A DNA stretch of 64,000 bases. It comes from Lachnospiraceae bacterium MA2020 (lineage in GTDB: Bacteria > Bacillota > Clostridia > Lachnospirales > Lachnospiraceae). The notes beneath the pieces are model-generated. The model had not been told where the DNA came from and ran no database searches. It was given only the letters and a program-made list of their open reading frames with translations. Both the position numbers and the translations under genes were made by a program. Positions 1 through 64,000 of this stretch are shown here, piece by piece. Numbering within the stretch: position 1 is the stretch's first letter; the number at the start of each line of letters is the position of its first letter. Location of the stretch: the NCBI GenBank assembly GCA_000746015.1, contig KN050797.1, forward strand, positions 116,675 through 180,674, in the 5' to 3' direction.

Positions 1-245
1 GCAGCAGTAAGGTTAAATCTTTCCTTAAGTCCTGCAAGGATAGGACGGAATGTGCTCGTAAGTCCGCCGGAACCAACATTAAGGATGAGCATACCAATTA
101 TAGCTTTCAAAGTACCTGCAAGAGTATCATACCACTTTTTGCCCATGAGGCAGTATCCTAAGAGTGTCAGGAAACCAACCATGTATGGGGCCTTCTGTAA
201 AATGTAAGTTGCAAAAAATGTCCAAATTGCATTTAATATAGCCAT
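1..245 (-). CDS. ulaA: PTS ascorbate-type EIIC (UlaA-like), N-terminal part only
   Basis: The minus-strand reading frame opens at an ATG (243-245), preceded by a GGAG ribosome site, and is cut by the window edge after about 81 residues. The visible part is hydrophobic and has the layout typical of the start of ascorbate-family EIIC permeases: an amphipathic start, then QKAPYMVGFLTLLGY, then a Gly-rich LNVGSGGLTSTFRP segment. EIIC forms the membrane channel that moves the sugar while it is phosphorylated. It lies 38 bp after the IIA gene and downstream of ulaG on the same strand, so it probably belongs to the ula operon. The IIB component is not in the window and may lie further left. The family call is good; the exact substrate rests mainly on the neighbouring ulaG and ulaE. 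Confidence 0.82.
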   Translation of the reverse strand, partial: MAILNAIWTFFATYILQKAPYMVGFLTLLGYCLMGKKWYDTLAGTLKAIIGMLILNVGSGGLTSTFRPILAGLKERFNLTA

Positions 246-283
246 ATCTTCTCCTTAATTTAGTAACTTATGTTACTATCACA

Positions 284-766
284 TCATTCATTGTCACATG
301 GATATTTTTTCATTGCCTCCAGAATGTCCTCTGCACTTCGACACTTCCCCAAAGCGTCGATAAGGTCATCATTCATGAAAATATCCATAAGCTGCGAAAT
401 ATTATTCATGTGCTCTTCAGAGTTGACAGCTGAAAGAGTGAAGAAAAGATTGGCTTCCTTCTTTTCTCCGTCCTCGTCCTCACCGAAGTCGATCATGTTC
501 TCTGATACCATAAAGCCTATGCCTGTTTTATAGGCGCCCTCTGGATTTTCAGTTGTATGAGGCATTGCGATATTGTGCTCGAAAACAACATAAGGACCGT
601 GCTTTTCGATACATGCAACGATCTGCTTGTAGTAATCTTCACTTACACTGCCATCCTCTACAAGAGGAAGTGCGCTCAAACGCACTGCCTCCTGCCATGT
701 CACACCTTCACCGTTGATGAAGCTGTAGTGTTTCTTCTCTACGATTGTCTCTAATACATTAGCCAT
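284..766 (-). CDS. ulaC: PTS EIIA component (UlaC/fructose-mannitol IIA fold)
   Basis: This 160-residue cytoplasmic protein has the length of a stand-alone EIIA of the mannitol/fructose fold. The expected phospho-accepting histidine is His70, in the motif EHNIAMPHT, inside the usual PH-T context. It would carry phosphate from HPr to the IIB unit of the ascorbate transporter. The ATG at 764-766 is preceded by GGGAG. The gene lies 20 bp downstream of ulaG and 38 bp upstream of the IIC gene, all on the minus strand, which fits one operon. An acidic stretch near residue 95 (GEDEDGEKKE) is probably a surface loop. Other IIA specificities cannot be excluded from this protein alone. Confidence 0.85.
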   Translation of the reverse strand: MANVLETIVEKKHYSFINGEGVTWQEAVRLSALPLVEDGSVSEDYYKQIVACIEKHGPYVVFEHNIAMPHTTENPEGAYKTGIGFMVSENMIDFGEDEDGEKKEANLFFTLSAVNSEEHMNNISQLMDIFMNDDLIDALGKCRSAEDILEAMKKYPCDNE

Positions 767-786
767 TTATTTTTCTCCCGTTTATA

Positions 787-1890
787 TTACAGACATGATC
801 TGTAAGGAATGTTCTGTGGGTGCTCGAAGCAATCCTCAAATCCACGACGGTGGTGGTAGTAGATCTTATCCTTGTCCTGTGGATACATATACTTGCCGCC
901 TACCTGCCAGAAGAATGGATGGAACTTGTACTCGTTACGATCCTTCTTGAAATCGTAAAGGAGCTTGATCTCATCACAATCTGCCTGGAAGTTTGTCCAT
1001 ACATCCCAGTGAATAGGAACTACAACGTCACAACGAAGGTTCTCAGCCATACGGAGTACATCGATAGATGTCATCTTGTCCTGCATTCCGATAGGATTCT
1101 CACCGAATGAACCGAATGCTACGTCAATATCATAATCTTTACCGTGCTTAGCAAAGTAGATTGAGAAGTGTGAATCACCTGAGTGATAGATGTTTCCGCC
1201 AGGTGTCTTTACGAGGTAGTTTACAGCCTTCTCATCCATATCTGTAGGACACTTGCCTGTAAGCTCTTCTCTGTCCTCACCAGTAGAGTCTGTAGTAACG
1301 ATACATGTACGATCAAAGCTGTCAAGACATACGATCTCGATATCCTTAAGCTTGATAACATCGCCAGGCTTTACAATCTTGCATCTCTCTTCAGGAACTC
1401 CCCACTTTATCCATGTCTCAACAGACTTCAAAGGTCCTATAAATGGTACCGGGATTTCCTTTCCGTTCTCATCTGTTGTTGTCATGCCGCTGTTAATAAC
1501 ATGTGCAGCCCACTCAGCAGACATATGATCCTGATGATAATGTGTAGCAAGGACTGCATCAACCTGCTTAAAAGCGAATGGATCAATAACGAATGGTACA
1601 TTCCTTAAGTTTGGCTGCATAAGGCGTCCGCCGCACATATTTGCCATCTGGTGTCCCGGCTTCATCTTGCCGTCACCGTGTGTGCGCTTACCATTTCCAC
1701 ACCAAAGGTCGATAGTAATGTTTGCGCCACCTGGTGTCTTGAACCAGATGCCTGTGCATCCGAGCCACCACATTGCTACCTGTCCCTCAGGTACTACTGC
1801 ATTTTCGATGTCCTCTACAAGCCATGTGCCCCACTCTGGGAAAGTACTGTTGATCCAGCTTTCGCGGGTCATTTCTGAAATCTTACTCAT
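787..1890 (-). CDS. ulaG: L-ascorbate-6-phosphate lactonase UlaG
   Basis: UlaG opens the lactone ring of L-ascorbate 6-phosphate to 3-keto-L-gulonate 6-phosphate in the cytoplasm. This is the first committed step after PTS uptake. The 367 residues match the family length (about 355). The metallo-beta-lactamase metal motif is intact as THYHQDH at residues 116-122. Further His/Asp ligands are visible in YHSGDSHFS and VPIHWDVW. The start ATG has a strong AGGAGG site about 5 bases upstream. It is the first gene of the minus-strand ula operon and is divergent from ulaE across a 564-bp control region. Dehydrogenase or decarboxylase genes (UlaD) are not in this window. Confidence 0.93.
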   Translation of the reverse strand: MSKISEMTRESWINSTFPEWGTWLVEDIENAVVPEGQVAMWWLGCTGIWFKTPGGANITIDLWCGNGKRTHGDGKMKPGHQMANMCGGRLMQPNLRNVPFVIDPFAFKQVDAVLATHYHQDHMSAEWAAHVINSGMTTTDENGKEIPVPFIGPLKSVETWIKWGVPEERCKIVKPGDVIKLKDIEIVCLDSFDRTCIVTTDSTGEDREELTGKCPTDMDEKAVNYLVKTPGGNIYHSGDSHFSIYFAKHGKDYDIDVAFGSFGENPIGMQDKMTSIDVLRMAENLRCDVVVPIHWDVWTNFQADCDEIKLLYDFKKDRNEYKFHPFFWQVGGKYMYPQDKDKIYYHHRRGFEDCFEHPQNIPYRSCL

Positions 1891-2454
1891 TTCTCCTCCT
1901 TTATGATAATGACATTTTCAAAACATGAGTAATGGTTGGATTAAATGTTTATGTTCCGTCCATATTTGCTTTATGACTATATAATAATCTTGTTTCGAAA
2001 TAAAATCAATCATAAAAATTAAGTTATATGATTGTTAAAAAGCATTATATGTTCGTTTAGTAAATGTATTGTGCAAATAGCTTATCAAGACAAGTTGAGC
2101 AAAATCAAGGGTTTTGGCACAAAAATACCGTATTTGAAGTTTTATGAACGCTTGTGGTTGTGCATAATGACGAAAATTTTAGGATAATAAAAATTGCGTA
2201 AATATAGGGAAAATACTTGAAAAACTACAGAATAATACATATAATCAAAGCGTGGAAAAGATATGACAGTTTAATCTGTCTTATATGAAATATTTCATAA
2301 TAGGACAGAAAAGAAAACTAAATATGTATGACTTGGGTTATGTTATTTATATGTTCGTGTTTTATGTTCCATATTTGCTTAAAACAAAACATAAAGCGAG
2401 TGCGATATGATTACACACTATATAATGTAGTGATCGTTTTTGGGAGAATTTTTT
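1891..2454. promoter_or_regulatory. Divergent ula control region
   Basis: This 564-bp AT-rich gap separates ulaG (leftward) from ulaE (rightward). I see no gene or tRNA in it. It holds two copies of TTTATGTTCC followed by ATATTTGCTT: one at 1948-1971, where four bases (GTCC) separate the halves, and one at 2361-2380, where the halves abut. A second shared word, TATATGTTCGT, occurs at 2046-2056 and 2348-2358. A perfect 16-bp palindrome, TATGAAATATTTCATA, lies at 2284-2299. A TATAAT at 2421-2426 sits before ulaE, but its -35 position is poor, which fits an activated or repressed promoter. DeoR-family repressors control ula genes in enteric bacteria; which regulator acts here is unknown. Confidence 0.6.
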
Positions 2455-3297
2455 ATGAAAAAATACGCAATAGGACTATATGAAAAGGCAATGCCCAAGA
2501 GTATGTCATGGGAAGAGAAGCTGCAGTGTGCTAAAGACTGTGGCTATGATTTTGTAGAGATAAGTATTGATGAAACCGATGAAAAGCTTGCAAGACTTGA
2601 GTGGAGTCAGGATGAAAGACTTGAGCTTGTAGGTCTTATGAAAAAGATCGGTGTACCTATAAGAAGTATGTGTCTTTCAGGACATAGAAAGTATCCTTTC
2701 GGAGCGTCTGATGAGGCTGTAAGAAAGAGAAGTATGGAGATTATGGAAAAGGCCATCGAGCTTGCAGATGATCTCGGCATCAGGATCATACAGCTTGCCG
2801 GATATGACGTTTACTATGAAGAGGGTACAGCGGAAAGTGAGAGACTTTTTGCAGAAAACCTTAAAAAGGCAACGATCATGGCAGCGTCAAAGGGTATCGT
2901 CATGGGCTTTGAGACTATGGAAACAGAGTTCATGAATACTACTGAGAAGGCTATGAAATATGTAAAGCTTGTGGATAATCCGTATCTTGGAGTATATCCT
3001 GACTCCGGAAATCTTACAAATGCGGCAGTAACTTACGGCACAAGCGTGCTTGACGATCTTGAGACAGGAAGAGGCCATATCGTGGCACTTCATCTTAAGG
3101 AAACTGTACCGGGTAAGTTCCGCGAGATACCATTCCTTACAGGACATGTTGATTTTGAGGCTGTAATTAAGAAGGCATGGGAGCTTGGCATCAGAAGATT
3201 TGTTACTGAGATGTGGGATGTAGGAAACGAGACCTGGAAAGAGGATATCGTTTTCGCATGTAAGTCAATGAGTGCAATACTTGATAAACAGGATTAA
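2455..3297 (+). CDS. ulaE: L-xylulose/L-ribulose-5-phosphate 3-epimerase UlaE
   Basis: This TIM-barrel epimerase interconverts L-xylulose 5-phosphate and L-ribulose 5-phosphate in ascorbate breakdown. The 280 residues match UlaE/SgaU length (about 284). Family words are clear: GLYEKAMP near the start, FVEISIDETDE, MCLSGHRKYPFG, IQLAGYDVYY and YPDSGNL. Metal-ligand Glu/Asp/His residues of the xylose-isomerase-like fold are present, including the Glu in FETME, the Asp in YPDSGN and the His in ALHLKE. The start was set at ATG 2455 because GGGAG lies 8 bases before it; a TTG at 2440 would overlap no ribosome site. It is divergent from ulaG and 22 bp ahead of the next gene, so the two rightward genes are probably co-transcribed. 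Confidence 0.93.
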   Translation: MKKYAIGLYEKAMPKSMSWEEKLQCAKDCGYDFVEISIDETDEKLARLEWSQDERLELVGLMKKIGVPIRSMCLSGHRKYPFGASDEAVRKRSMEIMEKAIELADDLGIRIIQLAGYDVYYEEGTAESERLFAENLKKATIMAASKGIVMGFETMETEFMNTTEKAMKYVKLVDNPYLGVYPDSGNLTNAAVTYGTSVLDDLETGRGHIVALHLKETVPGKFREIPFLTGHVDFEAVIKKAWELGIRRFVTEMWDVGNETWKEDIVFACKSMSAILDKQD

Positions 3298-3319
3298 TGA
3301 ATTGGAGGGATCTTAGATC

Positions 3320-4381
3320 ATGAAGGTTGAGAAGAAAGTAATCGCAAATTTGAATAAGTGCTATTCTATAGCAGAGCTTGAGTATAAGGGAGATCACTGC
3401 TTTTTGGTAGCAGCTGAAAAGCAGGATCCATGCTACCTCTTTAATGAGGCAGGCGAGAAGATCGATACAGTCTGGGACGGACCGGGCGGAGTTATGACAA
3501 TGGCGCAGGTTCCGGGGACTGACGGAGTTTTCCTTGCTACAAGAAAGTTTTACTCACCTAACGATTCACTTGAGGCTGAGATCATAGTAGTAAAGCCGGG
3601 TGCAAACGGTTGGGAGACATATACTCTTTGCAAGGCTCCATTCGTTCACCGTTTTGGAATCCTTGAAAGAGGCGGAGCACAGTATCTTCTTGTATGCTGC
3701 CTCAAGACAGGCCACGAGTACAAGAATGACTGGAGAAGCTATGGTGCATGCTTTGGAGCAGTTCTTCCTAAGGATCTTGAGCAGTTTAACGGTGATAAAA
3801 ATCTTGAGCTTACTCTTATCAAAGACGGCATGCTTAAAAATCATGGCTACTGCAAGATCAACAAGGGCGGCTATGAGGCAGGTCTTGTAGGCTGCGAGCA
3901 GGGTACATTCCTCTTTGAGCCACCTGCAGTTCTTGGCGCAGACTGGTCTGTAACAAAGATACACGATCTGCCATCAAGTGACTCAGTACTTATCGATTTT
4001 GACGGCGACGGACAGCTCGAGCTTGGATGTATTGCTCCATTCCACGGCAATTCTCTTACAATTTATCACCTTGATGAACACGGAAACTACGTTCCTCAGT
4101 GGAAGTATGCCGCAAAAGAGGCAGATACAGAGATGATCCACGCTACATGGGCTTGCGAGATTGGCGGAAAGCAGTCATGGGTAGTAGGCTGGAGAAAGGG
4201 AACTAAGGATACGATCGTTATCACATGGGATGCTGAGGAAGGCAACTATAAGACAGAGTTCCTTGATCAGAATACAGGTTGTGCAAATGCACTTCACTTC
4301 AAGAATAAGGATGGCAAGGACATAGTGATCGGAGCCAACCGCGAGATCGACGAGATTGCAATGTATACTTTAACTGAATAA
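3320..4381 (+). CDS. Unknown cytoplasmic protein with FG-GAP-like DxDGDG loop, linked to ula genes
   Basis: I do not recognise a named family for this 353-residue protein. It has no signal peptide or membrane segment and is rich in short alternating beta-like stretches, suggesting a beta-propeller. One loop, DFDGDGQLELG (residues near 230), resembles the calcium-binding FG-GAP/VCBS loop normally found in secreted propellers. Other conserved-looking segments are the Gly-rich WDGPGGVMT, the HATWACEIGG stretch and the C-terminal FKNKDGKDIVIGANREID. GGAGGG lies 10 bases before the ATG, and the gene follows ulaE by 22 bp and precedes a terminator. Co-transcription with ulaE suggests a role in sensing or processing an ascorbate-pathway compound; this is inference only. 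Confidence 0.75.
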   Translation: MKVEKKVIANLNKCYSIAELEYKGDHCFLVAAEKQDPCYLFNEAGEKIDTVWDGPGGVMTMAQVPGTDGVFLATRKFYSPNDSLEAEIIVVKPGANGWETYTLCKAPFVHRFGILERGGAQYLLVCCLKTGHEYKNDWRSYGACFGAVLPKDLEQFNGDKNLELTLIKDGMLKNHGYCKINKGGYEAGLVGCEQGTFLFEPPAVLGADWSVTKIHDLPSSDSVLIDFDGDGQLELGCIAPFHGNSLTIYHLDEHGNYVPQWKYAAKEADTEMIHATWACEIGGKQSWVVGWRKGTKDTIVITWDAEEGNYKTEFLDQNTGCANALHFKNKDGKDIVIGANREIDEIAMYTLTE

Positions 4382-4389
4382 ATAGTCGG

Positions 4390-4430
4390 AAGGCAGCTGT
4401 GAAATATAGATCGCAGCTGCCTTTAAATGT
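4390..4430 (+). terminator. Terminator after the rightward ula genes
   Basis: The arms AAGGCAGCTG (4390-4399) and CAGCTGCCTT (4414-4423) are perfectly complementary around a 14-base loop, just after the stop at 4381. The T-tract is short and weak, so termination may be partial. Confidence 0.6.
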
Positions 4431-4504
4431 ACAACTCTTCATTTTTTCCTGATAATATGATATCATTTGTTAGATTTAACTAACTTGATCAGGAGGACAC
4501 TAGA

Positions 4505-5128
4505 TTGAAATACTCTAAAACATGTTTGACGGCTGTGCTGGCAGGATTTTGCATAGGGCTTGGTGGTATGATATATCTTTCGATTGACGACAAGGTTGTC
4601 GGCTCGGCGTTATTCAGCATCGGTCTGTTTGTGGTATTGACGATGAAACTGAGCCTGTTTACAGGCAAGATATGTTATGTAATTGATGGAGATAAGATTA
4701 ACAACATCATAAACGTTGTCATAACATGGCTCGGCAATTTTGCTGGATCGTTGATACTTGCTTTGATCATCCGAAATACAAGGACAGGAGCGGGAATAAG
4801 TGAAAGGGCGCTTGCTTTGTGTCAGGTCAAGCTTGATGATTCATATTTAAGCCTTTTCTTACTTGGATTTTTGTGCAATATCTTTATTTTCATTGCGGTC
4901 GATGAGTTTAAGAAAAATGAACACATAACCGGAAAGTATGTTGCGATTTTTCTTGGTGTAATGGGATTTATCATAGCCGGAACGGAGCACTGCGTCGCAG
5001 ATATGTTTTATATAAATGTGGCGGGGGCTTATTCGGCAGAAATGATAGTGCGTCTGCTTATTATTACTGCAGGCAATACCATTGGTGGTATCTGCTCGAA
5101 TTATTTTGTGAAGAAGATTCAAGATTAG
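4505..5128 (+). CDS. Formate/nitrite transporter (FNT) family channel
   Basis: This 207-residue integral membrane protein has about six hydrophobic segments and the FNT hallmarks SLFTGKI in the third segment region and a TEHCVADMFY motif near the C-terminus (canonical GxEHxxANM). FNT channels pass formate, nitrite, hydrosulfide or similar small anions as pentamers. It is shorter than FocA/NirC (about 270-285 residues), mainly through short loops. The start is TTG at 4505: AGGAGG lies at 4491-4496, exactly 8 bases upstream, and no ATG is available nearby. It stands alone between a terminator and the tcdA promoter. The substrate cannot be chosen from sequence; formate export would suit a fermentative anaerobe. 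Confidence 0.82.
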   Translation: MKYSKTCLTAVLAGFCIGLGGMIYLSIDDKVVGSALFSIGLFVVLTMKLSLFTGKICYVIDGDKINNIINVVITWLGNFAGSLILALIIRNTRTGAGISERALALCQVKLDDSYLSLFLLGFLCNIFIFIAVDEFKKNEHITGKYVAIFLGVMGFIIAGTEHCVADMFYINVAGAYSAEMIVRLLIITAGNTIGGICSNYFVKKIQD

Positions 5129-5160
5129 AAGTTAACTGTTCATAAAAATCGACCATATAT

Positions 5161-5189
5161 TTGACATAAGTGCTCCATTAGCCTATACT
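5161..5189 (+). promoter_or_regulatory. Sigma-A-type promoter for tcdA
   Basis: TTGACA at 5161-5166 and TATACT at 5184-5189 are separated by exactly 17 bases, giving a near-consensus housekeeping promoter 29 bp before the tcdA start. Confidence 0.85.
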
Positions 5190-5218
5190 AAGGGTTTGAA
5201 CGAAGGGGAGTGATGATT

Positions 5219-5947
5219 ATGTTAAATCAATTTGCGAGAACGGAATTACTTATAGGTAAAGATGCTGTAAAAAAGCTTCAGGGTTCGAGAGTGGCGGTGT
5301 TTGGCATAGGCGGTGTTGGAGGATACGTTTGTGAGGCACTTGCACGAAGCGGCGTAGGAGCTTTTGATCTTGTGGACAGCGATACTGTGAGCCTGACAAA
5401 CCTAAACAGGCAGATAATAGCTACGACAAGGACGATAGGTCAGTATAAAGTAGATGTCATGAGGACAAGGATAATGGACATCAATCCTCAGGCAGAGATA
5501 AATGTATATAGATGCTTTTTCCTTCCGGAAAACGCAAGAGATTTTCCGTTTGAAAAATATGATTATGTGGTTGACTGTGTGGATACAGTTACGGCAAAGA
5601 TTGCCCTTATAATGACAGCTAAGGAAAAGGGCGTAAAGGTGATCAGTGCCATGGGAGCCGGCAATAAACTGGATCCTACAAGGTTTAAGGTTGCTGATAT
5701 CTATGAGACAAGCATTTGTCCGCTTGCAAGAGTCATGCGCAGGGAGCTTAAGAAAAGAGGCGTTGATTCACTTAAGGTGGTGTACTCTGATGAGATACCA
5801 AAGATGCCTATAGATGAGACTACAAATAGCGAGACAAAGGGTACTACCGGCAGGGCGGTTCCTGGGTCCACAGCTTTTGTTCCATCGGTTGCAGGTCTTA
5901 TAATTGCGAGCGAGATAGTTAAAGACATAAGCGGATATCAGCTTTGA
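5219..5947 (+). CDS. tcdA: tRNA threonylcarbamoyladenosine dehydratase TcdA (E1-like)
   Basis: TcdA uses ATP to cyclise the t6A37 modification of tRNAs that read ANN codons into ct6A. The protein has the ThiF/MoeB/E1 Rossmann fold with the nucleotide motif GIGGVGGYV near residue 28, the conserved Asp in DSDTVSLTNLNRQ, and the DCVDTVTAKI segment. It lacks the CxxC zinc pairs of MoeB/ThiF, matching the TcdA/YgdL branch, and at 242 residues is close to family length (about 268). Three in-frame starts occur (GTG 5210, ATG 5213, ATG 5219); ATG 5219 was chosen because the GGGGAG site at 5205-5210 is then 8 bases away. A consensus promoter lies upstream, so it appears monocistronic. Confidence 0.9.
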   Translation: MLNQFARTELLIGKDAVKKLQGSRVAVFGIGGVGGYVCEALARSGVGAFDLVDSDTVSLTNLNRQIIATTRTIGQYKVDVMRTRIMDINPQAEINVYRCFFLPENARDFPFEKYDYVVDCVDTVTAKIALIMTAKEKGVKVISAMGAGNKLDPTRFKVADIYETSICPLARVMRRELKKRGVDSLKVVYSDEIPKMPIDETTNSETKGTTGRAVPGSTAFVPSVAGLIIASEIVKDISGYQL

Positions 5948-5973
5948 ATATAAGTTTTAGTCATAATATCCGC

Positions 5974-6002
5974 TTGACATAATTTATTATCAAAGCTAAA
6001 AT
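5974..6002 (+). promoter_or_regulatory. Promoter of the pheST T-box leader
   Basis: TTGACA at 5974-5979 and TAAAAT at 5997-6002 are spaced by 17 bases. Transcription would begin near 6009, at the 5' edge of the T-box leader. Confidence 0.85.
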
Positions 6003-6009
6003 AAATTTG

Positions 6010-6265
6010 TTTGTATTTAAAAGAATAAGATAAAGGCTATGACGTATTGTTAAGAGTCCTGGTGAGGATGCCGCTGCCAGAGAAGGAAGCCATCGGCTGG
6101 AAGCTTCCAAAGCTGCATATCAGGAAAGATGTTCAGATACTGAGCTGCTGATCATATCGGCCGTTTCATGCGCGTTAAGCATAGAGAGTTCCTTATTGTA
6201 ATTAGGAAAATTAGGGTGGTACCGCGGAGAGATTCGTCCCTTTCGGTATCACCTCTTTTGATTTT
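6010..6265 (+). ncRNA. T-box leader (phenylalanine) controlling pheST
   Basis: The T-box core TGGTACCGCGG is present at 6217-6227. The likely specifier codon is TTC (6132-6134), followed by AGA as usual for specifier loops, so uncharged tRNA-Phe is the expected ligand. A terminator can form between GGTGGTACC (6215-6223) and GGTATCACC (6245-6253), followed by TCTTTTGATTTT. The competing antiterminator pairs AGGG (6213-6216) with CCCT (6238-6241). The terminator therefore consumes the T-box sequence itself, and tRNA binding would block it. The leader sits between a consensus promoter and pheS. The specifier assignment is by position and by the downstream gene; the rest is direct. Confidence 0.92.
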
Positions 6266-6287
6266 AAAATTTAGGAGGACTTCTGTT

Positions 6288-7307
6288 ATGAAGGAGAGAC
6301 TGGATGCGATTAAAGAGCAGGCATTAAAGCAGATACAGGAAAGTTTATCACCTGAAAAGCTTAATGAAGTACGTGTAAGCATACTTGGTAAAAAGGGCGA
6401 GCTTACAGCAGTGCTCAAGGGAATGAAGGATGTTGCACCTGAGGACAGACCAAAGGTTGGAGCAATCGTAAATGAGACAAGAGCCGAGATCGAAGAGGCA
6501 CTTGCAAAGGCAAAAACAAAGCTTGAGAGCCTTGCACTTGAGGCACAGATGAAGGCTGAGACAATTGACGTTACACTTCCTGCAAAGAGACCTGCAAGAG
6601 GACACCGTCATCCAAATCAGATCGCACTTGAAGAGATGGAGAGGATCTTTACAGGACTTGGATATGAAGTTATCGAAAGTCCTGAAGTTGAGAAAGATTA
6701 CTACAATTTTGAGGCGCTTAATATTCCTGCAGACCACCCTGCAAAGGATGAGCAGGATACTTTCTATATTAATAAGGAGATACTCCTTCGTACACAGACT
6801 TCAGGAGCACAGGTTCACGAGATGGAGAAGGGACACCTTCCTATCAGAATGATCTGCCCTGGCCGTGTATATCGTTCGGACGAAGTTGATGCTACACATT
6901 CACCTGTATTCCATCAGGTTGAGGGTATGGTAGTTGATGAAAAGACTACTTTTGCAGACCTTAAGGGTACTCTTACAGAGTTTGCAAAGGAGCTCTTCGG
7001 AGAGGATACAAAGGTTAAGTTCCGTCCTCACCACTTCCCATTCACAGAGCCTTCTGCAGAGATGGATGTTTCATGCTTTAAGTGCGGTGGAAAGGGATGC
7101 CGTTTCTGTAAGGGCGAGGGTTGGATAGAGATCCTTGGCTGCGGTATGGTACACCCACACGTTCTTGAGATGAGTGGTATCGATCCACTTAAGTATCGTG
7201 GATTTGCATTTGGTGTAGGTCTTGAGAGAATAGCACTTCTCAAGTACGAGATAGATGACATGCGCCTTATGTATGAAAATGACGCACGTTTCTTGGAACA
7301 GTTCTAA
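6288..7307 (+). CDS. pheS: Phenylalanine-tRNA ligase alpha subunit
   Basis: PheS is the catalytic subunit of the alpha2-beta2 enzyme that charges tRNA-Phe. At 339 residues it has normal length. It shows the N-terminal coiled coil, class II motif 2 in PGRVYRSDEVDATHSPVFHQ, and motif 3 in FAFGVGLERIA. A Cys-rich insert (CFKCGGKGCRFC) common in clostridial PheS is present. The start is ATG 6288, with AGGAGG at 6273-6278 nine bases upstream; a longer frame opening at 6168 runs back into the T-box leader and is not used. It is the first gene of pheS-pheT, 23 bp before pheT, and is controlled by the T-box. Confidence 0.97.
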   Translation: MKERLDAIKEQALKQIQESLSPEKLNEVRVSILGKKGELTAVLKGMKDVAPEDRPKVGAIVNETRAEIEEALAKAKTKLESLALEAQMKAETIDVTLPAKRPARGHRHPNQIALEEMERIFTGLGYEVIESPEVEKDYYNFEALNIPADHPAKDEQDTFYINKEILLRTQTSGAQVHEMEKGHLPIRMICPGRVYRSDEVDATHSPVFHQVEGMVVDEKTTFADLKGTLTEFAKELFGEDTKVKFRPHHFPFTEPSAEMDVSCFKCGGKGCRFCKGEGWIEILGCGMVHPHVLEMSGIDPLKYRGFAFGVGLERIALLKYEIDDMRLMYENDARFLEQF

Positions 7308-7330
7308 ATTTTTTATAGAGGAGATTTAAA

Positions 7331-9769
7331 ATGAATACTTCATATAATTGGATAAAAGATCTTGTGCCGGGACTTAATGCGACAGCACAGGAATATATGG
7401 ACGCCATGACACTCTCTGGTACAAAGGGTGAGGGCTTTGAGCAGCTTGATAAGAATCTTGAGAAGATCGTAGTCGGTGAAGTGCTTTCAATGGAGAAGCA
7501 TCCTGACTCAGATCACCTCTGGATCTGCCAGGTAAACATCGGCAGCGAGACAATTCAGATCGTTACCGGCGCGCAGAACCTCAAGGTTGGCGACAGAGTA
7601 CCTACAGTTCTTGACGGCGGTAAGGTAGCAGGCGGTCATGATGGCAGCGAGAATCCTGAAAACGGCATCAAGATCAAGGCAGGAAAGCTCAGAGGCGTTC
7701 CATCAAACGGTATGATGTGCGGCATCGAGGAGCTCGGAAGCTCAAGAGAAGTTTTCCCGGACGCTCCTGAGGACGGCATTTATGTATTTCCGGTTGAGAG
7801 AAACGTACAGCCTGGTGATGATGCAGTAAAGCTTCTCGGACTTGATGATGTGATCCACGAGTACGAGGTTACATCAAACCGTGTTGACTGCTACTCAGTG
7901 CTTGGTATAGCAAGAGAGGCAGCAGCTACATTTAATCTTAAGTTTGAGGCTCCGGTTGTCCCTGTAACGGGCGAAAATGCAAGTGAGAAGTCGTCTGACT
8001 ATATCAAGGTTTCTATCGAGGATAAGGACCTTTGCTCAAGATATGTAGGACGTGTTGTAAAGGATGTAAAGATCGCTGAGTCTCCTGAGTGGATGAAGAA
8101 GCGTCTCAGGGCTTCAGGCATCAGACCTATCAACAATATCGTTGATATCACAAACTATGTAATGCTTGAGTATGGTCAGCCTATGCATGCTTTTGATCTT
8201 TCAACTATTGCTAAGAATGAGATCATTGTTCGCAGAGCAAAGGACGGCGAGACATTTGTTACTCTCGATGGTCAGGAGAGGAAGCTTGACAGCGAAGTTA
8301 TCATGATCTGTGATGGTGAGAAGGAAATCGCTATCGGCGGTATCATGGGTGGTGAAAACTCAATGATCACTGAGAGCGCAAATACAGTCCTTTTCGAGGC
8401 AGCTACCTTCAACGGACCTAATATCAGAAAGTCTTCAAAGAGGATTGGTCTCAGAACTGATGCTTCAGGTATCTTTGAGAAAGGACTTGACGCAAACAAT
8501 GCACTTGATGCAATGAACCGTGCATGTGCTCTTGTTGAGGAGCTTGGATGCGGAACAGTTCTCAACGGTGCAGTTGATGTACATGGCGAGCTTCCACAGC
8601 CAGTACAGATCAAGTTTGAGCCAGAGAGGATCAATGATTTCCTCGGCACAGATATAGCAGTTTCAGATATGCTTGACTACTTCAAGAGACTTGAGATTGA
8701 GTATGACGAGGCTACAGGCATGCTCACATGTCCTACATTCCGTCAGGATCTCAAGAGCTTTGCTGATATTTCAGAGGAAGTTGCAAGATTTTACGGATAT
8801 GACAAGATTCCTACAACTCTTCCGGATTCCGGAGCTACAGCAGGTAAGCTTTCATTCAAGATGAGAGTTGAGGCTGTTGCCCGTGATGTTGCTGAGTTTG
8901 CAGGCTTTTCACAGGCTATGTGCTATTCATTCGAGAGCCCTAAGGTATTTGATATGCTCCGCCTCGATGAAAATGCACCTGAGAGACAGACGATCAGAGT
9001 TGCCAATCCGCTTGGTGAGGACTTCTCAGTAATGAGAACTCTTACATTGAACGGAATGATGAATTCTCTTGCACTTAACTACAACAGAAGAAACAAAAAT
9101 GTAAAGCTTTATGAGCTCGGAAGCATCTACCTTCCAAAGAGCCTTCCTCTTACAGAGCTTCCTGATGAGAGAGAGCAGCTTACACTCGGCTTCTACGGTG
9201 AAGGAGATTTCTTCACACTTAAGGGAGTAGTAGAAGAGTTCTTCGAGAAAGCAGGCCTCAAGCTTAGACCTTCATACGAGCCAACAGGCAACCGCCCTTA
9301 CCTTCATCCGGGACGTCAGGCAGAGGTTATCTACGACGGACAGAAGGTTGGATATATGGGACAGGTACATCCGCTCGTATGTCAGAGCTATGATATGCCT
9401 CTTGATGCTGCAGTTTATGTTGCAGTTATCGATATGCCAAGTATCATCGAGAAGGCTACATTTGACCATCACTTCAACGGAATTGCAAAGTTCCCTGCAG
9501 TTACAAGAGACATCTCTATGGTAGTACCTAAGGAAGTTCTTGTAGGTCAGATCGAGGCTGTACTCGGACAGCGCGGCGGCAAGATCCTTGAAGGATTTAA
9601 TCTCTTTGACATCTACGAAGGTGAGCAGGTTAAGGCTGGCTTTAAGTCAATCGCATACAGCCTCAGCTTCAGAAACAAGGAGCGTACACTTTCTGATGAT
9701 GATGTAAACGCTGCAATGAAGAAGATACTTAACGGACTTGAGGGACTTGGCATCGAGCTCCGTTCATAA
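7331..9769 (+). CDS. pheT: Phenylalanine-tRNA ligase beta subunit
   Basis: PheT carries tRNA recognition and editing functions of phenylalanyl-tRNA synthetase. The 812 residues match bacterial PheT (about 800). In order: an EMAP/OB-type tRNA-binding domain (VVGEVLSMEKHPDSDHL near residue 50), the B3/B4 editing core (TNRVDCYSVLGIAREAAA near 180), B5 (FDLSTIAKNE onward, with RTDASGIFEKGLD), and the C-terminal ferredoxin-like anticodon-binding domain ending KKILNGLEGLGIELRS. GAGGAG lies 7 bases before the ATG. It follows pheS by 23 bp and is followed by queA after 24 bp, so queA may be co-transcribed. Confidence 0.97.
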   Translation: MNTSYNWIKDLVPGLNATAQEYMDAMTLSGTKGEGFEQLDKNLEKIVVGEVLSMEKHPDSDHLWICQVNIGSETIQIVTGAQNLKVGDRVPTVLDGGKVAGGHDGSENPENGIKIKAGKLRGVPSNGMMCGIEELGSSREVFPDAPEDGIYVFPVERNVQPGDDAVKLLGLDDVIHEYEVTSNRVDCYSVLGIAREAAATFNLKFEAPVVPVTGENASEKSSDYIKVSIEDKDLCSRYVGRVVKDVKIAESPEWMKKRLRASGIRPINNIVDITNYVMLEYGQPMHAFDLSTIAKNEIIVRRAKDGETFVTLDGQERKLDSEVIMICDGEKEIAIGGIMGGENSMITESANTVLFEAATFNGPNIRKSSKRIGLRTDASGIFEKGLDANNALDAMNRACALVEELGCGTVLNGAVDVHGELPQPVQIKFEPERINDFLGTDIAVSDMLDYFKRLEIEYDEATGMLTCPTFRQDLKSFADISEEVARFYGYDKIPTTLPDSGATAGKLSFKMRVEAVARDVAEFAGFSQAMCYSFESPKVFDMLRLDENAPERQTIRVANPLGEDFSVMRTLTLNGMMNSLALNYNRRNKNVKLYELGSIYLPKSLPLTELPDEREQLTLGFYGEGDFFTLKGVVEEFFEKAGLKLRPSYEPTGNRPYLHPGRQAEVIYDGQKVGYMGQVHPLVCQSYDMPLDAAVYVAVIDMPSIIEKATFDHHFNGIAKFPAVTRDISMVVPKEVLVGQIEAVLGQRGGKILEGFNLFDIYEGEQVKAGFKSIAYSLSFRNKERTLSDDDVNAAMKKILNGLEGLGIELRS

Positions 9770-9793
9770 ATTGGTTTAGAAAAGTAAGTAGTT

Positions 9794-10843
9794 ATGGAAG
9801 AATTATTAAAAAAAGATTATTGGTATGACCTTCCTGAAGAGCTTATCGCGCAGGATCCTCTTGCGCAGCGAGACAGCTCAAGGCTTATGGTCGTAAATAA
9901 GGAGACAGGAGAGTATGAGCATAAGGTTTTCCACGATATCGTGGATTACCTTAATGCCGGCGACTGTCTTGTAATGAATAACACAAAGGTTATCCCAGCA
10001 CGTCTTTTGGGCGTAAAAGAAGATACCGGAGCGGCAGTAGAGATACTGCTGCTCAAGCGTAAAGAAAAGGATGTATGGGAGACTATCGTACGCCCTGGCA
10101 AAAAGCTCAGAATAGGAGCAAGGGTTGTTTTTGGCGATGGTATACTGAAGGCTGAGGTCATCGACATCGTTGAAGAGGGCGACAGACTTGTAAGATTTGA
10201 GTATGAAGGCATCTTTGAGGAAATCCTTGATAAGCTTGGAGAAATGCCGCTCCCACCATATATCACACATAAGCTTGCAGACCGTGACAGATATAATACT
10301 GTCTATGCAAAGTTTGATGGCTCTGCAGCGGCTCCTACAGCTGGGCTTCACTTTACACCTGAGCTTATTGAAAAGATTAAGGCAAAGGGAGTTAAGATAG
10401 CTTATGTAACTTTGCACGTTGGACTTGGTACATTCAGACCGGTAAAGGAAGAAAACCTCTTAAATCATCACATGCATTCAGAGTTTTATATGGTGACAAA
10501 AGAGGCTGCAGATATGATAAATGAGACAAAACAGAGTGGAAGCGGACGTGTCATCTGCGTAGGCACCACAAGCTGCCGCACGATCGAGTCAGCAGCAGAT
10601 GAAAATGGAGTAGTACAGCCAACACTTGGCTCAAATACTGAGATTTTCATTTATCCTGGATATAAGTTTAAGGTACTTGACTGCCTTATTACAAATTTCC
10701 ACCTGCCAGAGTCAACACTTATCATGCTTGTATCAGCACTTGCAGGCCGTGAAAATGTCTTAAATGCATATGCCGAGGCAGTAAAAGAGAGATATCGCTT
10801 CTTTTCATTTGGAGATGCCTGCTTCTTTACAGATAGCCTTTAA
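9794..10843 (+). CDS. queA: S-adenosylmethionine:tRNA ribosyltransferase-isomerase QueA
   Basis: QueA transfers the ribosyl part of SAM to 7-aminomethyl-7-deazaguanine in tRNA, giving epoxyqueuosine. The 349 residues have the family length. Recognisable words are [16 protein letters not shown] near the start, [49 protein letters not shown], and the C-terminal [17 protein letters not shown]. The start has no strong ribosome site (AAGTAAG only), suggesting modest or coupled translation after pheT. It ends 3 bp before a strong bidirectional terminator shared with the convergent phosphatase gene. Other queuosine genes are not in the window. Confidence 0.96.
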
Positions 10844-10845
10844 GC

Positions 10846-10896
10846 AAAAAAAGAACCTGACGGAGATTATTTAATCTCTGCCAGGTTTTCTTTTGC
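10846..10896. terminator. Bidirectional terminator between queA and the secreted phosphatase gene
   Basis: The arms AAGAACCTGACGGAGAT (10851-10867) and ATCTCTGCCAGGTTTTCTT (10874-10892) form a long stem with A-tracts on the left and T-tracts on the right, so it can stop transcription from both convergent genes. Confidence 0.9.
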
Positions 10897-10901
10897 TTTT
10901 A

Positions 10902-12581
10902 TCAGAATGAAACAGATCCGGTGTAATCACCGTAGAAATTAACTACTCTTGATGACATATCGTATGAATAGTTTGAGGACTTGATCTTGGCGTTACGGTC
11001 GAGATCCTTAACGCTCTTTATCTTTGTTCCTTTCTTGTTAAGTTTCACTTCTATATTTGCGGAAGTAGCTTCCTTAGGCTTGATTGTATAGCTTATTGTC
11101 GCTTTTTTGATGCCGCTCTGATATATTTCTGTTTTTTTCTTAAACTTGATCTTTAAGGTCATTGTGCCGGCATGCTTATTGTCGCTGTAGGATACCTTGT
11201 AGTCACGTCCGCGATACATATAGGTATCATTGATCTGCATTGTCTTTGCACCGGGCTTGATAGCTTCACCTGTGAAAGTGGCAATAGCATTATCCTGAAG
11301 ACCAAGCTCAAGGCGTCCTTTTTCGTCAACGTTGCTATCGTCAAGACTGAGTTCAAGTATCTCGTCATAAGCTGTGTCGGTTTCTTTAAGTTTATTTACG
11401 ACATTTTCGATTTCAGCTTCGGTAACACCGTTGACTGTAAGGAAGTCTACAGCAGCCTGATGATAATCTATGGTTTTGAGCTCAGATCTTGTATCAGCAT
11501 CAGCGATATCCATAAATATCTCGTTTAAGTAATTCTTCTTGGTATACTTAAACTCCTTTGAATCTGAGTCGTAGTGGTAGAAGTTTTTGTAGGTCTGCAT
11601 ATAGTCTGAGGTCATCTCTGAAACGGATGCTCCCATAAGCGACTCAAGCAGAGCACAGAGGAAACCTGTACGGTCTTTTCCTTCAGTACAATGAACGAGG
11701 TATGGGCCATCATGGGTCGCCATAAACTTTACAGCCTGCGCGATACCCTGTCCAAATTCATCGCTGTCAAAGTCGTAGCTGAGCGCAAGGCAGATTACAT
11801 TTCCCTCATCAAAGAGCTTTTTGTAATAGTCATTGCCGCTTTTTTCGATGTATTTTTTTGCTTTCTTTTCGTCATCAGACAGATTTAAGACGGCTTTTAT
11901 TCCGTATTTTTCCATCTTTTCTCTTGCGTAGTCTGCCCTGTTGAGGTCATCATTTATCGGGCTGCTGCTTCTGAAAAGGATGTCGGGTTTGATGGTGCCT
12001 GCTGTAACATTTCGGAAGTTGGCATATTTTGCGTCAGATGAATAATCGTCTCTGTCATATGTACGCTCAGGGTTACGCATTTCGTACTGCTCTTTGTACT
12101 CACCTTTTTCATGCAGATATATCTTGACAGCTGTGCCTATACCATTATTTTTATTGATATCCTTCCATATGGTCTTACGGCTGAAGAGAGCAAAGTGTGA
12201 GGTGAATAGACCTGAATCTTCGGCAAAGTTTCCTTTTGCAACAGAGAGAGCAGCGTAATCATCCTCATTTATAAGTGCTTCTTCATCAGTCAGGCTGTCT
12301 GAGTCGGTAACGACGAAAGGCATCTTTTTTGAGTAGTCGTATGCATCGATTACAATCTTTACCTCATCTCCGACAGAGAACCCTTTATTTCGGAGCTCTT
12401 CTGTGGTGATATTGAGTATGATATCCCCTTCATTATTAATACTTTTGATAGTAGTATCTACTGAAATACTGTCTTCTTCATATGTTTCTTCCTGAGCATA
12501 GACGAAGCTTGACGGGATAGAGCAGAAAGAAATAGATGCGGCACATAAAATAGCCGTGATCTTATAGGTTAGATTTTTCAT
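10902..12581 (-). CDS. Secreted Tyr/dual-specificity phosphatase-like protein with C-terminal surface domains
   Basis: The 559-residue protein begins with a clear signal peptide (MKNLTYKITAILCAASISF, likely cut near YAQ at 28-30), so it is exported. The catalytic P-loop is intact: VHCTEGKDRTGF, with nucleophile Cys298 and Arg304. The CxxGKDRTG form is typical of the Y_phosphatase3/LipA-type family, and an upstream Asp in SYDFDSDEF could be the general acid. Residues 40-135 form an all-beta N-terminal domain of unknown role. From about residue 425 there is an Ig-like surface repeat (GEAIKPGAKTMQI, GRDYKVSYSDNKHAG) common in Lachnospiraceae wall proteins. No sortase motif is visible. Substrate unknown: phosphotyrosine, phosphoinositide and inositol phosphate are all possible. 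Confidence 0.85.
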   Translation of the reverse strand: MKNLTYKITAILCAASISFCSIPSSFVYAQEETYEEDSISVDTTIKSINNEGDIILNITTEELRNKGFSVGDEVKIVIDAYDYSKKMPFVVTDSDSLTDEEALINEDDYAALSVAKGNFAEDSGLFTSHFALFSRKTIWKDINKNNGIGTAVKIYLHEKGEYKEQYEMRNPERTYDRDDYSSDAKYANFRNVTAGTIKPDILFRSSSPINDDLNRADYAREKMEKYGIKAVLNLSDDEKKAKKYIEKSGNDYYKKLFDEGNVICLALSYDFDSDEFGQGIAQAVKFMATHDGPYLVHCTEGKDRTGFLCALLESLMGASVSEMTSDYMQTYKNFYHYDSDSKEFKYTKKNYLNEIFMDIADADTRSELKTIDYHQAAVDFLTVNGVTEAEIENVVNKLKETDTAYDEILELSLDDSNVDEKGRLELGLQDNAIATFTGEAIKPGAKTMQINDTYMYRGRDYKVSYSDNKHAGTMTLKIKFKKKTEIYQSGIKKATISYTIKPKEATSANIEVKLNKKGTKIKSVKDLDRNAKIKSSNYSYDMSSRVVNFYGDYTGSVSF

Positions 12582-12662
12582 TATCAGTCAGATTCCTCCT
12601 GAATATTTATGATACAAAATCTAAGCATAACATATTTATCAAAAAATATATAGCTTTAATTA

Positions 12663-13463
12663 TTATATGAATCTTTCAACGGAAATATTGAGCTTGCCTT
12701 TTTTAGTAGTGCGATTGACTCCTGCATAGCGCATTTTTCCGTATCCGCGTATAGAGATCATGTCACCTGACTTTGGAGTAAATGACGGATTTTCCATTTG
12801 TCTGCCGTTTACAAAAACTTTGCCAGTACGGAAAAGCTCTAGAGACTTACTTCTCGAAAGCTTTGTGACCTGTGAGACGATTCCATCTATACGCTCAGAG
12901 CTGACCTGATACTCAAAGCTCTCCATATGAGGAGCCATAGAGGAAGGCACTGAGTCGCTAAGAGAGCACTTTACGTTTGTGTGCTTGACTTTATCAAGAT
13001 TATCGAGGATAAAATCTGCAATCTTTTCATCACAGAAAAGGTAGGCTTCTGTGCCGTCGGTCAGGATATCTCCGGTAACTTTGCGGTCGATACCGAGGTT
13101 GAGTATAGCGCCTAGAAAGTCACGGTGAGTAAAGGTGTCGGCAAATTTTGCAAGCCTTGGCTCGATGTGGATTATTCTGATGGGAAAAGATTCTTCATAG
13201 GCAAAAGCCTCGATCGAGCCAAATCTGGCAATGCGTCGAGTTGCTTCAGCGTGACCTCCATAGAGCGTGATGCCGGACGGATAGGCGCTGCAGATGATAG
13301 TTTCACCTTTTGATATGGCATCAGATGCATTGCCTGCAATCGAAAGAATATCTGATATCTCAGCTTCACTTAAAAAATCTGTAAATAAATACTGCGAGTT
13401 TGTGTATGAGGTCTCGGATAGCTCTTTTATACGTTTAATAAACTGTTCTGTTTCAGCATTCAT
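12663..13463 (-). CDS. ylmH: S4-domain RNA-binding protein, YlmH family
   Basis: YlmH proteins bind ribosome/tRNA and in Firmicutes have been tied to cell-division gene clusters and to ribosome-associated quality control. The 266 residues match the family (about 257). The C-terminal S4 motif is clear: SKLSRSKSLELFRTGKVFVN then NGRQMENPSF and GDMISIRGYG. The N-terminal half contains FLSEAEISDIL and YGGHAEATRR, as in YlmH. The start is ATG 13463, since AAGGAG lies at 13471-13476; 24 extra in-frame codons further upstream have no ribosome site. The usual ylm/divIVA neighbours are absent here, so it stands alone beside the phosphatase gene. Confidence 0.88.
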   Translation of the reverse strand: MNAETEQFIKRIKELSETSYTNSQYLFTDFLSEAEISDILSIAGNASDAISKGETIICSAYPSGITLYGGHAEATRRIARFGSIEAFAYEESFPIRIIHIEPRLAKFADTFTHRDFLGAILNLGIDRKVTGDILTDGTEAYLFCDEKIADFILDNLDKVKHTNVKCSLSDSVPSSMAPHMESFEYQVSSERIDGIVSQVTKLSRSKSLELFRTGKVFVNGRQMENPSFTPKSGDMISIRGYGKMRYAGVNRTTKKGKLNISVERFI

Positions 13464-13540
13464 AGCATTTCTCCTTGAATAACAATACTTCATAATTATA
13501 TACCAAATCCGCATTTCCTTACAATTCTTTAGCAAGCATA

Positions 13541-13570
13541 AAGGTTTTGTTAAGGTTTTATGGGTATACT
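13541..13570 (+). promoter_or_regulatory. Promoter with OmpR-type direct repeat before the export operon
   Basis: AAGGTTTT occurs at 13541-13548 and again at 13552-13559, an 11-bp period that places both on one DNA face, as OmpR/PhoB-family regulators prefer. TATACT follows at 13565-13570, five bases later, while the -35 position is non-consensus. This is the pattern of an activated promoter. The operon's own response regulator is the obvious candidate; that link is inference. Confidence 0.55.
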
Positions 13571-13612
13571 CGCATATGAAAATGAAAAGTGTATTTTTTT
13601 GTGAGGTTGATC

Positions 13613-15310
13613 ATGAAGATAAAGTCGGTCGTAAAAAATGTTTTTAAAAGTAAAAAGATTATAGGAATAATATCTGCAGTGCTGGTTGCGACATCAGTTG
13701 GAACAGCGATCACAGTTAATTCTATAGCTGCACGTGCGTCAGGTTCGCAGCCTGTGCTCGACACAGTAGCAGTGGAAAAGCAGGATCTGAGGAAGTCTAT
13801 AAGCATAACCGGAACTATAGCAAGTGCAGAGTCCTATCCTATAGCTGTAGATATGGCAGATGTTGAGATCAAAAAGATACGTGTAAAGGTCGGAGACAGA
13901 GTAAAGAAAGGCGATGTCATAGCAGAGCTCGATACTTCTACTCTTGAAGAGTCACTTGCAAATGCTGAGGAAAATCTGAAAGTTTCAGAGGAAAAGAGCA
14001 ATATGGAAATCGCTTCTGCAAAGAGAAATTATGAACTTGCAAAGCAGAGCGCAGATGCTTCAGCAGTCAAGGCTGTGACAGAGCTTCAGAAAGCGCAGCA
14101 AGAGTACAATGACGCAGTAACTAAATCGCAGATACTTACAAGTGAGTACAGCGGGGCATCAGCATCGGTTGCGCAGGAAAATGGAAACGTGGATGAGGCT
14201 AAAAAAGAAGTAGAAAAGGCAAAGAAAAAGTCAAGAAAGATTGATTCCGAGATAGCTGATCTCCAGCGTGAAATTGAAAAACTGGACGAAAATGAAAATA
14301 AGGCTCTGTATAATGCAAAAAAAGATGAGCTTGCAGAGCTTCAGAAAAAGTCAGACAGGCTTAAAAACAAACTGGAAGATAAGCAGACGGACCTTTCAGA
14401 TATCCAGAGTGACCAGAGCGAAGCAAAGAGTAAAGAGTCTGAAAAAGAAAGCGAAAAGAAAACTGCTGATGATAATATAAAGACTACTGAAGATGCGGCT
14501 TTCAAGGCACAGCAGGCAGTGGAGGAGACTGCAAGGGAAAATGCTAAAAATCTGGCAGACAGTGAGGACAGCGTAAAGAGCAGCGAGCTCTCAGCCAAAA
14601 CAGCATCTGCAGAGCAGAAACAGGAAGTGAAAAAATATAAAAAGCTGATAGAAAAGGCAGTTATAAAGGCACCTTCAGATGGAGTGATCACTTCTGTGAG
14701 TGCAAAGGAAGGCACAACTTACAAGGGTGAAGAAATCGCAATGCTTGAAGATGACAGAGGCTACAAGGTTACAGCTGTCGTGGATCAGTATGATATAAGT
14801 GATGTGGCTAACGGTATGCAGGCTGAGATGAAGACAGAGACAACAGGAGATGAGGTCATGACAGGTGAGCTTTCGTTTGTATCACCAGTTCCGGCAACAG
14901 TCACATCAAGTAAGGATGATTCATCATCATCCACTACTGCAAGCACAGACTATCCTATAGAGGCAACTATCAACAATCCGAGTGAAAGATTGCGTATAGG
15001 CATGAATGTCAAACTGACGATAATCGAGAAAGAAGCAAAGGGTGTGCTTGCAGTGCCTAACAGTGCTGTTACTGAGGATGAAAACGGAAATACTTTTGTG
15101 GAGGTTCCGCTTGAGAGTGGAGCTTCATCCGGAAACGAGGCGGCATCAAAAAATGCATCAGCAGAGCCGGAAACAAAGAAGATCCCTGTAAAGTTGGGTC
15201 TTAAGACAGATTACTATACAGAAGTGCAGAGCAGCGAGCTCAGTGAAGGTATGCAGATTATAAATAATTCTGCTATGACAGAAGATATGGAGGCAGCAGA
15301 TGAGCTCTGA
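13613..15310 (+). CDS. HlyD/MFP-family adaptor subunit of a MacB-type exporter
   Basis: Membrane-fusion (adaptor) proteins work with MacB-type ABC pumps at the cell surface. This 565-residue protein has an N-terminal membrane anchor (IIGIISAVLVATSVGTAITV), a biotinyl/lipoyl-like half (VKVGDRVKKGDVIAELDTS), a long charged coiled coil (about residues 120-350), the second lipoyl half (APSDGVITSVSAKEGT), and a beta-barrel with a Ser/Thr-rich loop (SSKDDSSSSTTAST). The coiled coil is much longer than in many Gram-positive homologues. ATG 13613 was chosen, with GAGGT 5 bases upstream, over a GTG at 13589. Its stop overlaps the ATPase start by 11 bp, indicating translational coupling. Confidence 0.9.
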   Translation: MKIKSVVKNVFKSKKIIGIISAVLVATSVGTAITVNSIAARASGSQPVLDTVAVEKQDLRKSISITGTIASAESYPIAVDMADVEIKKIRVKVGDRVKKGDVIAELDTSTLEESLANAEENLKVSEEKSNMEIASAKRNYELAKQSADASAVKAVTELQKAQQEYNDAVTKSQILTSEYSGASASVAQENGNVDEAKKEVEKAKKKSRKIDSEIADLQREIEKLDENENKALYNAKKDELAELQKKSDRLKNKLEDKQTDLSDIQSDQSEAKSKESEKESEKKTADDNIKTTEDAAFKAQQAVEETARENAKNLADSEDSVKSSELSAKTASAEQKQEVKKYKKLIEKAVIKAPSDGVITSVSAKEGTTYKGEEIAMLEDDRGYKVTAVVDQYDISDVANGMQAEMKTETTGDEVMTGELSFVSPVPATVTSSKDDSSSSTTASTDYPIEATINNPSERLRIGMNVKLTIIEKEAKGVLAVPNSAVTEDENGNTFVEVPLESGASSGNEAASKNASAEPETKKIPVKLGLKTDYYTEVQSSELSEGMQIINNSAMTEDMEAADEL

Positions 15311-16052
15311 TAGAAAAACTGTAATAGATGCAAAGGGCATTGTTAAAAAATTCAATATAGGAAAAGAGAACGAGCTAGAGATACTTCATGGCATAGATAT
15401 AAAGGTATATGAAGGTGAGTTTGTCTCTATAGTAGGTACATCGGGCTCAGGCAAGTCTACTCTCATGAACATCTTGGGACTCTTGGACAAGCCTACAGAG
15501 GGTGAATATGTACTTGATGGCACGGATGTCAGTGCAGCTCGCGATGATGAGCTTTCACATATAAGAAACCAGAAGATAGGGTTTGTATTTCAGACCTACA
15601 ACCTTGTCGCCAGGACGAGTGCACTGAAAAATGTAGAGCTTCCAATGCTGTATGCAGGGATGAGCAGCAGGGCGAGACGTGAAAAGGCAGAAAAATTGCT
15701 TGAAATCGTTGATATGAAAGAGAGAAAGGACCACACACCTGACGAACTTTCGGGCGGACAGAAACAGCGTGTAGCAATTGCCCGTTCACTTGGCAATTCC
15801 CCATCCATAATCCTTGCTGATGAGCCTACAGGAGCATTGGACTCTAAAACCGGCAGGATAATCATGGATCTCTTTCACAGGTTAAATGAAGAACAGGGCA
15901 TTACGATAGTTCTGATAACTCACTCAAATGAGCTTGCAGAGGAAACAGAGAGGGTTCTGACATTGAAGGACGGCAATATCATAGGTGAAAGAAAGGGAGC
16001 CAACTATGGTTTTGGAAAATATAAAACTGGCGCTTACGGCGCTTGCGGCTAA
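15300..16052 (+). CDS. ABC transporter ATP-binding protein, MacB/LolD type
   Basis: The nucleotide-binding subunit of the export system. Walker A is GTSGSGKST, the signature is [15 protein letters not shown], and Walker B is [13 protein letters not shown], all in the LolD/MacB/SalX subfamily form. The 250 residues are slightly longer than usual because the frame runs 47 bp into the permease gene, giving an odd Gly/Tyr-rich end ([15 protein letters not shown]). The ATG at 15300 overlaps the MFP stop. Tight overlaps on both sides mean the three subunits are made together. Substrate could be an antimicrobial peptide, macrolide-like compound or lipoprotein; the sequence does not say. Confidence 0.95.
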
Positions 16053-17274
16053 TAAGCTGAGAACACTTTTGACGATGCTTGGAATAATCATCGGTATAGC
16101 TTCCGTTATCGCGATAATGACTGTCGGCAATGCCATGAACAATAACATGCAGGACTCGATGAATGATCTTGGCATCAACAATGTTACTGTGTTTCTGACT
16201 ACAAAAACAGATGATAACAATGAAAGTAGTTATAATGTACGAAAAATCAAGGATTCAGACTATTTCAGCCTTGAGCTTTTAAATGAGCTTAAGGAGAAGT
16301 ATAAGGGAAAGATAGATGGTGTTTCTCTGAAGCAGGAAATTGGCAGCATGAAGGTTAAAGATAAAAAAAAATACGCCAATATAACTTTGCTCGGTGTAAA
16401 TCGTACCGCCTTTAATCAAAGTAAAGTAAAGATAATGGCAGGAAGAAGCCTAAATTCTGATGATTATGTCAATGCTACAAACGTTGTGCTTGTTTCAGAT
16501 AAATATGTGGACAGCATTTATGACGGAGATACTGAAAGTGCGCTTGGCAAGCCGCTCGAAGTGGTTATAGGAAATAATTACTACACATACACAATAGTCG
16601 GAGTATATGAATATCAGGAAAAAACAGGAATGTTTTCAGTAGGTGGATCAGTAAAAGATATACAGACTGAAGCATATGTACCGGTATTGACTGCTATGCA
16701 TCAGAATAAAGATAATAAGCATATTGAAGAGTTTGAAGTAGTTGTCAGCGCAGGTGAAGACCCGGATGCAACAGCAGAGGAATTAAGAGAATGGCTTAAT
16801 GGCGTAAAATATAAAAATAATGATGCCTATGAAGCTTATGTATATAGCCTGAAGGCAGAGGCAGAGCAGGTACAGGGCATGCTCAATACGCTGAGATTTG
16901 CCTTTATGGGAATCGGCGCGATATCTCTTTTAGTTGGTGGTATCGGAGTAATGAATATCATGATCGTAAGTGTCACGGAGCGTACACGAGAGATCGGTAC
17001 CAGAAAGGCACTTGGAGCAACGAACGGATATATCCGTCTGCAATTTATTACAGAGGCAGTTGTAGTCTGTGCACTTGGAGGAATTATTGGTATAATATTA
17101 GGATTAGGAATGGGCATTGGCGTTTCTTCACTTCTGCAGTGCAAGGGAATGCCTTCTGTCAGCGGAATAGTTGGATGTGTGCTGTTTTCCATGGCTTTTG
17201 GAGTATTCTTTGGCTACTATCCGGCAAACAAGGCGGCAAAGCTCAATCCTATTGAAGCGCTAAGATACGAATAA
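16006..17274 (+). CDS. MacB-type ABC permease (FtsX-like domain)
   Basis: The membrane subunit of the exporter. Topology is the MacB form: one N-terminal membrane segment (LLTMLGIIIGIASVIAIMTV), a large extracellular MacB_PCD domain (about residues 45-285), then three C-terminal segments with the FtsX/MacB words GGIGVMNIMIVSVTERTREIG, GTRKALGA and the closing NPIEALRYE. The 422 residues fit. The start is ATG 16006, with GGGAG at 15995-15999; an in-frame ATG at 15985 lies inside the ATPase frame and has no better site. It overlaps the ATPase by 47 bp and is followed 12 bp later by the response regulator. Confidence 0.93.
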   Translation: MVLENIKLALTALAANKLRTLLTMLGIIIGIASVIAIMTVGNAMNNNMQDSMNDLGINNVTVFLTTKTDDNNESSYNVRKIKDSDYFSLELLNELKEKYKGKIDGVSLKQEIGSMKVKDKKKYANITLLGVNRTAFNQSKVKIMAGRSLNSDDYVNATNVVLVSDKYVDSIYDGDTESALGKPLEVVIGNNYYTYTIVGVYEYQEKTGMFSVGGSVKDIQTEAYVPVLTAMHQNKDNKHIEEFEVVVSAGEDPDATAEELREWLNGVKYKNNDAYEAYVYSLKAEAEQVQGMLNTLRFAFMGIGAISLLVGGIGVMNIMIVSVTERTREIGTRKALGATNGYIRLQFITEAVVVCALGGIIGIILGLGMGIGVSSLLQCKGMPSVSGIVGCVLFSMAFGVFFGYYPANKAAKLNPIEALRYE

Positions 17275-17286
17275 GAGGTTGAAAAT

Positions 17287-18000
17287 ATGACTGAAAAAAG
17301 CAAGTACACTATACTGATAGCAGAGGATGACAAAGACATAGTAGAGATACTTAAGCTCTACCTTGAAAAAGCTGAGTTTGACGTTGTGACTGCATATGAT
17401 GGCATGGAGGCATTGGCTAAGCTTAGATATCATGAAGTAGATCTTTGTATTTTTGACGTAATGATGCCGCGTCTTGACGGTTTTTCACTTGTACAGGAAG
17501 TGAGAAAGGAGAAAAACCTTCCTATCATCATTCTTTCTGCAAAGAGCCAGGATGATGATAAGATTCATGGCCTTGATATAGGCGCAGATGACTATCTTAC
17601 AAAGCCGTTTAATCCGGAGGAAGTAGTTGCCAGAGTCAGAGCGGCTTTGAGAAGATTTTATAAGCTGAATGATATGAATGCGCAGGAAGATCAGCCTGTG
17701 ATCTTAAAGATAGGCGAGCTTGAGCTTAATCTTGAAGAAATGAAGTGCTTAAAAAATGGAGAAGAGATATCTCTGACACCTATGGAGTATAAGATACTTA
17801 AGCTTCTTATGAATAAGCCGGGCAGGGTGTTTACACGTATGCAGATGTATGAGAGTATTTGCGGTGAATATTTTGAGTCAGATGAAAATACGATGATGGT
17901 ACACATCTCAAAGCTGAGAGACAGGATCGAGGATGATCCTAAGAAGCCTAAGTACTTAAAGACTGTAAGGGGATTAGGCTATAAATTTGAAAGGGTATAA
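17287..18000 (+). CDS. OmpR/PhoB-family response regulator
   Basis: A 237-residue two-domain regulator. The receiver has the acidic pair (IAEDDKDIV), the phospho-accepting Asp in CIFDVMMPRLDG, the Ser in ILSAKSQ, and the Lys in YLTKPF. The C-terminal winged helix is typical: EISLTPMEYKILKLLMNKPG and the closing VRGLGYKFE. It is 12 bp after the permease and 6 bp before its histidine kinase, so it most likely controls this same operon, for which an 11-bp-period direct repeat lies at the promoter. Confidence 0.95.
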   Translation: MTEKSKYTILIAEDDKDIVEILKLYLEKAEFDVVTAYDGMEALAKLRYHEVDLCIFDVMMPRLDGFSLVQEVRKEKNLPIIILSAKSQDDDKIHGLDIGADDYLTKPFNPEEVVARVRAALRRFYKLNDMNAQEDQPVILKIGELELNLEEMKCLKNGEEISLTPMEYKILKLLMNKPGRVFTRMQMYESICGEYFESDENTMMVHISKLRDRIEDDPKKPKYLKTVRGLGYKFERV

Positions 18001-18006
18001 CAGCAC

Positions 18007-19605
18007 ATGCCAAAGGGATTTGTCAATAATCGCAGCTGCAAAGGAAGCCTGTATTCGCTTGTGTTCAGAGGATATATCATATTTGTACTATTAGGTGTTT
18101 TGATAGTACTTCTCATGCTGTATATATCAGATTATTTTAATAATAAGTACAGTCAGGCTCCGGACATTAATGAGCTATTAAAAAATGCACAGTCTGTTGA
18201 AAATACGCATTATGACAGCTTAAATATAGACCGATTTGTGGGAGCAGGCGGATATATAGAAGTGCTTAATGAGAATGCTGATATTATATATACCAGTGAT
18301 GATTCAAAAAAGAATACATATAGTAAAGATACACTGCGATTTATAGAGGACGTTAATGCCGAGATATTTTATACGGTAGAAAAGCTTAATGGCAAAGATA
18401 ATGTCCGATATGAAGTAAAGCGTTACCGTATGCCAAAAGAGGATGACCAGATGGTCGAGGCAAATGGAATTGCCCTGATAGATGAAAATAAAAAGATAGT
18501 ATATACAAACATGAACCTTGGCTCGGATGAGCTTTCACAAAATGTACTCGATGTGCTGCTTAGCTATGAAGATATGCTTTATCTTACAAAGTATAAGTTT
18601 ACTGCGCCGGAGGGAGATACCAGATATTTACTGCTTCATATCGATCCTTTTTCGAGAAATAATCCCGAAGGTGCCAGACGAATAACTTTTGGAATTTTTG
18701 TCGGAATGATCATTGCAATAGTTGCGATAACGACCATGTACACGCTTAAAGTGACGAGGATGGTCATGAAGCCGCTGAGACTCCTGCAGAATGCGATGGA
18801 TAATCTGAGATATGGCAAGCAGCCGGGTACACCGGATTATGAAGGACCGAAGGAGTTTGTCGGAATATTTAATACTTATGACGAGATGACTGCAAGACTT
18901 CACGAAAGTGAGCAGGAAAAAGAGAGGGTAGAGGCAGACAGGCAGCGGATGCTTGCGGATATCTCACATGACCTCAAAACACCTGTGACTGTCATACAAG
19001 GATATGCGAGTGCCGTTGCAGATGGCCTTATATCAGAGGAGTCACAGCAACAGTATCTGAGAATTATAGCGAACAAGGCAGATCTGCTTTCAGAGCTTAT
19101 AAATTCGTTTTATGAGTTCAGCCGTATCGAGCATCCCGAGTTTGAGCTGACACGGGAAGATGGAGATATATGCGAGTACTTAAGGGAGTACCTGGCAGAG
19201 AAATATGATGAGCTTACTTTAGCCGGATTTGATCTTGATACAGATATTCCGGAAGAAAAGATAAAATACAGCTTTGATCATATGCAATTAAAAAGAGTGT
19301 TTGAAAATCTTATCGTCAATTCGATAAAGCACAATAAAGAAGGAACCGTCATATATGCCACTATCAAAAGATTGGGCGATAAGATCGTGATCAATATCGG
19401 AGATAATGGAAATGGTATTCCTGAAGAACTCAAATCTACTATATTTGACCCATTTGTTGTTGGCAATAAGTCGAGAACAAGCGGACAGGGTACAGGACTG
19501 GGGCTAGCAATAGCAAAAAAAATCGTGGAGGCACATGGTGGTACGATAGCGCTCATAGATGATAAGAAGAATCAGTGGAAAACATTGTATGAGATAGTAT
19601 TGTGA
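18007..19605 (+). CDS. Sensor histidine kinase of the export operon
   Basis: A 532-residue membrane kinase. Order: membrane segment about 18-42, an extracytoplasmic domain of about 180 residues, a second segment about 226-246, HAMP (MKPLRLLQNAMDNL), HisKA with His321 in DISHDLKTPVTV, and a HATPase_c domain with the N box (LIVNSIKHNKEG), DNGNGIPEE and GTGLGLAIAKKIVE. The large external domain separates it from short-loop BceS-type sensors, so it probably senses a ligand directly. It follows the regulator by 6 bp and ends at a strong terminator, making it the last gene of the MFP-MacB operon. Confidence 0.94.
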   Translation: MPKGFVNNRSCKGSLYSLVFRGYIIFVLLGVLIVLLMLYISDYFNNKYSQAPDINELLKNAQSVENTHYDSLNIDRFVGAGGYIEVLNENADIIYTSDDSKKNTYSKDTLRFIEDVNAEIFYTVEKLNGKDNVRYEVKRYRMPKEDDQMVEANGIALIDENKKIVYTNMNLGSDELSQNVLDVLLSYEDMLYLTKYKFTAPEGDTRYLLLHIDPFSRNNPEGARRITFGIFVGMIIAIVAITTMYTLKVTRMVMKPLRLLQNAMDNLRYGKQPGTPDYEGPKEFVGIFNTYDEMTARLHESEQEKERVEADRQRMLADISHDLKTPVTVIQGYASAVADGLISEESQQQYLRIIANKADLLSELINSFYEFSRIEHPEFELTREDGDICEYLREYLAEKYDELTLAGFDLDTDIPEEKIKYSFDHMQLKRVFENLIVNSIKHNKEGTVIYATIKRLGDKIVINIGDNGNGIPEELKSTIFDPFVVGNKSRTSGQGTGLGLAIAKKIVEAHGGTIALIDDKKNQWKTLYEIVL

Positions 19606-19611
19606 AATAGT

Positions 19612-19675
19612 GATCCGTTGTTATGTTTAAAATGACATTTGTCATTTAGAATATAGCAAACGGATCTTTTTATTT
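19612..19675 (+). terminator. Terminator of the MacB/two-component operon
   Basis: GATCCGTT (19612-19619) pairs with AACGGATC (19659-19666), followed by TTTTTATTTG. An inner perfect hairpin, AAATGACA/TGTCATTT (19629-19646), is nested in the loop. Confidence 0.8.
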
Positions 19676-19818
19676 GTCACATACGTTACATGTATACAAA
19701 TTAGAACAACAAAATTAAGAGAATATGTTGATTTTCTAAAATTTTATTTATAAAATGTATACTCGGTAAAAACAATTTTGAAAGACTTTTTGGTGGTTTT
19801 AATTATTTGGGGTCTAAC

Positions 19819-21258
19819 GTGAGTAGTTTGTATTATTTTCCACTGTTATGCACAATGGTAGTTTTTGTGATAAAGAATGTATTGTGTATTGTAAAATGTT
19901 CTTCTTTAAAAGAAAGGATAGCTAAGGGTTTTTTACTTATTCCATGTACCTTTGAATTTTGGCTGATGGCTTTTAGATATTTTGTATATCCAAAAGTATA
20001 TCGTTTTTCGTTAACGCACGATATTTTAGGGTTGTCATTAATAATAAAATACAATGCCTTATGGCTGCTGGCGCTGCTTGCAGTACAGCCTTTTATATTA
20101 TATGCGTACCATAAGATCGCAAAAGTAAAGTTTGGTATAACGCTTGGTATGTATGCTGAGTTTGTAGCACTTGATTGCCTTGGTATGCTGTTTTATGATA
20201 ATCTGGCGATGCGTATGCTGGTTGAAAGCATGCTGCTCTTATATGGATATCTTCTCATATGCAGAGAGCTGCCGTATGTACTTGAGCATGAGTCACGATA
20301 TAAGGCTCCACTGTATGTCAGAGCATTATTTTTGATAATACCTCTGTATATCAGTTTTCCTATAGTAACAAATGCTATAATGATGGAGAGCAGCAAGTCA
20401 GCATCTATAATCATGATAGTGTCTGCAAGGCTAATGGCTATATTTTTGCATATCAGCTCGATTTTATTTATAAGGGTAATGATAAAATCGATCAAACAGT
20501 CAATTAATCTTCAGAATACTATTATTGAACGAGATAAGCTTAATCAGCAGCTTATAGATGAACAGGCAAATATTGTTATGACTTTCAGCGAGATCACTGA
20601 AAACAAGTCAGGCGAGACGGGACAGCACGTAAAGCGTGTAGGCGAGTATTGTGCAGTGCTTGCTCGTGAGCTTGGCTTTGATGATGAATACGCTAAGCAG
20701 ATAAGGCTTGCGTCAATGATGCATGATATAGGAAAGCTCATGATCCCTAATGAGATCATAGAAAAGCCGGGCAAGCTCACTAACATGGAGTTTGCAGTCA
20801 TGCAGCAGCATGTAGCATATGGTGCAGAGTTATTAAATAATACTGAAGGAAGCATCTTGAAGCTTGCAAAGAATATTGCGCTTGAACATCATGAAAGATG
20901 GGATGGAAAGGGCTATATATATGGGCTTGTCGGTGATGAGATACATATCGAGGCCCAGATGGCAGCGGTCGCAGACGTATTTGATGCATTGACAAGCAGA
21001 AGGTCATATAAGAATGCATGGAGCTGCGATGATGCAAGGGATGAGATACTTAAGGGAAGAGGAACACAGTTCTCTCCTGTATGTGTCGATGCTTTTATCA
21101 ATCGTTATGACGAGTTTGTCGAGATAAGAAAGCAGTATCCGGATAATGATGATCTGCCGGTTCTGCAGGTTATAAATGGAAATGCAAATTTAAATAAAAT
21201 CAGTACCGCTTATATGCAGCCAGAGCATTCTGCTGCGGATGTTGCAGCCATTGAATAA
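19819..21258 (+). CDS. Membrane protein with HD-GYP-type domain (GYP changed to GYI)
   Basis: HD-GYP domains break down cyclic di-GMP. Here about 235 N-terminal residues form several hydrophobic helices (probably seven), followed by a short linker helix and the HD domain. The catalytic HD pair is at about residues 302-303 in MMHDIGKLMIP, the HHERWDGKGY motif is intact, and ADVFDALTSRRSYK follows. The name-giving GYP reads GYI, with the rest of the signature conserved. The start was set at GTG 19819 because the GGGG site at 19809-19812 is 6 bases upstream; a TTG at 19807 lies within that site. It is monocistronic between terminators. Activity is likely retained, but the GYI change should be tested. 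Confidence 0.88.
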   Translation: MSSLYYFPLLCTMVVFVIKNVLCIVKCSSLKERIAKGFLLIPCTFEFWLMAFRYFVYPKVYRFSLTHDILGLSLIIKYNALWLLALLAVQPFILYAYHKIAKVKFGITLGMYAEFVALDCLGMLFYDNLAMRMLVESMLLLYGYLLICRELPYVLEHESRYKAPLYVRALFLIIPLYISFPIVTNAIMMESSKSASIIMIVSARLMAIFLHISSILFIRVMIKSIKQSINLQNTIIERDKLNQQLIDEQANIVMTFSEITENKSGETGQHVKRVGEYCAVLARELGFDDEYAKQIRLASMMHDIGKLMIPNEIIEKPGKLTNMEFAVMQQHVAYGAELLNNTEGSILKLAKNIALEHHERWDGKGYIYGLVGDEIHIEAQMAAVADVFDALTSRRSYKNAWSCDDARDEILKGRGTQFSPVCVDAFINRYDEFVEIRKQYPDNDDLPVLQVINGNANLNKISTAYMQPEHSAADVAAIE

Positions 21259-21274
21259 ATAAACTGATAAAATT

Positions 21275-21308
21275 AGCATGTCGTTAGTTGACGGCATGCT
21301 TTTTTTTA
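21275..21308 (+). terminator. Terminator after the HD-GYP gene
   Basis: AGCATGTCGT (21275-21284) pairs with ACGGCATGCT (21291-21300) with one G-U wobble, followed by a run of seven T. Confidence 0.9.
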
Positions 21309-21348
21309 ATTACAATCTAAGGAAAACTTAAATGCGGAGGGTTAAAAA

Positions 21349-21852
21349 GTGGAGCTTTGGGATATTTATGACGAGAATAAGCAGCTTACAGGACGTACTA
21401 TGGTGAGAAATGACTGGAATATGCAGCCGGGCGATTTTCATCTTACAGTACTTGGAGCAATCAAAAGGCCGGATGGAAAGTATCTTGTGACCAAGCGCTC
21501 CATGGATAAGGAATGGGCTCCCGGAGCCTGGGAGATACCGGGCGGCGGCGTAAGAGCAGGAGAGACTTCAGAGGATGCAGTAAAGCGTGAGATACTTGAA
21601 GAAACCGGTATTGATGTAAACGGTGCAAAGGGCGGATATGAGTTTACTTATAAGAGAGTAAATCCGGAAGAGAAGAACAATTACTTCGTTGATGTATATT
21701 GTTATGAACTTGATTTTGACGAAAAGGATGTTACTGCGCAGGAAGAAGAAACGGCAGGTTTTGCAATTGTTACTCTTGATGAGATAAAGGAACATGCGGA
21801 TAAGAAAATGTTCTTGCATTACGACAGTATTAAACAAATATTCAGAAAATGA
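21349..21852 (+). CDS. Nudix hydrolase (IPP-isomerase-like subgroup)
   Basis: The Nudix box is complete, from GGVRAGETSEDAVKREI through LEETGI, fitting Gx5Ex7REUxEExGU. Nudix enzymes cleave nucleoside diphosphates linked to another group. The N-terminus (MELWDIYDENKQLTGRTM) resembles the subgroup that includes isopentenyl-diphosphate-isomerase-like Nudix proteins, but the IPP isomerase Cys/Glu signature is not evident. The start is GTG at 21349, with GGAGGG at 21336-21341 seven bases upstream. It sits alone between the HD-GYP terminator and the chemoreceptor leader. Substrate unknown; household cleaning of damaged nucleotides is typical. Confidence 0.9.
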   Translation: MELWDIYDENKQLTGRTMVRNDWNMQPGDFHLTVLGAIKRPDGKYLVTKRSMDKEWAPGAWEIPGGGVRAGETSEDAVKREILEETGIDVNGAKGGYEFTYKRVNPEEKNNYFVDVYCYELDFDEKDVTAQEEETAGFAIVTLDEIKEHADKKMFLHYDSIKQIFRK

Positions 21853-21937
21853 TTGTATTTTTTTGTGTAATTAGTACAAATTATTAGACCTCAGTGTTAA
21901 AATATCTATGTATGATGCTGTTAGTGAATAGACTAAG

Positions 21938-22027
21938 GCTTATCTAGGAGCCAGATACCGTTCGAAGTTGCGAAGCAGCGAGATTACGGGATCGGCCCCG
22001 AACGGATTTTGGTACATAATAATCTGG
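21938..22027 (+). ncRNA. Candidate structured leader RNA upstream of the chemoreceptor gene
   Basis: Nested complementarity is visible. An outer helix pairs CCAGAT (21951-21956) with ATCTGG (22022-22027). A second helix pairs CCGTTCG (21958-21964) with CGAACGG (21999-22005). Inside that are a GTTGC/GCAGC hairpin (21967-21979) and a GGG/CCC hairpin (21988-21998). A mutually exclusive alternative hairpin is GGCT(21938-21941)/AGCC(21949-21952). The ribosome site AGGAGGGG follows at 22037-22044. I do not recognise a known riboswitch class; the c-di-GMP-I core is absent. It could be a riboswitch-like leader of unknown ligand. Confidence 0.55.
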
Positions 22028-22049
22028 AGTTATTCTAGGAGGGGTGTAC

Positions 22050-24167
22050 ATGGACGCTGTAAAACGGTCTGATAAGGCTGGCAAAGGGAAAGGCAGTAAA
22101 AAAAGAAGAACCAGTTTAAAATTCAAGATGCTAGGCGGAACGCTTGGAATTGTTGCCGTCGGTATGGTATTGCTCATGTTGTTGAGTGTTAATACCTGCG
22201 CGTCTTTTTTGAAGCAACAAATCAATGACACTGCTGATGCAGAGCTTAGGGCCAATGTCAATGATGTAAATGGTACTCTTGAAGAATTCCGTATAACGGC
22301 TATGGATATATCAAGGGTGGTATCAAATTCCTACAAAACAACCGATATCAATGTCTATAAAGACTCAATTACAGAAATCATAAATGGCAACGATATGATA
22401 CTTGGAAGCGGTCTATGGTTTGAGCCAAATGTATTTGATGCCAATGAAAAGTACATGGGACCGTATTGGTACAAAGATGGCGGCAAAATAGTTGAAACAT
22501 ACGATTATAGTAATGAAGATTATGATTATTTTAATCAGGAGTACTATACTAATGCAAAGGCAATAAAGTCTTTGGATGCGGTTATTACTGATCCTTATTA
22601 TGATGATACATCAGGTATCATAATGTCCACATGTTCAGCGCCTATATTTGATCCTGAGAGTGGCGCATACATTGGGTGCGTGACTGTAGATATGTCACTC
22701 GACAGTATAGAAGAGACTATCTCGGCAATTAGCTTTGGCGATGATGGACCGGCTATGCTGACAGACAGCAAAGGTGTGTACCTCTATGATGATGACACTT
22801 CAAAGGTCACAGATGGTAAGAATATCACTGAAGAGACAGATCCTTCATTTGCTGCGGCCGGCAAGGAGATAATGGCGGGCGAAAAGGGTATTATAACTTA
22901 TAAGGATAACGGAGTAGCATATACCGGATATTATTCAGTTATTCCAAAGGTAAACTGGCATCTTATACTGAAAGTACCTACAAAGCAGAATGAGGCACCT
23001 ATCTTCCGGCTTGCAAATCAGATGATAGCGCTTTCCGTACTCGTACTTATTGTATGTGCTATAGTAATACTCCTGCTCATAAGCAAAGTCGTAAATCAGA
23101 TAGTCAAGATACAGAAGTTTACAAATCAGCTTGCAGAAGGCAATTTCACTATTGCCAAGCTTTCGTCAAAGAGCAATGATGAGATAGGTCAGATGTCGGA
23201 TTCTCTTGATGACATGTATGAAAGCAACAAAAGCATAATCAATAAGATTGCAGACAGCTCAGAGCTTGTAAATGAAACAAGTGAAAATCTTACCGGAGTT
23301 GCAGGCAGCTTAAATGAGCAGTTTTCATCTATACGTGAAAAGCTCGCCAATATGAACGATGCAATGATGTCAATGAGTGCTGCTACTGAGGAAGTAAATG
23401 CATCGGTGCAGGAGATAAATGCGTCTATAGAGCACCTTTCGGCTGAGACGCAGACGACTACAAGTAATGCTTCGAGCATCAATAAAAAGGCAAGCAGTGT
23501 AGAGGAGAGAAGCAGGCTGGCATATGAAAATGCGATAAGTATAGCAAAAACCAGAGGTAAAGAGCTTGAGACGGCAGCTGCTAAGGCTGATATAGTACAT
23601 GACATAGGTGATCTTGCAAGTACGATCGCTGAGATAGCAGAGCAGATCAATCTTTTGTCACTCAATGCGTCTATTGAGGCTGCAAGAGCCGGTGAGCATG
23701 GCAAGGGCTTTGCAGTTGTGGCAACTGAGATAAATAAGCTTGCTACAGAGACCGCTGAGGCTGTAGAAAAGATCCAGATGACGGTAGACGGTGTGCAAAA
23801 TGCATTCCAGTCGCTTGCAAACAGCTCTACAGAGCTTTTGGAATTTGTTAAAGATACAGTATCTCCTGACTATGATTACTTTGCAGGTATAGGCAAGGAA
23901 TACGGAGCAGATGCAACTACATTTGGTAAGGCAGCTGAAAAGATTGATGTCATGGTTGACAATATCAGACGCTCTATCAATGAAGTAAGTACTGCAATAC
24001 AGAATATTGCAGAATCTGCGACGGATTCGGCTGCACATAGCTCTGAGATCGTAGAAACTGTAAATGAAGTATCGGAAGTTATTGGCAATGTAACAAATAT
24101 GTCAAATGAACAGGAAAATGTAGCAGTTGACCTTAATGGGGTCGTAGGACAGTTTAAACTTAAATAA
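22050..24167 (+). CDS. Methyl-accepting chemotaxis protein with dCache-type sensor
   Basis: A 705-residue chemoreceptor. Order: a short basic N-terminus (KKRRTSLKFK), membrane segment about 27-50, a large external sensor about 55-320 resembling double Cache (LGSGLWFEPNVFDANEKYMG, DPYYDDTSG), a second segment about 322-345, HAMP, and the cytoplasmic signalling coiled coil. The receptor tip is canonical: NLLSLNASIEAARAGEHGKG then FAVVATEINKLATETAEA. It would signal to CheA/CheW (not in the window). dCache sensors usually bind small metabolites such as amino acids. ATG 22050 was chosen over GTG 22044, which overlaps the AGGAGGGG site. A structured leader precedes it. Confidence 0.93.
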   Translation: MDAVKRSDKAGKGKGSKKRRTSLKFKMLGGTLGIVAVGMVLLMLLSVNTCASFLKQQINDTADAELRANVNDVNGTLEEFRITAMDISRVVSNSYKTTDINVYKDSITEIINGNDMILGSGLWFEPNVFDANEKYMGPYWYKDGGKIVETYDYSNEDYDYFNQEYYTNAKAIKSLDAVITDPYYDDTSGIIMSTCSAPIFDPESGAYIGCVTVDMSLDSIEETISAISFGDDGPAMLTDSKGVYLYDDDTSKVTDGKNITEETDPSFAAAGKEIMAGEKGIITYKDNGVAYTGYYSVIPKVNWHLILKVPTKQNEAPIFRLANQMIALSVLVLIVCAIVILLLISKVVNQIVKIQKFTNQLAEGNFTIAKLSSKSNDEIGQMSDSLDDMYESNKSIINKIADSSELVNETSENLTGVAGSLNEQFSSIREKLANMNDAMMSMSAATEEVNASVQEINASIEHLSAETQTTTSNASSINKKASSVEERSRLAYENAISIAKTRGKELETAAAKADIVHDIGDLASTIAEIAEQINLLSLNASIEAARAGEHGKGFAVVATEINKLATETAEAVEKIQMTVDGVQNAFQSLANSSTELLEFVKDTVSPDYDYFAGIGKEYGADATTFGKAAEKIDVMVDNIRRSINEVSTAIQNIAESATDSAAHSSEIVETVNEVSEVIGNVTNMSNEQENVAVDLNGVVGQFKLK

Positions 24168-24241
24168 TTGACGGATGCATAATTATCCTTTATAGTTATT
24201 TTTGGATAATGTATCCAAAGGGTTTCTATTGTTATAGTGAT

Positions 24242-24327
24242 GCGCACAGATGCACAGATGTAGTTGCTGCTTTGCAGCGTGCATCTGGCGCGAGTAAACG
24301 ACCAAAGTAGTACTTTTGTCGTTTACT
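24242..24327 (+). other. Two adjacent strong hairpins in the PilZ leader
   Basis: Hairpin 1 pairs GCGC (24242-24245) and CAGATGCAC (24247-24255) with GTGCATCTG (24279-24287) and GCGC (24288-24291), leaving one bulged A, with an inner GCTGC/GCAGC stem (24266-24278). Hairpin 2 pairs AGTAAACGAC (24293-24302) with GTCGTTTACT (24318-24327), continuing as AAAGT/ACTTT. Neither has a T-tract, so they are not simple terminators. They end about 11 bases before the ribosome site of the PilZ gene. The function is unknown; control of PilZ translation or mRNA processing is possible. Confidence 0.6.
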
Positions 24328-24351
24328 AATAAGTTTAGAGAGGGCGAGTAA

Positions 24352-24732
24352 ATGGCTACAGATAACAGAGAATTTGGTGTTGAGCGCAGGAAGTATAAGA
24401 GAATGGATCTCGATGTTCGCATCAAGCTGACAAGGATTGACAACAGCGATGAGAGCGGTGAGATACCGGTAGAGATACTGGATATATCGAGAGCCGGCAT
24501 TGGTTTCTTCTGTGAGAAGGAGCTCGTTAATGGAGCAGTTTATCAGACAGAGATCAGGATCTGGACAGGCGATACTATTTCAGCGTTCATCAACCTTGTA
24601 AGAGTAAGCAGACAGGAAAATGGAAATATTTACGGAGGCATTTTTGTTGGAATGCCTGAAGCAGACTGGTGCCGTATCGGCGTGTATGAAACTTATCAGG
24701 ACTACGACGAGAATGGCCTAAAGGAAAAATGA
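24352..24732 (+). CDS. PilZ-domain protein (c-di-GMP receptor)
   Basis: A stand-alone 126-residue PilZ domain, which binds cyclic di-GMP. Both binding motifs are there: the arginine motif ERRKYKRM (RxxxR, residues about 10-17) and DISRAGIGF (DxSxxG). There is no YcgR N-terminal domain. GAGAGGG lies 8 bases before the ATG. It lies between the chemoreceptor and a FIST-domain kinase and ends at its own terminator, so it is probably monocistronic with the structured leader described above. In motile clostridia such proteins adjust flagella or surface behaviour; the partner is unknown. Confidence 0.92.
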   Translation: MATDNREFGVERRKYKRMDLDVRIKLTRIDNSDESGEIPVEILDISRAGIGFFCEKELVNGAVYQTEIRIWTGDTISAFINLVRVSRQENGNIYGGIFVGMPEADWCRIGVYETYQDYDENGLKEK

Positions 24733-24739
24733 TTTCAGA

Positions 24740-24783
24740 GGGAAATCTCAGTAGGGTAGCTGAGATTTCCCTTTTTCTTTTGC
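24740..24783 (+). terminator. Terminator after the PilZ gene
   Basis: GGGAAATCTCAG (24740-24751) and CTGAGATTTCCC (24760-24771) are perfect complements with an 8-base loop, followed by TTTTTCTTTT. Confidence 0.95.
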
Positions 24784-24804
24784 TGATTATGGGGGGACTT
24801 GTAT

Positions 24805-27800
24805 ATGAAACAGCTTGCTATCACTATAAAGAGCTCAGAGGAGCTTTCTGACTTTATGAAAGGCTTTCAAAATGAAAGCTTTTATCTTAATGCTTCAAGT
24901 GCTATAGCTCAGGTCTACATGGGAGATCCTGATGCGCAATTAGCAAATTCTATAATTGATACCATTAATAAGTTTGATGAAAACATAAAAATAATCGGCT
25001 CTACGACATGTTCTGAGATATATGATGGCAAACTGCAGGAGATGAGTGTGGTCATCACTTTTTTGTTTTTTGATAAGAGCCATGTAGATCTGATCGAAAT
25101 AGACTGTTTAGATCAGGAAGAGGTAAAGGCAGCGGAGCAGATATCAGATTTTATCGCTAATATAAAAGATGTAAAGAGTGTGCAGATCGTACTTAATACT
25201 ATCTATATGAAACACCCTAATGACATTTTAAGAAATATAGTGATAAAAGATAAGTCCATAGCTGTAAGCGGCATAGGCGCAGGACTTCCTTATGCGATGC
25301 TCAAGGATGCACATGATTCTTTTTTTGTTTTTAGCTCCAGGATAATAAAAAGTGGAGTGATCGTCGCAGTATATTCAGGAGAAGAGCTAAACTGTATTAC
25401 AAGATTTACTCTTGGCTGGATGCCTTGCGGCATTGAGCATAAGGTAACTAAAATGCTTGACGATAGGACAGTTGCAGAAATTGATGACCGACCGGCAATT
25501 GAATTTTATACAAAATATCTCGGAGTACCGGCAGATAAAAATTTTCTTGAGAGCGTATTTGAGTTTCCTATGGTTGTACAAAGGGACGGTGTATATATTG
25601 CCAGAGCTATAGGTAGGATTGATGAGAATAATAATCTTGTATTCCCTTCTGATATTTATGAAGGAGAAAAGGTGCAGCTTTCATTTGGAAATATAAAAGA
25701 AGTTATAGAGGCTTCAAGACTTAATTCTATTGACATAGCTAAATTTGTTCCTGAGGCACTGCAGGTCATAATATGCGGAAACCGACTTATGTACTTGAAA
25801 GATGAAGAGCAGACTGAGCTCGAATATTATGACAATACGTGCAAAAATTTGGGCGGATGCAGTGCTTTTGGTGAGATTGCGCTTGTCGGAGACAGAGTAA
25901 CACTGTTTAATTGTGCTATTGTTGCTACCGCCTATCGCGAGGGAGAGCCGGATTACTCAAATCAGGTTGATATTAATTCTGATGCATTTAAGGAAAAAAA
26001 CAGAAATACCCCTCTTGTTGACAGAATGTTCAATTTTTTGATGATAGCGAGTAAGGAGTATGCAGAGCAAAGGGAACGTGAAAAAGAGAATAAGCTTGAA
26101 GAGGAAGTTAGGATACAAAGGGCGGCCAATGATGCCAAATCGCAGTTTCTTTCTAACATGTCTCACGAGATAAGGACACCGATAAATGCAATACTTGGAA
26201 TGGATGAGATGATCCTGAGAGAGGCAGTTGATGAAAGCATAATTGAATATGCTGAGAATATAAAAAATGCAGGGACTATGCTTCTCGGTCTCATAAATGA
26301 TATCCTTGATTTCTCTAAGATAGAGGCGGGTAAACTTGAAATAATACCGGTGGAGTATAGTCTTTCATCACTTTTGAATGATATACTTGTGATCAATTCA
26401 ACAAAAGCAGAAAATAAAGGCTTATTTATAGATCTTGAAGTTGATGAAAATCTTCCGGATGCATTGCTTGGTGACGAAATGCGCATACGTCAGATTCTTA
26501 TCAACATCATCAGCAATTCTGTGAAATATACAGAAGAAGGTGGAATTTACTTTATAGTAAAGGAAGTTGATCGCGATGATGATAACGTTACGATAGAGTT
26601 TCGTATAAAGGATACAGGCATAGGTATAAAGAAGCAGGATCTGGAGAAACTCTTCTCAGCATTTGAAAGGATAGAGGAAAAACGCAACAGGACTATAGAG
26701 GGAACAGGTCTTGGTATGAATATTGTCAAAAATCTGCTTGATAAGATGGGCACCAGACTTGAGGTAGATAGTGTATACGGAGAAGGATCTGAGTTTTACT
26801 TCAAGATTATCCAGCCTATAGTAAATAAGGAGCCGATAGGCAATTTTGAGCAGCGTGTGAAGCATAAAACTGAAATGGATACTTTCACAAGCAATCCGTA
26901 CACTGCTCCTGATGCAAGGATACTGGTAGTAGACGATACCGTGATGAATCTGAAGGTCATAAAGGGACTTCTGAAGCGCACTCAGATAAAGGTGGATACG
27001 GCTGAGAGCGGACAGGAAGGAATAACACTGGCTAAAACCTACCATTATGATATAATATTTATGGATCATCGTATGCCAAAAATGGACGGAAGTGAGGCTA
27101 TGAGGACTATACGGGAGCTTCCGGAAAATGAGAGCAAAAATGTAGGGACTCCGATAATCGTACTGACAGCAAATGCAATTGCGGGAGCAAGGGATAAATT
27201 TATTGAGGAAGGCTTTGATGATTATCTTTCAAAACCTGTAAATTCGGCAATGCTTGAGGCTATGATACGTCATTATCTCGATGACAGCCTTATAAGGGAT
27301 GGAAGCTACATCGAAGAGTCGGAAAAGATCTCAGAAGATGATACAAAGAGATTTGAGAAGCTTATGGGATTTAGTGAAGTGGATGTTGCGGCAGGTATAA
27401 AGAATTCCGGCAGTGCTGACATTTACGCAGAAGTACTTGAGGAGTTTGTGATATCGGCTCCTGACAGGATGAATGCGATACTTTCTGACCTTATGGAAGA
27501 GGATGTGAGGGACTTTACCGTAAGAGTGCATGCACTTAAGAGCTCGTCAAGGCTTGCCGGTGCATTGGAGCTGTCGGGGTTTGCTGCATTTTTAGAGAAG
27601 TGTGGTAATGAAAACAGGACACTTGATATACTTGAGAAGACTCCGGGAATGCTTCAGTATTATCAGTGGGTAGTCGATATAATAAGAGAAGCTATCGAAA
27701 GTGATGAAAAAGAAGAGGATAAACCTCTTATAGATAATGCAATGCTTGTTGAAGCTTATGGAGCTATAAAAGAATTCGTAAGCGCATTTGATTTTGACAG

Positions 27801-27927
27801 CGCAGATTCGGTTGTTGCAACTATTGATAAATATTCACTTCCGGATGAGGAGAAGGAAAAGTTCAGAACGCTTAAGAGTCTTATAAAGGAAGTAAATTAT
27901 GATGGCATACTTAAAGCACTTGGCTAA
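24805..27927 (+). CDS. FIST-domain hybrid sensor histidine kinase (FIST-HisKA-HATPase-REC-HPt)
   Basis: A 1040-residue soluble hybrid kinase. Residues about 20-390 form FIST_N and FIST_C domains (SSAIAQVYMGDP, IKIIGSTTCSEIYDG, GGCSAFGEI), thought to bind small ligands such as amino acids. A short coiled coil leads to HisKA, with His454 in NMSHEIRTPINAILG, and HATPase_c with GTGLGMNIVKNLL. A receiver follows with Asp754 in FMDHRMPKMDG, then an HPt domain with His909 in VHALKSSSRLAG. No membrane segment is seen, so it senses inside the cell. The start is ATG 24805, eight bases after GGGGGGA. The next gene, 12 bp downstream, is a receiver-only protein and probably its partner. Confidence 0.93.
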   Translation: MKQLAITIKSSEELSDFMKGFQNESFYLNASSAIAQVYMGDPDAQLANSIIDTINKFDENIKIIGSTTCSEIYDGKLQEMSVVITFLFFDKSHVDLIEIDCLDQEEVKAAEQISDFIANIKDVKSVQIVLNTIYMKHPNDILRNIVIKDKSIAVSGIGAGLPYAMLKDAHDSFFVFSSRIIKSGVIVAVYSGEELNCITRFTLGWMPCGIEHKVTKMLDDRTVAEIDDRPAIEFYTKYLGVPADKNFLESVFEFPMVVQRDGVYIARAIGRIDENNNLVFPSDIYEGEKVQLSFGNIKEVIEASRLNSIDIAKFVPEALQVIICGNRLMYLKDEEQTELEYYDNTCKNLGGCSAFGEIALVGDRVTLFNCAIVATAYREGEPDYSNQVDINSDAFKEKNRNTPLVDRMFNFLMIASKEYAEQREREKENKLEEEVRIQRAANDAKSQFLSNMSHEIRTPINAILGMDEMILREAVDESIIEYAENIKNAGTMLLGLINDILDFSKIEAGKLEIIPVEYSLSSLLNDILVINSTKAENKGLFIDLEVDENLPDALLGDEMRIRQILINIISNSVKYTEEGGIYFIVKEVDRDDDNVTIEFRIKDTGIGIKKQDLEKLFSAFERIEEKRNRTIEGTGLGMNIVKNLLDKMGTRLEVDSVYGEGSEFYFKIIQPIVNKEPIGNFEQRVKHKTEMDTFTSNPYTAPDARILVVDDTVMNLKVIKGLLKRTQIKVDTAESGQEGITLAKTYHYDIIFMDHRMPKMDGSEAMRTIRELPENESKNVGTPIIVLTANAIAGARDKFIEEGFDDYLSKPVNSAMLEAMIRHYLDDSLIRDGSYIEESEKISEDDTKRFEKLMGFSEVDVAAGIKNSGSADIYAEVLEEFVISAPDRMNAILSDLMEEDVRDFTVRVHALKSSSRLAGALELSGFAAFLEKCGNENRTLDILEKTPGMLQYYQWVVDIIREAIESDEKEEDKPLIDNAMLVEAYGAIKEFVSAFDFDSADSVVATIDKYSLPDEEKEKFRTLKSLIKEVNYDGILKALG

Positions 27928-27939
27928 GGGGGATGGAAG

Positions 27940-28725
27940 ATGGCAACGGAGAAAAAGGTACTGCTGATAGCAGAATCACATGGATTTATGGTCAATACGA
28001 TTGAGGATAATATTAGAAATGCCGGATATGAGGTGGAGTTTTCAACTATTGATATTAAAGATCTTGGAAAGATCAAAGAATTTCCACCTGTAATACTGGT
28101 CTATCTTGGAGAGTATGTTGACAAGTCTTCTGAGGCTTTTGTGTACTTGAAAGATATATGTCTTGAGCAGGAAAACAAGATTTTCCTTATTGGCGATAAT
28201 ATCGAGTTTAAGAAGGTATTTTCATATATTTCAGAGGCTGCTGTGGCAGGTACTTTCCCGCGTCCGCTTAACGTTAAGACTATGGTTGCAAGCCTTGATC
28301 CTATCTTTGAAAAGATCACTGACGAGGATAAACGCAAGAGTATACTTGTGGTAGATGACGACGGCATGATGTTGCGCACTATAAAGAGCTGGCTGGATGG
28401 CAAGTATAAGGTTGCAATGGCAAATTCTGCAATGACAGCTATCACATATCTTGTAAAAAACAGACCGGATCTCATACTTCTTGACTACGAGATGCCTGTA
28501 TGCTCTGGCCCGCAGGCACTTGAGATGATAAGAAATGAGCCGGCTGTAAGTGATGTACCTGTTATATTTTTGACGGCAAAAGGCGATAAGGAAAGTGTCA
28601 TGAAGGTACTGGCGCTTAAGCCTGAGGGGTATCTTTTAAAGACTATGGATCCGGCTGAGATCGTGGGTACGATAGATAAGTTTTTTGAGGATCAGAAGTT
28701 GAAGGCTATAAAGGAAATTTTGTAG
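27940..28725 (+). CDS. Tandem receiver protein (degenerate REC + intact REC)
   Basis: This 261-residue protein has two receiver-like domains and no output domain. The second (about residues 130-255) is complete: ILVVDDDGMMLRT, Asp182 in LILLDYEMPVCSG, Thr in IFLTAKGDKE, and a Lys in YLLKTMD. The first (about 4-125) keeps the fold pattern (VLLIAESHGFMVNTI) but has no Asp at the phosphorylation site (VILVYLGEY), so it is probably a pseudo-receiver for dimerisation or partner binding. It lies 12 bp after the FIST kinase and 11 bp before the S66 peptidase, so all three may share a transcript. It likely takes phosphate from the kinase's HPt domain. Confidence 0.88.
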   Translation: MATEKKVLLIAESHGFMVNTIEDNIRNAGYEVEFSTIDIKDLGKIKEFPPVILVYLGEYVDKSSEAFVYLKDICLEQENKIFLIGDNIEFKKVFSYISEAAVAGTFPRPLNVKTMVASLDPIFEKITDEDKRKSILVVDDDGMMLRTIKSWLDGKYKVAMANSAMTAITYLVKNRPDLILLDYEMPVCSGPQALEMIRNEPAVSDVPVIFLTAKGDKESVMKVLALKPEGYLLKTMDPAEIVGTIDKFFEDQKLKAIKEIL

Positions 28726-28736
28726 GAGGATTAATG

Positions 28737-29759
28737 ATGAGATATCCTGATTTTTTGAGGGATAACGGGACTATAGGATTTGTTGCGCCATCGTTTGGAT
28801 GTGTGGGTGAGCCTTACGAAAGCGCATTTAACAATGCACTTGCGACATTTGAGAAAATGGGCTACAGGACGGTACTTGGCCCAAACTGCAGAAAGGCTGA
28901 GGGCATTGGCATAAGCAGCACGCCGGAAAACTGCGGAAAAGAGTTGAATGAAGCATACCTTTCTGATGAGAGTGATATATTGATATCATGCGGCGGTGGA
29001 GAATTGATGTGCGAGGATATCCCGTACTTTGATCTTGAGGCAATCGCAAAAGTAAAGCCCAAGTGGTTCATGGGCTACTCAGACAATACGAATTTTGGAT
29101 TTCTTTCTGCAACGATAGCGGATACGGCAGCGGTCTATGGACCTTGTGCAGGCACGTTTGGAATGAGGAAGTGGCACCCGGCTGTACAGGATGCTTTTGA
29201 TCTCTTGCGAGGAAAGAAAAAGGAATTCAGTAATTATGATGGATGGGAGATGGAGTCGCTTAAGGATACAGACCCACTTGCACCATACAACATTACTGAA
29301 AAGCTCGGCATCGCTTATGGAGATAAAAAAGATGAGGCTGAGTTTAAGGGCAGGATGATCGGAGGATGTCTCGATTGTCTCACAACATTTCTTGGTACAC
29401 GATTTGACAGGGTAAAAGAATTTTGCGAGAAATATTCTGATGATGGCATCATATGGTTTATTGAGTCTTGTGATCTGAATGTAATGGGCATCCGACGAGC
29501 AATCTGGCAGATGAAAGAAGCAGGCTGGTTTAGCCATGTAAAGGGCTTTTTGATCGGCAGACCATATCATTTTGATGAGCCAATGATGGGACTTGACAGA
29601 TACGAGGCCGTCATGGGAATCTTGCGTGAATATAATGTACCGGTGGTAATGGATATCGACCTTGGACACCTGCCGCCAATGATGCCTTTTGTGGAGGGCG
29701 CAATGGCAGAAGTGAAGGCAAAGGGAAATTCGATAAAGATCTGCTACGATTTTAAATAA
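28737..29759 (+). CDS. S66-family LD-carboxypeptidase/MccF-like peptidase
   Basis: S66 serine peptidases cut L,D bonds in recycled cell-wall peptides (LdcA) or inactivate microcin-type adducts (MccF). The 340-residue protein has the nucleophile motif MGYSDNTNF (Ser near residue 112), the start motif GTIGFVAPSFG, and later Glu/His regions (WFIESCDLN, GRPYHF) that would complete the Ser-Glu-His triad. The length and insert pattern are closer to MccF-like members (about 340-350) than to E. coli LdcA (304). Two starts are possible; ATG 28737 lies 6-7 bases after AGGAGGA, whereas ATG 28734 is only 3-4 bases away. It probably rides on the FIST-kinase transcript. Confidence 0.88.
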   Translation: MRYPDFLRDNGTIGFVAPSFGCVGEPYESAFNNALATFEKMGYRTVLGPNCRKAEGIGISSTPENCGKELNEAYLSDESDILISCGGGELMCEDIPYFDLEAIAKVKPKWFMGYSDNTNFGFLSATIADTAAVYGPCAGTFGMRKWHPAVQDAFDLLRGKKKEFSNYDGWEMESLKDTDPLAPYNITEKLGIAYGDKKDEAEFKGRMIGGCLDCLTTFLGTRFDRVKEFCEKYSDDGIIWFIESCDLNVMGIRRAIWQMKEAGWFSHVKGFLIGRPYHFDEPMMGLDRYEAVMGILREYNVPVVMDIDLGHLPPMMPFVEGAMAEVKAKGNSIKICYDFK

Positions 29760-29769
29760 GCATAAAAAG

Positions 29770-29815
29770 AGGCATCTCGCCATTGTCTGTATGGCCGAGA
29801 TGCCTTGATCATTTT
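29770..29815. terminator. Bidirectional terminator between the S66 peptidase and the minus-strand hypothetical
   Basis: AGGCATCTCG (29770-29779) pairs with CGAGATGCCT (29796-29805), extended by CCAT/ATGG. The downstream T-tract is interrupted, while an A-rich run on the left serves the opposite direction. Confidence 0.75.
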
Positions 29816-29827
29816 GCATTAGAGCTT

Positions 29828-30508
29828 CTAAGGAAGTATGACTTTTCCAACTATTGCTTTTTTAGGCAAGACCGTAGATTGGTCTTTTTCTTTAGGTTTT
29901 ACTTCGTGCTTTTGGTCTGGTTTTTTAATTACGTTTTTTACAGAGTCCATAGCCTTGAGCCGTTCTTTTACAGGTATCTTATCAGAAGAGTCCTCACTTA
30001 TTATTATCTTGTTTTTTACAAGGTCGAGCTCATTCTGATAACGTATTGATTCGTAAACTGCCATTTTTTTAGAATTAGTTTCAATATTTTCAATTAGTTC
30101 TTCTGTAGTTTTTTCTTTGGAATCATCATTTTCTTCAGTATCTTCTTCGAGCTCACGTTTTTTTATCTCTATGGCATAGGCTTCTCCGGAAATTTTACCA
30201 CTTCGATACATAGCTTCAAGCTCCTCATCAGAGTATACTTTTAAGTTGGTAGCTTTTTCTTTTTCAATATCTTTATCATTTTCAGTATCTTTCTTAACTT
30301 CTTTTTCTTTTACTCGCAAAGTATCCCCGTCCTTGGAAATACTTTTAACTTCGCCATATTCCTCATCAAGCGCTTTGTTATTAAGTGTTTTATCCTTTTT
30401 ATCATTAGTTTCTTTTGTGATCTTCTTTTGCTTTGGCGGCTCAATGGCAGGTTTTAAGGGTTTGTTTATGCTGTTAAGGCTATTTGAGATATAGGACTGG
30501 CTTATCAT
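29828..30508 (-). CDS. Highly charged Lys/Glu-rich hypothetical protein with SHOCT-like helix
   Basis: I do not recognise this 226-residue protein. It is mostly low-complexity Lys/Glu/Asp sequence and probably largely disordered. It has two more regular parts: an EYGEVKSISKDGDTLRVKEK segment (about residues 50-69) that could be a small beta unit, and YSDEELEAMYRSGKISGEAY (about 112-131), which resembles the short helical SHOCT motif found at protein ends. There is no signal peptide, membrane segment or cysteine. A good AAAGGAG site precedes the ATG at 30508. It is alone, convergent with the S66 gene and divergent from the flippase-like gene. Such proteins recur in flagellated Lachnospiraceae, but no function is claimed. 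Confidence 0.75.
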   Translation of the reverse strand: MISQSYISNSLNSINKPLKPAIEPPKQKKITKETNDKKDKTLNNKALDEEYGEVKSISKDGDTLRVKEKEVKKDTENDKDIEKEKATNLKVYSDEELEAMYRSGKISGEAYAIEIKKRELEEDTEENDDSKEKTTEELIENIETNSKKMAVYESIRYQNELDLVKNKIIISEDSSDKIPVKERLKAMDSVKNVIKKPDQKHEVKPKEKDQSTVLPKKAIVGKVILP

Positions 30509-30724
30509 GGAGGACTCCTTTCCTGTTTGATAAAACAGACTTTTATGTATACAATTTTATACGTTGTGTGCACAAAATTCAAGCGTTTTAAGAAATTGAT
30601 TCTTAAATTATAATAAACTCCGGGCTTCGCAGTATTTGTATACTTTAACATGTGATTAAATTGTGGTATAACTTATAAAGCAAGTCATAATGTAAATATT
30701 CTGGGAGATTTTCAAAAGGAAAAA

Positions 30725-31759
30725 ATGAGTTCAAGAAAAAAGAATCTGATATACGTCGGCATACTGATACTACTAATTGCGATCACATTCTACTTTATTT
30801 TTAGGAGCTACGACTTAAACGAAACGCTGAAAGTGCTCCACACTGCCGATAAGCTTTGGATAACACTTGCAGTGATAGCTAATCTTGCCTTTCTTGTCAT
30901 AGGAGCGCTCAATTTAAAACTTGTGCTCCGCTCTATTGGTAAAAAGGTAAAACTGATCAAAACGCTCAAGTACGTCCTTGTCGAGACCTACTTCTGTGCC
31001 GTGACACCATCGGCATCGGGCGGACAACCTATGGAGATGCTTGAAATGAAGCGTGACGGAATAGCATTTTCGAGCTCGACCATTGCGCTTATTGTCGTAG
31101 CCATAGCCTATAAGGCGATGCTTTTGGTGTATGCTGCCGGGATGTTTGTTCTGGCACAAAATGGTATAATCAATTCATTAGGGAATCTAAGATGGCTTTT
31201 CAAGCTGGGAGTGCTGCTTAATTTTGGCGCAGTGGCCTTCATGATGATGGCACTTTTCTGCGGAGATTTTTTCAGAAAGCTAATGCTTGGGATAATTCAT
31301 TTTATTGATGAGAAGCATCCGCTTAAGAAGTATGATGCATATGTTGACAAGATTAACTATCTGATGAAGAATTACCGTGAGGGCGCGGCACATATACTTA
31401 AGCACAGGAAAATGTTTTACATGGTGCTTTTGCTTACATTTATACAGAGAGGATGCCGCTTTGCTGTTACATATCTGATATATAGAGCATTTGGCTTAAG
31501 TCTGGAATCACTGACGACTATAGTGCTTATGCAGGCGATAGTTTCAGTAGCGGCAGATATGATGCCTATCCCGGGAGCTGTAGGCATAAGCGAGACATGT
31601 TACTTACGCATATTTGGCTCTGTTTTTGGTGCTTCATTCTTAGTTCCTTCAATGGTACTTTCAAGGGGAATCAGTTTCTATGGCGTTGTAGTGCTTTCAG
31701 GGCTGGTAGTAGTCATACTTCAGCTTGGAAGCCTTACCGTTAATAAGGGGAAAAAATGA
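30725..31759 (+). CDS. Flippase-like membrane protein (UPF0104/LPG synthase TM family)
   Basis: This 344-residue protein has about eight hydrophobic segments and the family signature TPSASGGQPMEMLEM (canonical TPxxxGGxP-E) with PIPGAVGISE near the end. These are the membrane domains of lysyl-phosphatidylglycerol synthase-type proteins without the synthase domain; members are thought to move or modify lipids. No aminoacyl-transferase domain is attached. AAAAGGA precedes the ATG. The stop overlaps the next start as ATGA, so it is translationally coupled with the CDF exporter. The joint function of the pair is not clear. Confidence 0.88.
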   Translation: MSSRKKNLIYVGILILLIAITFYFIFRSYDLNETLKVLHTADKLWITLAVIANLAFLVIGALNLKLVLRSIGKKVKLIKTLKYVLVETYFCAVTPSASGGQPMEMLEMKRDGIAFSSSTIALIVVAIAYKAMLLVYAAGMFVLAQNGIINSLGNLRWLFKLGVLLNFGAVAFMMMALFCGDFFRKLMLGIIHFIDEKHPLKKYDAYVDKINYLMKNYREGAAHILKHRKMFYMVLLLTFIQRGCRFAVTYLIYRAFGLSLESLTTIVLMQAIVSVAADMMPIPGAVGISETCYLRIFGSVFGASFLVPSMVLSRGISFYGVVVLSGLVVVILQLGSLTVNKGKK

Positions 31760-32919
31760 TAAGTATACTTGCTGGTATTTTTATAGGCAGAAATCCGGAC
31801 ACAAAAGATCAGGAAGTCAGAAAGAGATATGGAATGCTATGTTCGATCGTGGGCATAGCATTTAACATATTATTGTTTGCTTTCAAGGAGCTTGCAGGCT
31901 TTATCACAGGCTCGATGGCAATCGTCGCAGACGGCTTTAACAATCTTTCTGATGCCGGATCTTCTTTTTTAACAATGCTTGGGTATAAGTTTGCCGGAGC
32001 AGAGCCGGATACTGAGCATCCTTTCGGGCATGGAAGGATAGAGTATGTCATGGGGCTCATCGTCTCTATAGTCATAATTATTGTCGGAATAGAGCTTTTT
32101 CAAAATTCATTTGATAAGCTGCTGCATCCCGAGGCGGTAGAAGTTTCACTCGCTGCAGGGATAATTCTCGTCATTTCCATACTTATAAAAATATATATGT
32201 ATATCTACAACAGTGCGATAGCAAAGAAGATAGACTCGTCAGCCATGCAGGCTACGGCTGCGGACTCACTTTCGGACGTACTATCTACAACAGTAGTACT
32301 TGTGTCGATGATAATCTTATATCTGACTGGCAGAAATGTGGATGCCGTCTGTGGTCTTGCGGTATCTTTGTTTATCATGTATCAGGGCTGCATGTCTGCA
32401 AAGGAGACGATAGAGCCGCTCCTTGGACAGCCGCCTAAGATGGAGTTTGTTGACGATGTTTACAGGATAATCGCAGAACATAAGGAAATCCTTGGGACGC
32501 ATGATCTCGTTGTACATGATTATGGCCCGGGGCGTGTGATGATGTCGATTCATGCAGAGGTTGATGGTGAAGGGGATATATACGAGCTTCATGATTGTAT
32601 TGATCTTATCGAGCGTGAGCTGCATGACCGACTTGGCTGTGAAGCGGTGATACATATGGATCCGATAAACAAAAATGACGAAGTCACAGAAAAGATGAAA
32701 AAACGTGTACTCACGATAGTGCAGGCAATAGATGCAGAGCTCACTATACACGATTTCAGGATGGTGCCGGGAAATACGCATACCAATCTTATCTTTGATG
32801 TGGTAGTCCCGCCTAAGTTTGGTATGCATTCATCCGAGCTCAAGAAACTTATAGAAAAAGACATTGCAGCGATGGGCACCTACATAGCTGTGGTGCAGGT
32901 GGATCAGAAGTATGTATAA
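31756..32919 (+). CDS. Cation diffusion facilitator (metal exporter)
   Basis: CDF proteins export Zn2+, Fe2+, Mn2+ or Co2+ in exchange for protons. The 387 residues contain six membrane segments with the metal-site region DGFNNLSDAGSS and the HPFGHGRIEYV motif, followed by a cytoplasmic ferredoxin-like C-terminal domain with many His (VVHDYGPG, SIHAEVDGEGD, LHDCIDLIE). An additional C-terminal extension of about 70 residues (from VLTIVQAIDAEL) looks like a repeat of the metal-regulatory domain. The ATG overlaps the upstream stop by 4 bp (ATGA). Metal preference cannot be fixed by eye. Confidence 0.93.
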   Translation: MISILAGIFIGRNPDTKDQEVRKRYGMLCSIVGIAFNILLFAFKELAGFITGSMAIVADGFNNLSDAGSSFLTMLGYKFAGAEPDTEHPFGHGRIEYVMGLIVSIVIIIVGIELFQNSFDKLLHPEAVEVSLAAGIILVISILIKIYMYIYNSAIAKKIDSSAMQATAADSLSDVLSTTVVLVSMIILYLTGRNVDAVCGLAVSLFIMYQGCMSAKETIEPLLGQPPKMEFVDDVYRIIAEHKEILGTHDLVVHDYGPGRVMMSIHAEVDGEGDIYELHDCIDLIERELHDRLGCEAVIHMDPINKNDEVTEKMKKRVLTIVQAIDAELTIHDFRMVPGNTHTNLIFDVVVPPKFGMHSSELKKLIEKDIAAMGTYIAVVQVDQKYV

Positions 32920-32924
32920 TACCA

Positions 32925-32956
32925 GGATTGTGAGAGTGCGCAGCACGGAACAATCC
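32925..32956 (+). other. Stem-loop between the CDF gene and the valS promoter
   Basis: GGATTGT (32925-32931) pairs with ACAATCC (32950-32956), with an inner GTGC/GCAC stem (32936-32946). There is no T-tract. It starts 5 bp after the CDF stop and may act as a weak terminator or a 3'-end stabiliser. Confidence 0.5.
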
Positions 32957-32983
32957 GTAGGTATTAGCATAGTAGGTATTAAC

Positions 32984-33012
32984 TTGACAAAAAACACGTA
33001 TTTACCTAAAAT
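32984..33012 (+). promoter_or_regulatory. Promoter for valS
   Basis: TTGACA at 32984-32989 and TAAAAT at 33007-33012 with a 17-base spacer, the same hexamers as the pheST promoter. No T-box motif follows, so valS is not T-box regulated here. Confidence 0.85.
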
Positions 33013-33087
33013 TATAAGTAAGTATGTTTAGAATCATAGGATTATATCATTATATCAATAATGTACATTGAAAGGATAGAATTAAAA

Positions 33088-35748
33088 ATGAGCAAGGAAC
33101 TCGCAAAGAACTATGATCCCAAGGCAATGGAGGATCGCATCTATGAAAACTGGCTTTCAGCTAAGTATTTTCATGCAGAAGTAGACAAGAAAAAGAAGCC
33201 GTTTACAATCGTAATGCCACCTCCAAACATTACTGGTAAGCTTCACATGGGACATGCACTTGATAATACAATGCAGGATATCCTCACAAGATTTAAGAGG
33301 ATGCAGGGCTACAATGCATTGTGGCAGCCGGGTACAGATCACGCTTCAATAGCTACTGAGGTTAAGATCATCCAGAAGCTTCGTGAAGAGGGCACATCAA
33401 AAGAGGATCTCGGCAGAGAGAAGTTCCTTGAGAGAGCATGGGAATGGAAAAAAGAGTACGGCGGAATCATCACTTCCCAGCTTAAAAAGCTCGGTATCTC
33501 ATGTGATTGGGACAGAGAGCGTTTCACAATGGATCAGGGATGCAATGACGCCGTTAAAGAAGTATTCCTTAAGCTTTATAAGAAAGGCTGGATCTACAAG
33601 GGCAACAAGATCGTTAACTGGTGCCCTGTATGTCATACAACAATTTCTGATGCTGAGGTTGAGTACGAGTCACAGGATTCACACCTTTGGCACATCAAGT
33701 ATCAGGTAGTTGGTACAGACCGTTTCATCGAGTTTGCTACTACACGTCCTGAGACAATGCTCGGAGATACTGCAGTTGCAGTTAATCCTGAGGATGAGAG
33801 ATATAAAGATCTTATCGGCAAGACATGTATGCTTCCGTTCATGGACAGGGAGATCCCTATCGTTGCTGATGAGTATGTAGATATGGAGTTTGGTACAGGT
33901 GTAGTAAAGATCACACCTGCACATGACCCTAACGACTTTGAGGTAGGCAAGCGCCATGACCTTCCTGTTATCAATATCATGAACGATGACGCTACTATCA
34001 ATGAGAACGGCGGCAAGTTCAAGGGCATGGACAGACTTGATGCCAGAAAGCAGATAGTTAAAGAGCTTGATGAGATGGGACTTCTTGTACGCATTGAGGA
34101 CTATACTCATGAAGTAGGTACACACGACAGATGTCACACAACTATTGAGCCACTCGTTAAGCAGCAGTGGTTCGTAAAGATGGATGAGCTTATCAAGCCT
34201 GCTGCTGATGCAGTAAGAAACGGTGATATCGAGCTTATCCCGGAGAGAATGGATAAGACATTCTTTAACTGGACAGACAATATCCGTGACTGGTGCATCT
34301 CAAGACAGCTCTGGTGGGGACACAGAATCCCTGCATATTACTGCGATGAGTGCGGTGAGATGGTAGTTGCAGGAGAGACACCTGATAAGTGTCCTAAGTG
34401 TGGATGCGAGCACTTCACACAGGATCCTGATACACTTGATACATGGTTCTCATCAGCGCTCTGGCCATTCTCAACACTTGGCTGGCCAAATGAGACAGAG
34501 GATCTTAAGTACTTCTACCCGACAGATGTACTTGTAACAGGCTACGATATCATCTTCTTCTGGGTTATCAGAATGATTTTCTCTGGATACGAGCAGATGG
34601 GAGATAAGCCATTTAAGACAGTACTTTTCCACGGACTTGTTCGTGATGAGCAGGGACGCAAGATGAGTAAGTCTCTTGGCAATGGTATCGATCCTCTTGA
34701 GGTTATTGATAAATACGGTTCTGATGCTCTTAGATTTACTCTTATCACAGGTAATGCACCTGGTAACGATATGAGATTCTCATACGACAGAGTAGAGGCA
34801 TCAAGAAACTTTGCTAATAAGATCTGGAATGCATCAAGATTCATCATGATGAACTTTGATGGCAAGACAGTTACAAAGCCTTCAGAAGACAGACTTGAAG
34901 ACGTAGATAAGTGGATACTTTCAAAGTGCAACGACACAGTAAAGGAAGTTACAGAAAATCTTGAGAAGTTCGAGCTTGGTATCGCAGCTTCAAAGATCTA
35001 TGACTTCGTTTGGGATTCACTTTGCGACTGGTATATCGAGATGGTTAAGCCTCGTCTTTACAATTCAGACGATGCTGAGTCACAGAATGCAGCTCTTTGG
35101 ACACTTAAGAGCGTTCTCATCGACTCACTCAAGATGCTCCATCCTTACATGCCATTCGTAACAGAGGAGATCTACTGCACACTTAGAGAGGAGACAGGCG
35201 ACGATATCCCTGCATCTATCATGATCTCTGAGTGGCCTGTTTACACAGAGGACAGACACTATGCAAGAGAGGCTGCAGATCTTGAGATCATCAAGGAAGC
35301 AGTTCGCGGTATCCGTAACGTTAGAAGCCAGATGAATGTTGCTCCTTCAAGAAAGGCTGACGTCATAGTAGTTTCTGAAAGCGAGGATGTAAGAAGTGCA
35401 TTTGAGCGCGGCAGGATCTTCTTTGGTGCACTTGCCTATGCAAATGAGGTAAAGGTACAGGGAGACAAGAGCGGAGTAAACGAGAACGATGTTTCAGTAG
35501 TTACTGCTCAGGCTACAATTTATATACCATTCAGTGAGTTAGTTGACCTTGACGAAGAAATCAAGCGTTTAGAAAAGGAAGAAAAAAGACTTTCAGGTGA
35601 GCTTAAGAGATCACATGCAATGCTTTCAAACGAAAAGTTCCTCTCTAAAGCACCTGAGGCAAAAATAAATGAAGAAAAGGAAAAGCTTGCTAACTACGAG
35701 AAGATGATGCAGGAAGTTCAGACTAGACTTGACCAACTTAGAAAGTAA
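33088..35748 (+). CDS. valS: Valine-tRNA ligase
   Basis: ValS charges tRNA-Val and edits mischarged threonine. The 886 residues match the family. Class Ia motifs are clear: [18 protein letters not shown] (HIGH variant HMGH, near residue 45) and [13 protein letters not shown] (KMSKS, near 525). The CP1 editing domain contains [17 protein letters not shown] and [17 protein letters not shown] zinc-type cluster ([20 protein letters not shown]) and the C-terminal coiled-coil arm are present. The start is ATG 33088, with AAAGGA upstream; an in-frame ATG at 33061 lacks a ribosome site. It has its own consensus promoter. The DUF342 gene follows 42 bp later. Confidence 0.97.
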
Positions 35749-35790
35749 TTGACCGACTTTTGAAAGTTAAGCAAGAGAAGGTGTGAAACT

Positions 35791-37350
35791 ATGGCTGGTT
35801 CCAAAAATAATCTTGACGATGAGCTTAAGCGGTTTGATGCGGCAAAGGCCGCAGCTGAAAATGCTGCAGGCGGTGATGATGAAGAAGAAAAGGAAGAAGA
35901 GTTTAAATACATAAAGGTCGCTGGAATAAGTGAGCCTGCAAAAAAAGAGCTCTTCAAGATCACAGTAAAAGATGGCGACATGAAAGCATTTCTGCTTTTA
36001 CTGCCGCCTGATACTGAAAAGGGTGAGAAAGATCTTACACAAGATGAGATTTCTGAAGCTCTCGCTAAATATGGCATCAATACAGGCATCAATGAGTCTG
36101 CTATATCTGCTATGCTTGATAAGCATATCTATGGCAGAGAAGAGCTGATCGCCGAGGGTACTTACACGACTGAGGGAGTCAACGGCTATTTTGATTATTT
36201 CTTCCCGGTTGAAGAAACTGACAAGTTTGGAAGAAAAAAGAAGAAAAAGCCTGAGATACGTACTGATGGCTCGGTAGACTATACAAGTGTAAACCTTATA
36301 TACTGTGTAAATGAGGGTGATAAGCTTGCTACTTATCATCCGGCAGTAAAGGGTAAGCCCGGTGTTACCGTGCGGGGAAGAGTCATCAATCCTAAGGGCG
36401 TGAGGGACCTAAAGCCATATTTCACAGTAAACTGCTCATACGATGAAGAAACATATACCTATACGGCAGAGTGTGCCGGCAGGGTAGAGCTCGGCAAGGC
36501 GAGGCTTGCAGTACTTGACATACAGGAATTTAAAAGAGACATTGATATCGTTTTTGGAAATATCAATTTCAAGGGCGATGTCATCATTCATGGCTCGGTG
36601 CTTCCGGGAGTGCATATCCAGGCGACCAAGAGCATCACTATAGATAAGGTGCTTGAGGGAGCTACGGTTGTAGCCGGCGGCGATGTTATCATAAAGGGTG
36701 GAGTCATGGGAAACGGCTCTACCAAGATCGAGAGTGGTGGAGATGTCTTTGCGGACTTTATCGAGTATGCAAAAGTTGATGCAAAGGGCTCAGTCTCTGC
36801 AAATATCATATGGGATAGTGAAGTAAATGCTGATTTTCAGGTACATGCTACCGGCAAGGTCGGTGCGATAATAGGTGGAGAAGTCTATGGAGCTGCTGGA
36901 GTAGATGCGGCTTATATAGGAAATGATGTAGGAGTCAAGACCATAGTTTCAGCCGGTGTAAAAGATGTTTATGCCAGACAGATGAAGCTGTATGAAAAGG
37001 CCATTGACTCAATAGACAGGACTCTTGTCACATTGGAGGAAGAACTGGACGAGGCTGAAAGAAGCGTAAGACTTGGTACAGCTGATGAGCTTATGACAAA
37101 GCATGTACAGTCCTTAAGACGGGAGAAGATACAAAAGACCAGTGAGCAAAAAGAGACAACGACAAAGATAGAAAAGCTAAAGACGCTGGTTGCCGGAAGT
37201 GCCGGCGCACAGATCATTGTAAAAAATACTGCTTACAATGGAAGTATATTTATTTTGGGAGAGCAGCAATATGTTGTCGAGGAGGAGAGACGTCAGATAA
37301 AGTTTGTCATTGACGACAAAGACAACATGATCATAAAGCCTTTAATTTAG
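35791..37350 (+). CDS. FapA/DUF342-family polymer-forming-like protein
   Basis: DUF342 (FapA) proteins are beta-helix-rich and widespread in flagellated Firmicutes, sometimes linked to flagellar assembly or cell shape. This 519-residue protein has an acidic N-terminal stretch (GGDDEEEKEEEF), an alpha/beta region, then the repetitive beta-helix core (VFGNINFKGDVIIHGSVLPG, GGDVIIKGGVMG, ESGGDVFADFIEYAKV) around residues 245-400, and a coiled coil about 405-465. AGAAGGTG precedes the ATG by 6 bases. It is 42 bp after valS and is followed by a 50-codon gene and the zinc-ribbon/TPR gene with short gaps, suggesting a three-gene unit. No flagellar structural gene is nearby. Confidence 0.88.
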   Translation: MAGSKNNLDDELKRFDAAKAAAENAAGGDDEEEKEEEFKYIKVAGISEPAKKELFKITVKDGDMKAFLLLLPPDTEKGEKDLTQDEISEALAKYGINTGINESAISAMLDKHIYGREELIAEGTYTTEGVNGYFDYFFPVEETDKFGRKKKKKPEIRTDGSVDYTSVNLIYCVNEGDKLATYHPAVKGKPGVTVRGRVINPKGVRDLKPYFTVNCSYDEETYTYTAECAGRVELGKARLAVLDIQEFKRDIDIVFGNINFKGDVIIHGSVLPGVHIQATKSITIDKVLEGATVVAGGDVIIKGGVMGNGSTKIESGGDVFADFIEYAKVDAKGSVSANIIWDSEVNADFQVHATGKVGAIIGGEVYGAAGVDAAYIGNDVGVKTIVSAGVKDVYARQMKLYEKAIDSIDRTLVTLEEELDEAERSVRLGTADELMTKHVQSLRREKIQKTSEQKETTTKIEKLKTLVAGSAGAQIIVKNTAYNGSIFILGEQQYVVEEERRQIKFVIDDKDNMIIKPLI

Positions 37351-37375
37351 GCATATATGGGGAGATGAAAAAATC

Positions 37376-37528
37376 ATGATCGATTTTGATGCAGAATTAA
37401 AGAAATTTCATCCATCTCTGGAGATAGAGGATGCTGAGGATGCGATATATAATCATGACGTTTCGGATATGATGGATCTGCTTTTGTCTATCATTAACGG
37501 TAACAAGCCTCAGAAAAATAAATCGTAA
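37376..37528 (+). CDS. 50-residue acidic protein between the FapA-like and zinc-ribbon/TPR genes
   Basis: A short frame of 50 codons plus stop opens at ATG 37376, 11 bases after GGGGAG (37359-37364). The product is acidic and helical in character (MIDFDAELKKFHPSLEIEDA, later HDVSDMMDLLLSI). An alternative ATG at 37365 meets a stop after four codons. It lies 25 bp after the FapA-like gene and 12 bp before the zinc-ribbon/TPR gene, and fills that gap completely, which supports it being real. It has no membrane segment or Cys. I do not recognise a family; an adaptor between its neighbours is conceivable. Confidence 0.7.
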   Translation: MIDFDAELKKFHPSLEIEDAEDAIYNHDVSDMMDLLLSIINGNKPQKNKS

Positions 37529-37540
37529 AGGGATGAACAC

Positions 37541-39169
37541 ATGAAATGTTATAATTGTGGCTGTACGTTGTCAGATGATAATTTTTGCAATGCCTGTGGG
37601 GCAGATGTCAGCCTGTATAAAAAGGTGATACATCTTGCAAATGCATATTACAACGATGGCTTAAAAAAGGCGCAAGTGCGCGATCTGACAGGCGCGGTAA
37701 GTTCACTTAAGCAGAGCTTGAAGTGCAACCGCAATCATATACTGGCTAGAAATCTGCTTGGCCTTGTTTATTTTGAAATGGGTGATGCGGTGGCAGCTCT
37801 TTCGGAGTGGGTAATATCAAAGAGTATCCGTCCAAAGAGAAATGTCGCTGAAAAGTACATAGACGATATACAGAACAATCCTGCTAAGCTCAGTGCGCTG
37901 AGTCAGGCTATCAAAAAGTATAATCAGTCGCTGGCATATTGTCAGCAGGATAGTAAGGATCTTGCCATCATCCAGCTAAAAAGGGTAGTCCAGCTCAATC
38001 CAAACTATCTCGTTGCCTACAACCTTCTTGGTCTTTTGTATCTTGATGCAGGTGAGTGGGCAAAGGCAGAGAAAGTACTTGAGAAGGCACTCAAAATAGA
38101 TACAAACAATACTCTTGCTCTATCGTATATTGCAGAGGCAAGGGAGCGAATGTCTGAAAAAGATGGAGGCGGAAGTGCCGGAAAGAAAAAGGCGGCAAAG
38201 ATGTCTCTGCCTGATGATGTCATTGCCTACAGAAGTGGTAATGAGACTATCATACAGCCATTAAATACCAAAGAAAGAGCCGGTTCACAGACATTCATAA
38301 ATATACTTATAGGACTTGCGCTTGGCGTGGCGGCAAGCTGGTTTCTTATCATACCGGCTCGTATGCAGGCAAACAGCTCATCAAACAGCCAGCAGCTTAA
38401 GGATGTTTCTACCCAGCTGACAAATAAATCAGCAGATATGGATGAGCTCAATCAGCAGATAACATCACTTGAGGCACAGGCTTCAGACCTTAGAATGCAG
38501 CTTGAGGAGTTTACCGGCAATACAGGTATCATGCAGGACTACAACCTTCTGTTGAAAGCAGCTGAGCAGTATATATCAAATTCTGATGATGTCCTTACTA
38601 CCGCAGGATATTTAGAGCAGATAGATGCTGTCAGTGTAAATGCTGTAAATGGTATGGTTTCTGTAAGCGGCAACAATGTTTCAAATGAGTTTATGAGTCT
38701 TTATAAGTACTTAAAGGATGATGTATCTGCAAAGGCAGTAGCACAGTATCTTGAAACAGGTATAAAGAACTACAATAACGGCGGATATACAGATGCTATA
38801 GCTAATCTTACAAGTGCTTATGAACTTGATCCTACAAGCGACAAGGCGCTGTATTATCTGGCACAGAGCTATCTCAAGTCAGATGATAAAGATACAGCAA
38901 CGAGATTATTTAATGAATTGATCAATAATTTCCCAAGTTCTCAGTATAAGAATCGTGCACAGCGATTCCTTGACAACGGAACTGTGGATAGTTCACCTGC
39001 AAGCACAGGAGATGCTAATGCGCAGCAGCAGGCTTTGGCAGAGCAGCAGGCCGCAGCAGCTGCAGCGGCAGCAGCGCTTCAGCAGCAACAGCAGCAGGCA
39101 GCCGCAGCGGCAGCAGCCGCAGCTGCGCTTCAGCAGCAACAGCAACAACAGCAGGCGATAGGGCAGTAA
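37541..39169 (+). CDS. Zinc-ribbon/TPR membrane protein with Ala/Gln-rich tail
   Basis: A 542-residue mosaic. Residues 3-22 are a zinc ribbon (CYNCGCTLSDDNFCNACG). TPR-type repeats follow (about 30-215: NLLGLVYFEMGD, NLLGLLYLDAGEWAKAEKVL). A single membrane segment lies at about 247-268 (INILIGLALGVAASWFLII), then a coiled coil (about 285-330) and external TPR-like repeats (about 400-480: AYELDPTSDKALYYLAQSYL). The last 50 residues are almost only Ala and Gln. The cytoplasmic half and outer half both being TPR-rich suggests a scaffold that links the inside to the envelope. It follows the FapA-like and 50-residue genes, and a terminator follows it. Confidence 0.85.
   Translation: MKCYNCGCTLSDDNFCNACGADVSLYKKVIHLANAYYNDGLKKAQVRDLTGAVSSLKQSLKCNRNHILARNLLGLVYFEMGDAVAALSEWVISKSIRPKRNVAEKYIDDIQNNPAKLSALSQAIKKYNQSLAYCQQDSKDLAIIQLKRVVQLNPNYLVAYNLLGLLYLDAGEWAKAEKVLEKALKIDTNNTLALSYIAEARERMSEKDGGGSAGKKKAAKMSLPDDVIAYRSGNETIIQPLNTKERAGSQTFINILIGLALGVAASWFLIIPARMQANSSSNSQQLKDVSTQLTNKSADMDELNQQITSLEAQASDLRMQLEEFTGNTGIMQDYNLLLKAAEQYISNSDDVLTTAGYLEQIDAVSVNAVNGMVSVSGNNVSNEFMSLYKYLKDDVSAKAVAQYLETGIKNYNNGGYTDAIANLTSAYELDPTSDKALYYLAQSYLKSDDKDTATRLFNELINNFPSSQYKNRAQRFLDNGTVDSSPASTGDANAQQQALAEQQAAAAAAAAALQQQQQQAAAAAAAAAALQQQQQQQQAIGQ
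39022..39160 (+). repeat. Low-complexity CAG/GCA tract encoding the Ala/Gln tail
   Basis: A tract of near-repeated CAG, GCA and GCC codons contains two copies of a unit that reads GCGCTTCAGCAGCAACAGCA in the DNA (from about 39074 and 39124), each after an alanine run. It looks like an internal duplication and is prone to length change by slippage. Confidence 0.8.
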
Positions 39170-39189
39170 CCAATAGTTATGTTTAGAGG

Positions 39190-39220
39190 GCAGCGTCTCT
39201 ATAGACGCTGCTTTACTACT
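39190..39220 (+). terminator. Terminator after the zinc-ribbon/TPR gene
   Basis: GCAGCGTCT (39190-39198) pairs perfectly with AGACGCTGC (39203-39211) around CTAT. The following TTTACTACTT is a poor T-tract, so read-through into the dipeptidase gene is possible. Confidence 0.7.
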
Positions 39221-39240
39221 TATAGAAGGAGTAAGATAAT

Positions 39241-40689
39241 ATGAGAGTTTTAGAAAATCTTGAACCTAAAAAAGTATTTGAGTTTTTTGAGGATATCACA
39301 CAGCTTCCTCACGGCTCATACAATGAAAAGGCAGTAAGTGATTACTGCGTAAAGTTTGCAAAAGACAGAGGTCTCGAGGTGATTCAGGATGACCTTTATG
39401 ATGTTATCATCAAATGTCCTGCTACACCGGGATATGAAGATGTAGAAGGTGTTATCCTTCAGGGACATCTTGACATGGTATGCGAGAAGAGCGAAGATTC
39501 CACAATAGACTTTGAAAAAGATGGACTTGAGCTTGAGATAAAGGGCGACGTAGTCACAGCTAAGGGAACAACTCTAGGCGGAGATGATGGTATAGCTATC
39601 GCTTATGCACTTGCAGTAATGGATTCAAAGGATATCCCACATCCATATATCGAGGCAGTGTTTACTGTTTCTGAGGAGACCGGAATGGAAGGTGCTAGCC
39701 ACATCGATCTTTCAGGACTTAAGAATCGTCGTCTTATCAATATCGATAACGAGGATGAGGGCGTGATCCTTACAAGCTGCGCCGGTGGTGGAAGAAGTGA
39801 CTGCTCACTTGATGTGAAGCGTGAGTCAAGAACAGGTCTTTCATTTGAAGTTACACTTAAGGGCTTCACAGGCGGACACTCAGGAATGCAGATCATCAAT
39901 GGTGGAGCAAATGCAAATATCATGATGGGACGCCTTGCTGATGCAGCATACAGAGCAACCGGAGCTTCACTTATAACAATGAACGGCGGTTCAAAGGATA
40001 ATGCTATCCCAAGAAGCGCAAGCGCTGAGTTCATCGTAGCAGAGGATAAGGCAGAAGAGTTTAAGAGCGTAGTAGAAGCGATCGCAGGCGATATCGAAGC
40101 TGAGTTTGAGATGCAGGATCCTGATGCAACAATGACAATCGCCCCAAATGGTGTAAAGACTGCTGAAGTTCTTACAGAGGACAGCTTTAAGAAAGCAGTA
40201 GCACTTCTTTTTGCTCTTCCAAACGGCGTACAGGCAATGAGCGCTGATGTAGAAGGTCTTGTAGAGACATCACTTAACCTTGGCGTGATGAAGATCACAG
40301 AGGACACTGTAAGATATCGCTATGCAGTACGTTCAAGCAAGAACACAGCAAAAGAGTTCCTTTTCAGGAAGCTTGAGGCTATCACAGAGTCCTTTGGCGG
40401 TACATATGAGGTATCTGGCAAGTATCCTGCATGGGAGTTTAGAAAAGACTCTAAGCTCAGAGATGACATGGTAAGAGTATATAAAGAGATGTTTGGAAAA
40501 GAGCCAAAGGTTGAGGCAATCCACGCAGGCGTAGAGTGTGGTCTTATCTCAGATAAGCTTGACAATATCGATGCTATCTCATTTGGCCCTCAGATGAGCG
40601 GAGTACATACAACAGAAGAAGAACTCAGCATATCTTCAACAAAGCGCACATGGGAATATCTCCTTGCTGTATTGGCGCTTAAAGACTGA
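39241..40689 (+). CDS. pepD: Beta-Ala-His dipeptidase / aminoacyl-histidine dipeptidase (PepD, M20C)
   Basis: PepD-type M20 metallopeptidases hydrolyse dipeptides with a broad range, using two zinc ions. The 482 residues match the family (about 485). Motifs in order: PHGSYNEKAVSDYC near the start, the metal site LQGHLDMVCEK (His/Asp), TLGGDDGIAIAYA (bridging Asp), the catalytic Glu pair EETGMEGA, and the C-terminal His region GPQMSGVHTTEEELSI. A lid domain is inserted at about residues 190-390 (TGGHSGMQIINGGANAN). AGAAGGAG lies 8 bases before the ATG. A terminator overlapping the groE promoter follows. Confidence 0.95.
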   Translation: MRVLENLEPKKVFEFFEDITQLPHGSYNEKAVSDYCVKFAKDRGLEVIQDDLYDVIIKCPATPGYEDVEGVILQGHLDMVCEKSEDSTIDFEKDGLELEIKGDVVTAKGTTLGGDDGIAIAYALAVMDSKDIPHPYIEAVFTVSEETGMEGASHIDLSGLKNRRLINIDNEDEGVILTSCAGGGRSDCSLDVKRESRTGLSFEVTLKGFTGGHSGMQIINGGANANIMMGRLADAAYRATGASLITMNGGSKDNAIPRSASAEFIVAEDKAEEFKSVVEAIAGDIEAEFEMQDPDATMTIAPNGVKTAEVLTEDSFKKAVALLFALPNGVQAMSADVEGLVETSLNLGVMKITEDTVRYRYAVRSSKNTAKEFLFRKLEAITESFGGTYEVSGKYPAWEFRKDSKLRDDMVRVYKEMFGKEPKVEAIHAGVECGLISDKLDNIDAISFGPQMSGVHTTEEELSISSTKRTWEYLLAVLALKD

Positions 40690-40762
40690 GTTTTACCAAT
40701 ATTTCTTTACTCATCAGCAAAGAAGAGCTGAGAATAGATAAAGAGAGATAAAAAGAGATAAA

Positions 40763-40815
40763 TATACTAAAAAGTCCATTTTACCTACTTGAGATAAAAT
40801 GGGCTTTTTAGTATA
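40763..40815 (+). terminator. Terminator of the dipeptidase gene, overlapping the groE promoter
   Basis: A 21-bp stem pairs 40763-40783 with 40795-40815 (one G-U wobble), including AAAAAGTCCATTTTA on the left and TAAAATGGGCTTTTT on the right; the T-run sits inside the right arm. Confidence 0.85.
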
Positions 40816-40817
40816 GT
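40789..40817 (+). promoter_or_regulatory. Predicted groESL promoter
   Basis: TTGAGA (40789-40794) and TATAGT (40812-40817) are spaced by 17 bases. The start point would fall near 40824, directly before the CIRCE element, as in other groE operons. The promoter lies in the loop and right arm of the upstream terminator. Confidence 0.65.
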
Positions 40818-40828
40818 AAGACATGTGG

Positions 40829-40855
40829 TTAGCACTCAACGAAAATGAGTGCTAA
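40829..40855. promoter_or_regulatory. CIRCE operator (HrcA binding site)
   Basis: TTAGCACTC (40829-40837), nine bases, then GAGTGCTAA (40847-40855): a perfect match to the CIRCE inverted repeat. HrcA would repress groESL here until heat or unfolded protein occupies GroEL. hrcA is not in the window. Confidence 0.98.
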
Positions 40856-40909
40856 TACTAAAAAGGATTTTTAGTTTTATATCTATAGAGTAAAAAGGAG
40901 GCATTAACA

Positions 40910-41194
40910 ATGTTAAGACCATTAGCAGACAGAGTTGTACTTAAGCCAATCGAGGCAGAGGAGACTACAGCATCAGGAATCGTTCTTCCTGGCAAGGAGA
41001 AGGAGAAGCCACAGCAGGCTGAGATCCTTGAAGTAGGTCCTGGCGGAGTAGTAGATGGCAAAGAGATAAAGATGGAAGTTACTAAGGGACAGAAGGTTAT
41101 CTATTCTAAGTATGCCGGAACAGAGATCGAGCTTGATAATAAAGAGAAGGTTATCATCGTAAGACAGAGTGATATCCTTGCAGTTATCGAATAA
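40910..41194 (+). CDS. groES: Co-chaperonin GroES
   Basis: GroES caps the GroEL cage in protein folding. The 94 residues are the standard length and contain [17 protein letters not shown] at the start, the mobile loop ([17 protein letters not shown]), and [14 protein letters not shown] near the end. AGGAGG lies 8 bases before the ATG. It is the first gene of groES-groEL, behind a perfect CIRCE operator, with groEL 35 bp downstream. Confidence 0.99.
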
Positions 41195-41202
41195 TCCAAT
41201 AA

Positions 41203-42846
<1,644 letters not shown>

Positions 42847-42873
42847 TATCAAGGGTATATATAATTTTTCAAA

Positions 42874-42900
42874 AAAACCGGCAGCGATGCCGGTTTTTTC
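42874..42900 (+). terminator. Terminator after groEL
   Basis: AAAACCGGCA pairs with TGCCGGTTTT around a GCGA tetraloop, followed by further T. It is a textbook intrinsic terminator. Confidence 0.95.
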
Positions 42901-42920
42901 TGTTAATGGGGAGGATATCT

Positions 42921-43877
42921 ATGAGGGGAATATTTGCACGTTATCTTTTTAAGGATATTTTTACTGAGTGGCTTGAGTACAGAAGGGGTGACTTAAAAGA
43001 ATCAAGTCTCGTAAAATACAGGAACATAGTAAAGACCTATCTTTTACCATGCTTCGCCGATAAAGACATCAGGACTTTATCATATGAGAAAGTAAAAGAA
43101 TATATAGAAGAATTAAGGCAATCCGGTGGAAAACAGCGCAAAGGATTATCTGCGGCAACTCTGCGTACGATAGTGACCGTGATAAAGTCGATATTCGCCT
43201 ATGCCGCAAATGCCAAAAGGCTAAAGGTCGCAAGTCTGTCTGACCTAAAGGCGGACAGCAAGCAAAAAGAGTATAGAGTACTTACGACTACGGAGCAGAT
43301 AAGCCTTGAGGAGAAGTGCAGGGAAAAACTTACACATAAGGATGCAGGGATAATCCTGATGCTCTTTACAGGAATCCGTATAGGGGAGCTCTGAGCCCTA
43401 AAATGGAGTGATATAGACCTAAAAAACAGCAGTATAAATATAAGTCGTACTCTGCAGAGGATACAGACAGAGGGAGAAGCAGCGAAGACAAAGATAGTCG
43501 AGACAGCTCCCAAAAGTCAGAAGTCAATAAGGCAGGTACCGATCACATCAAATGTAATGCCGGTACTGGAAAAAATAAAAGGACAACCGGGAGAATATCT
43601 ACTGTCAGGCAAGAGCAAGGCAACAGAGCCAAGAACTATGCAAAGATATATAAAAAGCCTGACGGAAAAACTCTCAATGAAAAATGTGACATGCCATACC
43701 TTGCGGCATTCATTTGCGACAAGATGCGTAGAGTATCGTGTGGATACCAAATCACTAAGTGAGGTACTGGGACACTCATCAGTGCAGATTACAATGGACA
43801 GGTATGTGCATCCATCAATGGAAATGAAGAAGAAAAGTATCGATCTGATGGTGAAGGGAATGCATCAAAAAATTTAA
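42921..43877 (+). pseudogene. Tyrosine recombinase/integrase interrupted by one in-frame UGA
   Basis: Read through codon 158 (TGA, 43392-43394), a single frame gives a complete 318-codon phage-type tyrosine recombinase. It has an N-terminal SAM-like domain (residues about 1-90), then the catalytic domain. All main catalytic residues survive: Arg153 in FTGIRIGEL, His259 and Arg262 in CHTLRHSFATR, the His in LGHSS, and Tyr295 in MDRYVH. The stop lies where relatives usually have Cys (GELCALKW), so one base change (TGC or TGT to TGA) explains it. Start ATG 42921 follows GGGGAGG by 6 bases. No att site or cargo is recognised around it. Most likely a recent pseudogene. Confidence 0.85.
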
Positions 43878-44021
43878 GCGAACGGTAAAAGCAGTTGTTG
43901 GGATGCGAAAGGTATTGCTGCCGGGATTTCGCGGGTTTATTGATACTATGTATTTCAACTTTTTGGGAGCTTTTTCAATAGTTGTTTTTATAATATTTTT
44001 TGTAATGAAGGTTACTTAACA

Positions 44022-45320
44022 ATGAACATTATTTTATTATCAGGCGGATCAGGCAAAAGATTATGGCCTTTATCTAATGATATCCGCTCTAAGCAGTTTA
44101 TTAAGATTTTCAAAAAAGAAGATGGTGAATATGAGTCTATGGTTCAGCGCATATATAGTCAGATTAAGACTGTAGATCCTTATGCTACGGTGACCATTGC
44201 TACTTCAAAGTCACAGGTATCTTCAATTCATAATCAGCTTGGTGAAAACGTTGGTATAAGTGTTGAGCCGTGCCGTCGTGACACTTTTGCAGCAATAGCT
44301 CTTGCTACAGCTTATCTTCATGATGTGATGAATGTACCGGAGGATGAAGCTGTTGTAGTATGCCCGGTTGATCCATATGTGGATCTTTCATATTTTGAGT
44401 GTGTAAATGAGCTCTACAAGGTTGCTGAGAATGGGGATAAAAACCTTGTCCTTATGGGAATTCAGCCAACATATCCATCTGAGAAGTACGGATATATTAA
44501 GCCTAATGCTAATGGATATACATTTACTGAGAAGCCTAATGCAGAGAAGGCAGCTGAATATATTTCAGAGGGTGCTCTTTGGAATGGCGGAGTTTTTGCT
44601 TACAAGCTTTCATATGTACTTGGAAAGAGCAAGGAGCTTCTTGGTACTTCGGATTATTCTGAATTATTTAGTAATTACAGCAATCTGAAAAAGATCTCTT
44701 TTGACTATGCTGTTGTTGAGCAGGAGACAAGTATTGAAGTTCTGCGATATTCCGGAGAATGGAAGGATCTGGGCACTTGGAATACGCTTACAGAAGCTAT
44801 GGCGGAGCCTATTATTGGTGATGGCAGGGTTAATGATAAGTGTGAAAATGTACATATTATCAATGAGCTTGGAATCCCGGTTCTTGGAATGGGACTTAAG
44901 GATGTTGTTATCAGTGCTTCTGCTGAAGGCATACTTGTATCTGATAAGGAGCAGAGCTCTTATATCAAGCCTTTTGTTGACGATATCAAGCAGCAGATCA
45001 TGTTTGCTGAGAAGTCATGGGGCAGCTACAGGGTTCTTGATGTGGAAGAAGGCAGTCTGACAGTCAAGGTTACATTAAATCCTGGTCATAAGATGAATTA
45101 TCATAGCCATCAGCAGAGAGACGAGATCTGGAATGTAATTGCCGGAACGGGTAAAACACTGGTTGACGGTATGGAGCAGCCAATTAGGCCTGGAGATGTG
45201 ATTACCATGGCTGCAGGCTGCAAGCATACGGTTATTGCAGGTGATGATGGTCTTCAGCTTATCGAAGTTCAGATTGGTTCTGAGATAAGTGTTGCAGATA
45301 AAAAAAAGTATGAGATGTAA
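44022..45320 (+). CDS. manC: Mannose-1-phosphate guanylyltransferase (type II PMI-GMP family)
   Basis: It makes GDP-mannose from mannose 1-phosphate and GTP for surface polysaccharide. The 432 residues begin with the nucleotidyltransferase signature LSGGSGKRLWPLSND and have SVEPCRRDTFAAIALA and the sugar-binding FTEKPNAEKA, then a C-terminal cupin domain (KMNYHSHQQRDEIWNVIAGT) as in bifunctional PMI-GMP enzymes. The N-terminal domain is shorter than in Gram-negative ManC (about 480 in total). It is followed 16 bp later by a separate type I isomerase, so its own isomerase activity may be redundant. A 144-bp gap after the broken integrase gene has a TATAAT at 43989-43994. Confidence 0.92.
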   Translation: MNIILLSGGSGKRLWPLSNDIRSKQFIKIFKKEDGEYESMVQRIYSQIKTVDPYATVTIATSKSQVSSIHNQLGENVGISVEPCRRDTFAAIALATAYLHDVMNVPEDEAVVVCPVDPYVDLSYFECVNELYKVAENGDKNLVLMGIQPTYPSEKYGYIKPNANGYTFTEKPNAEKAAEYISEGALWNGGVFAYKLSYVLGKSKELLGTSDYSELFSNYSNLKKISFDYAVVEQETSIEVLRYSGEWKDLGTWNTLTEAMAEPIIGDGRVNDKCENVHIINELGIPVLGMGLKDVVISASAEGILVSDKEQSSYIKPFVDDIKQQIMFAEKSWGSYRVLDVEEGSLTVKVTLNPGHKMNYHSHQQRDEIWNVIAGTGKTLVDGMEQPIRPGDVITMAAGCKHTVIAGDDGLQLIEVQIGSEISVADKKKYEM

Positions 45321-45336
45321 GGGACGGTGAGTAGTT

Positions 45337-46308
45337 ATGAATAAACCGTTTCTGCTGAGACCTACAGCTAAAGATTACCTTTGGGGTGGCAGCAGGCTTA
45401 ATGATGATTTTAATTTGGGAATTGATATAGATCCTTTTGCAGAAGCATGGGTATGCTCGGTACATCCTGATGGCCCTTCAGTTCTTGAAGATGGGCAGAA
45501 ATTAGCTGATGTAATTAAATTACACCCGGGATATCTTGGAACACATGCACAGACTGTTGCAGGTGGTGAGTTTCCGATTCTTATAAAGCTGATTGATGCG
45601 AAGAAGGATCTCAGTGTCCAAGTGCATCCGGATGATGATTATGCAAGAGAACACGAAAATTGTTCACTTGGCAAGTCAGAGATGTGGTATATTCTTGATG
45701 CTAAAGATGATGCTTCACTCGTGTACGGGTTTAATCGTGATGTCAATGAGCAGGAAGTCAGAAATGCTATTGCGGAAGGTACGGTTGAGAAGATGCTCAA
45801 CCATGTTCAGGTAAAGAAGAATGATCTGTTTTTTATTGAAGCGGGGACAGTCCATGCAATAGGTGCAGGCTGTCTTATTGCAGAGATACAGGAAAGCAGT
45901 AATCTTACTTACAGGTTATATGATTATAACAGACCTGATAAAGATGGGAAGCTTAGACCGCTTCACATAGATAAGTCTATGGAAGTGGCAAACTTAAAGA
46001 GCAGCGCTGCTCCGCGCCAGCCGATGAGAGTTCTTAGATATGAAAATGGTGCAGCGAGTGAGTTACTTACAAGATGCAAGTATTTTCAGGTTGAAAGAGT
46101 GCTTCTAAACACAGAAGGTCGTAAGATGCCGAAATTTAAGACAGGAGAGAATAGCTTTCATGTTTTACTTTGTGTTGATGGATGTGGAGTGTTACTTGGA
46201 GATGGCGTTGATATTCCATTCTTCAAGGGAGACTGCATTTTTGTACCGGCAAATTCCGTAGAATTGAAATTACATGGAAGAGCGCAACTGCTGAATGTTA
46301 GTTGCTGA
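45337..46308 (+). CDS. manA: Mannose-6-phosphate isomerase, type I (class ManA)
   Basis: ManA interconverts fructose 6-phosphate and mannose 6-phosphate, feeding GDP-mannose synthesis. The 323 residues match the short Firmicute ManA form. Zinc ligands and active-site words are visible: LSVQVHPDDDYA (Gln/His), the Glu in KSEMWYILD, the His in AGTVHAIGAG, and ESSNLTYRLYDYNR. It is 16 bp after manC, and GGGACGG precedes the ATG, so the two are one operon. A bidirectional terminator follows. Confidence 0.95.
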   Translation: MNKPFLLRPTAKDYLWGGSRLNDDFNLGIDIDPFAEAWVCSVHPDGPSVLEDGQKLADVIKLHPGYLGTHAQTVAGGEFPILIKLIDAKKDLSVQVHPDDDYAREHENCSLGKSEMWYILDAKDDASLVYGFNRDVNEQEVRNAIAEGTVEKMLNHVQVKKNDLFFIEAGTVHAIGAGCLIAEIQESSNLTYRLYDYNRPDKDGKLRPLHIDKSMEVANLKSSAAPRQPMRVLRYENGAASELLTRCKYFQVERVLLNTEGRKMPKFKTGENSFHVLLCVDGCGVLLGDGVDIPFFKGDCIFVPANSVELKLHGRAQLLNVSC

Positions 46309-46343
46309 GGCAATTTTATATAACAAATATTGAATAAAGAATG

Positions 46344-46382
46344 TCCCGGTTTTGGCGATTTTGCTGAAACCGGGATTTTTTG
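46344..46382. terminator. Terminator between manA and the Rpn-like nuclease gene
   Basis: TCCCGGTTT (46344-46352) pairs with AAACCGGGA (46367-46375), followed by a T-run. The minus-strand nuclease gene ends 27 bp to the right, so the hairpin probably also serves that gene. Confidence 0.85.
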
Positions 46383-46408
46383 CTTCATACGAGGAAATAT
46401 CAAAGAAA

Positions 46409-47314
46409 TCATACATTTTTTGAGGTGCTTCTTTTTGATGCTTCTTTAAGCAGTGATTCTATCTGGGAATCATCGTAGCTATAAGATTCAACAATATCCT
46501 GTTTGATTTCGCTATCTGGGATGTGATGCTTACGGCTGATGAGTATTTGTTTTATAGCATCTTCACGACGTGTATCACGTATAAGGCCTCTTTCATAATC
46601 AATCTGTCTCATATATTTAACTGTCACCTCCGATTGTGATTTTACCTTGGAAACAATGTTGTCCAAAGTTTCAACATCATCATTAGAAGCTGATTTATCT
46701 CCGTGTACTATATATTTTAGCAGTTCCTGGATTCTTTTTCCATAGGCGTCATTGATAAAATTTGGTGTTCCGTCCGCATATAAGAAAATTACTTTTCGAC
46801 CATCATCATAGTTATAATCAGGGTGAGTAGAGAGGTGCATTTTGGCTTCGTAGTACATGCTGCCAAGTAAAAATGGATCATATGAAAGAATGATAATAGA
46901 GATGTAGTTGGGAAGCATATCATAGTCAGAACCGGAAGGCAGATTTTTACTGTCAGGAACAGCTGTATAGAAGCGAAGTCGTCTTGGTAGCTCATGACGA
47001 TCTGACTCACGGTTTTCCATTTCTATATTGTAAAGAGTTGATAAAAGTTCATCATCTTTTGGGAATGTGTCAATTTTTGCATCCATACGGATGGCATGAT
47101 AGATTGTATCAGCGGCTGAATATCCTTTTTGGACAGTAACATCAAGTATCTGAACTTTTTTATCCAACACATTTGAAAGAATGATATTTGCGATTTTCTT
47201 TGAATCTTCCTTATCCTCATTTGCGCTGTTCCAGAGGTAGTTATCTATAAGATTCATAGCCATTATTCGCTTTTGGGCTTCATTAAAAGTGATTTTTGTT
47301 TGATTGTTAGACAT
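46409..47314 (-). CDS. Rpn-family PD-(D/E)XK nuclease / putative transposase-like protein
   Basis: Rpn (PDDEXK_2) proteins are DNA nucleases that promote RecA-independent recombination; they often spread like mobile genes. This 301-residue member shows the family order: an Asp in VQILDVTVQKG, the acidic pair in YNIEMENRESD (relatives read E-x-Q), then PRRLRFYTA and the strand YISIIILSYDPF. The C-terminal half is helical and acidic, ending QIESLLKEASKRSTSKNV. ATG 47314 was chosen (AAAGGA six bases upstream); 26 extra in-frame codons before it lack a ribosome site. It lies alone between manA and glf on the opposite strand, which suggests an insertion into a sugar locus. Confidence 0.82.
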   Translation of the reverse strand: MSNNQTKITFNEAQKRIMAMNLIDNYLWNSANEDKEDSKKIANIILSNVLDKKVQILDVTVQKGYSAADTIYHAIRMDAKIDTFPKDDELLSTLYNIEMENRESDRHELPRRLRFYTAVPDSKNLPSGSDYDMLPNYISIIILSYDPFLLGSMYYEAKMHLSTHPDYNYDDGRKVIFLYADGTPNFINDAYGKRIQELLKYIVHGDKSASNDDVETLDNIVSKVKSQSEVTVKYMRQIDYERGLIRDTRREDAIKQILISRKHHIPDSEIKQDIVESYSYDDSQIESLLKEASKRSTSKNV

Positions 47315-47785
47315 AAAAAATCCTTTCGTTGTTAAATTGTAAATTTTGGATTGTTTGGTGAAGAACCATAAAATTGAACTAGTCCAAGACATCTTAATAT
47401 AAGCTCAAAATTAAAGAGGGGAAATATAGATATACTTCATATAGCAGGAAAGAATAGCAGCGTTTATAAGCGTATAAATATAAACTATGTAAAAAGGCAC
47501 AATAATACATAGCAACGCTGCATATATAAGAATCTATAAAAAATTTTGGGAACACTAGTCAAAGATGTGTTTGCAAGACTAGCTTATATAAGATGTCCTG
47601 TGGACTTGTATAGGTTAGCAGACAATGTATAATAATGCAAGTATATTTTTTAGAACAATAAAAAACATGGTCGCTTTACACAAATGGGGATATTGTGCTA
47701 AATTTATAGAAATGACTGATGTTACGGTTATTCTATAATTAAACGTCAAAGATATCTAATATAAATTAAGAGAGGAAAACATCTA
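47315..47785. other. 471-bp AT-rich gap between the Rpn-like gene and glf
   Basis: No gene or tRNA is supported. It holds a compound inverted repeat: GCAGCGTT (47457-47464) with AACGCTGC (47514-47521), enclosing CTATGT (47485-47490) with ACATAG (47507-47512). The rest is AT-rich with no clear consensus promoter; a TATAAT-like word lies near 47735 before glf. AGAGAGGA before the glf ATG is the only certain signal. Confidence 0.5.
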
Positions 47786-48904
47786 ATGTACGATTATTTA
47801 ATTGTCGGTGCCGGACTTTACGGTGCAGTCTGTGCGCGTCAGCTTACTGATGCAGGCAAGAAGGTTCTTGTGATAGATAAGAGATCACACATTGCGGGAA
47901 ATGTCTACACAGAGAAGATGGAAGGCATCAATGTTCATATTTACGGAGCACATATTTTCCATACAAACAACAAGAGCGTATGGGAATATGTCAATAGATT
48001 TTCTGTCTTCAATCGCTTTACAAATTCTCCTGTGGCTAATTATAAGGGTGAGCTTTATTCACTGCCTTTTAACATGTATACCTTCAATAAGATGTGGGGT
48101 GTTGTGACACCTGAGGAAGCAGCTGCAAAGATTGAAGAGCAGAGAAAAGCTGCAGGAATCGATAATCCGCAGAATCTTGAGGAGCAGGCTATCTCTTTGG
48201 TCGGAACAGATATTTATGAGAAGCTTATAAAGGGATATACTCAGAAGCAGTGGGGACGTCCTTGCGAGGATCTCCCTGCATTTATCATCAAGAGACTTCC
48301 GGTAAGACTTACATTTGATAACAATTATTTCAATGCTTTATATCAGGGAATACCGGTAGGCGGATATACTAAGATGGTTGAATCAATGCTTGATGGCATT
48401 GAGGTAAGACTTGATACTGATTACTTTGCTAACAAAGCTGAGCTTGACAGTCAGGCGGATAAAGTGATCTACACAGGTCCTATTGATGCATACTTTGACT
48501 ACAAACTTGGAAATCTTGAGTATCGTTCTGTTCGCTTTGAGACAGAAGTGCTTGATAAGCCAAACTTCCAGGGAAATGCTGCAGTGAACTACACTGATGC
48601 AGATACACCATGGACGCGTATTATAGAGCACAAGTGGTTTGAGTTTGGCAAGGATGAGGATGGAAATGATCTTCCAAAGACTGTTATTTCAAGAGAGTAC
48701 AGCTCTGAGTGGAAGCTTGGAGATGAGCCATATTATCCTGTAAATGATGAAAAGAACGGCAAGCTTTATGCAGATTACAAGGTTCTGGCTGATAAGGAGA
48801 CAAAGGTTATCTTTGGCGGAAGACTTGGTGAGTATAAGTACTACGACATGGATCAGGTAATAGCAGTAGCACTTGATAAGGCTGCTGAGCTATTGAAGGC
48901 GTGA
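47786..48904 (+). CDS. glf: UDP-galactopyranose mutase
   Basis: Glf converts UDP-galactopyranose into UDP-galactofuranose for surface glycans, using FADH-. The 372 residues match the family. The FAD-binding start is YLIVGAGLYGAVCARQL, followed by DKRSHIAGNVYTE, YGAHIFHTNN (family signature), the active-site region RFTNSPVANYKGELYSLPFN and YTQKQWGRP, and ending FGGRLGEYKYYDMDQVI. AGAGAGGA lies 9 bases before the ATG. It is alone, flanked by a terminator. With manC-manA it points to mannose- and galactofuranose-containing surface polymers. Confidence 0.97.
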   Translation: MYDYLIVGAGLYGAVCARQLTDAGKKVLVIDKRSHIAGNVYTEKMEGINVHIYGAHIFHTNNKSVWEYVNRFSVFNRFTNSPVANYKGELYSLPFNMYTFNKMWGVVTPEEAAAKIEEQRKAAGIDNPQNLEEQAISLVGTDIYEKLIKGYTQKQWGRPCEDLPAFIIKRLPVRLTFDNNYFNALYQGIPVGGYTKMVESMLDGIEVRLDTDYFANKAELDSQADKVIYTGPIDAYFDYKLGNLEYRSVRFETEVLDKPNFQGNAAVNYTDADTPWTRIIEHKWFEFGKDEDGNDLPKTVISREYSSEWKLGDEPYYPVNDEKNGKLYADYKVLADKETKVIFGGRLGEYKYYDMDQVIAVALDKAAELLKA

Positions 48905-48924
48905 TCAGATATATGGTTCAATTC

Positions 48925-48978
48925 AGAATCCCGACTGGGTGGTGAAAATCTTCCCGGCCGGGATTTCTGATTTGTTAA
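48925..48978 (+). terminator. Terminator after glf
   Basis: An imperfect stem pairs AGAATCCCG and CTGGG on the left with CCCGG and CGGGATTTCT on the right, around GTGAAAATC. The following T-tract (GATTTGTT) is moderate. Confidence 0.7.
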
Positions 48979-49004
48979 TAAAAAGTTAAAAATATAATTT
49001 TTTA

Positions 49005-49033
49005 TTTACAACATAATTGTTTTGATATATAAT
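49005..49033 (+). promoter_or_regulatory. Promoter placed directly on the DUF2752 start codon
   Basis: TTTACA (49005-49010) and TATAAT (49028-49033) have a 17-base spacer. The expected start point, about 49040, is only about 3 bases before the ATG at 49043, so the transcript would be leaderless. Confidence 0.7.
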
Positions 49034-49042
49034 GTTGAAATC

Positions 49043-49447
49043 ATGAGAGCAGAAAAATTAAATTCAAAACAAAGACAACGACTTAAAAATAGTTTAAAGA
49101 CAATGATCGGTCTTATGTTCTTAGGATTTCTGTATCTAAGTTTCTTTTACCATTTTGGTTTTGGTATTCCATGTATTATTAAGAAGTTAACAGGTTTAAA
49201 ATGTCCCGGATGTGGCATGTCACATGCACTTGTATCGGTTGTAAGAGGCGATATTGGCAGTGCATATGCTTATAATGCTCTTTCGGTCACACTGTTGCCG
49301 GTCTTGGGAGTCTATCTTGTTTTCAGGACTATTAGTTATGTAAAAGATGGAGACGAGGATTTTAAATGGTATGATATAGTTTTTCTGTTGGCATGTTTAG
49401 CAGTTTGTGTGGGATTTTTTATATACAGAAACTTTATTGCGATATGA
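49043..49447 (+). CDS. DUF2752 membrane protein
   Basis: A 134-residue membrane protein with the DUF2752 core GIPCIIKKLTGLKCPGCGMS near residue 50, in which CPGCGMSHA is the invariant motif, plus about three membrane segments. The function of DUF2752 is unknown; the Cys pair could bind a metal or undergo redox chemistry. No ribosome site is seen before ATG 49043, and the promoter analysis predicts a leaderless mRNA. A TTG at 49022 would fall upstream of the predicted transcription start. The next gene, 27 bp downstream, also combines a Cys-type ribbon with small membrane repeats. Confidence 0.88.
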   Translation: MRAEKLNSKQRQRLKNSLKTMIGLMFLGFLYLSFFYHFGFGIPCIIKKLTGLKCPGCGMSHALVSVVRGDIGSAYAYNALSVTLLPVLGVYLVFRTISYVKDGDEDFKWYDIVFLLACLAVCVGFFIYRNFIAI

Positions 49448-49473
49448 AAAAGAAGGAGGATAATTAAAAGTTT

Positions 49474-50907
49474 ATGTATTGCATTCATTGTGGAAAAGAG
49501 ATAGCGGAAGGAAGTAAATTCTGTACGTATTGTGGAGGTGCGCAAAATATCGGAGGTAATACTGCGAATAACACAGATGGGAATAGCTCAAATGATAGTA
49601 GCTCAAACGATAATTCAAAAGGTGGAATGTTTGATAATCTTGGAGAGAAGATAAACAGCACAATTGAAGATACAGCCAAAGAGTTTGAGGGTGAATTTAA
49701 GAATTTTGAGCAGTCAGCATCCAAGACGTTTGAAGGAGCAGCAGGAAAGTTTGAACAGGCAGCCGGTGCAGCAGGAGACATGAAGAAAAACTGGCGTGAC
49801 TATATGACTCCGGATAATTATGAGAAGTTTGCTGCATTTGCACTTTTACTTCCATTTATGATGGGGATGGTAAATATCTTTATATCCCGTATTTTTGGGC
49901 TTTTATCTCTCATTCCCGGAGTAGGAGTTATATTTGGGATTGTGCCGTTACTTGTAAAGATCCTGTTTTTGGTTTGCACCGGTGCGGGTATTGCAGCTTC
50001 AGCATATCAGATCGTTACATATAAAAATAAACAGGCTACATGGGCATATGTCACACTTGCCGGTAACGTACTTGCATTCATATCATGTCTTGGCTCTATT
50101 GCAGGATGGCATGGCGTATCATTTTTCCTTGGACTTTTGTGCTTTATCTTTGCTATTGATGCGATTTCAAGAGTTGTCCTCCAGAATAAAGGTATGGAAT
50201 CAGCACCTTCATTTAGTGAGGATATGCATGCTTATCGTGAAAAGTATGATCAGTATAAGGAGTATCAGGATAAAAATGATGAGAATAAAGGATATCCTGA
50301 ATCATACTTTGATGGAGAAGGCACAACACTGCTTGGTCTTATAATATTGTCAGCATTGGTAAGCATGGTTACTTGCGGTATCGCTGCTCCATGGATGATC
50401 TGCAAGGTCACAAAGTGGAAATTACAGCATACAGTAATTGATGGCAGAAGGCTTGACTTTGATGGTGACGGTGCTACACTCCTTGGAAATTGGATTCTCT
50501 GGGAGGTACTTACAGTTATTACATGTGGAATTTATAGTTTCTTTGTTTTCGTAGCATTGAAAAAGTGGGAATTAAAGCATACATTTTATGCTGATGATCC
50601 TTCAAACAGGGGAATATTTGATGGAAACAGCTTACAGTTCCTTGGATATGGTATCTTAGAAGACGTTATCATCCTCCTTACCTGCGGTCTTGGAACACCT
50701 TGGGCGATCACTATGGTACAAAGATGGCTTGTACGTCATTCTGTAATCGGTGAGGACAGACTTAAGTTTGTCGGTACTGCTTTAGGCTTACTTGGTCAGT
50801 TCCTTATTATATGGCTCTTGACATGTGTAACATGCGGCATATATTATCCTTGGGGAGTAGTAAGAATGAATAAATATCTGACATCACATACACATGTGGA
50901 TAGATAA
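49474..50907 (+). CDS. Zinc-ribbon membrane protein with four tandem ~50-residue repeats (DUF898-like)
   Basis: A 477-residue protein. It has an N-terminal zinc ribbon (YCIHCGKEIAEGSKFCTYCG), an Asn/Ser-rich linker, a helical stretch rich in FEQAA-type repeats (about 60-105), membrane segments (about 120-220), then four tandem units starting at Phe279, Phe329, Phe382 and Phe432. Each unit opens F(D/V)G-x5-LG and contains T-C-G-(I/L) about 20 residues later, then a Trp/Lys-rich turn and an H(T/S) near its end. The repeated membrane unit resembles domains labelled DUF898 (YjgN), but the match is by eye. AAGGAGG lies 14 bases before the ATG, an unusually long spacer. It follows the DUF2752 gene by 27 bp. 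Confidence 0.82.
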   Translation: MYCIHCGKEIAEGSKFCTYCGGAQNIGGNTANNTDGNSSNDSSSNDNSKGGMFDNLGEKINSTIEDTAKEFEGEFKNFEQSASKTFEGAAGKFEQAAGAAGDMKKNWRDYMTPDNYEKFAAFALLLPFMMGMVNIFISRIFGLLSLIPGVGVIFGIVPLLVKILFLVCTGAGIAASAYQIVTYKNKQATWAYVTLAGNVLAFISCLGSIAGWHGVSFFLGLLCFIFAIDAISRVVLQNKGMESAPSFSEDMHAYREKYDQYKEYQDKNDENKGYPESYFDGEGTTLLGLIILSALVSMVTCGIAAPWMICKVTKWKLQHTVIDGRRLDFDGDGATLLGNWILWEVLTVITCGIYSFFVFVALKKWELKHTFYADDPSNRGIFDGNSLQFLGYGILEDVIILLTCGLGTPWAITMVQRWLVRHSVIGEDRLKFVGTALGLLGQFLIIWLLTCVTCGIYYPWGVVRMNKYLTSHTHVDR

Positions 50908-50921
50908 TTAAGGATAAAATA

Positions 50922-50967
50922 TGGTATAATTTATAGGTTATTGGATTTTTATGATCCGATAACCTAT
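50922..50967 (+). promoter_or_regulatory. Extended -10 promoter overlapping a 14-bp inverted repeat before the AraC-GH39 gene
   Basis: TGGTATAAT (50922-50930) is an extended -10 element. Directly after it, ATAGGTTATTGGAT (50933-50946) pairs with ATCCGATAACCTAT (50954-50967), one G-U wobble and a 7-base loop. The repeat covers the expected start point. It may be an operator, or a hairpin in the mRNA leader that also ends transcription from the previous gene; the T-tract is poor, which favours the operator reading. Confidence 0.6.
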
Positions 50968-50991
50968 TATTAGTTTAAAGGATGGCATTTA

Positions 50992-53409
50992 ATGGAAAGC
51001 AGAGGCTTGAGTTATATTGTTAAAAAGCCTGAGTATGGCAGGGAAAATAAGCAGACAGATATGATCCTTCTTTTTTTACTTGAGGGATGGATGACGGTAA
51101 GATACAGGGAAGAAAATTATAAGATGATGAAAGAGGATATCATCCTTATAAATCCTGGAACCAACTATGAGATCGTAGAGGGAGAGGATGCTCTTTACGG
51201 TATCGCTTCGTTTTCAATGGGCTTTACTTCTTCCATTCTTAAAAACAGAAGAATGATTTTTTATTGCAATTCTGTAATGGATACCAAGCATTCTTACAGA
51301 GATCTACGGGATATCTTTTTTGAACTTACGGCGGAGTATACTTCATGCAGTCATCAGACAAATGCTTTGAATGAAAGCCTCATGCTGAAGCTTTTAGACT
51401 GTATAGTTGAAAACTATCAGGTGAGCCAGGATGATATAAAGAGCGAGGAGTCTGAGTCTGATCTCAGAATGAGAGAGATGATGCAGTATATTATCTCAAA
51501 TCTTGATCGAGAGATAAGCTTAAATGATCTTGCAGATCAGCTCTATGTATCGGCGTCTACTCTTTCAAGGATCTTTAAGAAAAATACAGGAGTATATTTT
51601 GCTGATTATGTGATGCAGCTCAGAGTCCGCTCATCGCTGTCGCTTCTCAAGCATACAGAGCAGAGTATCACTCAGATAGCGCTTTCATCGGGTTTTGCAA
51701 GTTCGGCTTCATATAATCGTGCTTTCCGTAAGCTTTACGGTCAGACTCCTACTGATTACCGCAAAAACAATCAGTCTGAGACTAAGCGTGAAGAGGATGA
51801 GTTTATCGAGAGCGAGAAAGAGATACGTAAAGAGCTTTTGGAAAAAGGATATGAGAAAGGAAAGCAGGATAAAATATCTCTTGGAGTAGTCGATCTGGAA
51901 AAGAATTCCGGAGAAAAATACGAGAAGAGCTGGGGGAAAATAATAAATATAGGCGCAATACATGATATGACAAAGGCAAATATGCAGTATCATGTAATGT
52001 TTCTGAGTGAGCAGCTTCATTATAAATACTTTCGTGTATGGAATGTTTTCAGCAAAAAAATGCTGCTTTTTGATGGAAGAAGCATAGGACTTTATAACTA
52101 TGATCTGATGGATCAGGTTTTTGACTTTTTTGTACAGCATAAATTAAAGCTGTTTCTTGATTTTGGACGTAGACCTGAGACAGCTATAAGTTCCGGTCAA
52201 AAAGTAGTTTATTTTAGCGAAGAGTACATTGAGTTTGAATCTAAGGAAGCATGGGAGGCACTTGTTGCAGATTTCCTTTCACATATCGTAGGGAGATATG
52301 GACAGGAAGAAGTATCCGGCTGGATATTTGAGCTTTCAAGATTTGGCGGACATGAGATGCGTCACAAAAATGGCGGTCTTTATATTGATGATGACTATGA
52401 TTTTTATGATGCATTTAAGTATTTTAATGATGCAATACGTACAAGAGTGCCTAATGCGCAGTTTGGCGGTGTTGGAAGTATCCTGAATACTGATGGAAGC
52501 TTTCTTGGAGATTTTTTCAGCAAGGCAAAGAAAGATAATTTACGCTTTGATTTTCTTTCATTTTCCCTGTTTCCTTATGACAACACTATTGAAGAAGAAA
52601 AAAAGCGTATCAGAAGGATATCAGAAAGTGATGTTTATGAAGAACATCAGGTATATGAGATCGCTGAATTTGTTAAGAATTCCGGATACGAAGACTATAA
52701 AATATATATTACGGAGTGGAATAACTCTATTTCAAACAGAAACTTCTTAAATGACAGCTGCTTCAGGGCGGCATATATTGCGAAGAAGCTGTCGGGAATA
52801 GCGGGATTAGTTGATTCTATCAGCATTATGAGTGGATCTGACTGGATAAGCAGCTATATGGATACGGTCGGGATCGTGAATGGAGGTATAGGACTTCTTA
52901 CAAAAGATACCATCCGCAAGCCGGCATACTATGCGATTGATTTTATGAATCAGCTTGGAGAGTACGTGATCGCTAAAGATAAAAACTATATAGTGACACG
53001 TAAAGAAAATGGAGACTTTTATATACTGTGCTTTAATTTTTCGTGGTTCCGTAAGAATTATCTTATGCAGGATGAAGATTTGGATATCAGGCAATCTGAT
53101 GCGATGATATTTGATAATGATGAGCCTATTACCTTAAGGCTGCAGCTTAAGAATGTAGCTAAGGCCGGCAATTATTGCATAAAGAAGAGGACGCTGAACA
53201 GTCAGTATGGAAGCATACTTAACGAATGGAAGAAATTTCAGTATAATACGCGCCTTACCCGTCAGGATGTGAAATATCTTGATGCGATAAGTCTCCCAAA
53301 TCTCAGCCAGAGCGAATTTACTGTTGAAAAGGATGGAGGAACTATCGAGCTTGAGATAAAGATGGAAATGCATGAAGTAGATCTTATACACGTCTTTTTG
53401 CAAAACTAA
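50992..53409 (+). CDS. AraC-family regulator fused to a GH39-like domain
   Basis: An 805-residue fusion. Residues 1-140 form an AraC-type cupin sensor (KEDIILINPGTNYEI). An AraC HTH pair follows at about 160-260 (ISLNDLADQLYVSASTLSRI and GFASSASYNRAFRKLYGQ). From about 297 to 740 comes a GH39 beta-xylosidase-like barrel with a C-terminal beta domain. The nucleophile motif is present as YITEWNNS (Glu575). The acid/base motif, normally WNEP, reads SRFGG after WIFEL (residues 444-448), so the acid/base Glu is missing. The barrel is therefore probably a sugar sensor rather than an enzyme. It lies just upstream of the glycoside genes and may control them. Confidence 0.9.
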   Translation: MESRGLSYIVKKPEYGRENKQTDMILLFLLEGWMTVRYREENYKMMKEDIILINPGTNYEIVEGEDALYGIASFSMGFTSSILKNRRMIFYCNSVMDTKHSYRDLRDIFFELTAEYTSCSHQTNALNESLMLKLLDCIVENYQVSQDDIKSEESESDLRMREMMQYIISNLDREISLNDLADQLYVSASTLSRIFKKNTGVYFADYVMQLRVRSSLSLLKHTEQSITQIALSSGFASSASYNRAFRKLYGQTPTDYRKNNQSETKREEDEFIESEKEIRKELLEKGYEKGKQDKISLGVVDLEKNSGEKYEKSWGKIINIGAIHDMTKANMQYHVMFLSEQLHYKYFRVWNVFSKKMLLFDGRSIGLYNYDLMDQVFDFFVQHKLKLFLDFGRRPETAISSGQKVVYFSEEYIEFESKEAWEALVADFLSHIVGRYGQEEVSGWIFELSRFGGHEMRHKNGGLYIDDDYDFYDAFKYFNDAIRTRVPNAQFGGVGSILNTDGSFLGDFFSKAKKDNLRFDFLSFSLFPYDNTIEEEKKRIRRISESDVYEEHQVYEIAEFVKNSGYEDYKIYITEWNNSISNRNFLNDSCFRAAYIAKKLSGIAGLVDSISIMSGSDWISSYMDTVGIVNGGIGLLTKDTIRKPAYYAIDFMNQLGEYVIAKDKNYIVTRKENGDFYILCFNFSWFRKNYLMQDEDLDIRQSDAMIFDNDEPITLRLQLKNVAKAGNYCIKKRTLNSQYGSILNEWKKFQYNTRLTRQDVKYLDAISLPNLSQSEFTVEKDGGTIELEIKMEMHEVDLIHVFLQN

Positions 53410-53423
53410 AAACGTTATTTTTG

Positions 53424-53466
53424 AAAAGATGCAACGAATACGATATATTTGTTGCATCTTTTTGCT
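53424..53466 (+). terminator. Terminator after the AraC-GH39 gene
   Basis: AAAAGATGCAAC (53424-53435) pairs with GTTGCATCTTTT (53451-53462), with T-rich sequence after. Confidence 0.9.
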
Positions 53467-53614
53467 GTTTTTTTATTTGTGTGCAATTTATATATAAAAA
53501 ACTCGAAAAAATGAAAAGATGAATGTTCATCAATTGAGTAAAATTACATCATCAGAACGAAACAACAAAAGCAATTGCTTAAATAAAGCAATTCAAAAAA
53601 GGAGTTTATATATT
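53466..53614 (+). promoter_or_regulatory. Control region before the C-glycoside deglycosidase-like genes
   Basis: An AT-rich 149-bp leader. It has a perfect palindrome AAGCAATTGCTT (53569-53580) with a further AAGCAATT copy at 53586-53593, and TGAATGTTCA at 53520-53529. AAAAGGAG (53597-53604) is the ribosome site. No consensus -35 is visible, which fits an activator-dependent promoter. The AraC-GH39 protein is a candidate regulator; this is inference. Confidence 0.45.
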
Positions 53615-54487
53615 ATGTATAAGTATGACAGAAAAGGACCTAAGAGAGGTGTAGCTCTCTACAGCTATTCTGCTGAGTTTGGTCTTAACAAGACCCTTGA
53701 AGACTGCTTTGAAGATCTCTATGATATGGGAGCTCACGGTATCGAGATACTTGCAAATACTCATATCGAGAATTATCCATATCCATCAGATGAATGGGTA
53801 GAGAATTGGCACAGACTTTGCGACAAGTATGAGATCGTACCTGTAGAGTATGGCAACTGGATTGACTCACATGTACTTGGCGACAGAGATCTTACAACAG
53901 AAGAGTCAGTTGAAATGCTTAAAAGAGACATCAGACTTGCTCACCGCCTTGGCTTTACAGTAATGAGAACAAAGATGCCTGTTATCAATGATTTACTTGA
54001 GCCTGTTACAAACTGGAGAGAGATAATCAAGGGAGCACTTCCACTTGCTGAGCAGCTTGGAATCCAGATGTGCCCTGAAATCCACACTCCTTCAAATCTT
54101 AAGGGTAAGCTTGTTACTGATTTCGTAGATTTCATTAAAGAGACTGGCACAAAGAATTTTGGCTTAAATATTGATTTCTCTGTATTCCGTACAGAGTTTA
54201 AGGAAGGCGAATGGGTTGATCCAAACTATACACCAAATAAGCCAGAGGATATCATTCCACTTCTTCCTTATATTTACTGCTGCCACGCTAAGTTCATCAA
54301 CATGAGTGATGACTTCCAGGAGACAACAATTCCATATCCTGAGATCATCAAGGTTATGAAGGACAACGGCTATGAAGGATATCTTCTTAGCGAGTATGAA
54401 GGTGCAGACAAATATGACGATGGCTATGAAGTAGGACAGACACTTCGTAAGCACCACATTTTACTTAAGAATCTTCTTGGAGATTGA
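53615..54487 (+). CDS. TIM-barrel protein, C-glycoside deglycosidase alpha-subunit-like
   Basis: A 290-residue xylose-isomerase-like TIM barrel. Four metal-ligand candidates sit where this fold places them: Glu155 (CPEIHT), Asp187 (LNIDFS), His224 (CCHAKF) and Glu260 (LSEYEGAD). Proteins of this type pair with DUF6379 subunits in C-glycoside deglycosidases, which cleave the C-C bond of 3-keto-C-glycosides by a metal-assisted elimination. The DUF6379 gene starts 15 bp downstream, which is the main reason for this call rather than a plain sugar-phosphate epimerase. ATG 53615 was chosen (AAAAGGAG ten bases upstream); 32 in-frame codons further upstream lack a ribosome site. Confidence 0.8.
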
Positions 54488-54502
54488 TGGAGGCAGAAAG
54501 AA

Positions 54503-54946
54503 ATGGAAAAACAGGTAATTCAGTCAGTAGGATTTAGAAATATTAAAGATAACGATGGAAACGTTTGCGGTTTCCAGTTTAAGGTAAAGCTTCCTTACTA
54601 TAGAGGAATCTTCCTTTCACAGCTCAGACCTGGAACACTTTACATTGATGGAGAAAAGATTGAAAAAGAAGACATCACATGGTGCTTCAAGGGCGAAGAG
54701 TTCTCAAATGAGCAGATGGCTCAGGATTTCAAGACACACTGGGGAACAACTACACCTGCAACACTTAAGGTTAAGAAAAAGGGCGGTCTTGCACAGGGCT
54801 ATCATGATATCAAGTACGGCTTCTGCTTTACTTCATCATATATGCCTCCAATTATCCAGAACGGACTTGATCCGGATAAAGAATCAATGGTTTACATGCC
54901 GGAGTTTGGCCATCATGTAAACGAGAGAAGACTTATCATCGTCTGA
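54503..54946 (+). CDS. DUF6379 protein, C-glycoside deglycosidase beta-subunit-like
   Basis: A 147-residue beta-rich protein with the DUF6379/CGD-beta pattern: GFQFKVKLPYYRGIFLS, a YIDGEKIEKEDITW strand pair, a W-x5-P-A-T-L-x-V stretch, KKGGLAQGYHDIKY, and SSYMPP near the end. In characterised systems of gut Lachnospiraceae this subunit completes the active site of the TIM-barrel alpha subunit, and neither works alone. It lies 15 bp after the alpha-like gene with GGAGG upstream, and a strong terminator follows, so the two form a tight pair. Whether the substrate is a C-glycoside or an O-glycoside cannot be read from sequence. Confidence 0.82.
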   Translation: MEKQVIQSVGFRNIKDNDGNVCGFQFKVKLPYYRGIFLSQLRPGTLYIDGEKIEKEDITWCFKGEEFSNEQMAQDFKTHWGTTTPATLKVKKKGGLAQGYHDIKYGFCFTSSYMPPIIQNGLDPDKESMVYMPEFGHHVNERRLIIV

Positions 54947-54982
54947 AAAAACATTACCGCTAAATACTTGCCATAACGAAGG

Positions 54983-55023
54983 CTGTCGGGATTTCAAATA
55001 AAAGAGATCCCGGCAGTTTTTTT
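54983..55023 (+). terminator. Terminator after the alpha/beta pair
   Basis: CTGTCGGGATTTC (54983-54995) pairs with GAGATCCCGGCAG (55004-55016), with G-U wobbles, followed by a run of T. Confidence 0.9.
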
Positions 55024-55102
55024 CTATATAATGCCTTGAAAACCAACACTTTTTTATATATACTCATAGAGTTGTGACATAATATTTAAGGAGCTAATCT
55101 CA

Positions 55103-56440
55103 ATGGAAGGAATTAAGAAAAAGAAGATAAAGCTGTCTTCTTTTCAGATTGTGATACTTGGATTTTTAGGTGTTATACTGCTTGGAGCATTGCTTCTGAT
55201 GATGCCGTTTTCTTCGAAGGCAGGAGTTTTTACACCGTTTAATGAGACACTGTTTACTGCTACGTCGGCAGTATGTGTGACGGGACTGGTGGTACATGAT
55301 ACAGCTACATACTGGTCTACATTTGGTCATATATTGATAATTATCCTGATACAGATCGGGGGACTTGGAGTAGTATCTGTTGCAGTTTCGTTTGCGCTTA
55401 TGTCCGGCAGGAAGATATCGCTGTTTCAGAGGGGTATGCTGCAGGATGCGCTTGCTGCCTCAAGTGTTGGTGGTATTGTAAAGCTTACTGGATTTTTGGT
55501 CAAGATGACACTTTTGATCGAGTTTATCGGAGCGTTGCTAATGATGCCTGTATTTATATCTGACTATGGGCTTAAAGGTATAGGAATTGCGATGTTTCAC
55601 TCAATTTCTGCTTTTTGCAATGCCGGCTTTGACCTCATGGGCACGCCGGATGCACAGTTTTCTTCACTCGTATCATATAGAAGAAATATACCGATTAATA
55701 TTGTTTTGATGCTTCTCATAGTTATCGGTGGCATAGGTTTCAGGACATGGAATGATATCCGCACTTATGGAATCAAATTTAAGCGTTACAGTATGCAGAG
55801 TAAGGTAATTCTTACTACGACTTTGTTCTTGATTTCCGTTCCGGCACTGCTGTTCTTTATAAATGATTATAGCCATTTGGATCTGCAGGAGAGGATACTT
55901 GCTTCTCTTTTTCAGTCAGTTACTTCGAGAACGGCGGGCTTCAATACAGAGGATTTAAATGATCTTTCTGAGGTGAGCCGTGCAGTGTTCATCGTACTTA
56001 TGCTGATAGGCGGCGCACCGGGATCTACAGCAGGTGGTCTGAAAGTAACGACATTTACTGTATTGCTTGCAAATTCGTTAGCAGTATTTAACCAGAAAGC
56101 AGATACAGAATTCTTTGGCAGACGAATTAATCATGATACAATACATCATGCATCTACAATTCTTGTGATGTATATCACATTGTTTTTTATGAGTGGACTT
56201 GCGATAAGCCTTATAGAAGGATTGCCGCTTTATCAGTGTTTCTTTGAGACTGCATCTGCAGTAGGTACAGTTGGTGTTACGCTTGGTATCACTCCTGGGC
56301 TTGGAGTCGCTTCACAGCTGATCCTTGTGGTAATGATGTTCCTTGGACGCGTAGGTGGACTTACCGTAATTTATGCAACATTTAATCATAAAGCACCAAT
56401 GGTATCAAAGATGCCTGAGGAAAGTATAACTGTAGGATAA
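55103..56440 (+). CDS. ktrB: Potassium channel/transporter subunit KtrB (TrkH family)
   Basis: The membrane subunit of the Ktr K+ uptake system. The 445 residues match KtrB (about 450). The four pore loops are visible: SAVCVTGL, SAFCNAGFD, SRTAGFNT and SAVGTVGVT, each with the filter Gly. A Gly-rich hinge region (IGGAPGSTAGGLK) is typical. AAGGAG lies 8 bases before the ATG. ktrA follows after 13 bp, so they form one operon, and no sugar genes are fused to it. It sits between two blocks of glycoside genes, separated from both by terminators. Confidence 0.95.
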   Translation: MEGIKKKKIKLSSFQIVILGFLGVILLGALLLMMPFSSKAGVFTPFNETLFTATSAVCVTGLVVHDTATYWSTFGHILIIILIQIGGLGVVSVAVSFALMSGRKISLFQRGMLQDALAASSVGGIVKLTGFLVKMTLLIEFIGALLMMPVFISDYGLKGIGIAMFHSISAFCNAGFDLMGTPDAQFSSLVSYRRNIPINIVLMLLIVIGGIGFRTWNDIRTYGIKFKRYSMQSKVILTTTLFLISVPALLFFINDYSHLDLQERILASLFQSVTSRTAGFNTEDLNDLSEVSRAVFIVLMLIGGAPGSTAGGLKVTTFTVLLANSLAVFNQKADTEFFGRRINHDTIHHASTILVMYITLFFMSGLAISLIEGLPLYQCFFETASAVGTVGVTLGITPGLGVASQLILVVMMFLGRVGGLTVIYATFNHKAPMVSKMPEESITVG

Positions 56441-56453
56441 GGAGATAGATATA

Positions 56454-57101
56454 ATGAAATCAATACTTTTAATAGGACTTGGCGGGTTTGGAAACAGGAT
56501 CGCATGCGAGCTCAATGACCTTGGTCATGAGGTAATGGCAGTAGATCAGGATGAGCAGAAAGTTTCTGATGTACTTCCGTATGTTACAAATGCTCAGATA
56601 GGCGACAGCACAAATCCGAATTTCTTAAAGTCACTTGGAATCAACAATTATGATGTTTGCATCGTAACGATCGCAAATGACTTTCAGAGCTCTCTTGAGA
56701 CGACTTCACTTTTGAAAGAGCTTGGAGCAAGATATGTAGTTTCAAGAGCGGAAAGAGATGTTCAGGAGAAGTTTCTTCTGAGAAACGGTGCAGATGCTGT
56801 AATTCATCCTGAGAAGCAGGCTGCAAAGTGGGCTGCGATGCGTTATTCTTCAGATCACATTTTGGACTATATCTCAATTGATGAAGAAAATGCTATCTAT
56901 GAAGTAGAAGTTCCGGATGAGTGGGAGCATAAGAGCATCATAGAGATTGATATCCGTAAGAAGTACGACATCAACATTCTTGCATTTAAGAAGAATGGAA
57001 AGATGTACCTTTCTGTAAGACCGGATATGATACTGACAAAGGACATTACACTTATGGTTCTTGGAGATTACAAGACCGTACAGAAGTGTTTTCACATTTA
57101 A
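56454..57101 (+). CDS. ktrA: Potassium uptake regulatory subunit KtrA (RCK/TrkA-N)
   Basis: The cytoplasmic gating ring of the Ktr system, which binds ATP/ADP or NAD. The 215 residues contain one RCK_N domain (LIGLGGFGNRIACEL, then Asp in VMAVDQDEQKV) and one RCK_C domain (about 135-215: EWEHKSIIEIDIRKKYDIN), the single-unit form typical of KtrA rather than the double-unit E. coli TrkA. AAGGAG precedes the ATG. A strong terminator follows. Confidence 0.95.
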   Translation: MKSILLIGLGGFGNRIACELNDLGHEVMAVDQDEQKVSDVLPYVTNAQIGDSTNPNFLKSLGINNYDVCIVTIANDFQSSLETTSLLKELGARYVVSRAERDVQEKFLLRNGADAVIHPEKQAAKWAAMRYSSDHILDYISIDEENAIYEVEVPDEWEHKSIIEIDIRKKYDINILAFKKNGKMYLSVRPDMILTKDITLMVLGDYKTVQKCFHI

Positions 57102-57108
57102 TTATAGA

Positions 57109-57149
57109 GGATGCAACAGATGTATATCGTCTGTTGCATCCTTTTTTTG
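57109..57149 (+). terminator. Terminator after ktrA
   Basis: GGATGCAACAGA (57109-57120) pairs perfectly with TCTGTTGCATCC (57130-57141), followed by seven T. Its inner arms GATGCAAC/GTTGCATC are the same as in the terminator after the AraC-GH39 gene. Confidence 0.95.
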
Positions 57150-57304
57150 TTTAAATGCCAATAGCGCAAAATATGAGAATCATTGTGAAACAACAGAAAA
57201 TACTAAAATGGACGATTAAGGTATCATTAGATACATGAAAGAGCTACATACCTAATTATAAAAAAGGGAAAAAATAGTAATTTGTTATAGAAGGAGAATG
57301 AAAA

Positions 57305-58144
57305 ATGAGTAAGACACTTCCAGTAGGAATTCAGGTCTATGGACTCAGAGATCTGCTCGAGAACACACCTGAGAATTTCAAGAATGTAATGCAGAAAGTT
57401 AAAGAAATCGGTTATGACGGCGTTGAGCTTGCAGGTCTTTATGGCCATAAGCCTGAGTATATCAAAGAAGTACTTGATGAGGTAGGACTCATCCCAATAA
57501 GTGCTCACGTTGCTTTTGCTGAGATGATGGAAGACATCGACACTATCATCGCTGATTACAAAAAGATCGGTGTTAAGTACCTCGTAATGCCATATATGTC
57601 AGAAGAGTACAGACCGGCTAATCCGGAAGGCTTCAAGAAGTTCCTTCCGCTCCTCAATGAGATAGGAGAGAAGATTCATAATGCAGGCATGACATTCCTT
57701 TATCACAATCATGATTTTGAGTTTGTTAAGATGGAGAATGGCAAGTGGGGATATGATGAGATGTTTGAAGCTATCCCACACGACAATCTTATGTCAGAGC
57801 TTGATACATGCTGGTGCCAGGTTGCAACAGATGATGCAGAAGGCTTCGTAAAGAAGTATAAGGACAGAATCCCTGTAGTTCACCTTAAGGACTATATCAA
57901 AAAGGGTGAAGTTAAAAATATGTACAAGCTCATCGGAATTGATACTGAGGAAGAAGAGGGAGATACGGGATACTTCGGTTTCAGACCTGTTGGTTTTGGA
58001 ATGATGATCTGGGAGCCTGTATTGGATGCAGCTATAGAAGCTAATGCTAACTTTGTTATCGTAGAGCAGGATGAACACTATGATCTTGAGCCACTTGAGT
58101 GCGCAAGAAGAAGCAGAGAGTATCTTAGAATACTTGGATGGTGA
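57305..58144 (+). CDS. Sugar phosphate isomerase/epimerase-like TIM barrel
   Basis: A 279-residue protein of the xylose-isomerase-like family. Metal-ligand candidates are in YHNHDFEF, SELDTCWC, VHLKDY and VEQDEHYD. Close relatives next to Gfo/Idh/MocA dehydrogenases cleave or rearrange 3-keto-glycosides. The protein differs from the alpha-like barrel at 53.6 kb and has no DUF6379 neighbour, so a separate role (keto-sugar isomerisation or O-glycoside elimination) is likely. AAGGAG lies 8 bases before the ATG. The dehydrogenase gene follows 52 bp later, so they are one operon. The exact reaction is unknown. Confidence 0.85.
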   Translation: MSKTLPVGIQVYGLRDLLENTPENFKNVMQKVKEIGYDGVELAGLYGHKPEYIKEVLDEVGLIPISAHVAFAEMMEDIDTIIADYKKIGVKYLVMPYMSEEYRPANPEGFKKFLPLLNEIGEKIHNAGMTFLYHNHDFEFVKMENGKWGYDEMFEAIPHDNLMSELDTCWCQVATDDAEGFVKKYKDRIPVVHLKDYIKKGEVKNMYKLIGIDTEEEEGDTGYFGFRPVGFGMMIWEPVLDAAIEANANFVIVEQDEHYDLEPLECARRSREYLRILGW

Positions 58145-58196
58145 ACAAAAAATATCACAGAGAAGGTATTGATATATAAGTATAAGGAGACTAAAA

Positions 58197-59477
58197 ATGA
58201 AGGAAATTAGAATTGCAATTATCGGAACAGGTATGATCTCACACAGACACATGACTGTAATTGAGAATCTTAAAAAGCGCGGGCAGAACCTCAGAGTTGT
58301 TGCTGCAGCAGAAATTGACAAAGAAAAGCTTTTGGCTTTCGGAAAGCAGTATGGTATTGATGAAAAGGATCTCTACCAGGATTTCCGCGAGATGTTTAAG
58401 AGAGATGATATTGATGAAGTAGAAGTTTGCGTACACAACAATCTTCATACATCTGTTGCAACAGCAGTAATGGCAGCAGGATTCCCATGCTACTCAGAGA
58501 AGCCAATGGCAGCAAGCTATGCTGATGCAAAGATCCTCTACGATGCACAGAAGAAGTATGGTCAGAAGCTCGCTATCCAGATCAGCTCAATCTACAATCC
58601 TCAGACAAGAATTGCCAAGGAAATGATCGCTGATGGTAAGCTCGGTAAGATTTATCACTGCCGTTCAGTCGGACACAGACGTCAGGGCCGTCCAGGCTAT
58701 GATATGCCCTTCTTCAGCCGTGACTTTGTCGATCCTAAAGTCGGTGTACATGGACCTCTTTTCGACCTTGGTATTTACCACCTCGCACAGATGCTCTATG
58801 TAATGGGTATGCCTGAGCTTGAGAGCGTATACGGAACAACAACATGTGATTACTGGAGAGATAAGAGAATTGATGATGCTGTAAACTGCCACACACCAGT
58901 TGAAGATCTTTCAGTAGCTATTGCTCGTTTCAAGAATGGTCTTTCGATGGATATCTATGAGGACTGGGCAATTCACATGGATGAGATCGGAACAAGCTTC
59001 ATTGCTGGTTCTCTCGGCGGACTTAAGTTTACAGATGTTGACCAGACAGGTGGTCCTATGGCTGTACCGGAAGGCGGATCTATCGTAGGCGGCGGCAACC
59101 TTCAGAAGCCAAGACTTGAGTACTTTGGTGTTGATGAAAAGGGTCGTCTCTTTGATACAAAGCTTGAGTGTGCTATCGGTGATATCACAGGCATGCAGGA
59201 GCTTGCACTTAACCCAGAGATGGAGAAGTACAACGACAACCAGCTTCAGTGGTATTCATACCTTCGTGGAGAGCTTACAGATGAGACAAGAATCGATTCT
59301 CCATACATCGCAATGCAGACAGCATTCCTTTCGGAAGGTGTTATGCTTTCACATGAACTTGGACGTAGCGTAACAGCTGAAGAGATTAAGGCTATGTCTA
59401 AGTCAGTTGCCATCAGAGATCAGGAGACACCATTTGGTACAATCCACTATGATTTCGATGAGTACAAGCCAGAATAA
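58197..59477 (+). CDS. Gfo/Idh/MocA-family dehydrogenase
   Basis: A 426-residue NAD(P)-dependent sugar dehydrogenase. The N-terminal Rossmann domain has IGTGMISHRHM and the family's EKPMA motif (YSEKPMAASY). The C-terminal domain has the catalytic DLGIYHLAQ (Asp/His). It is longer than common family members (about 340-390) by inserts around residues 160 and 290. In C-glycoside and 3-keto-glycoside pathways such enzymes oxidise C3 of the sugar before cleavage. It is downstream of the second TIM barrel and ends at a perfect 15-bp terminator, so it is the last gene of that unit. Confidence 0.88.
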   Translation: MKEIRIAIIGTGMISHRHMTVIENLKKRGQNLRVVAAAEIDKEKLLAFGKQYGIDEKDLYQDFREMFKRDDIDEVEVCVHNNLHTSVATAVMAAGFPCYSEKPMAASYADAKILYDAQKKYGQKLAIQISSIYNPQTRIAKEMIADGKLGKIYHCRSVGHRRQGRPGYDMPFFSRDFVDPKVGVHGPLFDLGIYHLAQMLYVMGMPELESVYGTTTCDYWRDKRIDDAVNCHTPVEDLSVAIARFKNGLSMDIYEDWAIHMDEIGTSFIAGSLGGLKFTDVDQTGGPMAVPEGGSIVGGGNLQKPRLEYFGVDEKGRLFDTKLECAIGDITGMQELALNPEMEKYNDNQLQWYSYLRGELTDETRIDSPYIAMQTAFLSEGVMLSHELGRSVTAEEIKAMSKSVAIRDQETPFGTIHYDFDEYKPE

Positions 59478-59493
59478 GTATCCTTTTACCTAT

Positions 59494-59533
59494 AAAAGGT
59501 CAGAAAACAATATGAGTTTTCTGACCTTTTTTG
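59494..59533 (+). terminator. Terminator after the Gfo/Idh/MocA dehydrogenase gene
   Basis: AAAAGGTCAGAAAAC (59494-59508) pairs perfectly with GTTTTCTGACCTTTT (59516-59530), seven-base loop, T-run within and after the arm. Confidence 0.95.
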
Positions 59534-59724
59534 CGTGGACAAGAACACTTGCAACAGATAGTACTTATTTATTGCACGACGAATTTTCATTGTTTCTTTT
59601 AATGCAATATATGTAAACAAAATGAAGATATAGTGGAAAGAGGGTTTTGCATAAAAAAGGTATTATTTAGTTACAACAAACGACAAAACTTCATTAAATG
59701 ATAGTAATTAGGAGGAAGTAAATT

Positions 59725-60849
59725 ATGAAGAAGAAACTTTTATCAGCATTAATGGCTGGAGTGATGGTATTTTCACTTACAGCATGTGGATCAGGCAGCA
59801 GTGCAGAAGCTAAGTCAGCTTCAAGTGAGGCAGCAGCAACAACAGCTTCGGAGAGTGCAGCATCAGGTGATGCATCACATATCTATGTACTTACAGCTCC
59901 GGAAGATCACGGCTGGACAGGTTCAGTAGCAACTTTCGCAAAAGAGAAGGTTGAGGAAGTAAACGGCGCAGGCAAGTATTCAGCAGAGGTTATCACTTGT
60001 GATGATGCTTCATATCAGATCAACCAGATAGAGGATATCATTGCAAAGGGTGAGAAGAACATTTCAGTTGTTATCCAGCCTATCGATGACACAGTACAGT
60101 CAGCAATTCAGGAACTTGTAGATGCAGGTGTTCCATATGTTGCATTCGACAGGATCATTGATGGTGTTGCATCAAGTGCAGTTTCAAATGTTAAGGGTGA
60201 CAACGAAGGAATCGGTGCAGGTTCAGCAGCTTACTTTGTATCACTTGGACTTAAGCCTGGTGATAAGGTTTACGTATATGAAGGCGATACTTCATCAGTT
60301 ACAACACTTAGAAATCAGGGATTTACAGAGTATCTTCTCGGAGATATTGAGTTTGACGGACAGAAGATCGCTGATGATGCAAAGTGGACACAGGATCAGA
60401 TCGACAGCTCTATCACATATTCAGGTGCTATGAACTGGAGCCGTTCTGATACAAAGGCAGCTTTTGAGACACTTATGGGCGACAGCTCAAACACAGATAT
60501 CAAGTGGTTCTATGCAGAGGATGACGAGCTTGCAATGGGTATCCTTGAGGCATTAAACGGCGGCGGTATCGATGATGCAGCTAAGGAAGCTTTCCTTGCA
60601 AATAAGCCGGTTATCACAGGCTGTGGCGGACTTGATGAGTTCTACGGTGTTTTGAGAGGTGAGTCTTACGGTGATCTTTACAGCAAGCTTGGCGGATTTA
60701 TGTCAGTTACATACAGCCCAAGCATGATCCAGACAGCTATTCAGGATATGGTTGACAGCCTTGATGGAAGCACAGTTACACAGGATCACGTTATCGAGTG
60801 CCAGAATGTAACAGCAGACAATGTTTCAGAGTTTAAGGGATTTAACTGA
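59725..60849 (+). CDS. Sugar ABC transporter substrate-binding lipoprotein
   Basis: The 374-residue protein starts with a lipoprotein signal (MKKKLLSALMAGVMVFSLTA followed by the lipobox Cys21), then a Ser/Ala-rich linker, then a periplasmic-binding-protein type I fold (sugar class, RbsB/XylF/ChvE-like): TAPEDHGWTG, QIEDIIAKGEKNISVVIQPI, YVAFDRIIDG, and the later GCGGLDEFYGVL. It captures a sugar outside the membrane for the importer that follows. AGGAGG precedes the ATG. It is 24 bp before the ATPase gene and separated from the dehydrogenase by a terminator, so the transport operon has its own promoter, which I could not place with confidence. Confidence 0.93.
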   Translation: MKKKLLSALMAGVMVFSLTACGSGSSAEAKSASSEAAATTASESAASGDASHIYVLTAPEDHGWTGSVATFAKEKVEEVNGAGKYSAEVITCDDASYQINQIEDIIAKGEKNISVVIQPIDDTVQSAIQELVDAGVPYVAFDRIIDGVASSAVSNVKGDNEGIGAGSAAYFVSLGLKPGDKVYVYEGDTSSVTTLRNQGFTEYLLGDIEFDGQKIADDAKWTQDQIDSSITYSGAMNWSRSDTKAAFETLMGDSSNTDIKWFYAEDDELAMGILEALNGGGIDDAAKEAFLANKPVITGCGGLDEFYGVLRGESYGDLYSKLGGFMSVTYSPSMIQTAIQDMVDSLDGSTVTQDHVIECQNVTADNVSEFKGFN

Positions 60850-60873
60850 TAAATTATTTAGGAGGAAGAACCT

Positions 60874-62409
60874 ATGTCGCTTTTAGAAATGAAAGGTATT
60901 TATAAATCCTTTAGCGGCGTACCGGTTTTAAGAGGCGTGGATTTGACAATAGAAAAGGGTGAGATCCACGCCCTTCTTGGTGAAAATGGAGCCGGAAAAT
61001 CTACGCTGATGAATATACTTACCGGAACGATCGCCTATGATGAAGGCAGTATTAGATTTGACGGTCAGGAACTTAAGAATATCACAATTAAAAAAAGTGA
61101 AGAACTTGGTATCGCATTTGTTCACCAGGAACTCAATTTATTTAATGACTTAAAGGTTTTTGAAAATATCTATATAAATAAAGAAATAACTACTAAATTT
61201 GGCAGACTTGATAAGCGCCAGATGATAAAAAGATCGAGAGAACTTTTTGAAAATCTCGGAGTTAGCATTGATCCGACAGCAATGGTATCAGATCTTCGCA
61301 CAGGGGAAAAGCAGCTTCTCGAAATATGTAAGGCATTATTTTTTGATGCAAAACTTCTTATATTAGATGAACCTACGACCTCACTTACAAATGAGGAAGT
61401 TGAGCATCTGTTTAAGATTGTAAATGATCTTAAACAGAGGGGAATCTCATTTATTTTCATTTCGCATAAAATGCCGGAGATATTTGCATATTGTGATGCG
61501 TATACGGTATTTAGGAATGGAGAGTACATCGGTCATGGAAAGATCGCCGATACGACACCAAATGATGTAACGCGCCTCATGGTTGGACAGGCATCAGAGG
61601 CAGGAAAGATCTATAAAAAGCGTAAAGTCGGTGAAGAAGTGCTGAGACTTGAAAATGTCTCCGGCAAAGGATTTAATAATATTTCTTTCAGTGTGAAGAA
61701 GGGTGAGATCATTGGTCTTACAGGACTTCAGGGTGCCGGAAGCAGCGAGCTTATGCAGGGAATATTTGGCTCGGAGCCAATTTACAGCGGAACTGTAAAA
61801 GTGAGTGGCGAGACTGTTAAGACAGGCTCAGTTCATAGGGCTATGAAAGCAGGTATAAGCCTTCTTCCATCAAACAGAAAAGAAAATTCGGTAATACCGG
61901 ATATGACTTTGATAGAAAATATGTATCTTGCAGAGCATACGCTTTCAGCAGGCAAGTTTCAGATACATAAGAAAAAAGAAGAAAACAATTATCTTGAATA
62001 TAAGGATAAATTAAATATAAAGGCAGAGTCGGGGAATGATCTTATCACTTCGCTCAGCGGAGGAAATCAGCAGAAGGTATTTATTGCAAGATGGCTCAAT
62101 ACCAATTCTGACATACTTCTCTTTGACAATCCGACACAGGGAATCGATGTAGGAGCAAAAGAGGAGATTTATAGGCTCATCCTCCGTCTGGCTGAAGAGG
62201 GCAAGACTATACTTGTAAATACACTCGAGATACCTGAGCTTCAGCAGGTAGCAGACTCATGCATGATTTTTTACAATGGAGAGATTATAAAAGTGCTTTC
62301 TCACGATGAGATAGAAGAACATCGCGTAATGATGTATTCGACCAATTCTGTAGGAGCACAGGAAGGAAACACCAATGGAAACAGCGATGAAGATGAAAAA
62401 GGAAAATAA
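60874..62409 (+). CDS. Sugar ABC transporter ATP-binding protein (double ATPase, RbsA/MglA/XylG type)
   Basis: A 511-residue fused double ATPase. The first half has Walker A LLGENGAGKST, signature LRTGEKQLLEICKAL (a variant) and Walker B LLILDEPTTSL. The second half has GLTGLQGAGSSELMQ (degenerate Walker A), LSGGNQQKVFIARWL and ILLFDNPTQGIDVG. The second-site changes are normal for this class. AGGAGG lies 9 bases before the ATG. Its last 35 bp overlap the permease gene. It would drive import of the sugar caught by the upstream lipoprotein. Confidence 0.95.
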   Translation: MSLLEMKGIYKSFSGVPVLRGVDLTIEKGEIHALLGENGAGKSTLMNILTGTIAYDEGSIRFDGQELKNITIKKSEELGIAFVHQELNLFNDLKVFENIYINKEITTKFGRLDKRQMIKRSRELFENLGVSIDPTAMVSDLRTGEKQLLEICKALFFDAKLLILDEPTTSLTNEEVEHLFKIVNDLKQRGISFIFISHKMPEIFAYCDAYTVFRNGEYIGHGKIADTTPNDVTRLMVGQASEAGKIYKKRKVGEEVLRLENVSGKGFNNISFSVKKGEIIGLTGLQGAGSSELMQGIFGSEPIYSGTVKVSGETVKTGSVHRAMKAGISLLPSNRKENSVIPDMTLIENMYLAEHTLSAGKFQIHKKKEENNYLEYKDKLNIKAESGNDLITSLSGGNQQKVFIARWLNTNSDILLFDNPTQGIDVGAKEEIYRLILRLAEEGKTILVNTLEIPELQQVADSCMIFYNGEIIKVLSHDEIEEHRVMMYSTNSVGAQEGNTNGNSDEDEKGK

Positions 62410-63403
62410 TATGATCGGGAAGATCTGGAAGGGATACAGCTTCATATTTGTATTTTTTATAATATTCTTAGTATATGCGCTTTCAAGCAGCACGATGACC
62501 TGGAGCGCTACGATGAACATATTGAGACATTCAGCAGTTATCGGTATCATTTCACTTGGAATGGGACTTGTGTGCCTTACGGGTGAGATCGATCTGTCAG
62601 CAGGTTCAACACTTGCGCTTGTGAGCGGCTTTTCTGTAATTGTATTTAATGCTACAAGTGGAAATATAGTGCTGACAGCACTTTTTGCAATTGTTTTTGG
62701 CGCAATTCTTGGACTTGTAAACGGAGCGTTGGTCGGCGTAGTAAAGATGCCTTCCTTCATAGTTACACTTGCAACGATGCTTATCTACCGTTCGTTTTCA
62801 CAGTACTTCTGCCAGCATATGCAAAAGGCACTTATAGGTGGTGGTAGCTCAGTTTACAGGATGTCTAATTCGTTTGATGGCTATCAGGTAATGTACAGCC
62901 TTGGTAATAACAAACTTGCAACTATTCCTATCGTTGGAATTTTGCTTATATTATTTACAGCTGTATTTGTTTATATTACAGAGGATACAAAGTTTGGTAA
63001 AAAAGTATATGCGATCGGCTCAAGTGAGAAGGGCGCATTCATGACAGGTATCAATGTACGCCTTATGAAGATGATGGTTTTTGTGATAATGGGAATCATG
63101 GTAGGTATCGCTTCATATCTTTGGATATGCATGAATGCTTCATCTGATCCGGCTACCACCGGTTCAAGCTATGAGATGTATGCAATCGCAGCTGTTGTAC
63201 TTGGCGGAGTTGCAATGAGCGGCGGCAGAGGTAAGATGCTCGGAGTACTTTTCGGTTCACTTTCATATACCGTTATAGACAAGATCATTATTGCACTTAA
63301 GATGGATTCACTTATTAACAATGCGATAAAGGGAATCATCCTGATAATTGTAATTCTTATCCAGGTAGCAGGCCCCGAGATCAAGGAGAAGATAAAAAGG
63401 TGA
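62375..63403 (+). CDS. Sugar ABC transporter permease (RbsC type)
   Basis: A 342-residue integral membrane protein with about ten hydrophobic segments and the family words GEIDLSAGSTLALVSG, GLVNGALVGVVKMPSFIVTLA, TGINVRLMKMMVF and AAVVLGGVAMSGGRGK. One permease forms a homodimer with the double ATPase. Two starts are possible: ATG 62375 (GGAAGGA seven bases upstream) and ATG 62411 (AAAAGGA nearby); the first was chosen, giving a 35-bp overlap with the ATPase. Its stop overlaps the next gene's GTG start by 4 bp. Confidence 0.93.
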   Translation: METAMKMKKENNMIGKIWKGYSFIFVFFIIFLVYALSSSTMTWSATMNILRHSAVIGIISLGMGLVCLTGEIDLSAGSTLALVSGFSVIVFNATSGNIVLTALFAIVFGAILGLVNGALVGVVKMPSFIVTLATMLIYRSFSQYFCQHMQKALIGGGSSVYRMSNSFDGYQVMYSLGNNKLATIPIVGILLILFTAVFVYITEDTKFGKKVYAIGSSEKGAFMTGINVRLMKMMVFVIMGIMVGIASYLWICMNASSDPATTGSSYEMYAIAAVVLGGVAMSGGRGKMLGVLFGSLSYTVIDKIIIALKMDSLINNAIKGIILIIVILIQVAGPEIKEKIKR

Positions 63404-64000
63404 GAAAACTAAAAATAGGAGTTATCGGTTGCGGTGCGATATCCGTAAGAAGGCATCTGCCTGAGTATGCAGGACGTGATGATGTCGAAATTGCAGCGCT
63501 CTATAATCGTACAAGGAGCAAGGCGGAAGAGGCTCAGAAGAAGTATGGCGGAGTCGTGTGTGACAGTGTTGAGGAACTTGTAGCCATGGATCTTGATGCT
63601 GTAAGTGTGTGTACTGCAAATGCAAGTCATGCGCATGATGCTATACTTGCGCTGCAGTCAGGAAAGCATGTTTTATGCGAAAAGCCAATGGATGTTACTT
63701 TATATAAGTGCATTGCGATGGTTGAGGAAGCAAAGAAAGCAGGCAAGCTTCTTATGATCGCCCAAAATCAGAGGTTTTCGGCAGCGCATGTAAAAGCACG
63801 CGATCTGATCAAAGCGGGTGAGATTGGAAAAATCCTGTCTTTTGAGACAAAATTCGGACATTCCGGTCCTGAAAGATGGACAGGCTCTGACGATACATGG
63901 TTCTTTAAGAAAACAGATGCGGGAATGGGAGCACTTGCAGACTTAGGGATACATAAGACAGATCTTATACATTATCTTACAGGTGAAGCCGTTACTGAGG
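63400..64000 (+). CDS. Second Gfo/Idh/MocA-family dehydrogenase, N-terminal part
   Basis: The frame opens at GTG 63400, overlapping the permease stop by 4 bp (GTGA), with AAGGAG eleven bases upstream, and is cut by the window end after 200 residues. The Rossmann start is IGVIGCGAISVRRH, with the EKPMD motif (CEKPMDVT) and the catalytic region LADLGIHKTDLIHYL. It is a distinct protein from the one at 58.2 kb and appears coupled to the transporter, so imported sugar or glycoside is probably oxidised next. The rest of the operon lies outside the window. Confidence 0.92.
   Translation, partial: MRKLKIGVIGCGAISVRRHLPEYAGRDDVEIAALYNRTRSKAEEAQKKYGGVVCDSVEELVAMDLDAVSVCTANASHAHDAILALQSGKHVLCEKPMDVTLYKCIAMVEEAKKAGKLLMIAQNQRFSAAHVKARDLIKAGEIGKILSFETKFGHSGPERWTGSDDTWFFKKTDAGMGALADLGIHKTDLIHYLTGEAVTE

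Follow-up and report, generated by a model that had tools for sequence, protein, structure and literature searches.

A dfg-type C-glycoside deglycosidase locus of a Lachnospiraceae bacterium, with no dfgE detected and a likely shared operator

The genes dfgA and dfgB, which lie within the 64,000-nucleotide stretch of Lachnospiraceae DNA analyzed here (the window), very probably encode a working C-glycoside deglycosidase of the EuCGD type, judging from their close identity to the solved enzyme of Eubacterium cellulosolvens. Around this pair we propose a dfg pathway of rumen Lachnospiraceae that operates without DfgE. In it, DfgD would serve both DfgAB and DfgC, and the set would be switched together with a sugar importer by an AraC-GH39 regulator through the element TGCAAC-N15-GTTGCA-N24..27-TGCAA. 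We give this combined reading a probability of roughly 45%. Taken separately, the regulon and the oxidase swap range from slightly under even odds to fairly probable, and we infer both the regulator-site pairing and the swap.

Carbon-carbon glycosidic bonds withstand ordinary glycosidases, and detailed studies exist for few of the bacteria able to cleave them. Since DfgAB is near-identical to a solved enzyme, it can be made and assayed directly. The predicted operator offers a sequence handle for finding all genes tied to C-glycoside use in these bacteria, and the lack of a detected DfgE allows a clear test of which oxidase feeds DfgAB. The pair itself is a further example of an already known enzyme kind, as the structure, mechanism and wide distribution of EuCGD have been published (PMC8563793); it is the oxidase swap and the regulon that merit a second look. 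Our searches of the open-licence PMC literature turned up no description of this operator and none of dfg loci lacking DfgE.

The dfgAB pair, its active site and its likely substrate

The pair and the hairpin that closes it are as follows.

53615 to 54487, + strand: dfgA, alpha subunit of a C-glycoside deglycosidase (TIM barrel of the short, lidless form); 265 of 290 residues identical to 7bvs_A (EuCGD alpha)
54503 to 54946, + strand: dfgB, beta subunit (DUF6379/CGDB); PF19906 at 125.7 bits; 117 of 147 residues identical to 7bvs_B (EuCGD beta)
54978 to 55021, + strand: terminator-like hairpin closing the dfgAB bicistron; 18-pair stem, then a T run

A preliminary description of the sequence had proposed a TIM-barrel gene followed after 15 bp by a DUF6379 gene, together forming a C-glycoside deglycosidase alpha/beta pair, and our analysis bears this out. 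The two products are 290 and 147 amino acids long, and the gap between their genes occupies 54488-54502. We placed the dfgA start at 53615 because the EuCGD alignment begins at residue 1 of this frame and an AGGAG lies just 5′ of it; the longer ORF start at 53519 is hence unneeded. In a profile search, DfgB matched the whole of PF19906 (CGDB, C-glycoside deglycosidase beta subunit; profile positions 1-112 of 112) far above the cut-off of 27.6 bits, and dfgB is the only CGDB gene in the 3.72 Mb of its own genome. Neither protein matched an NCBIfam profile at E ≤ 0.001. Searches of the PDB returned 7bvs_A for DfgA (E = 1.2e-190) and 7bvs_B, named DfgB in that entry, for DfgB (E = 2e-83), with gap-free alignments at 91% and 80% identity, respectively. 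Entries 7dre and 7exb carry the same sequences, so that three solved EuCGD complexes are available at this level of identity; 7EXB is the entry called EuCGD in PMC10628242. On these alignments, DfgA and DfgB are orthologues of DfgA and DfgB of EuCGD. Compared with six chosen relatives, the pair is under purifying selection, with pN/pS values of 0.04-0.08 for alpha and 0.13-0.21 for beta at near-saturated synonymous change.

The metal ligands and catalytic residues of the enzyme are all in place. Four ligand positions had been read from the sequence beforehand (Glu155, Asp187, His224 and Glu260), and with the start at 53615 these residues are indeed E, D, H and E. Alignment to EuCGD adds a fifth ligand, Lys226, which that list lacked, as well as the catalytic pair H157/E262. 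This agrees with the Glu, Asp, His, Lys, Glu metal site and the catalytic His with its supporting Glu described for CGD alpha subunits, the functions of which were assigned by mutagenesis (PMC8563793). An alpha-protein scan of named genome contigs (the best 80 of 86 relatives) gave 79 further loci, and in an alignment of the window alpha with those from these loci, some of them partial, all seven residues were kept in 80 of 80 sequences. By analogy, DfgAB would carry out the second step of a two-step cleavage of flavonoid C-glycosides. A Gfo/Idh/MocA oxidoreductase would oxidize the C3 hydroxyl of the C-bound glucose; the divalent metal of DfgAB, together with His157/Glu262, would then abstract the C2 proton and release the aglycone. 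The carbon-carbon bond would thus be broken in a beta-elimination-like manner, a mechanism that is published for CGDs (PMC8563793) and that we extend to DfgAB from identity. The published assembly of EuCGD is alpha4-beta4.

The substrate loops point to the kind of glycoside that would be accepted. The 25 alpha and 30 beta substitutions relative to EuCGD all lie outside the two substrate loops with the exception of E132T in alpha and D120N in beta, so that 12 of 13 residues are identical in alpha loop 121-133 and 29 of 30 in beta loop 110-139. Both L128 of alpha and P115 of beta are kept, the two residues reported to clash with the C8-glycoside orientin in EuCGD (PMC8563793). Together, the near-identical loops and the retained L128 and P115 argue for the same C6 preference, short of proving it. 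The likely substrate class is hence the 6-C-glucosyl flavones, e.g., isoorientin and isovitexin. Forage plants contain flavones of this class. The suggestion in the preliminary description that the natural substrate may be new is not supported: the loops differ at a single residue each, and the neighboring genes are known dfg genes, with regulator, DfgC and DfgD also present in a MAG titled Eubacterium sp. (locus L030, below).

A different view of the substrate is that DfgAB is an EuCGD-type eliminase whose everyday substrates are 3-keto-O-glycosides of plant phenolics, with C-glycoside cleavage as a side ability. C-glycosides may not be the main substrate because PuCGE, itself a CGD, has dual specificity and also cleaves 3-keto-O-glycosides, and C-glycosides form a minor part of plant glycosides (both PMC10628242). 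At the locus itself, dfgCD, an O-glycoside pair, carries the same upstream site as dfgAB, and in relatives this site also precedes MFS carriers (9 sites), one GH3 gene and one GH43 gene. However, the locus already holds the AtOGE-like DfgC, which would make a second eliminase with an aglycone-closing beta subunit redundant, and the C6-flavone loops of EuCGD are kept in DfgAB. We therefore regard a mainly O-glycosidic role as rather unlikely and continue with C-glycoside cleavage as the preferred function.

The gene neighborhood and the C3-oxidase question

The genes surrounding dfgAB in the window are listed here, with identities to the homologues at L030 where these were compared.

50992 to 53409, + strand: regulator of the AraC family with a fused GH39-like domain, which probably controls the dfg units; PF12833 and PF01229
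55103-57101: trkH and trkA, potassium uptake pair, between dfgB and dfgC
57305 to 58144, + strand: dfgC, TIM barrel predicted to be an eliminase of 3-keto-O-glycosides; 79% identity to its L030 counterpart; 8bvk at E = 3e-25
58197 to 59477, + strand: dfgD, oxidoreductase of the Gfo/Idh/MocA family and a candidate C3-oxidase for glucosides; 90% identity to its L030 counterpart
59725 to 60849, + strand: substrate-binding protein of a sugar importer; PF13407
60874 to 62409, + strand: double-domain ATPase of the importer; PF00005, two stretches
62375 to 63403, + strand: importer permease; PF02653
63400 to 64000, + strand: second Gfo/Idh/MocA oxidoreductase, start only, as the window ends; whole gene L089:575-1636

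The preliminary description had held this set to differ from described C-glycoside loci, which comparison with L030 does not support. This locus, whose alpha and beta are 100% and 99.3% identical to the PDB chains, runs in the order regulator, dfgA, dfgB, dfgC, dfgD, dfgE, MFS carrier; the window has counterparts of its regulator (49% identical), DfgC and DfgD, with order and strand unchanged. Our use of the names C, D and E rests on the match of the L030 order to the published dfgABCDE, together with the match of the L030 dfgE product to isoorientin-bound DgpA2 (PDB 9m37, E = 5.1e-126). Three differences set the window apart from the E. cellulosolvens cluster as seen in L030. No dfgE was detected at the window locus or in its genome; dfgB and dfgC are separated by trkHA; and the importer is of the CUT2 type, where L030 has an MFS carrier. 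We accepted no orthologue of this MFS carrier, its relatives being at only 36% (∼12 kb ahead of the window) and 25% (elsewhere). Gene content of the loci was read by tblastn with chosen representatives, since longest-ORF calls hid genes under antisense ORFs.

Comparison of the regulator with GH39 beta-xylosidases revealed that the template WNE reads SRF and that ITEWN is retained. We take the WNE stretch to hold the acid/base glutamate and ITEWN the nucleophile glutamate, so the loss of the former suggests that the GH39 part is probably a sensor and not a hydrolase. The importer at 59725-63403 we take to be of the CUT2 type, as noted above. CUT2-type importers usually carry monosaccharides, which makes this one an odd fit for a flavonoid glycoside. 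Its binding protein has 80-84% matches in seven other loci (L010, L011, L012, L013, L023, L025 and L032), one of 74% in L017 and one of 68% in L026.

The nearest solved relative of DfgC is AtOGE (8bvk), an O-glycoside beta-eliminase. Counted by eye along the printed alignment, H134, D167, H193, E254 and H136 of DfgC align with H132, D163, H189, E233 and H134 of AtOGE. Such AtOGE-like metal ligands and catalytic His fit the report that DfgCD removes O-bound glucose; in the same report, DfgCD acts on O-glucosides and not on C-glycosides (PMC11170127).

The published C3-oxidase for the first step of EuCGD on homoorientin is DfgE (PMC8563793, PMC11170127). DfgE was not found in the 3.72 Mb of the window genome, where the two hits at E ≤ 1e-8 (28% identity) are DfgD and the second oxidoreductase; a positive control in C. 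scindens gave 55%, against a published 54%. We then surveyed the genus, a set of 48 genomes of which 22 have at least 90% completeness and at most 5% contamination. CGDB genes occur in nine of the 48, and dfgAB of the window type in six (G000, G001, G004, G030, G039 and G040; loci L001 and L005-L009). At E ≤ 1e-40, dfgD was found in exactly these six, the second oxidoreductase in five of them and in none of the 42 others, and dfgE in none of the six, G039 and G040 being only 81 and 76% complete. The other three CGDB genomes (L002, L003 and L004) carry a distant CGD, with an alpha ∼34% identical to DfgA, beside an OX2-type oxidoreductase; two of these three have dfgE and none has dfgD. A second set of 20 genomes, hand-picked from the 79 named loci, contained DfgE in 14 (E ≤ 1e-40; two of these hits are weak, with G352 at 49% and partial and G360 at 38%) and DfgD in 17, which divides into DfgD only in six, DfgE only in three, both in 11 and neither in none. 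Since two of these six match G001 and G004 by identical coordinates, the two sets hold ten distinct DfgD-only genomes; all have dfgAB, and the window genome is among them.

With DfgE not found, DfgD (or the second oxidoreductase) is the candidate supplier of the 3-keto substrate. In our proposal both eliminases, DfgAB for C-glycosides and DfgC for O-glycosides, would depend on a single oxidase, DfgD. The nearest solved relatives of DfgD are DgpA1 (9m3d) and DgpA (7xr9), at E ∼1e-23 over the first 263 residues only. Its Lys102, Asp190 and Tyr194 stand at what we take to be the superfamily catalytic positions; Tyr194 is shared with the aligned glucose-fructose oxidoreductase, and DgpA has His there. 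This distant match to DgpA and the reported inactivity of DfgCD on C-glycosides (PMC11170127) count against a role for DfgD in C-glycoside oxidation.

Alternatively, the gene that replaced DfgE could be the second oxidoreductase (63400 onward) and not DfgD. It matches DgpA at E = 5.8e-30, a better score than that of DfgD; its distribution in the genus follows dfgAB in the five genomes given above, and in L005 and L023 dfgA follows it directly. On the other hand, G001 has dfgAB and dfgD with neither the second oxidoreductase nor DfgE, and in L010, L011, L012 and the window the gene ends the importer operon. It could instead be a reductase of 3-keto-glucose. We consider the second oxidoreductase a rather unlikely partner on this balance and retain DfgD as the favored oxidase.

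The remaining features of the neighborhood concern its arrangement. The dfg cluster is interrupted, as trkHA and terminator-like hairpins separate dfgB from dfgC. By tblastn, the TrkH/TrkA pair was found at this position in none of the 79 other loci. A hairpin follows the pair, which appears to have been inserted into a pre-existing dfg cluster. Across the window we counted nine terminator-like sites (4.6 expected), found no tandem repeats and obtained an uninformative promoter scan (26 sites versus 26.3 expected). Farther away, window positions 284-3297 hold a beta-lactamase-fold protein (PF13483) and a small ORF opposite a TIM-barrel gene (PF01261); the small ORF is presumably PTS IIA-like, and the gene set resembles that for L-ascorbate (ula). 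At 42906-43394, just 3′ of a groEL-like gene, there is a 162-amino acid integrase-like ORF, apparently shortened (both labels by reading of the sequence).

A palindrome shared by the dfg units

Each of the dfg units and, in weaker form, the importer operon is preceded by the same palindrome.

53428 to 53458, + strand: palindrome GATGCAAC-N15-GTTGCATC upstream of dfgA; 156 bp from its end to the ATG; TGCAA at 53482
57110 to 57140, + strand: palindrome GATGCAAC-N15-GTTGCATC upstream of dfgC; CGCAA, not TGCAA, at 57165
59550 to 59576, + strand: TGCAAC-N15-ATTGCA, a weaker copy before the importer operon; one mismatch, G000:C1:176224-176250; TGCAA at 59603

The 31-bp palindrome has two matches in the window against 0.00 expected, and in the whole 3.72 Mb genome it occurs in exactly these two places, before dfgA and before dfgC. 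It thus precedes both dfg units despite the trkHA genes lying between them. Allowing one mismatch in the 12-base core yielded nine places in the genome, one of them before the importer. As the other eight are about the number expected from composition by our own rough estimate, the importer site rests on its position and not on rarity. A reversed control of the one-mismatch core gave 0, and since the reversed core contains CpG, this control says little about an AT-rich genome.

To see how the element behaves in relatives, we scanned TGCAAC-Nn-GTTGCA with at most one mismatch and n = 6 to 25 in 80 sequences, the extended window and the 79 loci (L001-L009, which are duplicates or too short, were excluded). 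The scan at n = 15 found 48 matches, and 41 of these lie 80-330 bp ahead of the start of a dfg-type gene. Every other n gave 0-14 matches with 0-6 so placed, the six being at n = 14. Under a slightly wider rule, 42 of the 48 sites are near dfg-type genes, in 29 loci, and six are elsewhere; the core thus precedes dfg-type genes in 28 loci besides the window. The genes following the 42 near sites are dfgA (12), MFS (9), SBP (7), dfgC (6), OX2 (3), DfgE (2), GH3 (1), ABC (1) and GH43 (1), with a mean distance from site to start of 170 bp (sd 38). Behind the palindrome we observed a third TGCAA, 24-27 bp away at 27 of the 42 sites and 18-34 bp away at 28, compared with at most 4 in 500 letter shuffles and 1 in an upstream control. 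The half-sites are hence ∼21 and ∼31 bp apart, or two and three DNA turns. Such spacing would suit a protein dimer with one half-site added; the third half-site could instead belong to the promoter.

The presence of the site also follows that of the regulator. Among 50 loci in which dfgA has 4 kb or more of sequence on either side, the site is present in 15 of 16 that have a regulator homologue of at least 38% identity (a line drawn after seeing the data), in 3 of 16 with a more distant homologue and in 1 of 18 where none was found; as many loci are related, these site counts are not independent. Given the core before dfg-type genes in 28 other loci and its pairing with close regulator homologues, TGCAAC-N15-GTTGCA is the likely operator of the AraC-GH39 regulator. 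The AraC-GH39 protein would sense a ligand and act at this element before dfgAB, dfgCD and the importer operon.

A simpler explanation, that the palindrome is a mere terminator of the upstream gene inherited with the locus, seems quite improbable to us. The two strong window sites can form 19- and 17-pair stems with T runs, the regulator gene precedes 11 of the 42 sites, and the interior pair 4/12 is paired in 29 of 42 (shuffle mean 21.7, largest 31). Yet six of the seven interior position pairs are near the shuffle mean, and a T run (at least 5 T among the 8 bases that follow the element) is found at only 16 of 42 sites. A terminator also sits poorly with the unrelated genes that follow the element at 170 ± 38 bp and with a further half-site at a set distance behind it.

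Solved relatives, described systems and distribution

The short form without lid, the metal site and the loops are what DfgAB has in common with EuCGD/DfgAB of E. cellulosolvens (7bvs, 7dre and 7exb). With DgpBC of strain PUE (PuCGD, 7bvr and 7exz) it shares the alpha/beta architecture and the two-step chemistry. DgpBC, at 34% and 38% identity to DfgA and DfgB, has a lid domain in alpha and specificity for C8-glycosides (PMC8563793), whereas the lid domain is absent from DfgA, which aligns to 7bvs_A without gaps, as DfgB does to 7bvs_B. AtOGE of Agrobacterium tumefaciens (8bvk) resembles the neighbor DfgC, with metal ligands and catalytic His aligned; it acts on 3-keto-O-glycosides without a beta subunit and is by sequence a relative of DfgC, not of DfgAB. 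Among solved alpha-type matches at E ≤ 0.01, all eight come from entries that also hold a beta-type chain or domain matching DfgB, and several of these bear epimerase-like titles from their depositors. That DfgA is an ordinary sugar-phosphate isomerase/epimerase with a chance small neighbor, as the Pfam assignment of the barrel to AP_endonuc_2 might suggest, can be practically dismissed given the 91% identity to EuCGD alpha and the CGDB match of the adjoining gene; the nearest solved relatives of the barrel are CGD alphas.

By their titles, the 79 loci (from the best 80 of 86 relatives) come mostly from gut and rumen Clostridia, and among these best 80 the nearest relative of DfgA is that of Oribacterium sp. 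KHPX15 (97%). A close DfgA (E ≤ 1e-60) was present in 5 of 296 genomes drawn from the family, in 4 of 243 genera, which indicates a patchy gene.

Several loci carry further glycosidase genes. GH3 genes accompany dfgAB in L014, L017, L020, L024, L026, L032, L044 and L088, seven of which also have GH43, and some of these GH3-bearing loci also have an esterase-like family (c16) and a large protein (c20) whose match to GH106 is weak and falls below the cut-off. A few have the same upstream site, mostly via the MFS gene. The GH3/GH43 loci may process decorated C-glycosides or parts of hemicellulose jointly. Lastly, a second, more distant dfgAB-like pair lies near the first at L017 (14241) and L026 (4329), with alphas at 58% and 57% identity.
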